NCBI GenBank assembly: GCA_016235675.1
Contig: JACRJN010000098.1
Span: forward strand, 1 to 55,656
DNA: 55,656 nucleotides
From: Candidatus Schekmanbacteria bacterium
GTDB taxonomy: Bacteria > SZUA-182
Reading direction: 5' to 3'
Part shown: positions 1 to 55,656 of the stretch, piece after piece
How the letters are laid out: each line of letters opens with the position of its first letter
How positions within the stretch are numbered: the stretch's first letter is position 1
The notes under the pieces: model-generated
Seen by the model: the letters and a program-made list of their open reading frames with translations, nothing else
Told to the model about the DNA's origin: nothing
The model's database searches: none
Position numbers and translations under genes: made by a program

Positions 1-130
1 CTATAAATTGACCAATGGGGTGCTGCCGCCGAAATTTATAACTAGTTTGTTTTAGTCGAAGCATTTGCCACAATTTTCGCTCGGCGTCTGTTAAGTTTTT
101 CCGCAACTCTCTAGCTTTGACACTACTCAT
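1..130 (-). CDS. DUF559 domain protein, 5' part only (cut by window edge)
   Basis: An ATG at 128-130 on the minus strand opens 43 codons that run off the left edge of the window. The translation contains ARELRKNLTDAERKLWQ followed by KFRRQHPIGQF. These are the N-terminal hallmarks of the DUF559 family, small proteins with a fold related to very-short-patch-repair endonucleases. The family usually continues with a VDF motif just after the point where the window ends. The partner and role are unknown; members are often found alone next to repeats or mobile DNA. Only about a third of the usual length is visible, so intactness cannot be judged. Confidence 0.85.
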   Translation of the reverse strand, partial: MSSVKARELRKNLTDAERKLWQMLRLKQTSYKFRRQHPIGQFI

Positions 131-285
131 AAATTCCGAATCACCCCCACCCTAGCCCTCCCCCCTCAAGGGGGAGGGGATTGAAAACAACTTAGCGCTT
201 ATGGGGGTTATCCCCCGCATCCGCTGCAAGGTTCCTGCGTCTGCTGTTGGGGATAAACCCCAACGCTACTCAGTCCTCAGCACTT
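131..285. repeat. Two palindromic elements between DUF559 gene and ankyrin gene
   Basis: Positions about 157-179 form a C-rich/G-rich hairpin (CCTCCCCCCTC against GGGGGAGGGG). Positions 194-269 form a palindrome-like element with ends AGCGCTTATGGGGGTTATCC and GGATAAACCCCAACGCTACT, and a central GCTGCAAGGTTCCTGCGTC. The second element is the reverse complement of the element at 8323-8397, and a fragment recurs at about 36537-36575. No gene is apparent here. Confidence 0.8.
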
Positions 286-2553
286 TTATTTCCCTGCCGC
301 CTTGCGCAAAATCCGGACTATATCAAAATGCCCCTTGTCCTGGGCGTGCATCATGGCGGTATAGCCGGTTTTATCCTTAACGTTCACATCCACGCCTTTA
401 TCCACCAATAACTGAACGGTAGTGGTATGCCCGGTGGATGCGGCCGCCATCAAAACCGTCCAGCCGGTATTATCCTTATCGTCGGTATAGGCCCCTTTAT
501 TGACCAGGGCTTTCACCACTTCTATATTGCCGACACCGGCCGCGGCAATCAGGGGAGTCCAGCCGTTATTGGCCTGAACATTTACATCCGCCCCCCGCTC
601 CAGCAGCAGTTGCACCGTCGGCAGATGGCTTTTCCAGGCGGCAAAGGTCAGAGCGGTAAACCCGTTATTCGCCCGTTCGTCGATCTTGGCCTTTTTATCC
701 AAAAGCAGTTTCACCGCCTCGGTATACCCGCCCCAGGCGGCAAACATCAGGGCTGTCCAGTCATCATCATCATGAGCATTGATGTCGGCCCCCAGAGCCA
801 GCAAAGTCTCCATAACCTTGACCTCACCTACTGAGGCCATCGCCATCAAAGCCGTGCGGTTTTTAAGCAGTTTAATACCCTTTTCCTGAAGGGCTTTTAC
901 TACCTCGATCTGATCGGAATTGGCGGCGACAATCAAGGCCTCGATCTTATCTTTCTCCGCGATTCCGCGATCCAGCAAAATCCGGACAATCTCCACCTTG
1001 CCTTTGACGGCGGCCATTTTAAGCGCGCTCATCCCCGCTTTATCCTGCGCGGCAATATCTGTATCGTATTCCGTCAGAATTTTTACCGCATCGGCCGCGC
1101 CTTGTTCCACCAGAAACATCAGGGCGGTTTTGCCGTCCAGCAATTTATAATTCCGGGTGGCCAGCGTTTTGACCATCTGCGACTGACCGGCTTTAGAAGC
1201 AATAATCAAAGCTTCGATCCCGTCCTGATCCGTTGCCCCGCGTCCGACCAATAATTCTACTGTCTCCAGCTTATTATTAGCCGTTGCAAGCTTCAGCGCC
1301 GACCAACCCTCGCTATCCTTGGCGCTAATCTCCGCTCCCAACTCCAGCAACAGGTTGATGGCGTTGTTTTCCCCCTGTTCGGCTAAAGACATCAGGGCGG
1401 TTTTGCCGCTTTTGGTTTTTACCTCCTTATCCTGCAAAATTTTAGCGGTCTCTTTGCGTCCCCTTTTGGCTGCGGCGACCAAAGCCGCTACCAAATCCTC
1501 ACCCGTCAAATTGTGTTCCAGCAATAATAATACAATCTCGACGAATCCTTCGCTGGCGGCCAAGATTAAAGCGCTCCCTTCCGGCGCGGTTATTTTTGCA
1601 TCCGCCCCCTTAGCGATTAAAATGCGCACCATTTCCACCTGTCCGCTTTTACAGGCGATCATCAGGGCATTGTGCCCGTCTTTATTTCTGGCGTTAACTT
1701 TCGCCCCTTTTTGCAGCAAAAGTTCGACGATTCCGGGATGCCCGGCCAGAACCGCCGTAGGCAAAGCCGTCCAGTCGTTATCGTCTGCGGCTTCGATATT
1801 GGCACCTCCCTCCAGCAGCAGATTGACTATTTCCGTTTGTCCTTCTTTGGCGGCCAGGATCAATACCGTTTTTCCGTCGACCGCTCTTTCTTCCAGGCCA
1901 AGGCCCTTATCGATAAAGATTTGCACTAGCTGGGATTGCCCGGCCACCGCCGCCGCCATTAAAACGTTGTAGCCCTCCTGATCCTTTATGGTCGCCGTCG
2001 CTCCTTTGTCCAGCAATAAACGCACGGTTTCGGTATGATTTTCTTTGGCGGCAAACATCAGCGGACTGCCGCCGGAATTGGTAGTCAGATTGGGATTGGC
2101 TCCGGCATCCAGAAGCTGTTTTACCACGTCGCTTTGTCCGGCTACCGCGGCAAAAATCAAAGCGGCACTGCCGTCATGTGCCTGTTGATTGACGTCCGCC
2201 TTAAAGTTCAGCAGGATACGCACTACCGTACTGAATCCTGCGGCAGAGGCGTTCATCAAGGCCGTCGCCCCGTATTCCGCATCCTGAATATTGACCGCCG
2301 CCCCTTTATCCAGCAGCAGTTGCGTCAAGGCTGCATTCCCGGACATCGCGGCGTACATCAGGGCATGACAGCCCTTCTGGTCAGTATAATTGATAGACAC
2401 CCCTTCATTCAGCAGGCGCTCCGCCTTGGCGTTATCGCCCCTTTTGACGGCGTCCAGAAATTCCGCCTCCAGCCCGGCAGCAGATAGCGAAGGGCTGCAA
2501 ATAATTACAGATAATAGCATAACAGCTTGAAAAGTGTGGATTAATTTACGCAT
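286..2553 (-). CDS. Secreted ankyrin-repeat protein (about 20 repeats)
   Basis: A 755-residue protein built almost entirely of ankyrin repeats of the GxTALMxAAxxGxxxxVxLLLxKGA type, after a hydrophobic N-terminal signal peptide (residues 1 to about 26, ending LSAAG). Ankyrin arrays are protein-binding scaffolds; the partner is unknown. I chose the ATG at 2551-2553. The frame stays open upstream to 2760, but those extra codons run through a dispersed palindrome (2665-2742) and would place the signal peptide internally. No strong Shine-Dalgarno is visible. Residues 354-444, 445-535 and 536-626 form an exact 91-residue super-repeat of three ankyrin units, one of them shortened. There is no enzymatic domain. 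It is a stand-alone gene, probably periplasmic or exported. Confidence 0.9.
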   Translation of the reverse strand: MRKLIHTFQAVMLLSVIICSPSLSAAGLEAEFLDAVKRGDNAKAERLLNEGVSINYTDQKGCHALMYAAMSGNAALTQLLLDKGAAVNIQDAEYGATALMNASAAGFSTVVRILLNFKADVNQQAHDGSAALIFAAVAGQSDVVKQLLDAGANPNLTTNSGGSPLMFAAKENHTETVRLLLDKGATATIKDQEGYNVLMAAAVAGQSQLVQIFIDKGLGLEERAVDGKTVLILAAKEGQTEIVNLLLEGGANIEAADDNDWTALPTAVLAGHPGIVELLLQKGAKVNARNKDGHNALMIACKSGQVEMVRILIAKGADAKITAPEGSALILAASEGFVEIVLLLLEHNLTGEDLVAALVAAAKRGRKETAKILQDKEVKTKSGKTALMSLAEQGENNAINLLLELGAEISAKDSEGWSALKLATANNKLETVELLVGRGATDQDGIEALIIASKAGQSQMVKTLATRNYKLLDGKTALMFLVEQGAADAVKILTEYDTDIAAQDKAGMSALKMAAVKGKVEIVRILLDRGIAEKDKIEALIVAANSDQIEVVKALQEKGIKLLKNRTALMAMASVGEVKVMETLLALGADINAHDDDDWTALMFAAWGGYTEAVKLLLDKKAKIDERANNGFTALTFAAWKSHLPTVQLLLERGADVNVQANNGWTPLIAAAGVGNIEVVKALVNKGAYTDDKDNTGWTVLMAAASTGHTTTVQLLVDKGVDVNVKDKTGYTAMMHAQDKGHFDIVRILRKAAGK

Positions 2554-2898
2554 AGGATTAAATTCCGTTAGGTCTTTATAGCCTGTCGCCTTCCCTTGTG
2601 TAAGCATATAAACCAACAAGCCGATCACATAACCGCAATGTTGTTGAGTTAAGGAATTAGTGTTGTCATCCCCGAATGTCTTTATCGGGGATATGGTGTT
2701 GAATTTAAAACCAGATTCCCGATAAAGGCATTCGGGAATGACAAACGGGGAGTTGCGCACAATTTCTTTAAGTCAACAGCATTGCCGCAAAACCGCAGCT
2801 TCAGGCAAATTACTACAAGTTATGCCGTTCTGTCAATGCTAAAAAGCGCTAAATAATTATTGACTAATATCAAAGGGGATGTTACCTTTTGATTTACC
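2554..2898. repeat. Nested palindromes between ankyrin and hydrolase genes
   Basis: Two inverted repeats are nested. The outer pair is GCAATGTTGTTGAGTTAAG at 2635-2653 and CTTTAAGTCAACAGCATTGC at 2766-2785. The inner element (2665-2742) begins GTCATCCCCGAATG and ends CATTCGGGAATGAC. The inner family recurs at 3841, 12482, 14302 and 52480; the outer family recurs at 8303 and 12441. Apart from the 5' ends of the two divergent genes, I see no other coding signal. Confidence 0.85.
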
Positions 2899-3798
2899 AT
2901 GAAAGGCTTATTTATCTTATTTCTTTCGGTTTGTCTGGGATATTTGGTCTTAGCTTATGCCTTGCGCTGGTATGAGATTACCAATCAGCCGGAATATTAT
3001 GCCAAATATGGCGAGCGTACCGCAGCTAAAGTCGGCTGGTATGCTTTGCTGCTCTTTGCTCAGGAATATTTCTACACGGTTGCCCATCTTTTGCTGCTGG
3101 CAGGAGATTATCTGCTCATCCCGTATTATTATTGGCGCTACGGTCAAAGCAGATTAATTAAGGGCAATACGGGTTGCAGACAAAATAATCCGCTGATCCT
3201 GGTGCATGGTTATATGATGCGCGGCGGTTCTTTGTGGGGCTTAAAGCGGCGTCTGCAACGCGATCAGCGCCAGGTCTGGCTCTTCAATTATTCCCCGCCC
3301 ACCCAGGCCATCTCCTGTTTTTCTCAGCAGTTAAAAGAAGCGGTGGAACTGGTTTTAGCCGAAACAAACAAAACCAAGGTTGATTTAATTGGACATAGCA
3401 TGGGCGGATTGGTTATACTGAACTATCTGGCTTTTTTAGGCGGCGATACTCGTGTAAATAAAGTGATCACTTTGGGCACGCCGTATCACGGCAGTAAATT
3501 ATGGGCACTGTCTTTGGGCAATTGCGGCCTGCAAATGCGTCCGCATCACGAGCTGCTGCAAAAACTGCGGGAGAGCGGGGTAAACGAAAAAGTGAAATTT
3601 ACCGCTATTTACAGCGAGTTCGATGAATTGGTTCTGCCTGCGGAAAACGCCCGCTGGGATGCACCGGGTGTAAATAATATTCCGGTTTCCGGGTTCGGGC
3701 ATGTCGGGATAACCTTTGTTAAACCGGTTTATGATCTTATTGATCAGGCGTTGAAAGAAAGTCCAGGCCAACCGGCGCAAGATATTTTGGATGAATAA
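2899..3798 (+). CDS. Alpha/beta hydrolase (lipase/esterase-like), membrane-anchored
   Basis: A 299-residue alpha/beta-hydrolase-fold protein. Two hydrophobic stretches (about 4-22 and 45-75) suggest membrane anchoring. The oxyanion-loop motif is LVHGY (101-105), followed by the nucleophile elbow GHSMGG with Ser167. A conserved TLGTPYHGS segment is typical of triacylglycerol lipase-like and PGAP1-like hydrolases. Candidate remaining triad residues are Asp242 (in FDELV) and His268 (in GFGHVG). It probably hydrolyses a lipid or other ester near the inner membrane; the substrate cannot be deduced. The gene is monocistronic, flanked by dispersed palindromes on both sides, with only a weak ribosome-binding site. 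Confidence 0.85.
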   Translation: MKGLFILFLSVCLGYLVLAYALRWYEITNQPEYYAKYGERTAAKVGWYALLLFAQEYFYTVAHLLLLAGDYLLIPYYYWRYGQSRLIKGNTGCRQNNPLILVHGYMMRGGSLWGLKRRLQRDQRQVWLFNYSPPTQAISCFSQQLKEAVELVLAETNKTKVDLIGHSMGGLVILNYLAFLGGDTRVNKVITLGTPYHGSKLWALSLGNCGLQMRPHHELLQKLRESGVNEKVKFTAIYSEFDELVLPAENARWDAPGVNNIPVSGFGHVGITFVKPVYDLIDQALKESPGQPAQDILDE

Positions 3799-3840
3799 TA
3801 CCAAGTTGACATCAACCAGGTAATATCGCCTGTGCTGTAT

Positions 3841-3918
3841 GTCATTCCCGAAGGCTTTTATCGGGAATCTGGTTTTCAAATTAACACCAGATCCCCGATA
3901 AAGGCATTCGGGGATGAC
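3841..3918. repeat. Dispersed palindrome, GTCATTCCCGAA family
   Basis: A 78-bp near-palindrome with ends GTCATTCCCGAAGGCTTTTA and AAGGCATTCGGGGATGAC around a short A/C-rich loop. It lies between the hydrolase gene and the small basic protein gene. It extends that downstream reading frame artificially, because the frame is open straight through the repeat from 3832. It belongs to the same family as 2665-2742, 12482-12558, 14302-14377 and 52480-52561. Confidence 0.9.
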
Positions 3919-3939
3919 AGGTTGAGAAAGGAGAATCAG

Positions 3940-4299
3940 ATGACCGATGATCAGGAGGGTAAAATTAGAAGGTTTACTGCCATTCCCGGAGGGAAAAAAA
4001 CCTCCGGCAGCATTCCCGGCCGGAAAAAAGTGGTCAAGGCCACCGGCAAACCCAAAAGACCGGGTGAAAAGAGAAGCGCTAACGCCCGGAATCAAATCTA
4101 TGTGACGGATACCCGTTTCCATAAGGCGATGGATTTAATCCGCAATGACATGAACAAAGCCTTTCAGGTGGGAAATATCGCCAATACGCAGTATTACTTT
4201 TTAGTCAGATTCCTGATCCAAAAAGGACTGGTGGATGAAACCGAATTTACCCGGTTTTTAGAGGGGGAAATGAAAAAACTGGAGGAGGGGCAAGAATAA
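3940..4299 (+). CDS. Small basic hypothetical protein (119 aa)
   Basis: I do not recognise this family. The start at 3940 is set by a good Shine-Dalgarno (AAAGGAG, about 6 nt upstream); an upstream start at 3832 would lie in the dispersed palindrome. Residues 1 to about 45 are a low-complexity Lys/Arg/Gly/Pro tail with repeats of IPGG/IPGRKK. From about 50 a predicted helical domain follows (VTDTRFHKAMDLIRNDMN, then an aromatic/helical segment and an acidic C-terminus). The basic tail could bind nucleic acid, but that is inference. It is one nucleotide from the next gene and clearly co-transcribed with the LOG-like protein and radC. Confidence 0.75.
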   Translation: MTDDQEGKIRRFTAIPGGKKTSGSIPGRKKVVKATGKPKRPGEKRSANARNQIYVTDTRFHKAMDLIRNDMNKAFQVGNIANTQYYFLVRFLIQKGLVDETEFTRFLEGEMKKLEEGQE

Positions 4300-4300
4300 C

Positions 4301-4843
4301 GTGAGAATTCAGGTCGGGGTTATGGGTTCGGCGGCTGGCGAAATGAGCGGGGACATCGTCGAAAAAGCCTATATTTTAGGGCAGGAAATCGCCCGAAACG
4401 ATTGTGCCATCATTACCGGAGGCTGTCCCGGTTTACCGTATGCAGCCACTCAGGGGGCAAAATCCCGCGGCGGAGTAACGATTGGCATATCTCCGGGGCT
4501 TAACCTGAACGAACATGTGCAGCGCTACGGCTCTCCCACCACCGACATCGATGTGTTGATTTACACCGGCAGCGGTTTAATGGGGCGGGAAGTAACCGCG
4601 ATCCGCTCCTGCGATATTGTAATCATCATCGGAGGGCGTTCCGGTACTTTAGGGGAATTTTCCATCGCGTATGACGAGGGTAAATTGATCGGCGTTTTGG
4701 AAGGCACCGGGGGGATAACGGAAATTATTCAGGATTTGGTGGAAAAACTCAAGAAACCCACCGGTTCGAAGGTGGTTTACAGCAGCAATCCCAAGGAATT
4801 GATCGAAAAACTCCTGGAGCTTTACCGTGAGGAATATTACTAG
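4301..4843 (+). CDS. TIGR00725/LOG-like Rossmann-fold protein
   Basis: A 180-residue protein starting at a GTG just after the previous stop, with a G-rich Shine-Dalgarno upstream. It has the glycine-rich N-terminal strand VGVMGSAAG, the ITGGCPGLPYAA motif, and IIGGRSGTLGEF, which corresponds to the PGGxGTxxE signature of the LOG/lysine-decarboxylase-like superfamily. In this branch (TIGR00725) the motif begins IGGRSG rather than PGG, so the phosphoribohydrolase activity known for cytokinin-activating LOG enzymes should not be assumed. It may bind a nucleotide or cofactor. The 3' end overlaps radC by 17 nt, suggesting translational coupling. Confidence 0.85.
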   Translation: MRIQVGVMGSAAGEMSGDIVEKAYILGQEIARNDCAIITGGCPGLPYAATQGAKSRGGVTIGISPGLNLNEHVQRYGSPTTDIDVLIYTGSGLMGREVTAIRSCDIVIIIGGRSGTLGEFSIAYDEGKLIGVLEGTGGITEIIQDLVEKLKKPTGSKVVYSSNPKELIEKLLELYREEYY

Positions 4844-5597
4844 CGAAAACAGAAGTTCCCAATCTATTGCGGCCTGGCCGGAGGATGAGCGCCCCAGGGA
4901 GCGTTTGTTGAAATACGGCGCCGCCAGTTTAAGCAACGCCGAGCTTTTGGCCATCTTCTTACGCGTGGGAATTCCCGGTAAGAATGCCCGCCAACTGGCA
5001 AGCGAGATTCTGGATCAACTGGGAGGTCTGCGCGGTTTATACGCCACAAGCGACGATGACTTACGTCAAATCAAAGGGTTGGGCACGGCCAAAATCGCTC
5101 AAATCAAAGCGGTTATCGAACTGGGCAAGCGTTATTTGCAAGAGCAGTGGCCCCAAACGATTCAACTTAACACCCAGCCCGTGATTTTTAATTTTCTGGC
5201 CCAGGATATGCTTCATTTGGACCATGAGGTATTTAAAGTGGTTTTGTTGGATAATCAGCGTAAACTGATTAAATCCTGTGAGCTTTTCCGCGGCGGATTA
5301 ACCAGCGCTTCAGTTCATCCCGAAGAGGTTATCAAGCTGGCCTTAAGACATAAGACCGCGGGTCTGATCTTTGCCCATAATCACGTTAACGGGGATACCC
5401 AGCCCAGCTCCAGCGACTGCCAGATAACCTGCCAAATGGTTTGGGCCTGCCAATTAATGGGGTTACATGTAGTGGATCATTTGATTATCGGCAACGGCTA
5501 TTATAGTTTTGCCGAAAACGGCCTGATTAATGAATATTGCCGCAAAAGTGCGGATATAATCGAGCAGGGAATAGCTGCATATCCTGCCAAAAAATAA
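4827..5597 (+). CDS. radC: RadC family JAB1/MPN protein
   Basis: A 256-residue RadC-family protein. The N-terminal region shows the family signature WPEDERPRERLLKYG (17-31) and LSNAELLAIFLR, then a helix-hairpin-helix around residues 79-102 (QIKGLGTAKI). The C-terminal JAMM-type metal site is HNHVNGDTQPSSSD, with His184, His186 and Asp197 as zinc ligands and an upstream acidic residue in HPEEVIKLAL. The GTG start overlaps the preceding gene by 17 nt. RadC's cellular role is unsettled despite its name, and a DNA-related metalloprotease or nuclease activity is suspected. The end of the gene overlaps the terminator of the convergent ahcY. Confidence 0.93.
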   Translation: MRNITSENRSSQSIAAWPEDERPRERLLKYGAASLSNAELLAIFLRVGIPGKNARQLASEILDQLGGLRGLYATSDDDLRQIKGLGTAKIAQIKAVIELGKRYLQEQWPQTIQLNTQPVIFNFLAQDMLHLDHEVFKVVLLDNQRKLIKSCELFRGGLTSASVHPEEVIKLALRHKTAGLIFAHNHVNGDTQPSSSDCQITCQMVWACQLMGLHVVDHLIIGNGYYSFAENGLINEYCRKSADIIEQGIAAYPAKK

Positions 5598-5624
5598 AAG
5601 GGAGGCACAATATCGGCCTCCCTT
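5588..5624 (-). terminator. Intrinsic terminator of ahcY (convergent with radC)
   Basis: A perfect 9-bp stem, AAGGGAGGC (5598-5606) against GCCTCCCTT (5616-5624), with a 9-nt loop. Read on the minus strand it is followed by a T-rich tract (complement of 5587-5597). On the plus strand the hairpin lies just after the radC stop but lacks a U-tract, so it is primarily a terminator for ahcY. Confidence 0.8.
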
Positions 5625-5656
5625 GTTCAAACCTTAAAATAAAATCAGCCATAAAA

Positions 5657-6967
<1,311 letters not shown>

Positions 6968-7019
6968 CTATTTTTGGTTGATATTTGACTGGCATAAAAA
7001 ATGTCAGGCCATCAAATTT

Positions 7020-7040
7020 GGTGGGCACAGCCCACCCTAC
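7020..7040. repeat. GTAGGGTGGGC-family inverted repeat (half element)
   Basis: GGTGGGCACAGCCCACCCTAC lies between metK and ahcY. It is one terminal arm of the roughly 100-bp element seen complete at 16043-16145 and 22396-22499. It is itself an imperfect hairpin. Confidence 0.8.
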
Positions 7041-7049
7041 TAATTAGAA

Positions 7050-8195
7050 TTAAAGCGCCTCAGAACGGAGTATTTCCGCCAAATCTGTCTTTTCCCAGGT
7101 GAAATCGGCATCATGGCGTCCGAAATGTCCGTAGGCTGCGGTCTTGCGGTAAATTGGCCGGCGCAAGTCAAATTGGCTGATGATCCCCTTGGGGGACAAG
7201 TCCCAATGCTTGCGAACTAAGGCGATCAATTTTTCCTGGCTGACTTTGCCGGTACCGAAGGTATCGATCATAATGGAGACCGGTTGAGGAACGCCGATGG
7301 CATATGCTACCTGCACCTCGCATTTGTGCGCCAAGCCTGCGGCCACGATATTTTTGGCCACATGACGGGCGGCATAGGATGCGGAGCGATCGACTTTAGA
7401 CGGGTCTTTGCCGGAGAAAGCGCCGCCGCCGTGACTGCCCACGCCGCCGTAAGTATCGACGATGATTTTGCGCCCGGTAACCCCGGTGTCGCCGCAAGGC
7501 CCGCCGACAACAAACAATCCGGTGGGATTGACATGATATTTTACGTCATTGCCTAACAGATTGGAGGGAACAACTTCCCGCACCACCTTTTCTATTACAT
7601 CCTTGCGAATGGTTTCCTGGGGCACGTCGGCGCTGTGCTGGCTGGAGACTACCACAGTGTCAACCTTGACCGGCTTGCCGTTAATATATTCAACCGAAAC
7701 CTGGGATTTACCGTCAGGCCGCAAATAGGGCAGAGTCCCGTTCTTGCGCAGCTTGGATAGCTGCATGGTTATCTTGTGCGCCAGGCTGATGGGCAGGGGC
7801 ATCAATTCTTCGGTATCATCGCAGGCATAACCGAACATTAAACCCTGATCGCCGGCTCCACCGGTATTAACGCCCATAGCGATGTCGGGGGATTGCTTGC
7901 CGACGGCGACCAGAATGGCACAAGTATTACCGTCGAAGCCATATGATGCGTCGTTATAGCCGATTTCGTTAATGGTTTTGCGGGCTAGTTTAGGGAAATC
8001 CAAGATTGCCGTAGTGGTAATTTCTCCGGCGATCATAGCCAGGCCGGTGGTCAAAAGGGTTTCGCAAGCAACCCGTCCGGTTTTATCCTGTTCAAGCACT
8101 GCATCCAATACCGCGTCTGATATTTGGTCTGCCATTTTGTCCGGATGGCCTTCGGTAACCGATTCCGAAGTAAATAGAAAATCTTTCCTGCTCAT
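7050..8195 (-). CDS. metK: S-adenosylmethionine synthase (methionine adenosyltransferase)
   Basis: A 381-residue, full-length MetK that makes S-adenosylmethionine from methionine and ATP in the cytosol. Signatures are GHPDK (16-20) with the ATP-binding His17, GAGDQG (113-118) and the phosphate-binding loop GGGAFSGKD (256-264), followed by the KVDRSA segment. The ATG at 8195 has an excellent Shine-Dalgarno (TAGGAGGAG), and a near-consensus promoter lies about 50 bp upstream. With ahcY downstream it forms an activated-methyl-cycle pair. I see no SAM or SAH riboswitch signature in the leader. Confidence 0.97.
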
Positions 8196-8246
8196 CTAAT
8201 CTCCTCCTAGAATTTGTACAGGGATATTTTTTACACAAGTTTAAGA

Positions 8247-8274
8247 ACTATAACACAGATTTTCATTTTGTCAA
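8247..8274 (-). promoter_or_regulatory. Sigma-70-type promoter of metK-ahcY
   Basis: On the minus strand, TTGACA (complement of 8269-8274), a 16-bp spacer, then TATAGT (complement of 8247-8252). Transcription would start near 8240, giving a leader of about 45 nt before the metK ATG. The -35 matches the consensus 6/6 and the -10 matches 5/6. Confidence 0.7.
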
Positions 8275-8302
8275 TTGGTAATAAAAGGGGCAGGTTAAGC
8301 AA

Positions 8303-8426
8303 CAATGTTGTTGACTTAAAATGTAGCGTTGGGGTTTATCCCCAACAGCAGACGCAGGAACCTTGCAGCGGATACGGGGGATAAACCCCCGCGCTACTAT
8401 TAAAAATCCTTAAGTCAACAGCATTG
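8303..8426. repeat. Nested palindromes upstream of metK
   Basis: Outer arms CAATGTTGTTGACTTAA (8303-8319) and TTAAGTCAACAGCATTG (8410-8426) enclose a second element (8323-8397). The inner element starts GTAGCGTTGGGGTTTATCCC and ends GGGGGATAAACCCCCGCGCTAC. The outer family also brackets a different inner element at 2635-2785. The inner family stands alone at 194-269. Confidence 0.9.
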
Positions 8427-8451
8427 AGGATAACCAGAGGATAGTCAGGTG

Positions 8452-8631
8452 TTAATAAGGTTTTTCCTCCTGATCGGTCCAGGCGCGGCAGTGGGTATGA
8501 TGGGAAGCCTTGAGTTGAGGTTCGATAACGGCGCGGATAAAATCCAAAGCGTCCTGCGGGTCTTGATCGATTAGGATTTGGGTAATCTTCATGACATCAG
8601 CTTGATTTAAATTAATCGTCATATTGGACAT
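8452..8631 (-). CDS. Small hypothetical protein (59 aa)
   Basis: Start at the ATG 8629-8631, which has a strong AGGAGG Shine-Dalgarno 5 nt upstream. An in-frame ATG at 8679 would overlap the preceding glycosyltransferase and has no better signal. The protein is mostly helical and ends with a short His/Cys-containing tail (SHHTHCRAW). I do not recognise a named family. It lies 34 nt downstream of the GT4 gene in the same direction and is probably co-transcribed with it. Confidence 0.65.
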   Translation of the reverse strand: MSNMTINLNQADVMKITQILIDQDPQDALDFIRAVIEPQLKASHHTHCRAWTDQEEKPY

Positions 8632-8665
8632 GGCGGCCTCCTGTGAGTGAATGGACAATTGTCCA

Positions 8666-9862
8666 TTATTTAAGGTCATTGTAACATGAAATTAATTTTT
8701 TGCCAATCACCTGCCAGTCATAGCGTGTTACAAAACTGCTGGCGGCCAGCGCTATTTTTTGGCGCTTATCCGCATTTTTGCAAAGCTCGATAATTTGCTG
8801 CGCCAGCTCCTGAGGTTGATCGGCGATGATGATTTCCTGCCCGTTTACCGCGTCGATCCCTTCCGCACCGATAGCAGTGGAAACTACCGGTAAACCGACC
8901 GCCATCGCCTCCAATATTTTCAAGCGCGTTCCTCCCCCGATATGCAGGGGAACGATAGAGATGGTACTTGCCGCCAGATAGGGACGCATATCGGTGGCTT
9001 TTTCGCTGATTTTAATCCGGGCGTCTTTTTTCAATTCCTGCAAAGCGGGAGGGATTACTCCCCCCACTATTTGCCAGCGGATTTGCGGTATTTGGCCAAG
9101 CAAGAGCGGCCAGACCGATTGATAAAAAAACAATACCCCTTGCGTGTTGGGAAAATAATCCAGCCTTCCGACAAAAAGCAGAGTCGGGTTTGCAGGAGAG
9201 GTGCCGGCTATAGTTTGATAAAAATCAATATCCACCCCATTAGGGATGACTGCCGTTTTGGCCTTGGGCGCAAATCTGCCGATTTGTTGCGCTTCTTGTT
9301 CGGAGCAAACCAGGCATAAATCAAAAAGCGGCCAGATTTCTGCTTCATATTTCCCTAATTGTTGGGCATTACGATGCAGATAAAGCCGCTTGATCGCTGA
9401 TTTTTCTTGTTGCCCCATACGCTCCATAAGCAGAAAGATAATATTATGGGTATCGAAAACGCAGGGTATCGGTTTGGGGAGATCGTATAGATATTGGGCG
9501 GTATCCAAATGATCGCAATGCAGGACTTGATAGTCGCCGCTTTGCAATTCCTCTCTGATTTTTTGCAAAAAAGGAACGGAAAAGTTTTTATTCAAAGGAT
9601 AGGGTTTGCCGCCGACGAGCCCTTCCAAAAGGTAATAGCCCCTTTTCCATGCAGGCATTTGCGGTTTAGGCAGGCAGATAACTTTTTTGCAAAATTGCCG
9701 GAAAAAATTCAACCCCGGATGATTTCCCGCTGCTTGCCCACTGCCGGTCAACAGGGTGACTGAAAATTGGCGGGATAATTCTTTGAGAATAGAAGCACTG
9801 CGGATATGCCCGCCCCGGTCTAGCGGATAGGGAAAATTTTCGCTGACGAAAAGAATGTTCAT
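8666..9862 (-). CDS. GT4-family glycosyltransferase
   Basis: A 398-residue GT-B-fold glycosyltransferase. The N-terminal acceptor domain begins ILFVSENFPYPLDRGGH. The C-terminal Glycos_transf_1 domain shows LFVGRLDYFPN, then the nucleotide-sugar site IGGGTRLKILEAMAVGLPVV with the EAMAxGxPVV hallmark. It resembles glycosyltransferases found with exosortase loci and would add a sugar to the exopolysaccharide repeat unit on the cytoplasmic face. It lies 42 nt downstream of the zinc-ribbon gene and upstream of the 59-aa ORF, same strand. Donor and acceptor are unknown. Confidence 0.88.
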   Translation of the reverse strand: MNILFVSENFPYPLDRGGHIRSASILKELSRQFSVTLLTGSGQAAGNHPGLNFFRQFCKKVICLPKPQMPAWKRGYYLLEGLVGGKPYPLNKNFSVPFLQKIREELQSGDYQVLHCDHLDTAQYLYDLPKPIPCVFDTHNIIFLLMERMGQQEKSAIKRLYLHRNAQQLGKYEAEIWPLFDLCLVCSEQEAQQIGRFAPKAKTAVIPNGVDIDFYQTIAGTSPANPTLLFVGRLDYFPNTQGVLFFYQSVWPLLLGQIPQIRWQIVGGVIPPALQELKKDARIKISEKATDMRPYLAASTISIVPLHIGGGTRLKILEAMAVGLPVVSTAIGAEGIDAVNGQEIIIADQPQELAQQIIELCKNADKRQKIALAASSFVTRYDWQVIGKKLISCYNDLK

Positions 9863-9904
9863 GGGATGAAAATAAGGTCTCCCTATTTCTACACGACCAA
9901 ATTT

Positions 9905-10363
9905 TTAACGTCGGTTTGTCACCAAAATCCGGGCCTCGTCCTCGAATAAAACCTCGACGCGGGTATCGTCTATACGTTTGGTTACCGCACCCAGACCGAA
10001 ACGTTTATGACTGATCAGGGAATTTTCTTGATAATCCGCCGACATTGCATAATCTTGAGGTGGTTTATTATTCAGGGAGGCTACCAGCTCAGCCCATTTT
10101 TTAGCCGCTTTGGCCGGGCCTTTCGCTGTCCGTTCCACTGATTTTTTAGCTGAAACAGGCTTAGGGGCTGATTCAGTTGTGCCTTTTTCTTTGGTTGCCA
10201 CACCTTTAGGACGGCGATAATTATGTTGAGCATGGCAAGAGAGGCAAATTACTTTTTTGGTTTCTCCTTCCAGCATAGCTGTTATTGTATGTCCGGTAGT
10301 TAATTTACATTTCCCGCAATAGGCCTCGACCTCTTGCCCGACTATTGGTTTTTCTGAATTCAT
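9905..10363 (-). CDS. Zinc-ribbon protein with KOW/UvrD-C-like tail (152 aa)
   Basis: Hypothetical 152-residue protein starting at ATG 10361-10363; an ORF start at 10444 adds an unconserved leader. Residues about 16-45 hold two CxxC knuckles (YCGKCKL and CLSCHA) forming a likely zinc ribbon. Next comes a Lys/Ala/Pro-rich linker, then a C-terminal segment HKRFGLGAVTKRIDDTRVEV. That segment resembles the small beta-barrel that reads HxxFGxGxV in UvrD-type helicase C-termini and similar RNA-polymerase- or nucleic-acid-contacting modules. Function unknown; nucleic-acid or RNA-polymerase binding is a reasonable guess. It shares strand and spacing with the GT4 gene. Confidence 0.75.
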   Translation of the reverse strand: MNSEKPIVGQEVEAYCGKCKLTTGHTITAMLEGETKKVICLSCHAQHNYRRPKGVATKEKGTTESAPKPVSAKKSVERTAKGPAKAAKKWAELVASLNNKPPQDYAMSADYQENSLISHKRFGLGAVTKRIDDTRVEVLFEDEARILVTNRR

Positions 10364-10755
10364 AAAAAATGTACTTTCCTTTCTGCAAACTAATATATAG
10401 CGAAAATTTTTATAATTATAGCATGATATTGATGGAAGGAACAAGGTTTTCTATAAAGGTAGAAAAAATTAATCATTTTAGGTGTTGGGGAAAGCCACGA
10501 CAGACCTTTCGGTTTGTCCTCAAGCTGGAACATCAAGTTGTCATTGCGAGCGGAGCGAAGCAATCTTCGTTCGTGCGCCTGAGTAGTCCCAGCCCTTTAG
10601 GGCTGAACTTCCAGGGCTAAAGCCCTGGCACTACGACTACGACTAGGCACTTCCGAGATTGCTTCGGCGGTAAGGCTGCCTCGCAATGACAACTTCTTAA
10701 CTTAATGACATTGGGCTTTAGCCCTGCATCCGGTAGCACAGGCTGGAAGCCTGTG
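10364..10755. repeat. Composite repeat block (nested REP-like elements)
   Basis: A 392-bp gap with no gene. It holds, in order, a CTTTCGGTTTGTCC fragment and a GTCATTGCGAG...CTCGCAATGAC element (10540-10690). Inside the loop of that element sits a second palindrome (10583-10634, GTAGTCCCAGCCC...GGGCTAAAGCCCTGGCACTAC). A half copy of the TTAACTTAATGACATTG arm follows (about 10696-10713), then a GGTAGCACAGGC/GCCTGTGCTAC hairpin (10732-10759). The last hairpin supplies the stop codon of the next gene. Confidence 0.85.
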
Positions 10756-12399
10756 CTACTCCATATATCCCAAAGCCCTCAGCGCCCTTGCCCGCTCCTC
10801 GTCTCCCGTGCTCAGTTGTTCTTTTTGTCCGTTAACCTTCAATCCCTCATCGCAAAACCTGGGTTCGGGCATTTTAGCGTCAAATATCTCCAAACAGGCC
10901 CGGCCATCCATATTTTGCGGGATGGCTTCCCCCATCAGATATAAAACGGTGGGAGCAATATCCTGCATGGACAATGCGGCCAGTTTCTTTTTCTGCTTAA
11001 TTCCGGGGCCGCTTACGATAAAAATTCCTTCCGGCAAATGATAGCCGCTCCATTTCCTGAAAGCCGCCGCCGGGGAATCGGTTATCAGGGTATCAATCCC
11101 CGCACCGCCTTCATATTTAAGATTAAATTTGACGACAATATCCGGCAGATTATCCAAATGCGTCCCGCTATAAATGTCCTCTTTTTTATACACTTCGCTG
11201 ACAATCTTTTCTTTGCTTGCTGGATCGCATAAAGTTTTTATGGCGGCGATAATCTCATCCCGCAGCTTTTCATACTCGGCCCCCCGTTCTATAATCCCTT
11301 CCGGCTGCCGTCCTTTGACATTTAGATGTATCCCTTCATAGGGATAGAGCATTTCCACCCGGTATGCTTTAGTCTTTTCCCAAGAGATTGCTGATGTATT
11401 GGATCTGATATTGGCCACCACCCCCCGCATCTTATCAGGAAACATCCTTCTGTAAATATTGCGGATCGGTAATTTGGCCTTCAGGTATTCAATGCCCTTT
11501 TGCGCCGCCGAACTTAAGCCCCCCTTTAATTTTCCCGCCGGTTCTAAAAAACCCGCTTGATATAACCAATGATTAAAATTAACCGTCTTCAACGGACGGG
11601 CACCACTGCCGTGATCGGAGACAACCAATATATAGGTATTTTCGTCGATCTCCTTCAATAAACGTCCGATGGAGTAATCCACCGCTTTATACATATTTTC
11701 TATAACATTTCGGTATTTATCGGCTAACTTATTATCATATATCGGACAATCGGTATGCTTAAACTGCCAGAATGTATGCTGGACTGCATCCAGAATGCCG
11801 GTAAAATAAACGAAAAAGTCCCATTCTTCATTTTTGATTAAATCCAGCGCCCCATCAGTGATGCGTTGATTTTCGTATTCGTATTCTTTGACCTGGACAT
11901 CAAAATCCGCCGCGGCTTTTTTGTCGTTTTTCATGGTCAATAACTGGCCAAAGCGCTCGGCATAGTTTTCCGGATAGGTAAAGGCGCGCCGCTCATCCGG
12001 GGTGGGATTGCCGGAACGCATGATCCCGTTTATCGGCCAGGGAGGATAAGTCGTGGTTATTCCCAGGCTGATTACCCGCCGGTTTTGCCGGCTCAGATAA
12101 TCGAATATCGTCCCACCGCGATAATATGATGAATTAATCAGCTTGTCGCGGGCGGCGCTGTACTGGCTCAAGTCCATTTCCGTAAAGGCCAATACCCCGT
12201 GTTTCCCCGGATTCAGCCCGGTCATGAAGGTGATCCAGGCCGGAGCGGAATGCGCCGGAATGGTGGAATTTAACCCGGCATGTGCCCCGTTTTCCAGCAG
12301 ACGGCCTAAATTCGGCAATGCGTTTTTTCCTGCCAGCGGATAGATAAAATCGAAAGTGGCGCTGTCGATTGCTAATACTAATACTTTAGTTTTTTGCAT
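10756..12399 (-). CDS. AP-superfamily phosphohydrolase/phosphomutase (COG3379-like), AP1
   Basis: A 547-residue alkaline-phosphatase-superfamily enzyme (type I phosphodiesterase fold). The expected two-metal site is visible: Asp12 in LAIDSAT, nucleophile Ser51 in PAHSAPAW, an Asp/His pair in LDAVQHTFW, the SDHG motif in VVSDHGSGA, and a late His in SGYHLPEG. There is no CxPxR, so it is not a formylglycine sulfatase. The C-terminus is an acidic helix ending RALRALGYME, a tail shared with AP2 and CysC. The stop codon lies inside a dispersed hairpin repeat. It is one of four paralogs in this exosortase locus; the substrate (phospho- or sulfo-glycan, lipid-linked precursor) is unknown. No clear Shine-Dalgarno precedes the ATG. 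Confidence 0.88.
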   Translation of the reverse strand: MQKTKVLVLAIDSATFDFIYPLAGKNALPNLGRLLENGAHAGLNSTIPAHSAPAWITFMTGLNPGKHGVLAFTEMDLSQYSAARDKLINSSYYRGGTIFDYLSRQNRRVISLGITTTYPPWPINGIMRSGNPTPDERRAFTYPENYAERFGQLLTMKNDKKAAADFDVQVKEYEYENQRITDGALDLIKNEEWDFFVYFTGILDAVQHTFWQFKHTDCPIYDNKLADKYRNVIENMYKAVDYSIGRLLKEIDENTYILVVSDHGSGARPLKTVNFNHWLYQAGFLEPAGKLKGGLSSAAQKGIEYLKAKLPIRNIYRRMFPDKMRGVVANIRSNTSAISWEKTKAYRVEMLYPYEGIHLNVKGRQPEGIIERGAEYEKLRDEIIAAIKTLCDPASKEKIVSEVYKKEDIYSGTHLDNLPDIVVKFNLKYEGGAGIDTLITDSPAAAFRKWSGYHLPEGIFIVSGPGIKQKKKLAALSMQDIAPTVLYLMGEAIPQNMDGRACLEIFDAKMPEPRFCDEGLKVNGQKEQLSTGDEERARALRALGYME

Positions 12400-12422
12400 G
12401 GTGTGGTTTTATATGTACAAAA

Positions 12423-12604
12423 GTAGGGTGGGCTGTGCCCCAATGCCGTTAAGTTAAGGGGTTTTGCGCAATTCTCATTTTGTCATTCCCGAATGGTGTT
12501 ATCGGGAATCTGGTTTTAAAACAACACCATATCCCCGATAAAGGCATTCGGGGATGACAAGGCAAGTCCTTAACTTAATGGCATTGGGGCTGTGCCCACC
12601 CTAC
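12423..12604. repeat. Triple-nested palindrome between AP1 and AP2
   Basis: Three inverted-repeat families are nested. The outer arms GTAGGGTGGGCTGTGCCC (from 12423) and GGGCTGTGCCCACCCTAC (to 12604) enclose CAATGCCGTTAAGTTAAGG (12441-12459) and CCTTAACTTAATGGCATTG (12568-12586). Those in turn enclose the GTCATTCCCGAA...TTCGGGGATGAC element (12482-12558). Each family occurs elsewhere in this window by itself or in other combinations. Confidence 0.92.
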
Positions 12605-12608
12605 AAAA

Positions 12609-14255
12609 CTATTCCAAATACCCCAACCCCTTCAGGGCCTGTTTCATCGTCTCCTCATCTTCGGAGGACAAATCAGTCTCAGCTTCTTTCTCGACAATCT
12701 TTTCATCGCTGTATTGAGCGGGCATAGCGCTGTAAGGTTCTTTTAAAGCCTCCCGGATTACCCTGCCGTCCAAATGTTGGGGAAGGGGGAGACCTAAATC
12801 GAATAGCAACGTCGGTAAAAGATCGACCATCTGCACCGGGTCGATAACCAAATTCTTTTTGAATTTAGGGCCGTTTAAAACTAAAATCCCGTCGCGGTCA
12901 TGGGTTCCGCTCAGTCCTTCCAGATAATCGGGGGGGACAGCGGTAACCGCCGCACCCTGACTGTTAAATCCGCCGCGATAAAGCGGATTAAAGCTATAAA
13001 TTATATCCGGTACCACTTCCACATATTTACCTTTATATAATTCCTCACGCTTATAAACCTCATTTATCACCGGCTGACCAGTTTGAGGATCGCTAATTTT
13101 CTTCAATTTGCCGATAATTTCATCCCGCAGGGATTCGTATTCACTTTCAGCGACTGTCCCCTGGGGCAGACGGTTTTTCAAATTAATCACCACCCCTTCC
13201 ACCAATCCGACTTTACACCTGAACGCCCTGGTTTGCAGCCATTCCACCTGATTGGCCTGATAATAGGTATTGGCGATTTTTTTCTGCAAACCTTCCGGCA
13301 GGCGGGCAAAGCGGTTTTTCAAGAACAGCTTCAATTTCATTTTCTGATAACGGATGGGCTTCCATAACAATTCCACCATTTTACCGGAAACGTTTCCCTG
13401 TTTAAAAGTCAAATAACCGTTGTCCTTCAGCCAGACATTGGGATGAAAATACTTACGGGCGCTGGCGCAAAATCCGTGATCGGAAAGTACCAGAATAGAA
13501 CATTTATCCTGCTCGACCAGTTTCAGGATTTCCCCGATAGTCTTGTCAATTTCGATGTACATTTCCTGAATCGCAGAAGCAAAGGGACTTGCCCCGTTGG
13601 ACAGGTACTTCCACAAATGATGTTGGGCAAAATCGGTACTGCTGAAAACAATCCCGTAAACATCACACTCTTTGGCCGCCAATTGCCTGAGAAGAACGGC
13701 CTCCACCCTTTTGATCAAGGTCTTGCACTCGGCAACCAGACCCACTTCATTGCCGGGATTGATGGCGGAAATATCGAAAAGCTCCCCGATTTCCTTGCTC
13801 CATTCGGGGGGATAGGTATTGGGTTTCTTATAATCCGGGCTGGGATGTCCCGCCACCATATAGCCGTTAACCGGCCAAGCCGGATAGGTTATCGGCATCA
13901 TGATTGAGGAGACTTTATATCCGGCGCGGCTTAAAATATCCCACAAGGTATTTCCGGAGTAATGCCCGGAGTGTAGCAGCGTATGGGTAAACTGGGAACG
14001 CATAACATAGGCGGAATCATAGGTTATTTTTCCCATCCGCCGGAAATCGAAAAAGCCGTGATGACCGGGATTTCTGCCGGTCATAAATGTAATCCAGGCC
14101 GGCGGTGTCAGCGGCGGCACGGTGGATTTTAAAATCGATCTGGTGCCGGTATCGAGCAGCCGCTTAAAATTGGGCAGCCTGCCTTGTTTAATCAAGGGGT
14201 CGATGACCTTAAAAGTCCCGCCGTCGTAGCCGATTATAATTAAACGATTTCGCAT
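12609..14255 (-). CDS. AP-superfamily phosphohydrolase/phosphomutase, AP2
   Basis: A 548-residue paralog of AP1. The start at ATG 14253-14255 has a GGAGG Shine-Dalgarno; an upstream in-frame start at 14306 lies in a dispersed repeat. The catalytic set is intact: Asp11 (GYDGGTF), nucleophile Thr50 (PPLTPPAW), Asp/His in TDFAQHHLW, LSDHGFC and a late His in SGTHDRDG. It ends with an acidic stretch followed by KQALKGLGYLE, matching the tails of AP1 and CysC. No signal peptide is seen, so it is probably cytosolic or membrane-associated. It lies downstream of the O-antigen-ligase-like gene and upstream of AP1. The substrate is unknown. Confidence 0.88.
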   Translation of the reverse strand: MRNRLIIIGYDGGTFKVIDPLIKQGRLPNFKRLLDTGTRSILKSTVPPLTPPAWITFMTGRNPGHHGFFDFRRMGKITYDSAYVMRSQFTHTLLHSGHYSGNTLWDILSRAGYKVSSIMMPITYPAWPVNGYMVAGHPSPDYKKPNTYPPEWSKEIGELFDISAINPGNEVGLVAECKTLIKRVEAVLLRQLAAKECDVYGIVFSSTDFAQHHLWKYLSNGASPFASAIQEMYIEIDKTIGEILKLVEQDKCSILVLSDHGFCASARKYFHPNVWLKDNGYLTFKQGNVSGKMVELLWKPIRYQKMKLKLFLKNRFARLPEGLQKKIANTYYQANQVEWLQTRAFRCKVGLVEGVVINLKNRLPQGTVAESEYESLRDEIIGKLKKISDPQTGQPVINEVYKREELYKGKYVEVVPDIIYSFNPLYRGGFNSQGAAVTAVPPDYLEGLSGTHDRDGILVLNGPKFKKNLVIDPVQMVDLLPTLLFDLGLPLPQHLDGRVIREALKEPYSAMPAQYSDEKIVEKEAETDLSSEDEETMKQALKGLGYLE

Positions 14256-14579
14256 CAAACCTCCAAATAACCTATGTAGGGTGGGCTCTGCCCACCATTT
14301 TGGCATTCCCGAATGATGTTATCGGGAATCTGGTTTTTTTAAACACCATATCCCCGATAAAAGCATTCGGGGATGACATGTTGGAACGCAACACAAATAC
14401 GGCCCGTCAAAACTAAATGGACGGTGTACTAGTACATCGTTTCGTAAATATTTCGGTTTATTATGTCATTGCGAGGCGAAGCCGAAGCAATCCCGAACGC
14501 TTGGTACGTCTGAGATTGCTTCGCTTTGCTCGCAATGACCATCCAAATTCATAATCCTAGTTATTTATAAAATCGTGTA
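14256..14579. repeat. Three palindromic elements between AP2 and the ligase gene
   Basis: A 324-bp gap without a gene. It carries a GTAGGGTGGGCTCTGCCCACC arm (14276-14297), a GCATTCCCGAATG...CATTCGGGGATGAC element (14302-14377) placed directly after it, and a GTCATTGCGAGGCGAAGCCG...GCTCGCAATGAC element (14465-14539). Confidence 0.88.
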
Positions 14580-15941
14580 CTAGACATTAGCCGCCAGCCC
14601 CTGTTTCTCAAGATAATTCAGCTTATCCGCAATGGCTAAAAAACCAAAGAAATACCAGATATACACGGTATTGAAAAATACCGGCGCCGCCAGCATCATA
14701 ATAGCAAAGGTGGCGAACAGCGCAAAGGCGCATACGTTAAAATATTTATTTTCCGCGAAACTTTTAATGTTTTTATGTAATTTGTGTAAATTTGTAATCA
14801 CAAACAACAAAAAGGGTATAAATCCGGCAATTCCGGTTTCCACCAGGATTCGCAGATAATCATTATGCGGACTCCAGCCGAAGGCTTTTCCCGCCTGGCT
14901 TTCCTCTTGGGCTTCCCCCTCGGAGGTTCCTATCCCGTATCCCAAAATCGGCCTTTGCGGGATAACCTTGGTCAGGGCGTTTTCCCACCAATCCAACCTT
15001 CTGTAAATGGTTTCCCCGGTTTTCCCCCGCATAATCCTGCTAATGTCAGGGTTAAAAATTCTTTGAAAACCCTGCACAAACGTGCCCAATAAAGCAACGG
15101 ACATAAAAAGAACGAGTAATAAGATATATTTCCTCATCTTAGGGATATAATACCCCAGGCAGAAAAAATTGAACACCAGCATAATCCAGATTGAGCGCAC
15201 TCCCAACAATCCTATGGAAAATACGGAAAAAAAAGCGATGACTCCCAAAAGGTAATTTTTCCTCTTGCTGACCAAGAAATACAAGGGAACAGAAGCGATA
15301 AAGGTAGTTAAAAGAAAGCGGGAAAAACTGTTGGCGATAGCAAAGAAACTGGTATACCGTTCCAGTCCGCTGGCCGCTACCTTGTAGACCTGTCCGGATA
15401 ATTTTTGATAAAAACCGTATCCCAGGGGAACAATTGTAGCCAAGGGAAAGCATATTAATAATTTAGCACCGTCTTTTTTGGTCTTTAATAAATTATAACA
15501 AATCAAATAAACGCTTATAAAAGAAATTAATTTGATGACCGTATAAAGCGAGTCTGTGCGACTGGTGGAATAAGCTATACTTAATGCAGCAACCAGAATA
15601 AAAAGATAATAATATTTCAATCTCTCTGAGCAAAAACTGATTTTATCCCTGCTTCCCGTTACTACAAAAAAAGCCAGAACAATGGTTAACGCGTTGAAAT
15701 ATTTAAGCATGCCCCCGAATAATTCCAATTCGGGATAGACCAGAAAAAAACACATCAAAATCAATAATGGGTCAAGCATAAAAGTCAGGATTAATGCCGG
15801 TAAAAAAAACAGGGCCAGCTTTATAATCGTAGGCATGGGTGCGGATAAAAAGAAGCCGAAAATCAGAATAAAAAACAGCATCAGGCTGAAAGCGATAAAT
15901 TTAATTAAAGCATCTTTTGCGGTGGATAGTGTTACTGCCAT
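14580..15941 (-). CDS. O-antigen ligase/polymerase-like membrane protein (Wzy_C)
   Basis: A 453-residue polytopic inner-membrane protein with roughly 11-12 hydrophobic segments. The large periplasmic loop carries the Wzy_C/O-antigen ligase signature: RPILGYGIGTSEGE, then a SPHNDYLRILVETGIAG motif. Such proteins transfer or polymerise lipid-linked glycan at the periplasmic face. In an exosortase locus with Wza- and Wzz-like genes it most probably acts as the polymerase of the exopolysaccharide. It lies between the sulfotransferase and AP2, same strand. Confidence 0.88.
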   Translation of the reverse strand: MAVTLSTAKDALIKFIAFSLMLFFILIFGFFLSAPMPTIIKLALFFLPALILTFMLDPLLILMCFFLVYPELELFGGMLKYFNALTIVLAFFVVTGSRDKISFCSERLKYYYLFILVAALSIAYSTSRTDSLYTVIKLISFISVYLICYNLLKTKKDGAKLLICFPLATIVPLGYGFYQKLSGQVYKVAASGLERYTSFFAIANSFSRFLLTTFIASVPLYFLVSKRKNYLLGVIAFFSVFSIGLLGVRSIWIMLVFNFFCLGYYIPKMRKYILLLVLFMSVALLGTFVQGFQRIFNPDISRIMRGKTGETIYRRLDWWENALTKVIPQRPILGYGIGTSEGEAQEESQAGKAFGWSPHNDYLRILVETGIAGFIPFLLFVITNLHKLHKNIKSFAENKYFNVCAFALFATFAIMMLAAPVFFNTVYIWYFFGFLAIADKLNYLEKQGLAANV

Positions 15942-15972
15942 ATATTTTTACCGATTAAATAAACATTGAATA

Positions 15973-16145
15973 TTGTAGTTACCCGATTTATCGGGTACCA
16001 CAGTCAATATCTTCTAAGCATCTTGCCCCTGCTTATAAACATGTAGGGTGGGCTCTGCCCACCATCTTTAAATAATTCTTGCTCTATTTTAGTCTTGCAT
16101 AAACAACTTATGCTATTCAAAATTGGTGGGCAAAGCCCACCCTAC
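15973..16145. repeat. Palindromes between ligase and sulfotransferase genes
   Basis: Positions 15973-16000 are a GTAGTTACCCGATTTATCGG hairpin, related to 49961-49985 and about 50166-50205. Positions 16043-16145 are a complete 103-bp element with arms GTAGGGTGGGCTCTGCCCACC and GGTGGGCAAAGCCCACCCTAC around an AT-rich core with no ORF. Confidence 0.88.
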
Positions 16146-16184
16146 TTTAGCTTGCCTCATGTGGGCGCTACCAGGCTATATGGT

Positions 16185-17012
16185 TTACTTCCAAAAGGAC
16201 AAATCCCGGCCTACAAATTTCTCTAATTGCGCCTTGTCTTCTGCAATATGAGAATTGATTAAGCGGCGCAGTTCAGCGGATTTTTCCTTGTCCTTTTTAG
16301 GAGCGTCTGTGGTATTCAACCGTTTCAAATATTCACTTACTCCCATATTATTCAGCCAGGTCTTGAATTGCATTAAATTATGCTTGCGCATCCAATCACC
16401 GGTACCGGCGATAATTTTTTCAGCTTTTTGGCTTTTGGGATTACGGGTTTCATTCTTAACCTGAAAAACACCTTCCGGGTACCAATCCCGTACTTCCAAA
16501 AATCGATATAGTTGTTCCAGAAAAAACCTGGGGTTTGCTACCAGGTCATCATAAAACTGAACCAGCATATTTTTCTGGTCGAAATATTTTAAATATTGAT
16601 TGATATGCTTATAATATAAAACATTATCTAAAAATTCCGGATATTCCCGAATCGCGCCGGGCAAGTCTTGGTCTGTATACCCTCTGGCAATCCATAGACT
16701 ATATAATGAAAAAATCTGATCCACCGGATTTCTTAGCGACATGGCTAATTTGGCGGACGGAACATGCTTATAAATTCGTTCGGCAGCTTCCGGCGGGGTT
16801 AAATATGAGGGATTTATTTCTCCGGCGTATTTTTGCCCTTTATAATGAGTAAAAAAATTCTGATACCAATCGAGGCCATTAGCATAATTATAGGTAAAAA
16901 ACATCAATTCTTTTTCAGCCGGCAGATAAATATCGGGATGTTCTTTCAACACCTGATAAAGCCAGGTTGTCCCGCCGCGATAAGTCCCGATATAAAGAAA
17001 ATTAGGCAGCAT
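16185..17012 (-). CDS. PAPS-dependent sulfotransferase
   Basis: A 275-residue sulfotransferase-domain protein. The 5'-phosphosulfate-binding loop is IGTYRGGTTWLY (8-19), and the 3'-phosphate-binding segment is LRNPVDQIFSLYSL with Arg94 and Ser102. It would move sulfate from PAPS to a glycan hydroxyl (or another acceptor) in the cytoplasm. The PAPS can be supplied by the APS kinase encoded about 1.6 kb upstream. Arg12 replaces the Lys found in many sulfotransferases, a common bacterial variant. The ATG at 17010-17012 overlaps the end of AP3 by 11 nt, with a GGAGG about 14 nt upstream, indicating coupled translation. Confidence 0.9.
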   Translation of the reverse strand: MLPNFLYIGTYRGGTTWLYQVLKEHPDIYLPAEKELMFFTYNYANGLDWYQNFFTHYKGQKYAGEINPSYLTPPEAAERIYKHVPSAKLAMSLRNPVDQIFSLYSLWIARGYTDQDLPGAIREYPEFLDNVLYYKHINQYLKYFDQKNMLVQFYDDLVANPRFFLEQLYRFLEVRDWYPEGVFQVKNETRNPKSQKAEKIIAGTGDWMRKHNLMQFKTWLNNMGVSEYLKRLNTTDAPKKDKEKSAELRRLINSHIAEDKAQLEKFVGRDLSFWK

Positions 17013-18339
17013 CTACTAAATCCCGTCCTCCCATGGAAGTAATCGGATGATCCATTAACTGCATCACCGTCGGGGCGACATCTATGATATTGACATTATT
17101 CAAAGATAAACCCTTCCTGTTGATAAAGCATACGGCATTGGTCTGGGTGTGCATTCCGGTAAAGACATCATTACCCATCAGGGTCGGTTTTTTTATCGAG
17201 CCTTTTAAATCGTAGCCGTCTTGCGATAACAATACCAAATCCGGAGCACGGTCTAAGTATTTGCCGCGATAAATTTCCTCTTTTTTATAGACCTTTTTGA
17301 TAACCTCCCAGCGTGACAATTCTTCCATCAATTTATTACGCAAGGCGTCATATTCATGGCCGGGATTAACCCGCCCTTTGGGAAAACGCCCCTTTAAATT
17401 TATATAAACCCTGGAAGGGTCGAGGACAAAGGCGTAAGTCTGCTCAGATAAGTCATCCAAAGATGCGGGTGGTTCCTTTTCAAACTTCAAATAGCCTTGC
17501 TCTTTTAACCAGTTGTTGAGATAAACCTCATGTTTGATTCGGGTGAATCCGTGATCGGACACCAGCATAAAGGCATCCTGGGGATGGTTGCAACGCTCAT
17601 AAATCTGCCCGATGAATTTGTCCATCCGCCGGTAAAATTCCCTGAAGGCGCCATGATACTTATGCTGTGGGTCTTCGATGGCCTCCCAAAGGAAATGGTG
17701 CAGGCGATCGGTTTCGGTGATTACGCCGATAAACAAATCCCACTGTTCATTTTCAAAAAAGTGCAGCAGGGCTTGTGCTCTTTTCTGAAAGGTCAGATTT
17801 ATATCCTCCAACAGGGCATCCAGCGATTCCCTGGCTTTATCGGTATTGACGTCAATTTTATAGCCGATGCTGTTTAAATATTGATAGGCCGATTCCGGGT
17901 AAGTGGCTTTCTTCAAATCGATAGCGACAAAACCGGCGGAGAGCACCCCGTTGATTTCCCTGGCCGGGTAGGTGCCGGGCAGGTTAATAACGATCGAGCG
18001 CTTGCCGAGCTTACCCATTTCATCCCAAAGAGTAGGCGCCTTAATGTCGTTGAAGCTGGGGAAATACATTTTATAACTGTTCGGTTTCAAATCCATAAAA
18101 CCGTAGATTCCGTGCCGGCCGGGATTGCACCCGGTCATAAAGGAAGTCCAGGCCACCGACGATATTTCCGGTAAAGAGGTTTCCATGGGAGATAAGGTGC
18201 CCTGCCGGACGATTTGGGCCGTATTGGGCATAGTTCCGTCCTGAATGAATTGATGCAACAAACTACAAGGTACGCCGTCGATTCCGATGACCACCGCGCG
18301 TTTTTTAGTTTTCAAAAATCCAGTAATTTTTTTCCACAT
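17002..18339 (-). CDS. AP-superfamily phosphohydrolase/phosphomutase, AP3
   Basis: A 445-residue paralog. Metal and nucleophile positions are present: Asp21 (IGIDGV), Ser60 in PEISSVAW, Asp/His in TDRLHHFLW, VSDHGFT, and a late His in TGMHTQT. It lacks the LGYL-type tail of AP1, AP2 and CysC and ends GGRDLVDAA. It overlaps the sulfotransferase start by 11 nt, which suggests these two act on the same product. An intrinsic terminator sits between it and the upstream cysC, so it may have its own promoter or depend on readthrough. The substrate is unknown. Confidence 0.88.
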   Translation of the reverse strand: MWKKITGFLKTKKRAVVIGIDGVPCSLLHQFIQDGTMPNTAQIVRQGTLSPMETSLPEISSVAWTSFMTGCNPGRHGIYGFMDLKPNSYKMYFPSFNDIKAPTLWDEMGKLGKRSIVINLPGTYPAREINGVLSAGFVAIDLKKATYPESAYQYLNSIGYKIDVNTDKARESLDALLEDINLTFQKRAQALLHFFENEQWDLFIGVITETDRLHHFLWEAIEDPQHKYHGAFREFYRRMDKFIGQIYERCNHPQDAFMLVSDHGFTRIKHEVYLNNWLKEQGYLKFEKEPPASLDDLSEQTYAFVLDPSRVYINLKGRFPKGRVNPGHEYDALRNKLMEELSRWEVIKKVYKKEEIYRGKYLDRAPDLVLLSQDGYDLKGSIKKPTLMGNDVFTGMHTQTNAVCFINRKGLSLNNVNIIDVAPTVMQLMDHPITSMGGRDLVDAA

Positions 18340-18584
18340 GTTACAACCTTGCGTCCTAGTCGTAGTGCCGGGGCTTTAGCCCCGGAGATGCAGCCCTAAA
18401 GGGCTTTCGACTACGAAAATAGTCGGTGGTGTCAGGAGTTACCTCCTGACACCTGAGTAGCACTCCCGGAATTGCTGTCAGGTGGTAACACCTGACAGCA
18501 CCCCATATCTCATTATATCCTTCGTCTTGGTAGCACAGGCTTCCAGCCTGTGACACAGGCAAGATGCCTGTGCTACCAGAGGGG
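18340..18584. repeat. Four hairpin repeats upstream of AP3
   Basis: This stretch contains CGTAGTGCCGGGGC...CGACTACG (18362-18414), GTGTCAGGAGTTACCTCCTG ending in ACAC (about 18429-18452), GCTGTCAGGTGGTAACACCT ending in GACAGC (about 18474-18499), and GGTAGCACAGGC...TGTGCTACC (18529-18577). No gene is seen. It is followed by the cysC terminator. Confidence 0.85.
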
Positions 18585-18622
18585 ATAAAAAGACCAAGGG
18601 GCGGTTTTTTACGCCGCCCCTT
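18585..18622 (-). terminator. Intrinsic terminator downstream of cysC
   Basis: A 9-bp GC-rich stem, AAGGGGCGG (18596-18604) against CCGCCCCTT (18614-18622). Read on the minus strand it is followed by GGTCTTTTT. It lies 26 nt after the cysC stop and should separate the cysC-proximal transcript from AP3 and the sulfotransferase. Confidence 0.75.
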
Positions 18623-18647
18623 GTCGTATGTTTAATTTCAGCAGATT

Positions 18648-19262
18648 CTATAAATAACCTAATGACTCCAGCCTTTTGGCGATCTCTTCCTCTTCCTCTT
18701 TACTGTATTTATGTTCTTTGGGAGCAATAAATCCCATCTCTTCCAGCTTGGCAATAATCCTTTGGGCGCTTTCCTCCACCGTTTCCCGGTTGCTTTCGAT
18801 CACCAGTTCCGGATTATCCGGCTCCTCGTAAGGATCGGACACCCCAGTGAAGTTTTTCACCTCGCCCGCCAACGCCTTTTTGTACAAGCCTTTAACATCC
18901 CGCTGGACTAAAGTATCCAACGGACATTTTACATACACCTCTACGAAATTCCCGACCATCTGCCGCACCTCGTTACGTATCTCTTTATAGGGCGATATGG
19001 CCGCGGCAATGTTCGGTACCCCGTGTTTGGTAAGCAACTGGCAAACCCAGCCGATCCTGCGGATGTTGGTATCACGGTCTTCTTTGCTGAAACCCAAACC
19101 TTTGGACAGATGAGTTCTCACTACGTCTCCGTCCAGAATTTCCAGGTTCATAATACCGCGGGCAACCAGGAATTCATGTACCTTATGCGCCAGGGTAGTC
19201 TTCCCCGCCCCGGATAGACCGGTAAACCAAATGGTAAAGCCTTTAGTGTTCCCTTTACTCAT
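18648..19262 (-). CDS. cysC: Adenylyl-sulfate (APS) kinase
   Basis: A 204-residue cytosolic kinase that phosphorylates APS to PAPS, the sulfate donor for the nearby sulfotransferase. The P-loop is GLSGAGKTT, followed by the DGD motif, the ISPYKEIR segment (FISPY-like) and [11 protein letters not shown]. The first ~180 residues cover the full family domain. The C-terminal extension [17 protein letters not shown] is an acidic helix ending in the same LGYL motif as AP1 and AP2. The start has an AAGGAGG-type Shine-Dalgarno. ATP sulfurylase (cysD/cysN or sat) is not in this window. It sits directly downstream of AP4 and before a terminator. Confidence 0.94.
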
Positions 19263-19277
19263 TATTTAAAACCCTCC

Positions 19278-20654
19278 TTAAATAATTTTGCCGTGCATAT
19301 CATCCGGCGGGGTTATTCCCAAGAGATGCAAGATCGTAGGAGCCACATCCATAATCTGTAAATTTTCCCGACAGCCCTTTTGCCCCATATCGTTGGTATT
19401 CATCACAAAGATACCGTGCTGAGCGTGATTAGCGTCATCAGGCCCGGTATCGTTATCGAATGTATGAATGGTATTCAACCCCACGCTGCCCACCGAGCGC
19501 CAGTAAAGATTCCCGAACAGGGCGATTAAATCCGGCGGAACACCGTTACAGGTACGGTAAATCTCTTCCGGTTTATAGACCCTGGTACCGATGGGGTGAC
19601 CCTTGTCATCGCCTAGGGCTTCCAATTCCGCAATCAATTTATTGCGCACATTTTCATAATCTTCAGGTGCTACCGCCCCTTGCGGCTCGCGCCCCTTCAC
19701 GTTTAAGAAAATGCGGGAATAATAACCGCCTTCGCCCCAGGCATAAGTCTTTTCCCAATCGATTTTCATTTTATTGGCCGGAATCACACCCGGCGGCTTT
19801 TCCTTTAAGGTCAAATACCCCTGACGCATCAGCCATTCGTTGATGCAAATCCCGCCATCCATTTTCTGGGCGCCGTGGTCGGATACAACTATTACCGCGG
19901 TATTCTCCCGGTCAATCAGCGTCAATAACCTGCCGATTTCCTGATCGATGTATTTATAATAATCCCTGGTTACATTGACAAATTCGGTATGAGGATCGAA
20001 TTTTATATGGGTGGGGTCGGAATACTTCCAAAACCCGTGTTGCAGTCTGTCCACTCCCATTTCCACCAGCATACAGAAATCCCAAACTTTAGTGGTCATC
20101 AAATGGCGGGCGACACGGAAACGCTTTTCCGTCATCCGGTAAATATCGGCCAGCAATTTCTTTTTATTCTCGGTGCGGAAATCATCCACGTCCAGCATAT
20201 AGCCGTCGGCTACTTGTTCCACTTCCGCTTTCAACTCCGGCGGGTAGGTATACTCGCTTTTGGTGCTGGGAGTAAGGAAACAAGTCACCATATAACCATT
20301 GACCGGTTTGGGCGGATAGGTTTGAGGGATGCCCAATAGAATTGACTTTTTATGGTTCTGGGTGAGAATATCCCAAACTGTTTTCTCTTTCACTGAGGAA
20401 GAATTTGCAAAAAACAGCCCGTCGTAGGAATGATCCTTCCGGTTTCTGAAACCGTAAAATCCCAACTCTCCCGGATCCTTACTGGTCAGCATGGAAGACC
20501 AGGCCGGAACGGTAATCGGCGGCAAACAGCTTTCAAGCCGGCCCCAGACCCCGTTAGACATGAGGGCTTTCAAATTAGGCAGGTCATCTATATATTGCTT
20601 GAACACCAGTCCCGGATCGGCACAATCCAATCCAATCACTAAAACTTTTTTCAT
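19278..20654 (-). CDS. AP-superfamily phosphohydrolase/phosphomutase, AP4
   Basis: A 458-residue paralog with Asp10 (IGLDCAD), nucleophile Thr48 in PPITVPAW, Asp/His in VDRLQHGFW, VSDHGAQ, and a late His in ANHAQHGIF; all expected ligands are present. It ends DDMHGKII without the LGYL tail. Its ATG shares one nucleotide with the stop of the PpiC gene (TAATG), and cysC begins 15 nt after its stop. Translation is therefore coupled to the exosortase-locus genes upstream. It is probably cytosolic, since no signal peptide is seen. The substrate is unknown. Confidence 0.88.
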   Translation of the reverse strand: MKKVLVIGLDCADPGLVFKQYIDDLPNLKALMSNGVWGRLESCLPPITVPAWSSMLTSKDPGELGFYGFRNRKDHSYDGLFFANSSSVKEKTVWDILTQNHKKSILLGIPQTYPPKPVNGYMVTCFLTPSTKSEYTYPPELKAEVEQVADGYMLDVDDFRTENKKKLLADIYRMTEKRFRVARHLMTTKVWDFCMLVEMGVDRLQHGFWKYSDPTHIKFDPHTEFVNVTRDYYKYIDQEIGRLLTLIDRENTAVIVVSDHGAQKMDGGICINEWLMRQGYLTLKEKPPGVIPANKMKIDWEKTYAWGEGGYYSRIFLNVKGREPQGAVAPEDYENVRNKLIAELEALGDDKGHPIGTRVYKPEEIYRTCNGVPPDLIALFGNLYWRSVGSVGLNTIHTFDNDTGPDDANHAQHGIFVMNTNDMGQKGCRENLQIMDVAPTILHLLGITPPDDMHGKII

Positions 20655-21595
20655 TACTTTCCACTTTCCGCATCTGGGGTTGCATTCCCGGCGGGTGGAT
20701 TTTCTTTAACCTCCAATTCGCCGCCCATGGAAAAATTAAAAGAAGCCAGCACACTTTCGTTAACGCTGATTTTAGCGCCCTTTTTCAAGTCTGCCACTAA
20801 ATCGTCCAAAGCCTTGCGCTGCTTTTCGCGCATCAGATTCATTTTAATCGCTTCGGCAATATCAGCCACCGCCACATCGGGACCCATCCTTTTTTCGGTT
20901 ACTTTAAGGATTGTATACCCAAAATCGGAGGGAATTATCTCGGTAATCTGCCCGACTTCCAATGCGAATACTCCGTCTGCCACCGCGGGCGGAAGCTGCC
21001 ATCTTCTCACATAACCCATGTCCCCGCCCCTGATCGCCGTAGCCCGGTTAGCCGATTTTTCCATGGCCAGTTTGGTGAAATCCTCACCTTGTTTTAATTG
21101 GCTTAAGACCTCTTCGGCTTCCACCTGGCTGGATACGAAAATATGGCTGATGCGCAATTCGGGCTGGGCTTGAAAATTCGCTTTTTGCGAATCATAATAA
21201 GCCTGGATGTCCTGTTCCGTTACATTTATTTGTTTTTTCAGCAGTTTTTCTTTTATATAGTTTTGGATTAATAAATCCTTTTTATAATCCTGTACTTGTG
21301 AGACAAAGGCCGGCGCTTTTTGCATATTTTCTTTTTTGGCCGCCTGGATAATCAATTCTCTGGTAGTCAGTGATTCGATGAATTCCTTTTGCCCTTTAGG
21401 ATTTTGCAATGCCTTATGCGCCAGCGGGGACAGCCGTTTTAAACGCCTTTCCACGTAGCTTGTGGTTAGCTCCTCGTCATTAACCTTCGCTACGACCTGA
21501 CTGGATTTGGCGATTTCTTCCGAACTGTTACCGCAAGCAGTTAAAGCCGCGATTATTAATAATAGCATCTTTAACTTTTTCAGTTTAGAAAACAT
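20654..21595 (-). CDS. PpiC-type peptidyl-prolyl isomerase lipoprotein (EpsD-like)
   Basis: A 313-residue lipoprotein. The signal peptide ends in the lipobox LTAC, giving the lipidated Cys21. An N-terminal SurA-like helical region (about 35-125) is followed by a parvulin domain (about 145-235) with ISHIFVSS and GGDMGYVRRWQLPP. Proteins of this type (EpsD) accompany exosortase exopolysaccharide loci and probably help fold or assemble periplasmic parts of the machine. The C-terminus is a Pro/Ala-rich tail. The stop overlaps the AP4 start by one nucleotide. Confidence 0.88.
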   Translation of the reverse strand: MFSKLKKLKMLLLIIAALTACGNSSEEIAKSSQVVAKVNDEELTTSYVERRLKRLSPLAHKALQNPKGQKEFIESLTTRELIIQAAKKENMQKAPAFVSQVQDYKKDLLIQNYIKEKLLKKQINVTEQDIQAYYDSQKANFQAQPELRISHIFVSSQVEAEEVLSQLKQGEDFTKLAMEKSANRATAIRGGDMGYVRRWQLPPAVADGVFALEVGQITEIIPSDFGYTILKVTEKRMGPDVAVADIAEAIKMNLMREKQRKALDDLVADLKKGAKISVNESVLASFNFSMGGELEVKENPPAGNATPDAESGK

Positions 21596-21620
21596 TTGAT
21601 TCTCCTTAAATTAAACAAAA

Positions 21621-21688
21621 GGCTCTAGGTTTTGGGCTATGGGCTTTAGGCCGGCGGTTTTTGCCTAAAGCCTAAAGCCCATAGCCTA
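21621..21688. repeat. GGCTTTAGG-type hairpin at the 3' end of the EpsI gene
   Basis: Arms GGGCTATGGGCTTTAGGC and GCCTAAAGCCTAAAGCCC form a long imperfect stem. The same family occurs at 35473-35549. The distal edge contributes the TAG stop of the EpsI-domain gene. Confidence 0.75.
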
Positions 21689-22369
21689 CAACTTTACATG
21701 CTCAAGCATATTGCCGAATAAAGTATCGCGCATATCTTCAGGAAGACCGGCAGCCAGTTTTTTGATAAAATCCTCCTGCACCTCATAGGCTCTTTCTGTA
21801 TTTCCCTCATGAGCCAGGGAAGAAACCCGCATTAGCGCACCATAGGCCGGTTTTTCGAATATTGTATAATAAAGTTGTTTGAATTTGCGTTCCATATGAT
21901 TGGTAACTACCAAGCCATCCAGTATGACCCAATAACTAATCGGCTCGGTAACTCCCTGGCCGCGTGCTATCAAGCGTTTTAATTGTACATTATTATTAAA
22001 AACAGCCCGTTTCCCCACAGTTTCCACATCGAAACCGGAGGCGCGATAACAACCTTCAGGCAGATGGATGGTAAAAGACTGCCGCTGATCGGAGCCATAG
22101 GTAATGGCCAGCCAGACCACCGCCCCATCGGAACGGACATAGGTGCGCATCAACACTTCATTTAAAAATTCCCAGCGCTTCATTACATCCCGGTCGATTT
22201 TATTTTTCGCCATTTTCCAATCGGCAAATTGGGCAGGAATATTCTCCAAGCCTACCTTTACCGAAGCGGATATTTTATCCAGTTTCAGAAAGTTGGCGAA
22301 TAATACCACCGCAGACATGATAATTACTAGAAAAGAAAATTTTATTAAAGGCAATTTTTTCATATTCAT
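21686..22369 (-). CDS. EpsI-domain (exosortase-associated) protein
   Basis: A 227-residue protein with one N-terminal membrane anchor (about 10-27). The periplasmic EpsI domain (DUF3485) has the motif IHLPEGCYRASGF, with His102, Glu105 and Cys107. In other exosortase systems this domain is either fused to the exosortase C-terminus or encoded next to it, as here; its activity is not known. It lies just downstream of the exosortase gene, with a complete 104-bp palindromic element between them. The stop codon coincides with the edge of a hairpin repeat. Confidence 0.88.
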   Translation of the reverse strand: MNMKKLPLIKFSFLVIIMSAVVLFANFLKLDKISASVKVGLENIPAQFADWKMAKNKIDRDVMKRWEFLNEVLMRTYVRSDGAVVWLAITYGSDQRQSFTIHLPEGCYRASGFDVETVGKRAVFNNNVQLKRLIARGQGVTEPISYWVILDGLVVTNHMERKFKQLYYTIFEKPAYGALMRVSSLAHEGNTERAYEVQEDFIKKLAAGLPEDMRDTLFGNMLEHVKL

Positions 22370-22395
22370 GACTCATTTATATTTTGTAGAATTCT

Positions 22396-22499
22396 GTAGG
22401 GTAGGCTCTGCCCACCATTTTAACCTGTTTTCTATTTAAATTATGCCGGTCAAAAATAATGGAATGGCGACCAAAATTGGTGGGCACAGCCCACCCTAC
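22396..22499. repeat. Complete GTAGGGTGGGC element between exosortase and EpsI genes
   Basis: A 104-bp element with arms GTAGGGTAGGCTCTGCCCACC and GGTGGGCACAGCCCACCCTAC (one mismatch cluster) and an AT-rich core. It lies inside what should be one transcription unit. Confidence 0.9.
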
Positions 22500-22511
22500 A
22501 AAACTACAAAA

Positions 22512-23330
22512 CTAGGCCGGCTTCTTCTTCCGCTCCAATAAAAATATCACCAGCTTATCAAGCATCATCAAACTGGCCAGGGCAATGCCGAAAACCACAA
22601 AGCCCGAAAAATCATGATAATAACTCTGCCCGGCCGATTCGCCAAAATGAAAGGTTATCAAAGCCAAAGAAGCGACCCGTACGGTATTAGCCAAAACAGC
22701 AATCGGGAGGATGCTGATCAATACCAGCATCCGGCGGGGAATGCCTGCTTCCTGTAAATATACATACAAGGAAATCAGCGCCAGCAAAGACGTGATCGAA
22801 CGCATCCCGCTGCAAGCATCAGCCACAAGCAGTTTGTAATCGCCTATGGTCAGCAACACCCCGTTTCTGAAGATCGGGTAATGCAGCAGGGCTAAAGATT
22901 TTTCCGCCAATTGCGAAACTATTTGCTTTAGGGGAAAAGTAACCATATCGACTATAAAAACTGGCAACGGAATAACAAATACCAAATAGAGCGCCGGGAA
23001 AATCCATTTCCTGGCCTCTTTGCCGATCAGGGAATAATAGGCTCCGATAAAAACGAAGGGAAGGGAGGCTATTTCAACAGACATGGCTTTATGTCGTACC
23101 CCCAGCCAATAAAGGGCCAGCCCAAAAAAAAACACCAGCATAGCGGGCAAATGCAATTTATCATCAATCGGTTTTTTAAAAATCTCTCTTTCTTTCCACA
23201 GCAGCCAAAGGAAAATTAAAAAAATCAAGGGGCCGTGGCTATATTCCTCACGCCATAAACGGTAATGAAAAAGCTTATACACCGTAGGGATATAAGTTGT
23301 CAGAATCAAAATGCCAAGCGATGTTAACAC
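22512..23330 (-). CDS. Exosortase (EpsH-type membrane transpeptidase)
   Basis: A 272-residue inner-membrane protein with about eight hydrophobic helices. The exosortase catalytic triad is clear: Cys173 in ADACSGMRSI, Arg218 in ANTVRVASLA and His239 in YYHDFSG. Exosortases cleave C-terminal sorting signals of PEP-CTERM type and are encoded with exopolysaccharide genes. I found no PEP-CTERM-like substrate in this window, so targets must lie elsewhere. The start is a GTG (23328-23330) with AGGAAGG about 11 nt upstream, and the exact start is uncertain. It shares strand and context with the EpsI-domain, EpsD-like and Wza/Wzz-like genes. Confidence 0.93.
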   Translation of the reverse strand: MLTSLGILILTTYIPTVYKLFHYRLWREEYSHGPLIFLIFLWLLWKEREIFKKPIDDKLHLPAMLVFFFGLALYWLGVRHKAMSVEIASLPFVFIGAYYSLIGKEARKWIFPALYLVFVIPLPVFIVDMVTFPLKQIVSQLAEKSLALLHYPIFRNGVLLTIGDYKLLVADACSGMRSITSLLALISLYVYLQEAGIPRRMLVLISILPIAVLANTVRVASLALITFHFGESAGQSYYHDFSGFVVFGIALASLMMLDKLVIFLLERKKKPA

Positions 23331-23359
23331 CCTCTTTCGTCCTTCCTACTTTTGAGGAG

Positions 23360-23480
23360 CTCGTAAAAAGTCAAAAAATGCACTTGCCTGTCATTCCCGT
23401 GAAAACGGGAATCCAGGATTTTCAGCCCCTTAGAATCGGTCTGGATTCCCACTTTCGTGGGAATGACAACTTTTTACGAG
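23360..23480. repeat. Nested palindromes upstream of exosortase gene
   Basis: Outer arms CTCGTAAAAAGT (23360-23371) and ACTTTTTACGAG (23469-23480) enclose a GTCATTCCCGTGAAAACGGG...CTTTCGTGGGAATGAC element (23390-23467). The inner element is a variant of the GTCATTCCC family with a different core. Confidence 0.88.
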
Positions 23481-23484
23481 ACCA

Positions 23485-24354
23485 TCACTTTTGATTAATT
23501 ACTACACCGAGAACCTGCGCCCGCGCGGCTTCCAGGTTTTTTTTCGCCTTCTCCAGTTCATCCTTGCGGGTTTTCCCTTTCAAAACCACGATCAGCGCAC
23601 CATCCATAAAAGAAGCCAGGTAGGGGGCGTCCGCTGCCGTTTGAAAAGAAGGCACGTTCACAATCACTACTTCATAAGAATTACGCAAGGTTTCCATTAA
23701 TTGGCGCGCCCCTTTGCGGGCAAATAAAGCCGTCGGATTAGGCGGCAACGGCCCGCTGGGTAAAACATCCAGCTTTTCGAAAGGCGTGGTTTGGATTGTT
23801 TCCTCTAAAGTCGATCTGTTAGCTAAAAGGGTGCTGACCCCGAATGAATTTTTCAGTTTAAATAATTTATGGATTTTGGGTTTTCTTAAGTTGAAATCAA
23901 GCAGAAGTGTTTTTTGGCCTAATTGGGCAAACACAACGGCTAAATTAGTGGCAATAAAGGTCTTTCCGCTCTCTTCCTGACAACCGGCCAGGCAGATGCT
24001 TTTCAATCCGATCCCGGCGCCTTGAAGCAACAAGGCCGTCCTGATATTGCGGATGGCTTCCACTTTGGGGGCAAAGGGAGAATAAGCGGCGATTACTTCC
24101 TTGGAAATGGTATTATCTTTGTTATTCAAATAAGGGTGGGAAAATTGGTAAGCCACCGCTAAATCGACATCCTCTTTAGTGGCCAAACCCAATTTTATCG
24201 CGGCTTCACCGAAATAGATACCGTCTTTTTCCTGCAAGGCTTTGATTTTTTCTATATCGTCTTCTGTAATCTTTTGAAAAGAAAGCAAAATTCTGCCGAT
24301 AGAATCTTTCCGCATCAATCCTTTGCCGTTTTCTTTTATCTCTAAATCTTTCAT
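23485..24354 (-). CDS. EpsG/CpsD-like P-loop ATPase with MshEN-like domain, degenerate motifs
   Basis: A 289-residue protein of the chain-length-determinant tyrosine kinase family (EpsG/CapB). Residues about 18-76 resemble the MshEN/GSPII_E N-terminal domain that exosortase-type EpsG proteins carry. The P-loop is EESGKT (127-132) in place of the usual PGEGKS/T. Walker A' reads LLDFNLRKP, with Asn155 replacing the second Asp. The Walker B position reads IVNVPSF, with Asn223 replacing the Asp. No C-terminal tyrosine cluster is present. It may bind nucleotide but is unlikely to be a normal kinase; it probably regulates the Wzz-like partner whose gene ends 4 nt upstream. Confidence 0.88.
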   Translation of the reverse strand: MKDLEIKENGKGLMRKDSIGRILLSFQKITEDDIEKIKALQEKDGIYFGEAAIKLGLATKEDVDLAVAYQFSHPYLNNKDNTISKEVIAAYSPFAPKVEAIRNIRTALLLQGAGIGLKSICLAGCQEESGKTFIATNLAVVFAQLGQKTLLLDFNLRKPKIHKLFKLKNSFGVSTLLANRSTLEETIQTTPFEKLDVLPSGPLPPNPTALFARKGARQLMETLRNSYEVVIVNVPSFQTAADAPYLASFMDGALIVVLKGKTRKDELEKAKKNLEAARAQVLGVVINQK

Positions 24355-24358
24355 TTAA

Positions 24359-25771
24359 TCACCTCTTGGGAATCACGCCCAAAACCGACATACCCAAATC
24401 AATTTCTATATCTTCCTCACTTTTCACCGTATTATCCAGAAACTCGATAACAAATACCACGCCAATCCCGACAGGGAGTCCCATGACCACCGAAAGTAAA
24501 ATATTCAAGATAACTTTCGGAGTGGTCGGCTCAGAGGGAGGCATTGCCTTATCGACTATAATCACATTGGTTCGGTTAATATCCCCTCTTAGCGCGGTTT
24601 CACTGAATTTTGTCAACAAGGTATCGTATATCTTGCGCGCCGTTTGGGCTTCCATGCTACGCATATTGAAGTCGAAGGTTTCCTTATTCATCTTTAAAGC
24701 GACGGCTTTTTGATCTTCCACCGCCTCTCTTAACGTTTCCCTGCGCTTTTTGGCGGCTTTATAATCGGCTACTATCGCATTAACGATATTTTTTATTTCC
24801 GCGTTCATTTTAGTTTGGACGGTTTGTAATTCGGCCACCATTTTCAAATAATGGGGATGGTTGGTGCCCACTCTGTTCGATAGTTCCGACAATTCCTTTT
24901 CCAGGCGGATTTTATCCACCTTCAGATTTTGAATTAAGGAACTGGATAAAACCTCAGGCATGCTTTCATAGTTACCTTTTTCCTGCAAATCATCCAGCAT
25001 ACCCATTTTTATCGATGTTTCATAATATTTATTTTCCGCTTGCACCAAATCCGCATTAATTTGGCTCAGTTTCTGATTGATTATATTATAACGATCATCC
25101 GGAGCAACAACCCCTTTATCGGCTTTATATTCTTCCATGCCCTTTTCCTTACTCTCCACATCCCGGCGTAATTCCTCCACCTTTTTGGAAAACCATTCCA
25201 CACTTTCTTTCAGAGGAACGACCTTTAATTCCAGATGGTACGTAGTATAAGCCCAAGCATAGGCATTGGCTACCGCTGCGGAAAAATTGGGATCGGCGGA
25301 TTTAAAGGTGATCGCGATAACGCGGCTTTCCTGAAACGGCATTACTACCAAGGATTCGCTTAAAAAATCCAGCAACCATTGTTTTATATCCTTATCCCTT
25401 TTCCAAAAGAATGCTCTGCGCTGCCACGAAGACATTTTAGATTTTTCATGGGCATCTTTTATCGAAGGATTATCCGCCAATTTCAAGCCGTCAATCACCC
25501 GTAAGGCCACATTTTTACTTTCCACGATGCTTTTTTCGGTCAGCATATATTCTACTGAAAACCCGCCGCCCGGCGTCAATTGAACATCCAGAGGGTTGGG
25601 GTTGGCGTAATCCAGAAGGAGGGTAGCCGTAGCCTCATAAGCCGGCGTCCACAAAAGAGAGCCGATTGTGGTGGCCGCCACAGTGAAAATAAATACAAAT
25701 ATTAAAGTCCATTTTTTGGATTTGATTATGTGCCAGTAATATGCTATCGGTCTTTCGCCTGGATTCGCCAT
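24359..25771 (-). CDS. Polysaccharide chain-length determinant protein (Wzz/GNVR family)
   Basis: A 470-residue inner-membrane protein. TM1 is at about 20-40 (within the Wzz domain), TM2 at about 425-447 after the proline-rich PPSEPTTPKV segment, and a long periplasmic region with coiled-coil stretches (about 180-390) lies between them. The short cytoplasmic tail ends LGVIPKR. Proteins of this type set polymer length and connect the inner-membrane machinery to the outer-membrane exporter. The kinase-like domain is a separate gene, directly downstream with a 4-nt gap. Confidence 0.9.
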   Translation of the reverse strand: MANPGERPIAYYWHIIKSKKWTLIFVFIFTVAATTIGSLLWTPAYEATATLLLDYANPNPLDVQLTPGGGFSVEYMLTEKSIVESKNVALRVIDGLKLADNPSIKDAHEKSKMSSWQRRAFFWKRDKDIKQWLLDFLSESLVVMPFQESRVIAITFKSADPNFSAAVANAYAWAYTTYHLELKVVPLKESVEWFSKKVEELRRDVESKEKGMEEYKADKGVVAPDDRYNIINQKLSQINADLVQAENKYYETSIKMGMLDDLQEKGNYESMPEVLSSSLIQNLKVDKIRLEKELSELSNRVGTNHPHYLKMVAELQTVQTKMNAEIKNIVNAIVADYKAAKKRRETLREAVEDQKAVALKMNKETFDFNMRSMEAQTARKIYDTLLTKFSETALRGDINRTNVIIVDKAMPPSEPTTPKVILNILLSVVMGLPVGIGVVFVIEFLDNTVKSEEDIEIDLGMSVLGVIPKR

Positions 25772-25782
25772 TTTATAATCCC

Positions 25783-25912
25783 CTAACCCGGATAAGCCGG
25801 GACTAAAAGAAAAAGATTAGTTCACCGCAGAGACGCAGAGAACGCAGGAAAAAACGTAGTCTAAAGCCCTTTAGGGCTGAATTTCCAGGGCTAAAGCCCT
25901 GGCACTACGGCT
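25783..25912. repeat. Repeat block between export and chain-length genes
   Basis: A CCCGGATAAGCCGGG hairpin and a CACCGCAGAGACGCAGAG tract form one family, seen again at about 43270-43410, 48235-48430 and 55500-55640. A GTAGTCTAAAGCCC...CCCTGGCACTAC hairpin follows (25856-25907). No gene is seen. Confidence 0.75.
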
Positions 25913-25956
25913 ATGATTCGTCAATCTGTTAAATTAAAAAATTTACCGCCAAGAGA

Positions 25957-27027
25957 CTAAAAAAAGCTTTCCGGTACGATGATTACATCATCCCCTTGAA
26001 TAACGGTATCCAATCTTGCATCCAATGAAGTCTCTTTTTTATCTGTTTTCCGCGTTATTTTAATCCGATCGGTAGAAGCCTTATTATTTACCCCTCCGGC
26101 AATACTGATCGCTTTAATCACCGTCAAGTCAGGCTCGATTTTATAATGTCCCGGACGATTAACCTCGCCATAGATATAGAAATATTCGCTTCTGGGCAGA
26201 TAGATAACGTCGCCGTCAAGAATCTGTATATCCTGCGACATATCGGCATCGGCAAAAAATTCGTCGTTTTGCTGCAAGGGATTGTTTAATTTCACCCGAA
26301 TAGTCTTTTCTTTGCCGTTTTCTTTTCTGATTACCCTGATACCTTCAGTCGCGGCTAATTGAGTGGGGCCGCCTGCCGTGGACATGGCTTTAATGAGCGT
26401 CATTTCCGGTTCGATCCGGTAAAAACCGGGACGATTTGCTTCTCCGTAGATGTAATAATAACCGGCGCGCTGCACGTATAAAAGATCGCTGTCCTGAAGC
26501 TCGGCATTTTGCGACATATCACCCTTTTTCAGGAGTTGTTCCAGGTTGATTACCAGCTTTTCCTGTTTTTTTTCATGTTTACGCAGGATAGTTAAAAACT
26601 CCCCCGCATCCTTGGTTAAACCCAAACCGTTGGACAAGGCGTCTGCGACATAGGTAGGTTCATCCATTACCCATTCATATTTGCCGGGTTTGTTTACCTC
26701 CCCCATTAAAACCACCTTTTTTGTTTTAAATTGCTCGACAAATACCGAAACTTGCGGGTTAACAATCATTCCCTTGGAAAGTAATTCCGCCAGTTTTTTC
26801 TCCATCCCGACAGCCGTTAAACCCTTAACGGATACCTCGCCAAGCAGGGGAAAAGTTATCGTTTCACTTTCCGAAACCCGTACTTTTGTGTTTAAATCCG
26901 GATGATCATAGACGGTAATCGCCAAAACATCCCGACCTCTGATTACATAATTGACACTTTGAGCGAATGCCGTCAGCGGTAACAAAATCATAACTAATAT
27001 TAACAACTTTCTATAAATATATTTCAT
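25957..27027 (-). CDS. Wza-type polysaccharide export protein with SLBB domains
   Basis: A 356-residue exported protein with signal peptide 1 to about 22 (ending TAFAQ). A Poly_export domain (about 25-105, VIRGRDVLAITVYDHPDLN) is followed by three SLBB-type domains. Two are near-duplicates, each containing YYIYGEANRPGFYRIEP or FYIYGEVNRPGHYKIEP. It should form the outer-membrane or periplasmic exit channel for the exopolysaccharide. It is the promoter-proximal gene of the 21-kb minus-strand run. No lipobox Cys is seen after the signal peptide, unlike E. coli Wza. Confidence 0.9.
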   Translation of the reverse strand: MKYIYRKLLILVMILLPLTAFAQSVNYVIRGRDVLAITVYDHPDLNTKVRVSESETITFPLLGEVSVKGLTAVGMEKKLAELLSKGMIVNPQVSVFVEQFKTKKVVLMGEVNKPGKYEWVMDEPTYVADALSNGLGLTKDAGEFLTILRKHEKKQEKLVINLEQLLKKGDMSQNAELQDSDLLYVQRAGYYYIYGEANRPGFYRIEPEMTLIKAMSTAGGPTQLAATEGIRVIRKENGKEKTIRVKLNNPLQQNDEFFADADMSQDIQILDGDVIYLPRSEYFYIYGEVNRPGHYKIEPDLTVIKAISIAGGVNNKASTDRIKITRKTDKKETSLDARLDTVIQGDDVIIVPESFF

Positions 27028-27711
27028 ATAGGCTCTCTTTTCCCCCGGGAAATTTAAAAGTTCATTTTGCCATAAATATTTTTTTTGTCAAGATTAACTT
27101 GCCATATCCATCAACAATTATTAGGCCTGCAACACTTCAATTACCAGAACAGGCTTGTATACTTAGAACTTATCCGTAAATAAGATAACGTTGTCATTTT
27201 CCCCCTTTAGCAAAGGGGGATTAAGGGGGATTTTATAATAATGATTTTATACAACAAGGTTTTTGTTGGAAATTATAAGAAAATCTCCCCTGACCCCTCT
27301 TTGCCAAAGAGGGGGAAATTATTTACGGATAAGTTCTTAATGAGTTCATAATTTACGATTATTATTCGGCAAAATTTCAACCTGTATGCTTGCCGTAAAA
27401 GTAAAAACCCCGGATTCCATTATTTGTGCCGCTTTTGTGCGGGCGCTGCCCGCATCACAGGCAGGATGCCTGTGTTTGGGTTGAGGAACGAAACCCAAGA
27501 TTCCCTCGTTCGTTTTTATGTCTTTGTTCCAATTTTTTGAAATCACAATTTATGAGCTTTAAAAGTATAGCGTGTAAAAACGAGTAAAGTATAAACAGAT
27601 TATAGTTTATTGTCAAGAGAAAAGCGCATAAAATATATGCACTACTTATTGTTATGACTATAACTAGTTAAAATTAAAGTAGTCTACAGAAGGGCTTTTT
27701 CCCGTTACCGG
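27028..27711. repeat. 684-bp intergenic region with a large palindromic element
   Basis: No credible gene. Positions 27165-27337 form a long inverted-repeat element with arms AGAACTTATCCGTAAAT and ATTTACGGATAAGTTCT. The inner arms are CCCCCTTTAGCAAAGGGGG and CCCCTCTTTGCCAAAGAGG. A CACAGGCAGGATGCCTGTG hairpin lies near 27457-27475. The remainder (about 27545-27711) is AT-rich and may hold the 3' end signals of the NACHT gene. Confidence 0.8.
27064..27091 (-). promoter_or_regulatory. Possible promoter of the exopolysaccharide locus
   Basis: On the minus strand, TTGACA (complement of 27086-27091), a 16-bp A/T-rich spacer, then CAAAAT (complement of 27064-27069), giving a start near 27057 and a leader of about 30 nt. 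The -35 is perfect but the -10 is only 4/6. Confidence 0.4.
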
Positions 27712-29427
27712 CTAATTCTTTCCCTCAATCGCACTCAAAGACTTCCCGGCAAGCTCAAGCAATTGCGGATTGGTGATGGAGGACGGCAGGGGTTGATGAT
27801 GACTCCAGAGATGGTCGAAGGCCGACACGACGGCCTTTTTAGTTTCCGCATCGGTGCCGTTTTGCAAGCAGCCCTCGATCAGGTTCAGGCTGCGCTCGTC
27901 CCCGATTTCGCATAACAATTGGGCGCATTTAATTTTGCGCCAGATTTCCGGACTTTTATATATTTTAGCTTTAAGAAAGTTAACCGTCCTGCCGTCGGCT
28001 TTGGCAATAACGGCTTGATTATAAGCATCCAGATGAAAATTACCTCCGCAGTCACGATCCAAATTCCGCTGTAAATATTTTTGCATCGACCTTTGCAGTT
28101 CGGGATAAACCTGCTGCGCCTCGGCAAAACAATTTAAAGCCAAATCCACATTAATCTCGTTTAAGCAATTAATGAGATTGGAAGCGTTATTCTGCAAACC
28201 GGCAAAATGCACGATACATTCTCTCCACCAGTTATCCTGATGTTTTCCCAGCAGATATTTTAACCCGTCCGGGCGATTGTTCAGGTTTTGGGCGGCTAAA
28301 TTCTCTTGCAGGGAAAGGTGGGTGAATCGGTAGAGATTCCGGTTTTTGGCAAGCATCAATAGTCCGGCAGGAGCATATGTTTCCTTTAACAAATCCTGCG
28401 CTTCCTGTAGGCTGATTTTTTGCTCCGGGCGAAATTTTTGCAAAATTTGCCTGAATTCATCCTCTGAAAAATAGATTTTCCCCTGTTCCTGGAGATAAAA
28501 AGCCGATGCCTCTAAAATCTGTGATTTCAATTTCAAATTATAGGAAATCCGGCCAAAGGGATTAGCGGACAGCTCTAAATTATGCCGTATAAATATTTGG
28601 TAAAGTTCGGCGCGGTTGCGGGGAAGGGATTTACCGTTTTGGAAAAGGTAACAAATCCGGGAAAACCCAAAAGGGGAGCGAGACAAGCGTTTCAATTGAA
28701 TATCGTTTTTCAACTCCTCCAATAACTGATACGGATTGGTCGGCCAGCTTAATCTGGATTGAATCAGCCCTTCCATCTGCTTTTCGTTTAAATCCGCCAG
28801 ATAGACCTTTCCCAGTCCGTTTAGATAATTACAATATTGGGCAGTACGGCAGGCGATTAAAAAAGTATTCCCGCTTTGACTGTAGTGCTCCAGAAATTCC
28901 TTAACCAGTCTCAATACTTCCCGGATTTCCTGCTGATGTGAGATTTCATCCAAAGCATCCGCCAGGAAAACTAATTTGCCTGCCGCCAGGTTTTTGTAAA
29001 TAAATTTATCCGGCTGGGGATAATCACGCTCAGCAAAAATTTTAATTATAAAGTCTAAAAGAGCACGTTTGCTTTGCCATAATTGCTCTAAATTCAGATA
29101 AACCGGGATGGTGTCGCTTTTTTTATCGAAGGCTAGACGCAAGGCTATTTTTTTCAGCAGGGTGCTTTTGCCCGATTCCGGTTTACCGATAATCCAGAGC
29201 TTTTCCCCCATTTGTAATTGGGACAAATTATTGATAATCCTTTTAAAAACCTTATCGCAATCGGAAAGCAGAGATTCGTAGCGCATCAATTTTTGCGGGA
29301 TATACAACTCTTTCAATTCGGGACGGAATGAATTGGAAGAGAATATCTCGTGAATGAGTTCTATTTTATAATGCTCTAAGTGCTGGTTTTTAAAGAAATT
29401 AAACTGCATAAAGCTTCCATAATTCAA
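27712..29427 (-). CDS. NACHT-type STAND NTPase (signal-sensing/defence candidate)
   Basis: A 571-residue protein. A short N-terminal region (1 to about 75) precedes a NACHT domain: Walker A GKPESGKST (81-89), Walker B LVFLADALDE (152-161), the ACRTAQY sensor segment (about 192-198), and the downstream FTHLSLQENLAAQ (368-380) typical of NACHT proteins. The C-terminal part is helical with HEAT-like units (CEIGDERSLNLIEGCLQNG) and probably acts as sensor. No effector domain (nuclease, TIR, protease) is recognisable. Solitary NACHT proteins include anti-phage and signalling NTPases; which applies here is unknown. An alternative ATG at 29407-29409 (residue 7) has a GGAAG upstream. Confidence 0.85.
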   Translation of the reverse strand: MNYGSFMQFNFFKNQHLEHYKIELIHEIFSSNSFRPELKELYIPQKLMRYESLLSDCDKVFKRIINNLSQLQMGEKLWIIGKPESGKSTLLKKIALRLAFDKKSDTIPVYLNLEQLWQSKRALLDFIIKIFAERDYPQPDKFIYKNLAAGKLVFLADALDEISHQQEIREVLRLVKEFLEHYSQSGNTFLIACRTAQYCNYLNGLGKVYLADLNEKQMEGLIQSRLSWPTNPYQLLEELKNDIQLKRLSRSPFGFSRICYLFQNGKSLPRNRAELYQIFIRHNLELSANPFGRISYNLKLKSQILEASAFYLQEQGKIYFSEDEFRQILQKFRPEQKISLQEAQDLLKETYAPAGLLMLAKNRNLYRFTHLSLQENLAAQNLNNRPDGLKYLLGKHQDNWWRECIVHFAGLQNNASNLINCLNEINVDLALNCFAEAQQVYPELQRSMQKYLQRNLDRDCGGNFHLDAYNQAVIAKADGRTVNFLKAKIYKSPEIWRKIKCAQLLCEIGDERSLNLIEGCLQNGTDAETKKAVVSAFDHLWSHHQPLPSSITNPQLLELAGKSLSAIEGKN

Positions 29428-29818
29428 CGGATTTTAGGCGGAATTGCCCGATTAATAATAGTGCAATAGGTGTGCCATTTAAGTAACACTAATTGATACA
29501 ATTGGAGGGAATAGACATTTGTTCAAAAGGGCGGGGTAAAATGTTCAGGTTAATTGGGACATTTAAAAATTGAGAGTGTTGACATATAGATAGAAATTGT
29601 TTTTTCGTTCGTAGTTCGTAGTTCGTAGTCCCAGCCCTTCAGGGCTGATCTTCAGGGCGTTAGCTCTGCAATTACGGCTCTCAATACTTTCGGAGCATTC
29701 CATATTATTTTACACGAACATACCTTTTTTGCAGCCCTAAGGGGCTGAAAATACGTGGCTGAAGCCACGGGACTACGTGTTTTAAATATAGAAATACCTA
29801 TCTTTAGGTGAACACTCT
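29428..29818. repeat. 391-bp intergenic region with nested hairpins
   Basis: No gene. Short outer arms GAGAGTGTT (from about 29573) and AACACTCTC (to about 29819) surround GTAGTCCCAGCCCTTCAGGG (from about 29626) and GCCACGGGACTAC (to about 29776). The distal arm lies immediately beside the TonB-receptor stop codon. The stretch nearest the NACHT start (29428-29570) shows no recognisable promoter. Confidence 0.7.
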
Positions 29819-31861
29819 CTAAAAATTATAGCGTGCTTCTAAAATAAAATTAATACCGGGTTTAGGAAAATCATAACGTACTGTCCCCGCCGCGGTCGGG
29901 TCTTCATACTCTGTATCCAATAAGTTGAAAACTGTTGCCTGCAATTCGAAATCCTTGAGCAGATTTTTCAAGGTGATACTTTCATTGAGCATGGCATAAG
30001 GGTTCATACTCTCTCTGGAATCGCCGAAAGCACGATATCTCTTGCCAACCAACATAAGTCTGGTGTTGGAGTTTAGATACTCATTAAATAGATAATTAAA
30101 ACCGATATTCCCCCGATGTACCGCCACTTCCGAAATGCGCCGCCCTGTTTCGTCCTGAGGATTGATAAAGGTGTAGTTTATATACCCGTAATGACCTTCC
30201 TCCACCTGGGCACGCAATTCCGTTTCCACGCCATCAATTTTACTGACACCGGTGTTGTTTTCAAATTGTAACTGTCCGTTGGCGTTTAAACTGGTACCGA
30301 TCAAATCTTCGATACGATTGTAGAAATAATTGGCTCGCCAGACCAAAAGCGGGGAAAACTGATAATTGATTTCCGCCTCATAAGTGTCAGCCTTTTCCGC
30401 CCGCAGATTCTCGTTACCCAGTTGAGAGGGATTATTGGCATTATACAACTGCTCGAAATTGGGCGCCCGGAAAGCCTTGCCGTAAAGAAGTTTAAATCCC
30501 AGCGCATCCGTCGCTTGCCAGGTAATACCCCCACGTGGGCTGAAGGCGTTCCCGAAATCGTTATACTGGTCAAAACGACCGCCGACGGTTAAGCTTATGT
30601 CTTTGGTAATATTCCAATAATCCTGGAAATATAAAGCCCAGACATGCCGCTTAACGTTTCTGTTCCAGTTGGGAGCCTCTTGAAAAGAACTCAGCGGGGT
30701 CAGACCGAACAAAGGCACCAGCGTATTGGGATCGAAATTAGCATAATGTATTACATCATATTGCTTGATTCGCTCCACATTCCAGCCTACAGTAAGCAGG
30801 TTTTGCGTAAACAACTCATAATCGGCTTGCAAATCTAAAGCCAAAGTTTGATTTTTAAGCTTTGGTTCTCCTAATACACCATTAGGAAAGCGCCCCAAAA
30901 AGCCTGGTTGAAAAAGCTCCCAAAATAAATCCATATCCACTTGGTCAATAGATAACTCCGCCTTAATATCCAAATCCGCCGATACCGATTTTTTTATTCC
31001 CAAAACGCTGTACCAATGCCTGACCTCGAAATCGTTACTATCTCCCAGCGCATAACTAACACCGATATAAGTTCCCCGCTCTTTTTCCAGATAACGGCTG
31101 CGCCAGTATATATCTTTATACTCCAAATTCAGACTCAAATCAGCCTTTTGCAGCCTCATATCCGTTTTCCCCGGCGCTGCCGACGGCTGTCCTAAAAGGG
31201 TGGCATAATCCTCTTCGATCCAGGCTTTAAAACCATCGGTATTTAAATAATCGGCGTTAAAAGTTATTCCCAGGTCACCCAAATAGTTGCCAAAGAGGAC
31301 ATCGCCGCCCCAGGTATCGTAACTGCCGCCCCGGAGTTCGGTTATCGTGCCATTAATATCGTCCGCTTTGCGGGTGATGATATTGACGATAGTCAAAAAA
31401 GCCCCGCTGCCGTACAAAGCCGAACCCGGCCCTTTGACGATTTCCACCTTTTCGATATTATCGACGATCATATCGTCCCACACATGCTGAGCCCCGCCGC
31501 TGCCGGGAATATTCAGTTTATGCCCATCCACCATAATCAGCACCTTATCGGAATTAACCGTCTTGACTCCTCTGGCTTCGATCATATATTTGCCGTAGCG
31601 ATTTATGCTGATTCCCAGCCCCGGAATATTTTCCAGAATATCCCTGATCGTTTGCGCTCCCATATTCTCAATTTGCCGCCAGTTGATAACCGTGACTATT
31701 GCCGGGACTTTATTGATGGAACGTGCGGTTTTGGTAGGGGTAACCACCTCCTCTTCCAGAAAATAAGCATACTCTCCACCTAGTTGTGCCCAAATGTTTT
31801 CTGCCCATAAACCCAAAAACAAGGTAATCATAACCACCAATAATAAATTTTTTCGGCGCAT
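29819..31861 (-). CDS. TonB-dependent outer-membrane receptor
   Basis: A 680-residue outer-membrane beta-barrel. Signal peptide 1 to about 25 (ending IWAQ) is followed by a TonB-box-like EEEVVTPTK. The plug domain (about 45-165) contains RDILENIPGLGIS, VLIMVDGHKLN, VEIVKGPGSALYGSGAF and IVNIITR. A roughly 500-residue barrel ends with the aromatic C-terminus EARYNF. It belongs to the BtuB/FepA-like group; the ligand cannot be told. No cobalamin riboswitch, TonB/ExbBD or ABC transporter gene is adjacent. The start has a GAGGAG Shine-Dalgarno. Confidence 0.93.
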   Translation of the reverse strand: MRRKNLLLVVMITLFLGLWAENIWAQLGGEYAYFLEEEVVTPTKTARSINKVPAIVTVINWRQIENMGAQTIRDILENIPGLGISINRYGKYMIEARGVKTVNSDKVLIMVDGHKLNIPGSGGAQHVWDDMIVDNIEKVEIVKGPGSALYGSGAFLTIVNIITRKADDINGTITELRGGSYDTWGGDVLFGNYLGDLGITFNADYLNTDGFKAWIEEDYATLLGQPSAAPGKTDMRLQKADLSLNLEYKDIYWRSRYLEKERGTYIGVSYALGDSNDFEVRHWYSVLGIKKSVSADLDIKAELSIDQVDMDLFWELFQPGFLGRFPNGVLGEPKLKNQTLALDLQADYELFTQNLLTVGWNVERIKQYDVIHYANFDPNTLVPLFGLTPLSSFQEAPNWNRNVKRHVWALYFQDYWNITKDISLTVGGRFDQYNDFGNAFSPRGGITWQATDALGFKLLYGKAFRAPNFEQLYNANNPSQLGNENLRAEKADTYEAEINYQFSPLLVWRANYFYNRIEDLIGTSLNANGQLQFENNTGVSKIDGVETELRAQVEEGHYGYINYTFINPQDETGRRISEVAVHRGNIGFNYLFNEYLNSNTRLMLVGKRYRAFGDSRESMNPYAMLNESITLKNLLKDFELQATVFNLLDTEYEDPTAAGTVRYDFPKPGINFILEARYNF

Positions 31862-32163
31862 GGTCTCCTCACTTGTTTTAAGACGTGTAGCATAATGAAA
31901 CGTTATTCATGTAATAACAATAATATAAAGATTACCATGTTTTATATGGCAACTAAGTCACTTAATTACATTTTCTCTTTTATTTCCAATTAGTATCGAT
32001 ATTAAAATTTCGTCCTTGAATTTATATAAAACTAGAATCTTTGTCTTCTAACCTGTTGTATAAAATAGCATATTAGCATGTTGCCGCAGGATTATTAACA
32101 TATACATCACAATATTTCAACGGTATTGACTTTATATTTCACCCACGGCCATACTTAAAATAT
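31862..32163. promoter_or_regulatory. AT-rich divergent intergenic region (no gene)
   Basis: 302 bp between the divergent TonB-receptor and KAS III-like genes. It is strongly AT-rich and carries none of the dispersed palindromes found in most other long gaps. It should contain promoters for both directions. A TTGACT at 32126-32131 points toward the KAS gene but has no good -10 at normal spacing, so I do not call specific sites. No riboswitch signature is seen. Confidence 0.5.
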
Positions 32164-33216
32164 ATGTCTAATACAAAAAACCTTTTTACAAACAATTTGG
32201 CCAATCAAAAAACAGCTAAAATCCTTAGTACCGGCGTCTATTTGCCTGAAACAAAAGTTTCTTTAAATGATTTCAAGCTAAAAGGCGTACCGCAAAGTCT
32301 GCTGGACAAACTTGGTATTCTGGAACATAGGATATGTCTACCCGATGAGGAATCAACCGATATGGAGGTTAAAGCGGCTAAAAATGCCCTGGAAAAATCG
32401 GGTTTTAATGCCGCGGATTTGGATTTGATTATCTGCTCCCCTGTTTTTACTCAAACCTGCGGCGTGCCCAATTCAAATCTATTACAAGCCAAACTGGGCG
32501 CAACCAAAGCTGCCGCATTCGATATTATGCAGGCTTGTTCCGGTATTATCCCTCAGTTGATGGTCGCAACTAATTTTATTACCCTGGGGCAATATCAAAA
32601 TATCCTGATTGCTAATTCCACCGATTGGGGCCGAATTGTTCACCCTCAGGATTTGGAAAATTTTGTGGTTTTGGGTAACGGGGCTTCTGCCGCCGTTTTA
32701 ACTGCAACAGAACCACCCTGGGGCTTTTTGGCCTTTGATATGCAGACCGACGGTCGTTTTTATCACAAATGCGGGGCACGGACAGAAAGTCTGGATAATA
32801 AAGTTCTCCACCAGCGCTATTACGAATGCGCCGACGGGAGGCTTTTTTTCTACATCGACAACGACATCAAAAACCAATCCTCCTCCTGGGCCAGATACCT
32901 GCTGTTGTCTATTCCTAAAACACTGAATGCGGTGTTAGCCAAAGCGGGACTAAAAAAAGAAGATGTAGACATGCTGGTGCTGCATCAAAACATCGATCCC
33001 TTAGTCAACGGCTGGATTAAATTGTGCGGCATCCCCAGGGAGAAAACCTTTTGCACTCATCATAAATATGGCAATCTGGCTTCGGCCAATCTCATGACAA
33101 ACCTGAACGAATTGATCGAAAACGGACGGCTGAAAGATGGGGACATCGTAGCATTTGTAGCCCAAGGTGCCGGTTTTTCCGTCGGTTCGGCAATTCTGCG
33201 CTGGGGTGGAAAATGA
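32164..33216 (+). CDS. KAS III-like ketoacyl synthase (thiolase fold)
   Basis: A 350-residue FabH/KAS III-superfamily enzyme with the Cys-His-Asn triad: Cys125 (QACSG), His274 (LHQNI) and Asn304 (YGNLASAN). The usual HQAN reads HQNI, and the Asn segment departs from the canonical GNTSAAS, so it is likely a specialised condensing enzyme rather than the housekeeping FabH. It would condense an acyl thioester with a malonyl- or acyl-derived partner. Its stop overlaps the start of the ThDP enzyme gene (ATGA), so the two are translationally coupled and probably successive steps in one small pathway. Confidence 0.87.
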   Translation: MSNTKNLFTNNLANQKTAKILSTGVYLPETKVSLNDFKLKGVPQSLLDKLGILEHRICLPDEESTDMEVKAAKNALEKSGFNAADLDLIICSPVFTQTCGVPNSNLLQAKLGATKAAAFDIMQACSGIIPQLMVATNFITLGQYQNILIANSTDWGRIVHPQDLENFVVLGNGASAAVLTATEPPWGFLAFDMQTDGRFYHKCGARTESLDNKVLHQRYYECADGRLFFYIDNDIKNQSSSWARYLLLSIPKTLNAVLAKAGLKKEDVDMLVLHQNIDPLVNGWIKLCGIPREKTFCTHHKYGNLASANLMTNLNELIENGRLKDGDIVAFVAQGAGFSVGSAILRWGGK

Positions 33217-34955
33217 AAATCAAGGTATCCGATTTTATTGTCCAGTATTTAAGCAAGATAGGGGTGAAATACATATTTTGTCTGCCCGGCGCCCCCCTGC
33301 TGCCTTTTTTTGACGCCCTTTACCGCAATAAATCCATCGAAACCATTTTGGTGAAGCATGAGGAAGCGGCGGCGGCCATGGCCGACGGCTACGCCCGTGT
33401 CAGCGGAAAGATGGGCGTCTGCTGCGCCACCACCGGCCCCGGCACTACCAATCTGATTACCGGGATTGCCGAGGCTTACATGGACGGCATCCCCATGCTG
33501 GTGATCACCGCCCAGGTGCCTTTGTATTGCTACGGGAAGGGGACTTTCCAGGATTCCAGCATGGAGGGCTTGAATACCGCCTATCTTCTGAAACAAATCA
33601 CCAAGTTAAGCACTACCGTTTTATCCAAACACCGGGTGGTGGACACCCTCAATAAGGCTTATATCTGCGCCCACAGCGGGAAAAAGGGGCCGGTGCACCT
33701 GAGCTTTCCCACGGAAATCTTCAGCGAAGTTATCGATTTCGATTGGAGCGACGGGCAACTGGAGCAATGCCTGGCCGCTTATACCTCTTTGAATCAATAC
33801 TACAACCGCAAATTGGTGCATGATGCCGCCAATCAAATTCTCAACGCCAAAAAACCCTTACTGCTAGCCGGTTTCGGAGCGGTCAGTTCGCGGGCATCCG
33901 GGGAAATTATGGAACTGGCGGAGCAACTGAATATCCCGGTCGTCACCTCTTACCGCGCCAAAGGTGTCATCGCCGATGACCATCCCTTATATCTTGGTTC
34001 CGTCGGCTTGGGGGGCGCTCCATCTGCCGAAGACTATATCCACACGCAGGAAATCGATGTGCTTCTGGCAGTAGGCACCGATTTGGACGAATTTACCACC
34101 AACTCTTGGGATCCCAAATTCAGACCTTTGAAATCCCTGATCCATATCGATGTGCAGCCGGAAACCATCGGCAAAAATTATCCGACTAACATATGTCTGG
34201 TGGGCGATGCCAAGACCATTCTTACCGAGATCAATCTGCGCATCTTCAAGGCCATTCACGGCGGCAAATATAAGATAAAAACCTCAAAGGAGGAAATCGC
34301 CGAATGGAAAAGTAAAACTACTAAAATCATCGACGCCCATAAAATGGAATCGCTTTCCGTTCCCTTGCTGCCGCAAAGGCTTACCCACGAAATCCGCCAG
34401 GCGCTCCCCCGCGACGCCATCGTTTTTTGCGACGGGGCGAATAATTTGATTTTTACCGTGCACTACATGCCCTTTTATCAGCCCGGCACCTTCATCATCG
34501 GCGGCTACGGCAATATGTCTTATGGAACTATGGCGGTCATCGGCGGCAAAATCGCGGCGCCCGATCGGGTGGTAGTGGCGATCTCCGGCGACGGCGGTTT
34601 TTTAATGAACGGGATGGAGGTCTCTACCGCGGTCAATCACAATATCCCGGTGATCTGGATCATCCATAATAACGGTGTGTTAGGAGCGGTACACGACCTG
34701 CAAAAACTTCTTTACGGGGAAAGATATATCGCCACCAGCTTTAAAAGGACGGATTTCAAAACCGTCGCCGAAGGACTGGGGGCAGCCGCCTATCGCATAG
34801 CTTGCCCCAACGAATTGCTGCAAATCATGCCTGAGATCATCGCCGCTAAACGACCGACGGTCATCGACGCCATCATCGACGATCAGGAAATCCCGCCGAT
34901 TCGTAACCGGATCGAAGGCAAAAAGAGATTGATGGAAAGTTTATTGAAAGAGTGA
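33213..34955 (+). CDS. ThDP-dependent acetolactate-synthase-like enzyme
   Basis: A 580-residue enzyme with the three-domain organisation of acetolactate synthase, benzaldehyde lyase and related enzymes. The catalytic Glu50 follows KH in VKHEEAAAAMADGYAR, with TTGPGTTN and PGAPLLPF nearby. The Mg/ThDP motif is SGDGGF (458-463) with NN at 486-487 (HNNGVLG). It may decarboxylate a 2-oxo acid and form a C-C bond (acyloin or acetohydroxy product). There is no small regulatory subunit or ilv gene nearby, which argues against branched-chain amino-acid synthesis. The ATGA overlap with the KAS III-like gene suggests a shared pathway. Confidence 0.88.
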   Translation: MKIKVSDFIVQYLSKIGVKYIFCLPGAPLLPFFDALYRNKSIETILVKHEEAAAAMADGYARVSGKMGVCCATTGPGTTNLITGIAEAYMDGIPMLVITAQVPLYCYGKGTFQDSSMEGLNTAYLLKQITKLSTTVLSKHRVVDTLNKAYICAHSGKKGPVHLSFPTEIFSEVIDFDWSDGQLEQCLAAYTSLNQYYNRKLVHDAANQILNAKKPLLLAGFGAVSSRASGEIMELAEQLNIPVVTSYRAKGVIADDHPLYLGSVGLGGAPSAEDYIHTQEIDVLLAVGTDLDEFTTNSWDPKFRPLKSLIHIDVQPETIGKNYPTNICLVGDAKTILTEINLRIFKAIHGGKYKIKTSKEEIAEWKSKTTKIIDAHKMESLSVPLLPQRLTHEIRQALPRDAIVFCDGANNLIFTVHYMPFYQPGTFIIGGYGNMSYGTMAVIGGKIAAPDRVVVAISGDGGFLMNGMEVSTAVNHNIPVIWIIHNNGVLGAVHDLQKLLYGERYIATSFKRTDFKTVAEGLGAAAYRIACPNELLQIMPEIIAAKRPTVIDAIIDDQEIPPIRNRIEGKKRLMESLLKE

Positions 34956-34964
34956 GGATTGGGT

Positions 34965-35093
34965 CTTTCGGCTTGTCTTCAAGCCGAAACATAAAAGGCA
35001 ACGTTCCCCTGGATGTTTCGGTGTGTCCTCACACCGAAACCATAAAGGGGTAACGTTCCCCCTTAGCAGTTTCGGCGTGGGGACACGCCGAAA
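34965..35093. repeat. Three tandem TTTCGGCGTG-type hairpins
   Basis: Three hairpins in a row (CTTTCGGCTTGTC...AAGCCGAAAC, GTTTCGGTGTG...CACACCGAAAC, GTTTCGGCGTG...ACGCCGAAAC), separated by AACGTTCCCC-like spacers. The same family appears at about 39781-39806, 40000-40023, 50011-50036 and 50101-50124. Confidence 0.85.
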
Positions 35094-35142
35094 CATCAAC
35101 AACCCATCAACCGACAACTAAAATAGCAAGGAGAATTTCTGC

Positions 35143-35454
35143 ATGGAAATTAAATCGGCCACATCTGAAGACGTATTAACGCTTTTTCTGGAGGGTAATC
35201 TGAATTATCACGAAGCAAAAGCCGCGGAACAATTTTTTAATGAACTGATAGCGGACGAACGGCAGGTAATCTTTAATTTAAAGGATATTCATTATATCAG
35301 CAACACCGGTTTGCTGCTTTTCAAAAAAATCTCGGAAGAATTCGGCGAAAAAAACCAAACCCTGCAAATCAAGGGGGCCAGCCATTTTATCCGCGAGTCT
35401 TTCCAATTGGCCGGAATCGATGACCTCTTTGTCTGGTTGGAAGGGGGGCTTTAA
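35143..35454 (+). CDS. STAS-domain protein (anti-sigma antagonist-like)
   Basis: A 103-residue single STAS domain. The region corresponding to the phosphorylation loop (DSSGL in SpoIIAA) reads YISNTGLLLF, so a Thr occupies the usual phospho-Ser position and the preceding Asp-Ser is Ser-Asn. A regulator controlled by a serine/threonine kinase or phosphatase is expected, but none is encoded nearby. The Shine-Dalgarno is AAGGAG. It may act in a partner-switching circuit with unlinked genes. Confidence 0.85.
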   Translation: MEIKSATSEDVLTLFLEGNLNYHEAKAAEQFFNELIADERQVIFNLKDIHYISNTGLLLFKKISEEFGEKNQTLQIKGASHFIRESFQLAGIDDLFVWLEGGL

Positions 35455-35472
35455 AGGTATACCTTATTAAAG

Positions 35473-35549
35473 TAGGCTCTAGGCTTTGGGCTTTAGGCTC
35501 CGGGCTGAATTTCTTGAATTTAGCCTGAAGCCCAAAGCCCGAAGCCCAC
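35473..35549. repeat. GGCTTTAGG-type hairpin
   Basis: Arms AGGCTTTGGGCTTTAGGCTC and GCCTGAAGCCCAAAGCCCG. It belongs to the same family as 21621-21688. It lies between the STAS gene and the promoter of the lipoprotein gene. Confidence 0.75.
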
Positions 35550-35611
35550 CATAAATTTTTAATTTGTTGGCTTTTTTGAAATAAATTATATTATGTCTAT
35601 ATAACAATACA

Positions 35612-35641
35612 TTGACTTTTGCTTTAATTTTTTGTTATAAT
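35612..35641 (+). promoter_or_regulatory. Sigma-70-type promoter of lipoprotein gene
   Basis: TTGACT (35612-35617), an 18-bp spacer and a perfect TATAAT (35636-35641), in an AT-rich setting 38 bp upstream of the lipoprotein ATG. Confidence 0.75.
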
Positions 35642-35678
35642 CATATAATAAATTCCTTCCAATATGGGGAGCCTTACA

Positions 35679-36458
35679 ATGAAAAAAAAACATTCAGTAT
35701 CCTTGGGTTCGCTTATCTTTTCATTGTTTCTTCTTGTCTCATGCAGTCAGGTTAAAACCAACCTAATCCCGACTTCTTTGTTAGAGGATTTCCCTTCGAC
35801 GGAAAAGGAGGAGGTATATTGGCCATCCCCAGGTTCGTATAGCGAATATAAATCCCCGGCGGCTTTGACCTATTATAAAACCGTACTTTCCCCGCAAAAA
35901 TGGCGGAATATCGAGGTATTGAACTATCAATCGGGATTTTTTGCCTTCCCTCCGTTGTGCGGTCATCGGGTTATGCAGTATGAAGGGGTCAGAGGCGATA
36001 TGCGGGTGGAACTGCATCGGGAGCTTATCGACGGCGAAACCTATAACGATATTGTAGCCCGCAGGCGCGGCAGCGATCATTGTAAGTTCACCCGTACCAT
36101 CAATTATCAGAAAGATGATTTGGATATTGTCGAGGCTACGGGCGATTGTTACATCTGGCTTTACGGGGATTATGCCCGCAAATACTATTTCGTGCGCTCC
36201 GGCAATGTGGTCTATACCTTCCGCTTATTGTCTTTGCCCAATAATTATGCCTTTGTCGAGCCGGATTTCGATTTTTTTGTCAATGCCACCATAGATAATT
36301 ATCTGATGTTTTCACCGCGGCAGCAGCTTTCCCCCACTCCAACCAAGTTTGTCCAGCCCAACCAGCCGGATAACAGGAAGAAAACCTCCTTTTTCTCTAA
36401 GGAGGAACTGGTTTCTTTCTTCTCTCCGGTAGCCACGCAGAACTCTATTGTTCATTAA
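35679..36458 (+). CDS. Hypothetical lipoprotein (259 aa)
   Basis: I do not recognise this family. A Lys-rich start and hydrophobic stretch end in the lipobox LVSC (Cys22). The start at 35679 is preferred over the in-frame ATG at 35664 because GGGGAG sits 8 nt upstream. The mature part is aromatic-rich with three further Cys (PPLCGHRV, SDHCKF, ATGDCYIW) that could form disulfides. The last 60 residues are Pro/Gln/Lys-rich and probably flexible. It has its own promoter and is probably an outer- or inner-membrane-anchored periplasmic protein. Confidence 0.8.
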   Translation: MKKKHSVSLGSLIFSLFLLVSCSQVKTNLIPTSLLEDFPSTEKEEVYWPSPGSYSEYKSPAALTYYKTVLSPQKWRNIEVLNYQSGFFAFPPLCGHRVMQYEGVRGDMRVELHRELIDGETYNDIVARRRGSDHCKFTRTINYQKDDLDIVEATGDCYIWLYGDYARKYYFVRSGNVVYTFRLLSLPNNYAFVEPDFDFFVNATIDNYLMFSPRQQLSPTPTKFVQPNQPDNRKKTSFFSKEELVSFFSPVATQNSIVH

Positions 36459-36781
36459 TAAAACCGCAGATAGGGCTTAAGAAATTTTGGTGCTGTTTTT
36501 TCCTGTGTGTACTATAATAAGGCTATGTACTCAATGTAGCGCTGGGGTTTATCCCTAATATTGCAGATGCGGGGTACGACTTAGTAGCACAGGCTTCCTA
36601 GCCTGTGTTGCGGCATAGAATGGAAGTCTAGATAAGCCGAATAATATTCCCGGTGACTAAGCCGTTTTTGTGTGGGCGTTGCCCACATCACAGGCAAGAT
36701 GCCTGTGCTACCAATTCGGTGGGCACAGCCCACCCTACAAAACTGTATTGTGGCTTGGCGGTAAAAATTTAGGAGAAAAAT
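36459..36781. repeat. Repeat-filled gap upstream of the amidotransferase gene
   Basis: 323 bp with no gene. It holds a fragment of the GTAGCGCTGGGGTTTATCCC family (about 36537-36575). A GTAGCACAGGCTTCC...GCCTGTGCTACC element (36584-36712) contains a TGTGGGCGTTGCCCACA inner hairpin. It ends with a GGTGGGCACAGCCCACCCTAC arm (36718-36738). Confidence 0.85.
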
Positions 36782-38665
36782 TTGTGCGGAATCTGCGGTA
36801 TCTTCCAACTCGACGGGACGCCGGTAGAAAAAAGCCCGCTGGCTGAAATGAATGCTACTTTAGCGCACCGCGGCCCTGACGATGACGGGTTTTACGTCGC
36901 TTCTGCCATCGGTTTGGGACACAGACGTCTGAGCATCATCGATCTGGGAGGCGGCCATCAGCCTTTGAGCAACGAAGATCAAAGTATCTGGGTAGTGTTT
37001 AACGGGGAAATCTATAATTTTTTAGACCTGCGCAATGAGCTTCTTTCTCAGGGACATAGTTTTCGCACCCATTCCGACACCGAAGTGATTGCGCATCTTT
37101 ACGAAGCATACGGAGCGGATTTACTGCCTAAACTGCGGGGGATGTTCGCCTTTGCCGTTTGGGACAGCCGCCGCAGAAGTTTATTGCTGGCCCGCGATCG
37201 GGTGGGGAAAAAGCCGCTTTATTATACCCGTCAGGGACAATGCTTAATCTTTGCCTCGGAAATCAAGGCTATTTTAAAACATCCTGCGGTTTACGCGCAT
37301 GTCAACTTGCCTGCCATATATAACTATTTGAATTACCAATATGTTCCCAGTCCGCAAACGGCTTTTGCCGGTATTTATAAACTGCCTCCGGCCTCATATC
37401 TTCAAATCGACCGGAACAGTCAGCGGATTGAGCGCTACTGGCAGTTGAATTTCGCTCCCAAGCTCAATTTATCGGAAGCGGATTGTTGCACTAGGCTGCG
37501 GGAATTATTGGAGGAAGCGGTCAAAATCCGCCTGATGAGCGAGGTTCCGCTGGGGGCATTTTTAAGCGGAGGCATCGATTCCAGCGTGATTGTCGGTTTG
37601 ATGAGTAAATTAAACTCTCAGCCGGTAAAAACCTTCAGCATCGGATTTTTGGAGCAGGAATATAACGAGACCGGTTACGCCCAAATCGTCGCTAAACACT
37701 TTCATACCGATCATCAGGAACTGACCGTAAAACCGCAAGCCCTGGAGATTCTGCCCAAACTGATTTGGCACTATAACGAACCATTTGCCGATCCATCCGC
37801 CCTGCCGACCTTTTACGTCTGTCAGATGTCCCGGCGCTATGTGACGGTAGCCCTTTGCGGGGACGGCGGTGACGAGGGATTCGCCGGTTACGAACGCTAT
37901 CTGATGCACAAATGGGCGGCCATCTACCAAAAGCTACCCGACCGGTTAAGACGATCGGTGTTTGCCGCATTAAGCCGCAAATTGGCGCATACCTTCCCCG
38001 CACAAGCCTTCTTCGGGCGGCTGCATAATTTTTTCCAGCGCCTGTCCCTGCCTGCCGCCGAACTGCATAATCAACTGATGAGCGTCTTTACTCCCGCATC
38101 GAGGCAGGATTTATATACGCAGGATTTGCTGGCCGCGGGATGCGGGGATTACCTGCCGGATTTGTTCGCTCAGACTGGCGATTGGGATAATTTAGACCGG
38201 GTGTTGTGGGTGGATATTCATTCTTATCTGCCCGATGATTTGCTGGTCAAGGCGGATGTAGCCAGTATGGCTAATTCCCTGGAGGTGCGTTCCCCCTTTT
38301 TGGATCATAAGGTGCTGGAATTTGCCGCCGGCTTACCCAGCCATTATAAAATAAAGGGACTGACTCAATTAAAATATATCCTGCGCCGTGCCTTTGCCGA
38401 TTTTTTACCGCCACCAATTCTTGGGCGCAAAAAAATGGGATTCAGCGTACCTCTGGCCTCCTGGTTCCGGGGAGAGCTTAAGGGGTATGTTTATGAGGTT
38501 TTATTCTCTGCTCAAAGCCGATGTCGCGGCTATTTCCAGCCTCATGCCCTGGAAAAATTATTGGTTGAGCATACCAGCGGTAAATTCGACCATAGTTTCA
38601 AATTATGGAATCTGTTGATGTTGGAGCTGTGGCAGCGAACTTTTATCGATCGAAGGGGGGGGTAA
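36782..38665 (+). CDS. asnB: Asparagine synthase-like amidotransferase (exosortase-system type)
   Basis: A 627-residue glutamine-hydrolysing amidotransferase starting at TTG (36782-36784), with AGGAG 6 nt upstream. This start exposes the essential Cys2 nucleophile (MCGICGIF). The N-terminal class II glutaminase shows LAHRGPD, GHRRLSIID and FNGEIYN. The C-terminal synthase domain has the ATP pyrophosphatase loop SGGIDSS (262-268). Length and sequence resemble the amidotransferase commonly found in exosortase-A exopolysaccharide loci rather than housekeeping AsnB, so it probably amidates a sugar acid or precursor. Three glycan genes follow. Confidence 0.9.
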   Translation: MCGICGIFQLDGTPVEKSPLAEMNATLAHRGPDDDGFYVASAIGLGHRRLSIIDLGGGHQPLSNEDQSIWVVFNGEIYNFLDLRNELLSQGHSFRTHSDTEVIAHLYEAYGADLLPKLRGMFAFAVWDSRRRSLLLARDRVGKKPLYYTRQGQCLIFASEIKAILKHPAVYAHVNLPAIYNYLNYQYVPSPQTAFAGIYKLPPASYLQIDRNSQRIERYWQLNFAPKLNLSEADCCTRLRELLEEAVKIRLMSEVPLGAFLSGGIDSSVIVGLMSKLNSQPVKTFSIGFLEQEYNETGYAQIVAKHFHTDHQELTVKPQALEILPKLIWHYNEPFADPSALPTFYVCQMSRRYVTVALCGDGGDEGFAGYERYLMHKWAAIYQKLPDRLRRSVFAALSRKLAHTFPAQAFFGRLHNFFQRLSLPAAELHNQLMSVFTPASRQDLYTQDLLAAGCGDYLPDLFAQTGDWDNLDRVLWVDIHSYLPDDLLVKADVASMANSLEVRSPFLDHKVLEFAAGLPSHYKIKGLTQLKYILRRAFADFLPPPILGRKKMGFSVPLASWFRGELKGYVYEVLFSAQSRCRGYFQPHALEKLLVEHTSGKFDHSFKLWNLLMLELWQRTFIDRRGG

Positions 38666-38670
38666 GCTGC

Positions 38671-39759
38671 GTGAAAGTTTTGTGTATAACCCGCTGTTAT
38701 CCCCCGGTCATCGGCGGGATGGAGAAGGTCAGCTTCGAATTGACCAGCCGGATGGCGAATCTGACTACTACGCATGTCATCGCCAACCGGAGGGGCAAGA
38801 AGTTTTTGCCTTTATTTCTCCCCTATGCTTTATTTAAAGCCGTCATCCTGATAAAAACCCAGGGAATAGATATTGTTCATCTGGGAGACGGTGCCTTAGC
38901 GCCATTGGGAACTTTTATCAAGCGGTTTTGCCGGATCCCGGTTGTCGCTACTGTGCACGGCCTGGATGTCACCTATTCCGCTAAACGTTATCAGGCGCTG
39001 ATTCCCCGACATCTGGGAAATCTGGATAAATTAATTTGCATCAGCCGCTATACCATGGAAGAGTGTGTAAACCGGGAAATCAGCGCCGAGAAATGCACCG
39101 TTATTACTAACGGCGTCAATCCCGACGAATTTTATTTTCCCGACCCGGAAAGCCGGGTAAAGCTGCAAGATGTCCTGAAAACCAATCTGACTGGGAAATT
39201 TATTCTGCTTAGCGTCGGTCATTTGGTGGCCAGAAAGGGTGTCTCCTGGTTTATCCAATCGGTCATGCCCAAGCTGGAAGAGGATTATGTCTATCTGGTC
39301 ATCGGGGGATACGGCAATGCCAGCAAAGGGGATGAAAAGACTGCCTATAACCAATTGGCTAAAGGCTACGGCGTACGCCACCGGGTCTTTCTGCTTGGTC
39401 ATGTGCCGGACGAGATTTTACGCCTGGCGTACAACAGCGCCGATCTGTTGATCATGCCCAACGTGATGATTTCCGGCGATATGGAGGGCTTCGGGGTTGT
39501 GGCTTTAGAGGCCGCCTCTTGTAATCTGCCGGTAATAGCCTCCGATCTGGAAGGCATAAAAGATGCAGTAAAAGACGAGGTCACCGGTTTGTTGGTGGAG
39601 CCTTACGACGTCCAGGATTTTCTGGAAAAAATATACGCCCATAAAAGACATGCGGCCATCAGAGCACAAGCCCGTGATTATGTGCTGGAAAATTATGCCT
39701 GGGACAGGATCGCGGCCAGGTATTATGAATTGTTTGAAGAGATAATCGGCGGAAGATAA
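38671..39759 (+). CDS. GT4-family glycosyltransferase
   Basis: A 362-residue GT-B glycosyltransferase. I chose the GTG at 38671, preceded by a G-rich Shine-Dalgarno 8 nt upstream. The longer frame beginning at 38605 would overlap the amidotransferase gene by 61 nt with an unconserved leader. N-terminal LCITRCYPPVIGGMEKV and C-terminal NGVNPDEF, SVGHLVARKGV and EGFGVVALEAASCNLPVIAS are Glycos_transf_1 hallmarks. It is probably part of the polysaccharide gene block with the upstream amidotransferase. Confidence 0.88.
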   Translation: MKVLCITRCYPPVIGGMEKVSFELTSRMANLTTTHVIANRRGKKFLPLFLPYALFKAVILIKTQGIDIVHLGDGALAPLGTFIKRFCRIPVVATVHGLDVTYSAKRYQALIPRHLGNLDKLICISRYTMEECVNREISAEKCTVITNGVNPDEFYFPDPESRVKLQDVLKTNLTGKFILLSVGHLVARKGVSWFIQSVMPKLEEDYVYLVIGGYGNASKGDEKTAYNQLAKGYGVRHRVFLLGHVPDEILRLAYNSADLLIMPNVMISGDMEGFGVVALEAASCNLPVIASDLEGIKDAVKDEVTGLLVEPYDVQDFLEKIYAHKRHAAIRAQARDYVLENYAWDRIAARYYELFEEIIGGR

Positions 39760-39780
39760 TCAGAGGTTTTAGATGTTAGA

Positions 39781-40023
39781 TGTTTCGGTGTGTTCTCACG
39801 CCGAAATATCGAAAATGTAGTCCCGTGGCTTTAGCCACGCAGTTTCAGCTTAGGCTGAGACTAAAGGCATGTTCATCTGGAAATACCTGAATTTATACTG
39901 AAGCGGGTTAACCATTTGTGAGTCATTATCGCATGGCTTATGCCATGAAGATCAGCCCTAAAGGGCTGGGACTACGATATTAAAAAAATGTAGTCGATGT
40001 TTCGGCTTGGGGACAAGCCGAAA
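39781..40023. repeat. Nested hairpins in the 324-bp gap before the PTPS-related gene
   Basis: TTTCGGTGTGTTCTCACGCC (39782-39801) and GTTTCGGCTTGGGGACAAGC (40000-40019) bracket an element with arms GTAGTCCCGTGGC (39817) and GGGCTGGGACTAC (to 39975). The rest of the gap (39760-40083) has no gene. Confidence 0.8.
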
Positions 40024-40083
40024 GACCATAAAAACGATACGTTAATATTTTCTAAGTTCCTTAAGTCTCTTCGGGGGGGGGAT

Positions 40084-42183
40084 ATGGCGAAAAAAGATTT
40101 ACCCGTAGTGCATCAACAGCATAAAAACGAGCCTTCATCTAAAAATCAACGGCGGATCAATCTGCTTCTTTCTCTCTGCTTCATCCTTTTTCTGGTGGGT
40201 TGGTTACGCTTCTATTTAAGCGACGGGCACACCTGCCAACTGGACGGCGCGCCCCACAGCGCCCAGATCCATATGCTTGTGACTTGTCTGAAAAACGGGG
40301 AGTATCCGCTCTGGTCGAATCAATGGTATGCCGGTTTTCCCTTCCTGCAATTCTACTCCCCCCTTTTTTACTATCTGGCGGCGGGAACCAGTTTGATAAT
40401 TCATAAGGTTGCTTTAAGCATCAAACTGATTCTTTTGCTCTGTCACATAATTTCCGGGGTTAGCGCCTTTTTATTGATCAAAGAAATTACCGATAACCAC
40501 AAGGCCGGGTTGATCGGGGCAACGGCGTACGCCCTGGCTCCCTGGCATATCTTCCAGTTAACATTTTACGGTCGTTTTCCCATCAGCCTGATATATGCCT
40601 TTTTGCCATTGCCCTTTTACTTCTGGGAGCATTATAAACATGGGAAGACCGCTCGGCTTCGGGCTTTCCTTTGGGCCGGGATCAGTCTTTCCCTGATTAT
40701 TTATTCCCATTACGGATATGCCGTCTTTGTCAGCCTGATTTTTGCCCTTTACCTATTATTGGATTTTTCCCAGCAGAGCCAGCGCTCCCGCTTGATCTTC
40801 CTGTTGGGGACAGGCATCACCGCCTTAGTTTTATCCCTCTATTTATTACTTCCCGTTGTTTTGGAGGGCCAACATCTCTCCGGACTGGAGGAGCTTCTCT
40901 CCCGCAAAGCCTTTGAAGTAAATCCGCCCAGCCTGCAAGTCCTCCTGGAACGCAAATTTCAACCGCAGGATCACGCCGGGTACCTCGGTTTGTCCTTTAT
41001 CATTCTGTCTATACCGGGGATTATTATCAGCCTGAAAGAAAAGAAATGGGCGCTTCCCCTATTATGGCTCTTCGGCTGGTATCTGGTTTTGGGGGCCAAG
41101 ACTTACCTTTACCGGTTTATTCCGCTGGTTTACTCTCAGCAGGCGCCGGAGCGCCTGATTATTTATTTGATCCTGTTTATTGCGATATTGTCCGGCGTCA
41201 GCTATACCTGGCTGGAAAGGCAAGCTAAAAAAATCGGTGGGATAAAGGGAGAATATTTTGTTTTCATCCTGGTGCTTTTGCTTTGTTTTGCCGATATTTC
41301 TTTTTTGACCAAGCGAAAATGGCCGGAGAAATATGGAACGGATGAAATAATTTCACTCACTAAACTGGCTTATAATCCGCAAGCCAAATTTGGGGCGCGC
41401 TTTTTTCATGTCTCACTCGATCAAGGCAACGATTGGCTTTTTAAGGGGATTGTTCCGGCCATAGTTTCCCTGGAAACCAAAACCAATAACCTTTACGGCT
41501 TTTTCTACCAGGGAGCGACTAAAATATTACCTTTGATTGATGCGGGCAGAACTTTAGCCATCAATGATTTGAAAAAACAGAAATACCTTGCCGATTCCGG
41601 CGATTTTTTCTATCTTATGTATACCCCTTATGTCGGCTTTTTGGATCACGACCATAAATTTAAGCTTACAGATGCGGTCTATTGCAGCCCTTTTATCGTG
41701 GCGCCTGAATTGGCTTACCTGTCCAGCGAACCCCTGGATCAGGATAAAGCCTGGTTTTTACCGCGGGTACTTAAAGCCATGCGGGTGGATAAAGCCAGAA
41801 GCGTCGCCGCTCAATTGATTATTCCCTCCGATATTGACCAGGGGGCAAATTTAACCATGAAAGAACCGCTTGACGTCAAACGCATAGATTATAAGCAGGA
41901 TTTACAGCATACCGATTTGAAATTAAGCAGTAATGCCGATTGTTACCTGCAATTATCCCACGCCTGGTATCCTTATCTTAAGGTCTGGCTGGATGATCGG
42001 GAAACAAAATTTTTCCCTACCGCTTTACAGTTGATCGGATTATACTTACCTAAGGGAGAGCATCGGATCAGGGTAGAGCCTTACCTGTCTCCCCTGCGCA
42101 AAGGGCTTTTGGGGCTGTTTATTATTTCCTGGCCTGGAATAATCGGATTTTTGATCTATCATAAGGTGACTAATAAGCAATGA
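40084..42183 (+). CDS. Polytopic membrane protein, PTPS-related/GT-C-like
   Basis: A 699-residue inner-membrane protein with about 10-12 TM helices in the first 430 residues and one near the C-terminus. The first loop (DGAPHSAQIHMLVTCLKNG, then WYAGFPFLQFYSPLFYY) is typical of the 6-pyruvoyl-tetrahydropterin synthase-related membrane family (PF10131) and of GT-C-like transferases with an acidic residue in the first periplasmic loop. A periplasmic domain (about 430-670) follows. The start at ATG 40084 has a G-rich Shine-Dalgarno; the frame upstream (from 39997) runs into a hairpin repeat. The stop overlaps the next gene by ATGA. Confidence 0.85.
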   Translation: MAKKDLPVVHQQHKNEPSSKNQRRINLLLSLCFILFLVGWLRFYLSDGHTCQLDGAPHSAQIHMLVTCLKNGEYPLWSNQWYAGFPFLQFYSPLFYYLAAGTSLIIHKVALSIKLILLLCHIISGVSAFLLIKEITDNHKAGLIGATAYALAPWHIFQLTFYGRFPISLIYAFLPLPFYFWEHYKHGKTARLRAFLWAGISLSLIIYSHYGYAVFVSLIFALYLLLDFSQQSQRSRLIFLLGTGITALVLSLYLLLPVVLEGQHLSGLEELLSRKAFEVNPPSLQVLLERKFQPQDHAGYLGLSFIILSIPGIIISLKEKKWALPLLWLFGWYLVLGAKTYLYRFIPLVYSQQAPERLIIYLILFIAILSGVSYTWLERQAKKIGGIKGEYFVFILVLLLCFADISFLTKRKWPEKYGTDEIISLTKLAYNPQAKFGARFFHVSLDQGNDWLFKGIVPAIVSLETKTNNLYGFFYQGATKILPLIDAGRTLAINDLKKQKYLADSGDFFYLMYTPYVGFLDHDHKFKLTDAVYCSPFIVAPELAYLSSEPLDQDKAWFLPRVLKAMRVDKARSVAAQLIIPSDIDQGANLTMKEPLDVKRIDYKQDLQHTDLKLSSNADCYLQLSHAWYPYLKVWLDDRETKFFPTALQLIGLYLPKGEHRIRVEPYLSPLRKGLLGLFIISWPGIIGFLIYHKVTNKQ

Positions 42184-43157
42184 AATTCTCCATCATTGTT
42201 CCCGTTTATAACGGCAGCGAAACCCTCGAAAAATGTTTAGGAGCCTTATGCCATATCGATTACCCTAAAGATGACTATGAAATAGTGGTTATCAATGACG
42301 GCTCCCAGGATAATTCAGCGCAGATCGCCTGCCGCTTTCCGGTGCGCTTGATCACTCTTGCGCCAAACCAGGGACGGATCATCGCCAGACAAACCGGCGC
42401 AAAATCCGCCCGATACGACAACCTGTTGTTTATCGATGCCCGCGTGATTGTCTCGCCCGATATTCTGAAGCAGATTGAACGGATTGATTACCAACCGCTG
42501 ATGTCCGGGGAGCATGGGGAGGATAAATACCGCAGCCACTTCGACACCCTGTTCTACCTTATCCGCCGCAAGGTCTACGCCCCCTATTATCCTCAGCGGG
42601 AATGGGGCGAAAAATTATGGATCGACGAGAAAAATTTCCACCGGGCACCCAAGGGGACCACCTGCCTTTTCTGTGACCGGGAGTTATTTCTCCAATCCAT
42701 CCCGGATCGGCAGGGAAAAACCGTCAGCGACGATACCCTGTTGCTCCATAATATGGTAAAACGCAAAAAACTGCTGCGCCATACCGCCTTACGCATCACC
42801 TACCTGCAACGCACCGATTGGAAATCGGTCTTAGCCCATATCTATCAGCGCGGCCCGCTTTTCAATGACTATTACCTGCGCGGGCCAAGCCGGTATTATC
42901 GCCGCTGGCAAGCGGGACTGATTCTTTTCCTGTTGATAACCGGACTGATCTTCTACCATCCTGTATTTCTGCTTATCCCGGTTGCAGGCTTATTGTTCAG
43001 TGCCTTTTATCTTTCCGAAAATTTGCCTGACTTTTTGATTGTCACAACCTGTCTGCCTCTAGTGGGGCTTACCTTTCTGGCGGGAATTATTAAAGGGAAA
43101 ATCAGCGCCGCTTCCTTGCGGCAAATAGTCCAGACTTTGAAAGCTTACAACCTGTGA
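42180..43157 (+). CDS. GT2-family glycosyltransferase with C-terminal membrane segments
   Basis: A 325-residue GT-A glycosyltransferase. It begins FSIIVPVYNGSETLEKCL and continues with VVINDGSQDNS. The metal-binding DxD position reads FIDARVIV, so the second Asp is Arg. A later SDDTLLL could provide the catalytic acid. Two or three hydrophobic segments follow residue 235. The ATGA overlap with the PTPS-related gene shows coupled expression. It probably elongates a lipid-linked glycan. Confidence 0.87.
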   Translation: MKFSIIVPVYNGSETLEKCLGALCHIDYPKDDYEIVVINDGSQDNSAQIACRFPVRLITLAPNQGRIIARQTGAKSARYDNLLFIDARVIVSPDILKQIERIDYQPLMSGEHGEDKYRSHFDTLFYLIRRKVYAPYYPQREWGEKLWIDEKNFHRAPKGTTCLFCDRELFLQSIPDRQGKTVSDDTLLLHNMVKRKKLLRHTALRITYLQRTDWKSVLAHIYQRGPLFNDYYLRGPSRYYRRWQAGLILFLLITGLIFYHPVFLLIPVAGLLFSAFYLSENLPDFLIVTTCLPLVGLTFLAGIIKGKISAASLRQIVQTLKAYNL

Positions 43158-43445
43158 TTTGTACCCAATGACAGGATGTAACGCAGACCTTTAGTCTCTT
43201 ACGACTTCGATCTTGACAAAACTTGAGCAAAATATCTTGCAACTTCAATAATTGTCGCTAGTTATAGTAACAACAGAAACACTGAATTACAGAGACACAG
43301 AAAGAAAAAAACCATTAATTTCTTTTTCCGTGTTTCCGCCATTCTGTGTTTCCGTGGTTTCTTCATTGTTTTAACCTTTTTGGTTCCGGCTTGTCCGGTT
43401 TAGGTATAGCAACTTGGGTTAGGTAAAACTAATTTAAAATTCTTA
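43158..43445. repeat. Gap with ACACAGAGA-type repeat
   Basis: No gene. Positions about 43266-43410 hold an inverted repeat: ACAGAAACACTGAATTACAG against TTCTGTGTTTCCGTGG, then TTGGTTCCGGCTTGTCCGG. This family recurs at 25783-25850, 48235-48430 and 55500-55640. The stretch 43411-43445 leads into the operon promoter. Confidence 0.75.
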
Positions 43446-43475
43446 TTGACAGTTGTCATGTTACTATACTATAAT
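43446..43475 (+). promoter_or_regulatory. Consensus sigma-70 promoter of the antiporter operon
   Basis: TTGACA (43446-43451), an 18-bp spacer and TATAAT (43470-43475), both hexamers perfect. The transcript would start near 43482, leaving a leader of about 225 nt before the first gene. Confidence 0.8.
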
Positions 43476-43606
43476 ATAAAAAGGGTATCAGATAGGGCAA
43501 CTTTTGGCGGGTTGATCGAATACTTTGTTGCAAATACTCTCATTGTAAATCGAATAAATTATTTGCCGTCCGTCTATATCTTAAATAAGAGGCTTGTAGG
43601 GGGGAG

Positions 43607-43634
43607 TTGTTAGAGAATATATTAGTGGTATAAT
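43607..43634 (+). promoter_or_regulatory. Possible second promoter of the antiporter operon
   Basis: TTGTTA (43607-43612), a 16-bp spacer and TATAAT (43629-43634), inside the long leader of the first promoter, 72 bp upstream of the mrpE-like ATG. The -10 is perfect and the -35 is 4/6. Confidence 0.45.
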
Positions 43635-43705
43635 ATCTTGAAGTGAAGTAAAAAGCGCTGTAAGTATATGAGTTTCCGACTTGATGGGGGAATGGGGGCT
43701 GGCTC

Positions 43706-44266
43706 ATGAACCTGATAAGTGAAGATGAGATAAAAATCAATAAGCGCAGTGAAAAAGTCGTTTCAGGAGTATTTCTTTTACTCTTTTGGCTTGTCATATC
43801 TTTACCCCCGAATCTATTTTCCTTCCAAGGGATTTCTTTCCTTATTCAACATATAATTGTCGGCGGTATTTTATCGTATATTATCGTTCAGATAATCGAT
43901 CTTCCTGTATTTACCGCCGATGAAATCAAAGCGTTACACCTGCCTAACATTATCCGCTTAATAAAATACGCCTTTTGGCTGAGCTGGCAAATGGTTCTTG
44001 CCGGTGTCGATGTGGCCAAGAGGGTGATGCGTCCTGTCCCCTTAATTTCTCCGGGTCTGGTAAAGTTCCGCACTCCTTTGACTGATGATTTTCAAATAAC
44101 CTTAAACGCTAATTCCATTACCCTTACTCCCGGCACCATAACTATCGATGTGGAAAAAGATGAGCAAGGCAGTACTTTTTGGGTGCACTCGATTAGTATG
44201 GAAGGACTGGAGAGCGTTAAAAACGATAAGGGTTTTGTAAATAGAATATTAGCTATTTATAAATAA
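43706..44266 (+). CDS. mrpE: Mrp/Mbh antiporter subunit E (MbhA-like)
   Basis: A 186-residue MnhE-family protein, first gene of the operon. Hydrophobic segments (about 20-37, 45-70, 85-105) precede the characteristic soluble tail ITLTPGTITIDVEKDE followed by FWVHSISMEG. Subunit E is an essential accessory membrane part of Mrp-type cation/proton antiporters and the MbhA equivalent in membrane-bound hydrogenases. It precedes subunit F by 17 nt. Confidence 0.9.
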   Translation: MNLISEDEIKINKRSEKVVSGVFLLLFWLVISLPPNLFSFQGISFLIQHIIVGGILSYIIVQIIDLPVFTADEIKALHLPNIIRLIKYAFWLSWQMVLAGVDVAKRVMRPVPLISPGLVKFRTPLTDDFQITLNANSITLTPGTITIDVEKDEQGSTFWVHSISMEGLESVKNDKGFVNRILAIYK

Positions 44267-44283
44267 TTATAAGGTATCATATT

Positions 44284-44559
44284 ATGCTTACTGACGTTAT
44301 TCTCGCCTCAAAGGTCGTCTTGGTCATCCTCTCTATTACTATCTTTCTCTGTCTCTATCGGGCCATACTAGGCCCAACCGTATATGATCGTATTATCGGA
44401 ATAAATGTTATCGGCACTAAAGCCGTCGTTATGTTCGCTTTATTAGCGGTAATTTTCGGCAAGAGCTTTTTCTTCGACATGGCTTTGATTTATGCTTTGC
44501 TTTTATACGTCACAACGATCGCTTTTGTAAAATATATGGGATCGGGAAGGCTGGATTGA
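44284..44559 (+). CDS. mrpF: Mrp/Mbh antiporter subunit F (MbhB-like)
   Basis: A 91-residue MnhF-family protein with three TM helices. It contains LYRAILGPTVYDRIIGINVIG, where the GPTxxDRIIGxN segment is the family hallmark, and ends with FVKYMGSGRLD. It overlaps the next start by 4 nt if the TTG at 44556 is used. Confidence 0.92.
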   Translation: MLTDVILASKVVLVILSITIFLCLYRAILGPTVYDRIIGINVIGTKAVVMFALLAVIFGKSFFFDMALIYALLLYVTTIAFVKYMGSGRLD

Positions 44560-44903
44560 TTATGTTTATTATCGTCGGCATATTGCGTTTTTTGGCCGTA
44601 TTGCTGCTTTTGGCCGGAGCCTTCTTTTTTATCGCCGCAACGGTTGGGGTGATCCGTATGCCCGATCCTTATAACCGCGGGCATGTAGCCGGCAAGGGGG
44701 ATAGTCCGGGTTTTCTGTTCTGTCTTACCGGGGTTTGGCTTTATTGGCTGACTATCAGCCCGATGGAAAGCTTGCGCATATTGGCGATTATCATTTTTAT
44801 GCTCTTTGCTAACCCCATCGCGATTCATTGCGTGTTGCGCCTCTGTTTAAAGAACAAGGTGGGATTTGTCCCCGGCACAAAGATTATAGAAGAGGATAAT
44901 TGA
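44556..44903 (+). CDS. mrpG: Mrp/Mbh antiporter subunit G (MbhC-like)
   Basis: A 115-residue MnhG-family protein with three TM helices and the family motif GVIRMPDPYNRGHVAGKGDS. Two starts are possible: TTG at 44556 (GGAAGG 5 nt upstream, overlapping the mrpF stop) or ATG at 44562 (11 nt from the same Shine-Dalgarno). It is followed after 1 nt by the MbhD-like gene. Confidence 0.9.
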   Translation: MIMFIIVGILRFLAVLLLLAGAFFFIAATVGVIRMPDPYNRGHVAGKGDSPGFLFCLTGVWLYWLTISPMESLRILAIIIFMLFANPIAIHCVLRLCLKNKVGFVPGTKIIEEDN

Positions 44904-44904
44904 C

Positions 44905-45201
44905 ATGGATTTGTTGTCCTTATCCCATTTTATAGTTTTACTCTTTCTAATCGCTACGGCTCTGGCGGCGATTATCGTAGAGGATCTGCTCAGCGCCATC
45001 ATTATTTATAGTGCTTATAGTTTTACTATCGCCTTCACTTATTTGATTTTTCGCGCCAATGATGTCGCCATGACCGAGGCGGCGGTAGGAGCGGGGGTAA
45101 CCACTATATTGTTTATCGCCGCGTTTTGTAAGACCAAAGGGAAGGAAAGTGACTTAGTTAACCACGAAGCGCATGAAGGACACGGAGAAAAAACAAAGTA
45201 A
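44905..45201 (+). CDS. MbhD-like subunit (DUF4040)
   Basis: A 98-residue DUF4040/MbhD-type membrane protein, corresponding to part of the MrpA C-terminal region that is fused in canonical Mrp complexes. The segment FTYLIFRANDVAMTEAAVGAG then TTILFIAAF is diagnostic. The last 13 residues (NHEAHEGHGEKTK) are encoded by a dispersed ACCACGAAGC...ACGGAG repeat (about 45160-45188), so the native C-terminus appears to have been replaced or extended by repeat DNA. Confidence 0.88.
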   Translation: MDLLSLSHFIVLLFLIATALAAIIVEDLLSAIIIYSAYSFTIAFTYLIFRANDVAMTEAAVGAGVTTILFIAAFCKTKGKESDLVNHEAHEGHGEKTK

Positions 45202-45211
45202 GGATAAATCA

Positions 45212-45544
45212 ATGAAACGCTCGGTAGCGGTTATCTTATTTGCGGTTTTTGCCGTTTGTATGATCGTCGTGGTATTGCATCTCTACCCGGTAGGAGATCC
45301 TCGCTTGCCCGGTTATGCCGATTTTATCCCGGCGGAAATACCCTCGGAGGAGATACCGCGTCGGGCGGATTCGGTGGCTACTTATTATAACCGTAATTCG
45401 GCAAGAGATGTGGGGGGCACTTGTGTAATCGCCTCCGTTATTCTTGATTATCGCGGTTATGATACGCTGTATGAGGCGACCGTGCTTTTTACCGCGGTTA
45501 TCGCCTGTTTGGCGTTAATCGGCAAGGATCATCACCATGAATAA
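45212..45544 (+). CDS. MbhE-like subunit (MrpA C-terminal/MnhB-like)
   Basis: A 110-residue membrane protein starting at ATG 45212 (AAGGA 8 nt upstream); the frame upstream lies in repeat DNA. It has an N-terminal TM (about 5-23), a periplasmic loop with EIPRRADSVATYY, then DVGGTCVIASVILDYRGYDT and LYEATVL, the MbhE signature. It ends GKDHHHE. It overlaps the mrpB-like gene by 8 nt. In canonical MrpA this module is fused to a NuoL-like domain. Confidence 0.87.
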   Translation: MKRSVAVILFAVFAVCMIVVVLHLYPVGDPRLPGYADFIPAEIPSEEIPRRADSVATYYNRNSARDVGGTCVIASVILDYRGYDTLYEATVLFTAVIACLALIGKDHHHE

Positions 45545-45995
45545 CAGTTTGATAGTTAAAGTGGTATCGCAAAAGATGGTTCCCTTTATCATCATGTTGG
45601 GAGCATCTATCATCTTACACGGTGCGGCTACACCGGGAGGCGGATTCCAGGGCGGGGTGGTGATCGGTGCGGCCTATATCCTCTTTGCTTTGGGAATAGA
45701 CGCCAAAACCGCCAGATTGCGGCTTCCGGTGATCAAGGTAAAAATTGTAGAGAGCGCCGGAGTGCTCATCTATGCCTTTACCGGCCTAGGGGGGATTTTG
45801 TTGGGGTCTAATTTTTTGGCTAACAAGATAGTCCTGTTTCCCCCCCAGGGGGAGCCGGGCGGGTTGTTTGGCGGCGGGACGTTGATCCCCATTACAATCG
45901 GGGTGGGGATACACGTAGCCTGTACCGTAGCCAGTTTGTATTATGCCTTTGTGGAATATGAAGGGGAACCGAAGCCGGATAAGGAAACAGAGTAA
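45537..45995 (+). CDS. mrpB: Mrp/Mbh antiporter subunit B (MbhF-like)
   Basis: A 152-residue MnhB-family protein with four TM helices. The motif HGAATPGGGFQGGVVIGAAY is the family signature (PGGGFQGG). The end is a polar tail EPKPDKETE. It is followed by a dispersed GTCATTGCGAG element inserted before mrpC. Confidence 0.92.
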   Translation: MNNSLIVKVVSQKMVPFIIMLGASIILHGAATPGGGFQGGVVIGAAYILFALGIDAKTARLRLPVIKVKIVESAGVLIYAFTGLGGILLGSNFLANKIVLFPPQGEPGGLFGGGTLIPITIGVGIHVACTVASLYYAFVEYEGEPKPDKETE

Positions 45996-46030
45996 ATATT
46001 TGGTAGCGTTCTTAATAAGAGACCCAAAGC

Positions 46031-46107
46031 GTCATTGCGAGCTTAAGCGAAGCAATCTCCATGCGTGCATAGAGATTGCTTCGGCGATAAGGCTGCCTCG
46101 CAATGAC
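46031..46107. repeat. GTCATTGCGAG element inside the antiporter operon
   Basis: A 77-bp element with arms GTCATTGCGAGCTTAAGCGA and AGGCTGCCTCGCAATGAC, between mrpB and mrpC. It is the uninterrupted form of the element at 10540-10690; another copy is at 14465-14539. Confidence 0.9.
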
Positions 46108-46180
46108 ATTTTTCAGCCGAAACAAATTTAGTGCTCAGGTCTCTGTATTTCTACGCTACCAAACATTAAGAGGAAAATCA

Positions 46181-46561
46181 ATGATTGCCCGTTTCGATTA
46201 CATCGCAGCCGTCATTTTATTTTCCATCGGGTTGTATGCCCTGGTGGTCAAGCCTAATCTGATTAAAAAACTGATCGGGTTGAATATTATCGAAACCTCG
46301 GTTTACTTGTTTTTAATCGCCAGCGGCGACGTTCGTTTGGGGATATACACCAATCAATGGGCGGCGTCCAATGTAATCGACAACCCGCAACGGGCGGTTC
46401 AGGGGTTGGAGCCGATGATTAATCCCATCCCATCGGCCTTGGTCTTGACGGCCATTGTGGTCAGTGTTTGCGTGACGGCGATAGCTTTAAGCGTGGTAGT
46501 CAAACTCTATCAACATTACGGCACCCTGGACGCCAGGGAAATTGCCAGTTTGAAAGGGTGA
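46181..46561 (+). CDS. mrpC: Mrp/Mbh antiporter subunit C (MbhG/NuoK-like)
   Basis: A 126-residue NuoK/MnhC-family protein with three TM helices, including KLIGLNIIETSVYLFLI and the PSALVLTAIVVSVCVTAIAL segment typical of MrpC. The start at ATG 46181 has AAGAGGA 7 nt upstream; the ORF upstream runs into the repeat. The stop overlaps a GTG start of the next gene. Confidence 0.92.
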   Translation: MIARFDYIAAVILFSIGLYALVVKPNLIKKLIGLNIIETSVYLFLIASGDVRLGIYTNQWAASNVIDNPQRAVQGLEPMINPIPSALVLTAIVVSVCVTAIALSVVVKLYQHYGTLDAREIASLKG

Positions 46562-48228
46562 TCCATTTGTTCTCGTCCGCGTCAGATAACGGTTCCCACT
46601 TACAGGTTTTAATCCCTGTTATGTTGATATGCACCGCTTTAGTCCTGCATCTCATCTACTATTGGCGTCCCCGCATTTGCCCCTACATTGCCACGGGCAT
46701 TATTTCTCTCTCCTTTATAAGCGCTTTGATTCTATTGGTTAAAGTTATTCATAGCCCTAATGGCTATTTAGAGTATTTTGCAGGCCATAGCTGGAGCGGC
46801 CAAAGGTATCTGGCCAGCGGCCAGCCCATCGGAATTGTTGTGCGAACCGATCTGTTCGGGGCATTAATTGCCGCGTTGGTTACCGGGTTAGGCACACTGG
46901 CAAGCATCTATTCCAAACACTATATCCCGCATACTATAAAAACAAGCAACATCGGATATTACTACTGTTTGTTGGTATTGATGATAGCCGGAATGGCGGG
47001 AATCTGCCTGACCGGGGATTGCTTCAATTTTTACGTCTTTCTGGAAGTCGCCTCGATTAGTTCCTACGGATTGGTGGCTATGCCGCAAACCAAGCAATCA
47101 TTAGAGGCGGCTTTCAAATATATGGTGGTAGGGGCGCTGGGGTCTATTTTACTGGTATTCGGCATTGTACTGTTGTTTTCCGCTACCGGCACCTTGAATA
47201 TGGCTTATGCCGCCCAGCAGGTGCACAAGATTGTAACCGCACCGCCGGGCAACCCATTGCACAACTTCAGGCATTTGGTCTTTGCTTCCCTTGGTATGTT
47301 TATCATCGGTTTGAGCGTTAAATCAGCTTTCTTTCCCGCCCATGCCTGGCTGGCCGATGCCCACCCCGCTGCCCCTTCCTCCATCAGCGCATTACTATCC
47401 GGCTTAATGGTCAAATCCACCGGGGTATTTTTGTTCATCCGTTTCTTATTTACCGTCTTCGGTCTTCATAAGCATGAATACGGGATGTTGCTGGCTCCCC
47501 TGCTCATGATAATTGCCGTTATCACTATCCTCGGCGGATCGGTTTTCGCCATTGCCCAGAACGACATCAAGCGTATGCTGGCATACTCCACCGTTGCCCA
47601 GATGGGTTATATCCTGATGGGGGTGTCGTTAATCAGTCCGGCGGGATTGGAAGGCGCTATTTTGCATATATTCAATCACGCTTTGATGAAATCTCTCTTG
47701 TTCATGAGCGCCGGGGCACTGATCTACAAAACCGGCATCCGCGATATAAGGGAGATGTCCCGTATCGGTTACCGAATGCCGGTTACCATGGTCTGCTTCA
47801 CTGTGGCGGCCATGTCGATGATCGGGATTCCCCCCTTAAACGGATTCATGAGTAAATGGGCGCTGGCCAAAGCCGCTTTGGACGCCAATTTGCCGATGCT
47901 GGTAGTGGTGTTGCTGATTTCCAGCTTATTGAATGCGGTTTATTATTTCCGGGTGGTGGGAACAGCCTTTTTTGGCCGGGCACAGCAGCATGAAGAAATA
48001 CCGCATGCCGATATTATCCGAAACAATCACGGTCACAGCCTGCTGCAAAACAGTTACGGCTATTATAGTCTTGCCGATAAAGACAGACCTAACGAAAACG
48101 AGCAGGAATTGCCGTGGGGAATGCTTATGCCCTTGATTATCTTAGCCGCAGCGATACTCTTTTTCGGGGTGAAGGTAGGGATTTTACGGGAGATAATCAG
48201 GCCGGCGGTTCAGGTGCTTTGGCGGTAA
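46558..48228 (+). CDS. mrpD: Mrp/Mbh antiporter subunit D (MbhH/NuoN-M-like)
   Basis: A 556-residue proton-antiporter-like protein with about 14 TM helices. Conserved charged residues are present: Glu163 in TM5 (FLEVAS), Lys255 in TM7 (SVKSAFFPAHAWLADAHPAA) and Lys286 in TM8 (GLMVKSTGVF). NDIKRMLAYSTVAQMGY is the family signature. A His/Asn-rich loop precedes the last TM. The start is the GTG overlapping the mrpC stop, or the TTG at 46567, which has a better-spaced AAAGGG. It is the last gene of the mbhA-H-like order. Confidence 0.9.
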   Translation: MIHLFSSASDNGSHLQVLIPVMLICTALVLHLIYYWRPRICPYIATGIISLSFISALILLVKVIHSPNGYLEYFAGHSWSGQRYLASGQPIGIVVRTDLFGALIAALVTGLGTLASIYSKHYIPHTIKTSNIGYYYCLLVLMIAGMAGICLTGDCFNFYVFLEVASISSYGLVAMPQTKQSLEAAFKYMVVGALGSILLVFGIVLLFSATGTLNMAYAAQQVHKIVTAPPGNPLHNFRHLVFASLGMFIIGLSVKSAFFPAHAWLADAHPAAPSSISALLSGLMVKSTGVFLFIRFLFTVFGLHKHEYGMLLAPLLMIIAVITILGGSVFAIAQNDIKRMLAYSTVAQMGYILMGVSLISPAGLEGAILHIFNHALMKSLLFMSAGALIYKTGIRDIREMSRIGYRMPVTMVCFTVAAMSMIGIPPLNGFMSKWALAKAALDANLPMLVVVLLISSLLNAVYYFRVVGTAFFGRAQQHEEIPHADIIRNNHGHSLLQNSYGYYSLADKDRPNENEQELPWGMLMPLIILAAAILFFGVKVGILREIIRPAVQVLWR

Positions 48229-48234
48229 AGTTTT

Positions 48235-48430
48235 TAACCACGGAAAGCACGGAAAGAGCACGGAAAATGACCACACAAAGATACAGAGCCATAAAGAACC
48301 AATATGAATTATGATTTTTTCATCCTTCATAGTTCAGCCTTTTCTCCTGCGGCTTTGTGGCTTAGTGTGAAGAAACAAAAATATTTATCGTTAATATTCA
48401 GTGTATTCCGTGGGTTCCGTGGTTAAAAAA
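48235..48430. repeat. ACCACGGAAAGCACGG inverted repeat inside the operon
   Basis: AACCACGGAAAGCACGGAAA near 48236 is complementary in sense to GTGTATTCCGTGGGTTCCGT near 48400-48425. The interior is non-coding with CACAAAGATACAGAGCC and GGCTTTGTGGCTTAGTGTG arms. It separates subunit D from the second antiporter-like subunit. Confidence 0.75.
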
Positions 48431-48450
48431 ATCTTAAAAGGGATAACATT

Positions 48451-49950
48451 TTGACAAATATGCTTTTACTGACCATCTTTTTGCCCTTTGTTATAACATT
48501 GGTCATCCTGTTATTGGGTGAAAAGCGCATCTATGCACGCAACGGCATTTTGATGGCTATCAGTATCTTTGAATTTGTAGTAGTCCTGAGTCATTCCCAG
48601 GCTGTTTTAGCCGGTAAATTATCCCCCATGACTTTGGCCGATCTGGACTTTTTCACCCTTACCTTCAATGTCGATCCCTTGAGTTTGCTTTTAGGCAGCC
48701 TGATCAGCTTTTTGTGGATATTCACCACCTCTTATTCCATCGGTTACATGTCGGGAGAACATGCCCTGGTGCGCTACTTCTCCTCCCTGACCGTCTGCCT
48801 GGGGGCGACCATGGGCATAATTTTCTCGGCCAATCTCATGACTTTCTTTATTTTCTATGAGATTTTAACCATCGCGGTCTATCCCCTGGTCATTCATGAG
48901 GAAACCGAAGAGGCTTACCGCGCCGGGGTGGTGTATATGGTTTATTTGCTCAGCGGCGGAACTTTGGTTTTCTTCGGAATAATTTTAACTTATTACCTGA
49001 GCGGGGGCAACATTACTTTTACGATTGGAGGGATTCCCCAGTTGGTCAAGGCAAGCCCGGCGATGCTCTATCTGTTGCTCTTTTTATTTTCCGCCGGATT
49101 CGGCGTCAAAGCGGCCATCATCCCCCTGCATGTTTGGCTGCCCAGGGCGATGGTGGCGCCTACCCCGGTGAGCGCCTTATTACATGCGGTGGCGGTGGTG
49201 AATATGGGATTGTACGCTTTCATCCGCATGATATACAACATTTTCGGCCCCGCGCTTTTCGCTCATTTGAAGATGAACAATATTCTGGCCGTCCCCGCGG
49301 TTTTTACCATTATCTTAGCGGCTATCGCGGCCTTGCGTATGGATAAGATCAAGAAGTTATTGGCCTATTCCACCATTAACCAATTGAGCTATGTTATTTT
49401 AGGCGCCAGTTCCCTGCATCCGATCGCCCTTTTAGGAGCCTTGGTGCATCTGGTTTATCACTCGGTAATGAAAATCACCCTGTTTTATTCCGCCGGAACG
49501 ATTATCAAAAGAACGGGGAAAACCAAGATCAGGGAGATGAGCGGACTAGCCAAAACGATGCCTGTAGCCTGCGCCGGCTTTGCGATCGGGGCTTTAGGCA
49601 TATCGGGATTGCCGCCTATCGCCGGATGGGTCAGCAAATGGTATTTTGTGAAGGGTTTTCTGGAACTGGAACGCCCCTGGCTAGGAGCGGTTTTCATCAT
49701 CAGCACTATTTTGGAGATCGGTTTTTTCGCTCCGCCGGTTCTTTACGCCTATTTTGGAGGGAATATCGGCAGTCAGCAAGTACAAGAAAATAAGCACACA
49801 AATGCGGATGACGATTGCCGGTTCGAAGCTCCATTAGACATGTTGATTCCCTTGGCTGTAGTAACGATACTTTCCGTAACCTTTGGATTATTCGGTTCTT
49901 TGCCCTTTGTATTCGGCAGAGCGGCGATAAATTCGTTGCTGCCTAAGTAG
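48451..49950 (+). CDS. Second antiporter-like subunit (NuoL/M/N family)
   Basis: A 499-residue, ~14-TM proton-antiporter-like protein. TTG at 48451 is preferred over ATG 48460 because AAGGGAT sits 7 nt before it. It has Glu137 (FYEILT), Lys220 (GVKAAIIPLHVWLPRA) and IKKLLAYSTINQLSY. At the TM8 position where the other three subunits of this operon have Lys, this one reads LLHAVAVVNMGLY (Asn251), a NuoL/MrpA-like pattern. It may therefore supply the NuoL/MrpA-type half-channel missing as a fused MrpA in this operon. Confidence 0.88.
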   Translation: MTNMLLLTIFLPFVITLVILLLGEKRIYARNGILMAISIFEFVVVLSHSQAVLAGKLSPMTLADLDFFTLTFNVDPLSLLLGSLISFLWIFTTSYSIGYMSGEHALVRYFSSLTVCLGATMGIIFSANLMTFFIFYEILTIAVYPLVIHEETEEAYRAGVVYMVYLLSGGTLVFFGIILTYYLSGGNITFTIGGIPQLVKASPAMLYLLLFLFSAGFGVKAAIIPLHVWLPRAMVAPTPVSALLHAVAVVNMGLYAFIRMIYNIFGPALFAHLKMNNILAVPAVFTIILAAIAALRMDKIKKLLAYSTINQLSYVILGASSLHPIALLGALVHLVYHSVMKITLFYSAGTIIKRTGKTKIREMSGLAKTMPVACAGFAIGALGISGLPPIAGWVSKWYFVKGFLELERPWLGAVFIISTILEIGFFAPPVLYAYFGGNIGSQQVQENKHTNADDDCRFEAPLDMLIPLAVVTILSVTFGLFGSLPFVFGRAAINSLLPK

Positions 49951-49960
49951 GACGTATTGT

Positions 49961-50205
49961 AGTTACCTGATTTATCAGGTCATGTTACGCAATACCAGTG
50001 TTTCTGGATGTTTCGGCGTGTGTCACGCCGAAACTCTAAAGGGCAACGTGCCGATTGGCAAGGCTTGGCAGGGTTGAGATAAGAACGTTCCCCTTGCCTG
50101 TTTCGGCGTGACACACGCCGAAACATCAAATTTATCAATCATTGCGTAAGGTGAGTTATCAGGTACAGCTTGAGATACCCGATAAATCGGGTATCTCAAG
50201 CTGTT
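49961..50205. repeat. Nested hairpins between second and third antiporter subunits
   Basis: GTAGTTACCTGATTTATCAG (from 49961) and GATACCCGATAAATCGGGTA (about 50176) lie outside a pair of GTTTCGGCGTGTGTCACGCC / GTTTCGGCGTGACACACGCC hairpins (50011, 50100). No gene is seen. Confidence 0.8.
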
Positions 50206-50227
50206 AAAATAAAAGAGGAGACACCTA

Positions 50228-51772
50228 ATGTTCGACGCCAACATGCTTCCTTTCTGGGCGGTTTTGCTGCCCGTTTTTTCTACTATAGCCATACCCTTTT
50301 TAAGTGATAAAAATCGGCATTATTATACCAGCCTGGTTACCTTCATTACGCTGATTATCGTTTCCAGTATGTACCATTTTATTCTTCAGGGGCAGCAATT
50401 ACAGCAGGTAATCACTACCGGTCTGGGGTTTAATTTTATCTTCCGGGTGGATGCTCTCGGTTTTTTGGTGGGCATTATCTCCATCATCCTTTGGTTTCTC
50501 GCGGCTATTTACGGCGTCGAGTATTTGCGGGACACCCATTCTTTGGGTCGCTACAACATGTTTTCCCTCTTTTCCCTAAGCGGCATGTTGGGAGTAGTTT
50601 TCACCGGCAACCTTTTTTCTCTATACATCTTTTTCGAATTATTGAGCATCGGTTCGGCCATCCTGGTGTTTCATGAAGAGACGCCGGAGGCGATGCGGGC
50701 CGGATTTAAATATCTGTTTTTGGGGATTTCCGGCGGGTTAGTGCTTTTGTTTGCCATTATTGCAACTTATCAAATCACCGGACACGGCGATTTAAATACT
50801 TTGGGTGTTGGATTAAAGGAAAGCCGCTGGCTGCCCTACATCTTTTGGGGATACATCATCGGCTTCGGGGTAAAGGCGGGGATGGTACCGGTTCATATAT
50901 GGTTACCGTCGGCACATCCGGTAGCCCCCTCGCCTGCCAGCGCTTTGCTTTCCGGGATTATGATCAAAGCCGGGGCGTACGGAATTTTCCGCACCGTATA
51001 CAGCATCGTGGGTAGCGAAAGCATTATCGGTTTACATTCCAATCTGACATTGATTCTGCTGATTTTATCTTTGATTACTATCTTTCTCGGCTCGGCGGTG
51101 GCGATAACTCAGGTGGAAATAAAACGTATGCTGGCCTATTCCAGCATTTCCCAGATTGGGTATGTGATTATGGGAATAGCCCTCATTTCCCATAAGGCAA
51201 TGATGGGAAGTCTGATGCACATTTTCGGCCACGCTTTGATGAAAGGTGCGCTGTTCCTTTGCGCCGGGGCAATCATACATCAAACCGGCCTGCGGCAGAT
51301 CAAAGATTTAAGAGGATTGGGGCAGCGTATGCCTTTGACCATGACGGTTTTTACCATCGGCGCTCTTTCCATGATCGGCATCCCACCCATGGTGGGGTTT
51401 GTCAGCAAATGGTACCTGGCTTTGGGGGCGCTGGACGTGATGGATAAACACATTTATTGGCCGGGTTGGGGGGTAATCTCTCTGGTGATGTTGCTGATAA
51501 GCAGCCTGTTAAATTTGATTTATTACGGCCCGATTATTATCGGCGCCTGGTTTTCGCCCCAATCGGAAACAACCGCTCATAGCACCGGCCACGGCAATCC
51601 CCATCACAGCAGCGGTCAGGAGATTGCAGGGGCGGCGCGTACCACCGACGATCCCAATTTATGGATGATGCTGCCCTTGATTGTTCTGGGCTTTTCAGTT
51701 TTATTCTTCGGGATTTTTCCGGGATTCCCCCTGGATTTAGCGGGAATGGTCAGTAAGGTGTTTTTGCCGTGA
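50228..51772 (+). CDS. Third antiporter-like subunit (NuoN/M family)
   Basis: A 514-residue, ~14-TM protein with Glu137 (FFELLSIG), the TM7 Lys in GFGVKAGMVPVHIWLPSAH, and TM8 Lys247 (IMIKAGAYGIFR). VEIKRMLAYSSISQIGY is the family signature. A His/Gly/Ser-rich hydrophilic loop (SETTAHSTGHGNPHHSSG) precedes the last TM. AGAGGAG provides a strong Shine-Dalgarno. It is separated from its neighbours by dispersed hairpins. Confidence 0.9.
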   Translation: MFDANMLPFWAVLLPVFSTIAIPFLSDKNRHYYTSLVTFITLIIVSSMYHFILQGQQLQQVITTGLGFNFIFRVDALGFLVGIISIILWFLAAIYGVEYLRDTHSLGRYNMFSLFSLSGMLGVVFTGNLFSLYIFFELLSIGSAILVFHEETPEAMRAGFKYLFLGISGGLVLLFAIIATYQITGHGDLNTLGVGLKESRWLPYIFWGYIIGFGVKAGMVPVHIWLPSAHPVAPSPASALLSGIMIKAGAYGIFRTVYSIVGSESIIGLHSNLTLILLILSLITIFLGSAVAITQVEIKRMLAYSSISQIGYVIMGIALISHKAMMGSLMHIFGHALMKGALFLCAGAIIHQTGLRQIKDLRGLGQRMPLTMTVFTIGALSMIGIPPMVGFVSKWYLALGALDVMDKHIYWPGWGVISLVMLLISSLLNLIYYGPIIIGAWFSPQSETTAHSTGHGNPHHSSGQEIAGAARTTDDPNLWMMLPLIVLGFSVLFFGIFPGFPLDLAGMVSKVFLP

Positions 51773-51807
51773 TCTGTTTTTGCTTTTCATGGTCTTTCAC
51801 CTGGAAG

Positions 51808-51885
51808 GGTAGCGCAGGGCTTTAGCCCTGCATCCGGTAGCACAGGCATCTTGCCTGTGACATGTGCTTCCAGCCTGTGCTTACC
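51808..51885. repeat. GCAGGGCTTTAGCCCTGC and GGTAGCACAGGC hairpins
   Basis: A GCAGGGCTTTAGCCCTGC hairpin and a GGTAGCACAGGCATCTTGCC...CAGCCTGTGCTTACC element (51836-51885), between the third subunit and the small membrane protein. Confidence 0.85.
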
Positions 51886-51903
51886 AAATACAGGGGTTTT
51901 TTT

Positions 51904-52416
51904 ATGAAAAGGCTTGTCTTTTTCTTTATATTTATTTGTCTGGTTCAGCTTGTCTTAAGTTACGGTTCGGCAACAACTCAACCCACTGTTGAAGAGGGAC
52001 ACATGATCGAAGAATTGGCGACCGAACGAACCGTCGTCCCAAAACCCGCTGAAGAAATACATGAGCCGGCGGAAGACTCTGAGGGAAATCATGCCACGCC
52101 GTATATCTATTATCTTAACTGGGGCTTTCTGGGGTTCACCTTTATCGCCGCCTGCTTTTATTGCCTCTGGGTTTACGAAAAAGGGCGACCTAAAAATGAA
52201 GGGCAGGGCTTGCCCGCTTTGTTTATCATCCTGGTGATTGCAATGTATACGCTGAATCAAATGCCGGAAGTACAGCGCCATTTCGATCTGGCCAAGCATA
52301 GCTTTGTAGACGGTTATCATGAATCAACGACGATCGCTTTTTTCAAATTTTTTTATAAGATGGCTTTGGGCGTTTTCCTGATGATTTACGGCTTGATTGG
52401 CCGGGAGCATCATTGA
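51904..52416 (+). CDS. Small membrane protein of the antiporter operon (170 aa)
   Basis: I do not recognise this family. Start at ATG 51904 with AGGGG 8 nt upstream; the frame from 51862 passes through a hairpin repeat. An N-terminal signal peptide or TM (1 to about 20) is followed by an acidic periplasmic stretch (about 25-65, Glu/Pro-rich) and then three hydrophobic segments (about 70-92, 100-115, 145-165). It ends GREHH. Position between two antiporter-like subunits suggests an accessory or assembly role in the same complex. Confidence 0.75.
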   Translation: MKRLVFFFIFICLVQLVLSYGSATTQPTVEEGHMIEELATERTVVPKPAEEIHEPAEDSEGNHATPYIYYLNWGFLGFTFIAACFYCLWVYEKGRPKNEGQGLPALFIILVIAMYTLNQMPEVQRHFDLAKHSFVDGYHESTTIAFFKFFYKMALGVFLMIYGLIGREHH

Positions 52417-52465
52417 AAAGATTTATTTACCACGGAAAACACGGAATTGTAGAAACAGGGATTAT

Positions 52466-52588
52466 ATCGTTTTCTAGTTGTCATTCCCGAATGGTGTTAT
52501 CGGGAATCTGATTTTAACTGTTTGAAAAACCAGATTCCCGATTAAGGCGTTCGGGAATGACAGTTTGCCATATCAACTAGAAAACGAT
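52466..52588. repeat. Nested palindrome before the last antiporter subunit
   Basis: A perfect 15-bp outer inverted repeat, ATCGTTTTCTAGTTG (52466-52480) and CAACTAGAAAACGAT (52574-52588), encloses a GTCATTCCCGAATGG...GGCGTTCGGGAATGAC element (52480-52561). The element creates a spurious upstream extension of the next reading frame. Confidence 0.92.
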
Positions 52589-52606
52589 AGTAAAATAGGA
52601 CTTGCC

Positions 52607-55495
52607 ATGGTAATAAAAAAATATTGGGCATTGGGGTTGGCGATATTCCTGTTTTTTATTTTTATTGCCGGAAATGTCGGTTACTTACAGAGGGAATCCC
52701 ATGCCTCTGCGGTTGCCGCCGTTGAACAAAGCGCTCATAATGAACATGGCAACTATCCGATTACCGCCCAATCTCATAGCAATCCACACGAGAGCCTGCC
52801 CCAACTGATAACGCCGCAAATCAGCCCGCAATCCCGGTTACCTCTCGGGCTAATCTGCTTGCCTTTGATCGGCTCTGTATTGATTTTAATTTTCAGTTCT
52901 TCGCAACGGGCAAGGAATATCATCAGCGTAAGTACTGCCGTCATCTCCTTCCTGATTATCATCGCCATGTTTGACCCGGTAGTGAGGGGGATAACGGTAA
53001 ATGGCGAATTATATAAGGGACTGTTCTGCACCCTGCCCTTATTCCGCGGGTTCGACGCCACCTTCAAAGTCGACCCGGCGGCATTGCTGATCGCCGGGGC
53101 TACGGTTTTTCTCTGGATACTGTCCACTATCCACGCCATATCCTACATGACTATCGAGGAAAAACGGGTACGCTACGAAACCTTTGTCCTGGCAAGTCTG
53201 GCGATGAATCTAGGGGTCTTGATGGCCGGGGATTTTCTCACCCTGTTTTTCTTTTTCGAAGGGATGGTCATCTTTCCCTATTCCCTGATCGCCCACAAAG
53301 AGGACAAAGGGGCGCTGTACGGCGCCAATATGTATCTCTATCTGGGAGTGGCTACTTCGCTGTGCCTGTTTTTCGGCATCATGCTTCTGCACCATTTTAC
53401 CGGCAGTATCAGCATCCGTCCGCTGGCGGTGGAAATCAACGCCAATGTTCCCGCAACATTAAAGTATGTACTGGCCGCTTTAATGATTGCCGGATTCGGC
53501 GGAAAAGCGGGCTTGTTTTTCGAACATATCTGGCTGCCGCAAGCTCACCCGGTGGCGCCTACTCCCGCAAGCTGCCTGCTCTCCGGCGCCATGATCAAGG
53601 CCGGGGCTTACGGTATTTTCCGGGTAGCCAATATGATCTTCATCCCCCCTGATTGGGGTGCAACCCTGGAGTGGCTGACGGTACGGCATGTTGGCTATGC
53701 CTTGATCTGGATGGGTGTGATTACCATGTTCTTCGGAGTGCTGAACGCCCTGATTTCCGGCAATTCCAAGCGGATGCTGGCCTACCATAGCGTCAGTCAG
53801 ATGGGTTACATTGTTCTGGGTATCGGCTGCGCCGCCTATTTAGGGGCTGATGGAGCGATGGGACTGGCCGGGGCGCTATACCATATCGTCAATCACGCCC
53901 TGTTCAAAGCCAGCCTCTTTTTGACAGTCGGTGCGGTGTATTATCGCACCCATGAACTGGATATGTATAAGCTGGGCGGGTTGTGGCGCAATCTTCCTTT
54001 CACCTGTGTGGCCATGTTTATCGCCGCCTGCGGGATTGCCGGGATTCCCGGTTTTAACGGATTTGCCAGCAAGACCTTGCTGCATCATTCCATCCTGGAG
54101 GCATACGAGCACTCAGCCCATTATTCCGCCGACGGCCTGCCCGATTTCAAGCTTAGGATCGCCGAGATTCTCTTTATGATCACCGCCGGGGGTACCTTTG
54201 CCTCCAATATGAAGCTCTGGGTTTTCGATTTCCTGGGAGAGCGTCCGGAAAAATACAAGGATGTGCAGCCTGAACCGTTATCCATGAAAATCGCCCTGGG
54301 ACTGGTTTCCGTGGCCATTCTCTTTATCGGGCTTAATCCCAACTGGATGCTGGAAAACCTGATTGGCCCAGCTTTGGCCTATTTCCATTTCAACCCCGCC
54401 TCCCATCCTTATCATATTTTGTATAACGTTCATGCACCGCTGGGGATGCGTTCGATTATCCCCATCCTCTATAACCCGATCAGCGGTCTGTTTTTCTCCG
54501 ATACCGAGGTAGTGCATAATTTGCTGGGTGCCGGGGATGCGGTAATCTTTGGCGGTACCATTTTTATTTTCGGCTTGCGGTTAGGCTGGTTCCACAGTAT
54601 GGTACCGGCCTGGCTGACCGTAGGGTATTATTATAATATTGCCTATCAAACCTTGAAGCGTTCTTGTCATACCGTTTTTGCTAAACTCGATGCAGCTTAT
54701 AATGATCTGGTAGAGTCGATTATTTTGGGACGCAACATTTCCACGGTTTTATTAAAATCTAAAGTCGACCCGGAATTATGGGATTTGATCGGCAAGCTGG
54801 AGGAAAAATTCAGCGAGGCAGTTAATAGTGTTATTTATGGGCAGAACGTACTGGCAGTAATTCGACAAGCGAACACCCAGGAAAAAATTCTTAATGAGAG
54901 TGAAAAACAGGTTTGGGATGAATTAAAAATACTGAGTGAAAAACAGGTTTGGGATGAATTAAAAATATTGGAGGATAAATACGGCCATGTATTTGATCGC
55001 GCCATATTCGGACATGGGACAAGAGCCTTGCTTAAAGACCATGAGCAAGAAAAAGTAATTTGGCAGGAACTCAGACGCCTGGAAGACAAATACGGTGCGA
55101 TTTTCGACAAGATGATTCTTCATAAAAACTTACAGCATTTGGTGGAAGAACATCAACAACCGGCCAAAGCAAAATCGGATTTTACCCGCCTTTGGGAGCG
55201 TTTCAGTGACTTTGACCAGTTAAAATACGACACCAAATTAGATGTAGCGCTCTTCGGTAATACCAATCCCGAGGCCGAACCCGAGGAAAACTGGTTTGGC
55301 CGGTTCTGCCGTCGTGTCAGCAGCATTCATACCGGAGACGTCAGTCACTACGTCAGTTGGATTGTGATAGTGTTAGTTGTGGTGATTACTGTTTTAGTAG
55401 GGAAACTCTATATATCGTCTCTGCTGGGCATAATCTTGCTGGTCAGCGTAATTCTTTTTCTGATAGTTCTGGCATCGCTTTTGGCGCACTCGTGA
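52607..55495 (+). CDS. Fourth antiporter-like subunit with repeat-bearing C-terminal extension
   Basis: A 962-residue protein. The start at ATG 52607 has AGGA 7 nt upstream; an earlier TTG (52565) lies in the repeat. After an N-terminal TM and a His-containing loop, residues about 75-690 form a NuoL/M-like antiporter with Glu218 (FFFEGMV), Lys300 (GFGGKAGLFFEHIWLPQAH), Lys331 (AMIKAGAYGIFR) and NSKRMLAYHSVSQMGY. Residues about 694-890 form a soluble region of roughly 37-residue repeats starting at 694, 731, 788 and 825 with pattern LExKYxxxFDxxIxGxNxxxLL, and a weaker one at 872. Two TM helices close the protein. A 36-bp tandem duplication sits at 54898-54969. The extension is not part of any antiporter family I know. 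Confidence 0.9.
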   Translation: MVIKKYWALGLAIFLFFIFIAGNVGYLQRESHASAVAAVEQSAHNEHGNYPITAQSHSNPHESLPQLITPQISPQSRLPLGLICLPLIGSVLILIFSSSQRARNIISVSTAVISFLIIIAMFDPVVRGITVNGELYKGLFCTLPLFRGFDATFKVDPAALLIAGATVFLWILSTIHAISYMTIEEKRVRYETFVLASLAMNLGVLMAGDFLTLFFFFEGMVIFPYSLIAHKEDKGALYGANMYLYLGVATSLCLFFGIMLLHHFTGSISIRPLAVEINANVPATLKYVLAALMIAGFGGKAGLFFEHIWLPQAHPVAPTPASCLLSGAMIKAGAYGIFRVANMIFIPPDWGATLEWLTVRHVGYALIWMGVITMFFGVLNALISGNSKRMLAYHSVSQMGYIVLGIGCAAYLGADGAMGLAGALYHIVNHALFKASLFLTVGAVYYRTHELDMYKLGGLWRNLPFTCVAMFIAACGIAGIPGFNGFASKTLLHHSILEAYEHSAHYSADGLPDFKLRIAEILFMITAGGTFASNMKLWVFDFLGERPEKYKDVQPEPLSMKIALGLVSVAILFIGLNPNWMLENLIGPALAYFHFNPASHPYHILYNVHAPLGMRSIIPILYNPISGLFFSDTEVVHNLLGAGDAVIFGGTIFIFGLRLGWFHSMVPAWLTVGYYYNIAYQTLKRSCHTVFAKLDAAYNDLVESIILGRNISTVLLKSKVDPELWDLIGKLEEKFSEAVNSVIYGQNVLAVIRQANTQEKILNESEKQVWDELKILSEKQVWDELKILEDKYGHVFDRAIFGHGTRALLKDHEQEKVIWQELRRLEDKYGAIFDKMILHKNLQHLVEEHQQPAKAKSDFTRLWERFSDFDQLKYDTKLDVALFGNTNPEAEPEENWFGRFCRRVSSIHTGDVSHYVSWIVIVLVVVITVLVGKLYISSLLGIILLVSVILFLIVLASLLAHS
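54898..54969 (+). repeat. 36-bp tandem duplication in coding sequence
   Basis: Two adjacent 36-bp units (54898-54933 and 54934-54969) differ at one base and encode SEKQVWDELKIL twice, in frame. The near-identity implies a recent duplication in the C-terminal extension. Confidence 0.92.
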
Positions 55496-55656
55496 TACTA
55501 ATCCCCTACCCCGGACAAGCCGGAACCAAAAGAAAAATACAATTGACCACTGAAACACGGAATGATGGAAACACAGAAAAAACCAAAATTAATTCTAATA
55601 ATTCCGTGTTTCCGTTCTTCTGTGTTCCTGTGGTTAAAAAGTTTTACATTTTTGCA
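55496..55656. repeat. ACACGGAA-type repeat at the right edge
   Basis: CCCCGGACAAGCCGGAACC (about 55506) is followed by ACCACTGAAACACGGAATG and its counterpart ATTCCGTGTTTCCGTTCTTC, ending GTGTTCCTGTGG. It is the same family as 43266-43410. No gene begins before the window ends. Confidence 0.75.

Follow-up and report, generated by a model that had tools for sequence, protein, structure and literature searches.

The role of the lateral helix (HL) of complex I as a piston, a brace or an assembly clamp has been debated for more than ten years, and we know of no way to study it in E. coli other than by damaging it. In MrpA and NuoL, HL connects TM15 with TM16 along the cytoplasmic surface and acts as a brace for the antiporter subunits, and the characterised Mrp complex of A. 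flavithermus is a dimer (PMC7419157). For work on Mrp, that study employed KNabc, a laboratory E. coli strain deficient in antiporters. Truncation of the NuoL C-terminus through or past HL results in a fragile, nearly inactive complex I (PMC3274701). Longer versions of the segment are also on record: 26-aa HL inserts have been described in 2M complex I and Ca. Manganitrophaceae, and such an insert has been postulated to span one extra pump (PMC9040806, citing Chadwick et al. 2018). The highest antiporter-like subunit number that we found published is five (PMC9040806), and the open literature searched yielded no description of Mrp-type complexes with four antiporter-like subunits.

Here, we describe a NuoL/MrpA-type subunit with an expanded lateral arm, encoded in a window of 55,656 nucleotides that makes up all of contig C56; the draft genome to which it belongs comprises 190 contigs and 2.98 Mb. 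Natural arms in this slot range from none to about 340 residues, with whole-module steps between near relatives, and this series makes the role of the lateral helix testable by comparison. The finding further hints at the existence of Mrp-type complexes with four antiporter-like subunits, and it brings up a candidate for a new accessory subunit.

The operon and its 962-residue subunit

The operon encodes MrpB, MrpC, MrpD, MrpE, MrpF and MrpG components together with MbhD- and MbhE-type parts (Table 1). Judged by this gene content, it probably specifies an Mrp-type complex with four antiporter-like subunits: three MrpD-like proteins of 499–586 aa and the 962-aa protein, the only one in the operon to carry a TM15–arm–TM16 tail. 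No genes for NuoB, NuoC, NuoD or NuoH are found upstream within the operon, and the contig stops 161 bp past the arm gene. The locus resembles MrpA systems (6z16, 7qru, 7d3u) in its complete Mrp operon and in the best structural match of its arm protein, and the HL of MrpA likewise acts as a brace (PMC7419157). Unlike in those systems, the MrpA N- and C-terminal parts are not fused but the MbhD and MbhE portions form separate genes, three MrpD-like subunits replace the single MrpD, and the arm is much longer and made of repeats. Complex I-type clusters lie on two other contigs of the same genome, with six antiporter-like subunits on C50 (L032) and at least five on C24 (L033).

The length of 962 aa presumes translation from the ATG at 52607, while the open reading frame contains a TTG further upstream at 52565. 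That the protein has a complete antiporter body, as the first-pass annotation had it, is borne out by a 14-TM Proton_antipo_M core of the NuoL/MrpA type (PF00361, 176.9 bits, residues 207–498), which is modelled by AF2 with pLDDT values mostly above 90. The best structural match of the full-length model is MrpA (7qru_A; Z 44.3, rmsd 2.5, 562 residues), followed by NuoL chains with Z of about 42–43; the alignment spans model residues 76 to about 693, thereby covering TM15 as well as the beginning of HL, and does not include the arm past residue 694. With the NuoL model TIGR01974 (NCBIfam), the protein scores 160.7 bits, far below the curated cut-off of 407.5 bits, which none of the subunits in its own genome passes despite 19 antiporter-like proteins. 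Two extra C-terminal TM helices had also been proposed. Both helices are present (914–933 and 939–961), yet the first is TM16 itself and only the second is additional. This additional helix recurs in the nearest class relatives, and the C-tail of these proteins comprises 54–62 residues versus 26–35 in HL-type paralogues.

Table 1. Features of the operon and of the 962-aa subunit (window positions, stop codon included for the 962-aa subunit).
Feature	Position	Strand	Evidence or remark
MrpE	43706..44266	+	PF01899, 100.7 bits
MrpF	44284..44559	+	PF04066, 56.3 bits
MrpG	44556..44903	+	PF03334, 72 bits
MbhD-like, MrpA C-terminal part as separate gene	44905..45201	+	PF13244, 66.7 bits
MbhE-like, MrpA C-terminal part as separate gene	45173..45544	+	PF20501, 33.3 bits
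MrpB	45537..45995	+	PF04039, 90.1 bits
MrpC/NuoK-like	46103..46561	+	PF00420, 86.2 bits
MrpD-like antiporter subunit	46468..48228	+	PF00361, 225.1 bits
MrpD-like antiporter subunit	48451..49950	+	PF00361, 199.8 bits
MrpD-like antiporter subunit	50228..51772	+	PF00361, 224.4 bits
Small membrane protein, no assigned family	51862..52416	+	goes with long arm in clade
NuoL/MrpA-type antiporter-like subunit, 962 aa, expanded lateral arm	52607..55495	+	PF00361, 176.9 bits
Proton_antipo_M core, residues 207–498	53225..54100	+	PF00361, 176.9 bits
TM15, residues 633–659	54503..54583	+	AF2 helix; aligns with TM15 region of homologues
Expanded lateral arm, residues 660–907	54584..55327	+	all-helical prediction, low confidence
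Repeat unit 1, residues 694–715	54686..54751	+	10/11 pattern; 20.8 bits
Repeat unit 2, residues 731–752	54797..54862	+	10/11 pattern; 21.3 bits
In-frame 36-bp tandem duplication, SEKQVWDELKIL twice	54898..54969	+	35/36 identical; between units 2 and 3
Repeat unit 3, residues 788–809	54968..55033	+	11/11 pattern; 25.5 bits
Repeat unit 4, residues 825–846	55079..55144	+	10/11 pattern; 23.5 bits
Doubtful fifth unit, residues 870–891	55214..55279	+	6/11 pattern, inside shuffle range
HTGDVSHY motif (from residue 908), NuoL [QH]TG...Y signature preceding TM16	55328..55351	+	
TM16 (914–933) and one additional helix (939–961)	55346..55489	+	AF2

A repeat array in the slot of the lateral helix

In canonical NuoL, the C-terminus presents FDxxxIDGxVNG, then the [QH]TG...Y motif and then TM16. 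For canonical NuoL sequences that a search of 60 genomes had yielded, the interval from TM15 to the motif is 70–83 residues in 22 of the 24 measured; the exceptions are L166 (106 residues, with a doubled HL module) and L149 (30 residues, probably because the hydropathy rule set TM15 at the wrong place). The 962-aa protein shares the TM15–lateral segment–TM16 topology and the motif, and its repeats fill precisely this interval, which is expanded to 250 residues versus about 78 in the canonical case (+172). Since the motif HTGDVSHY follows the arm, 250 residues past TM15, the array is no addition to the end of the protein. The first-pass annotation had seen here a soluble repeat domain grafted onto the subunit. 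A grafted domain is not supported, given the position of the repeats in the HL slot and the lengths of homologous intervals, which grade into it (about 78, 106, 125, 154, 231 and 250–340 residues; within the family of the 962-aa protein 125, 125, 154, 231, 250 and up to 340). A known soluble domain was likewise rejected, all Pfam and NCBIfam matches to the arm being below cut-off and not credible.

The repeat region is an extreme, about threefold-lengthened version of a known part, the lateral helix. Among the options offered initially, the best supported is that of a stalk similar to the lateral helix of NuoL. The accompanying remark that no such extension is known from any Nuo subunit went too far, given the 26-aa HL inserts in 2M complex I and Ca. 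Manganitrophaceae (PMC9040806, citing Chadwick et al. 2018); with such inserts on record for complex I with additional pumps, the arm represents an extreme form of an established device. With NuoL/Nqo12/ND5, the protein has in common the TM15–TM16 position, the TM16 motif and the antiporter fold, and its paralogues carry the FDxxxIDGxVN module. It differs from them by the length of the interval, its 37-aa units, the extra helix past TM16 and the low score with the NuoL model.

The repeats themselves follow the consensus LExKYxxxFDxxIxGxNxxxLL and start at residues 694 (LDAAYNDLVESIILGRNISTVL), 731 (LEEKFSEAVNSVIYGQNVLAVI), 788 (LEDKYGHVFDRAIFGHGTRALL) and 825 (LEDKYGAIFDKMILHKNLQHLV). All four units reported initially are real, as they match 10, 10, 11 and 10 of the 11 pattern positions, while the best score in 1,000 shuffles of the arm was 8. 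Their 37-residue spacing could be confirmed as well: the autocorrelation of the arm sequence peaks at lag 37 (0.12 versus a shuffle maximum averaging −0.61 ± 0.08), a value equalled in none of 200 shuffles. A weaker unit suggested at residue 872 is best placed at 870, where its 6 of 11 matching positions do not rise above the shuffles.

The full-length AF2 model, a monomer, renders the arm as a string of helices (residues 688–705, 722–744, 780–801, 812–848 and 852–870) in register with the repeats, with pLDDT values mostly of about 40–72. Predicted alone, the arm is all helix, with a pLDDT of 49 and a pTM of 0.22. The hydrophobic moment clearly exceeds that of shuffles only in helix 722–744 and is borderline in the others. 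These models, built with only nine sequences, lend no support to a compact, self-standing arm domain. It appears quite improbable that the arm folds back into a helical-hairpin bundle with a regulatory role as a compact cytoplasmic domain. The AF2 helices of 18–37 residues, separated by short gaps and in register with the repeats, would suit such a bundle, and 37-aa units could provide helix pairs; yet neither model shows confident tertiary packing, and a packed repeat fold would poorly tolerate single-module changes of 24 or 26 aa as well as unit lengths that vary among near relatives (24, 28, 29 and 37).

Relatives, paralogues and origin of the repeats

The same kind of arm is found in members of the same class (L046, L050, L062, G001, G006 and G004, where the arm protein is interrupted by a contig end) as well as in the Elusimicrobia MAG L047. 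A frameshift or assembly artefact, which had been named initially as a possible source of the repeats, is ruled out by at least six independent genomes in which the arm is an open frame. Built from five proteins, a unit HMM of 25 columns detects units with up to 28.5 bits in three held-out genomes, whereas no shuffle exceeds 8 bits. It scores the four units of the 962-aa protein at 20.8–25.5 bits; since these belong to its training set, the matches in the left-out relatives are more telling. Across genera, the unit sequence is kept at 15–28 bits. The period of the arm is 24 in four class members, 28 and 29 in others, and 37 in the 962-aa protein. Arms with periods of 25–26 occur in Bacillota, archaea and complex I-type operons, and the unit HMM detects no sequence similarity between these and the class unit. 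Natronincola peptidivorans (L080), a relative that can be cultivated, likewise has a repeat arm, with units of 25 aa. Coriobacteriia (L077, L090, L107 and others) have arms of about 300–360 residues in the same slot with little or no clear periodicity.

An HMM of the canonical NuoL HL module (FDxxxIDGxVN) has no match in the arm of the 962-aa protein. It does find two tandem modules in the paralogue G000:C50 from the same genome (FDKEVIDGVVN and FDKYVIDGAVN, 17.6 bits each, about 26 aa apart) and one module just ahead of TM16 in each of C24, G003, L054 and L070, the weakest match being C24 with 6.4 bits (no shuffle passed 8 bits). In the NuoL L166 (G032:C102), the HL is lengthened by 26 aa through tandem duplication of the same module. 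This spacing in C50 and L166 equals the 26-aa step given for 2M complex I and Complex_I_3 of Ca. Manganitrophaceae (PMC9040806; Chadwick et al. 2018). Based on their position and on the paralogues, the repeats of the 962-aa protein are likely to descend from the HL module rather than to replace HL. A length difference of exactly 26 residues separates two archaeal proteins that have 788 identical residues, and exactly one block of 24 residues distinguishes the proteins of two congeneric bacteria; both differences fall within the arm. Hence, the arm evolves by gain and loss of whole helical modules.

In a tree of the core, the 962-aa protein groups with L046, then with HL-type paralogues (C50, C24, G003) and arm-less Nitrospirota proteins; long arms recur across several lineages. 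Arm-less relatives comprise L042/L063, L043, L053, L056 and L057. The 36-bp tandem duplication between units 2 and 3 looks recent and suggests ongoing change of the array in the lineage of the 962-aa protein. Such a duplication, the variable number and length of the units and the arm-less relatives L053, L056 and L063 are what a neutral expansion of a low-constraint linker with no specific function would leave behind; however, conservation of the units across genera, the open frame of all copies and the recurrence of long arms in several lineages, accompanied by one small membrane protein, make this explanation very improbable.

The small membrane protein encoded immediately upstream of the arm gene has no Pfam or NCBIfam match above the curated cut-offs. 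An HMM of this protein matches every arm operon of the clade whose upstream part is present and gives weak matches in archaeal arm operons. It has none in the arm-less L042/L063, L043, L053, L056 and L057, and the protein is also absent alongside the distant arm-bearing proteins of Bacillota (L074 and L088) and Coriobacteriia. The association with the arm is suggestive only, since operons lacking the arm are shorter as well, and the loci are relatives of one another. The protein is a candidate for a new accessory subunit.

Arm length, pump number and proposed role

We consider it probable that the HL segment of this NuoL/MrpA-type subunit, lengthened by duplication of helical modules, works as a modular cytoplasmic brace. 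This reading builds on the TM15–TM16 position, the repeats and their periods, the gain and loss of whole modules, the complete Mrp operon with its four antiporter-like subunits and the HL modules of the paralogues. By homology to NuoL and MrpA, the arm would run along the cytoplasmic side from TM15 to TM16. We infer an extended course parallel to the membrane, in which successive amphipathic helix segments could rest on the four antiporter-like subunits of the row at their cytoplasmic surface. What underlies the extra length might conceivably be the small Mrp subunits, the second protomer of a dimer or a neighbouring complex. The arm would keep the antiporter subunits joined and mechanically coupled, while TM16 would anchor its far end. 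Several observations speak against a brace, namely the low pLDDT of the arm, the lack of an HL-module HMM match in it, the restriction of a clearly raised hydrophobic moment to one of its helices, and its length: as a single straight helix it would measure about 375 Å, far more than the three operon partners need, and there is no simple scaling between antiporter subunit number and arm length.

The latter point emerges from a comparison of operons. In complex I-type operons, the interval amounts to about 78 residues with three antiporter subunits, to 125 (G003, G005) but 154 (C24) with five, and to 228–231 with six. Mrp-type operons with four antiporter-like subunits have 199–300 residues, and possibly Rnf-linked two-subunit units of Bacillota 211–213. 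While the three- and five-subunit complex I-type operons, except C24, fit about 26 aa per subunit, a simple ruler with arm length proportional to subunit number fails as a general rule, as two subunits go with 211–213 residues and six with 228–231. The operon of L166 shows only three antiporter genes despite the doubled HL module. Since the ruler fails, the additional residues must either be folded up or lie over some other structure. The locus is akin to 2M complex I and Complex_I_3 (PMC9040806; Chadwick et al. 2018) in that HL is lengthened in complexes with extra pumps, but it differs in its array of at least four units, its Mrp-type operon and a length that is not proportional to pump number.

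Alternatively, the arm could serve as a docking site and hold on to a second complex, or else to a soluble or redox partner, instead of bracing its own row. A length far beyond what three neighbours require would be explained in this way, and the 211–213-residue arm of a two-antiporter unit directly 3' of rnf-looking genes in Bacillota, the complex I operon that comes after the Mrp operon in the Elusimicrobia MAG, and the small membrane protein that accompanies the arm in the clade are in line with it. Nonetheless, docking is unlikely: the operon is isolated in several class relatives as well as in a complete archaeal genome, lacking both redox genes beside it and further antiporter-like genes in the genome (G061, G065), and neither a binding domain nor a conserved surface motif was found in the arm with Pfam and NCBIfam. 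A broader proposal can be put forward only tentatively. The lateral helix may be a modular, rapidly re-lengthened spacer, with 24–29 aa (as helix, about 36–43 Å) per antiporter subunit, and long arms may strap Mrp-type pump rows to other complexes such as a second Mrp protomer, Rnf or complex I. If so, strapped pump rows would permit unusual H+:cation or redox coupling ratios.

Some of the loci with arms deserve mention in their own right. Two Bacillota MAGs (L074:4889-11875 and L088:3795-11907) encode rnf-looking genes, identified by eye, followed by two antiporter-like genes, which are the only ones in their genomes; the second carries an arm of near-identical 25-aa repeats. These units possibly represent an Rnf-linked antiporter. 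The archaeal loci L060 and L061 (Methanosarcinales/Methanocellales) are Mrp-type operons with four antiporter-like subunits and arms of 26-aa repeats, and the complete archaeal genome of this set has zero antiporter-like genes beyond the operon. In the Elusimicrobia MAG UBA5214 (L047:947-20083), a four-antiporter Mrp operon precedes a complex I-like operon that includes an FAD/NAD oxidoreductase–ferredoxin subunit, with nine antiporter-like genes in a row.
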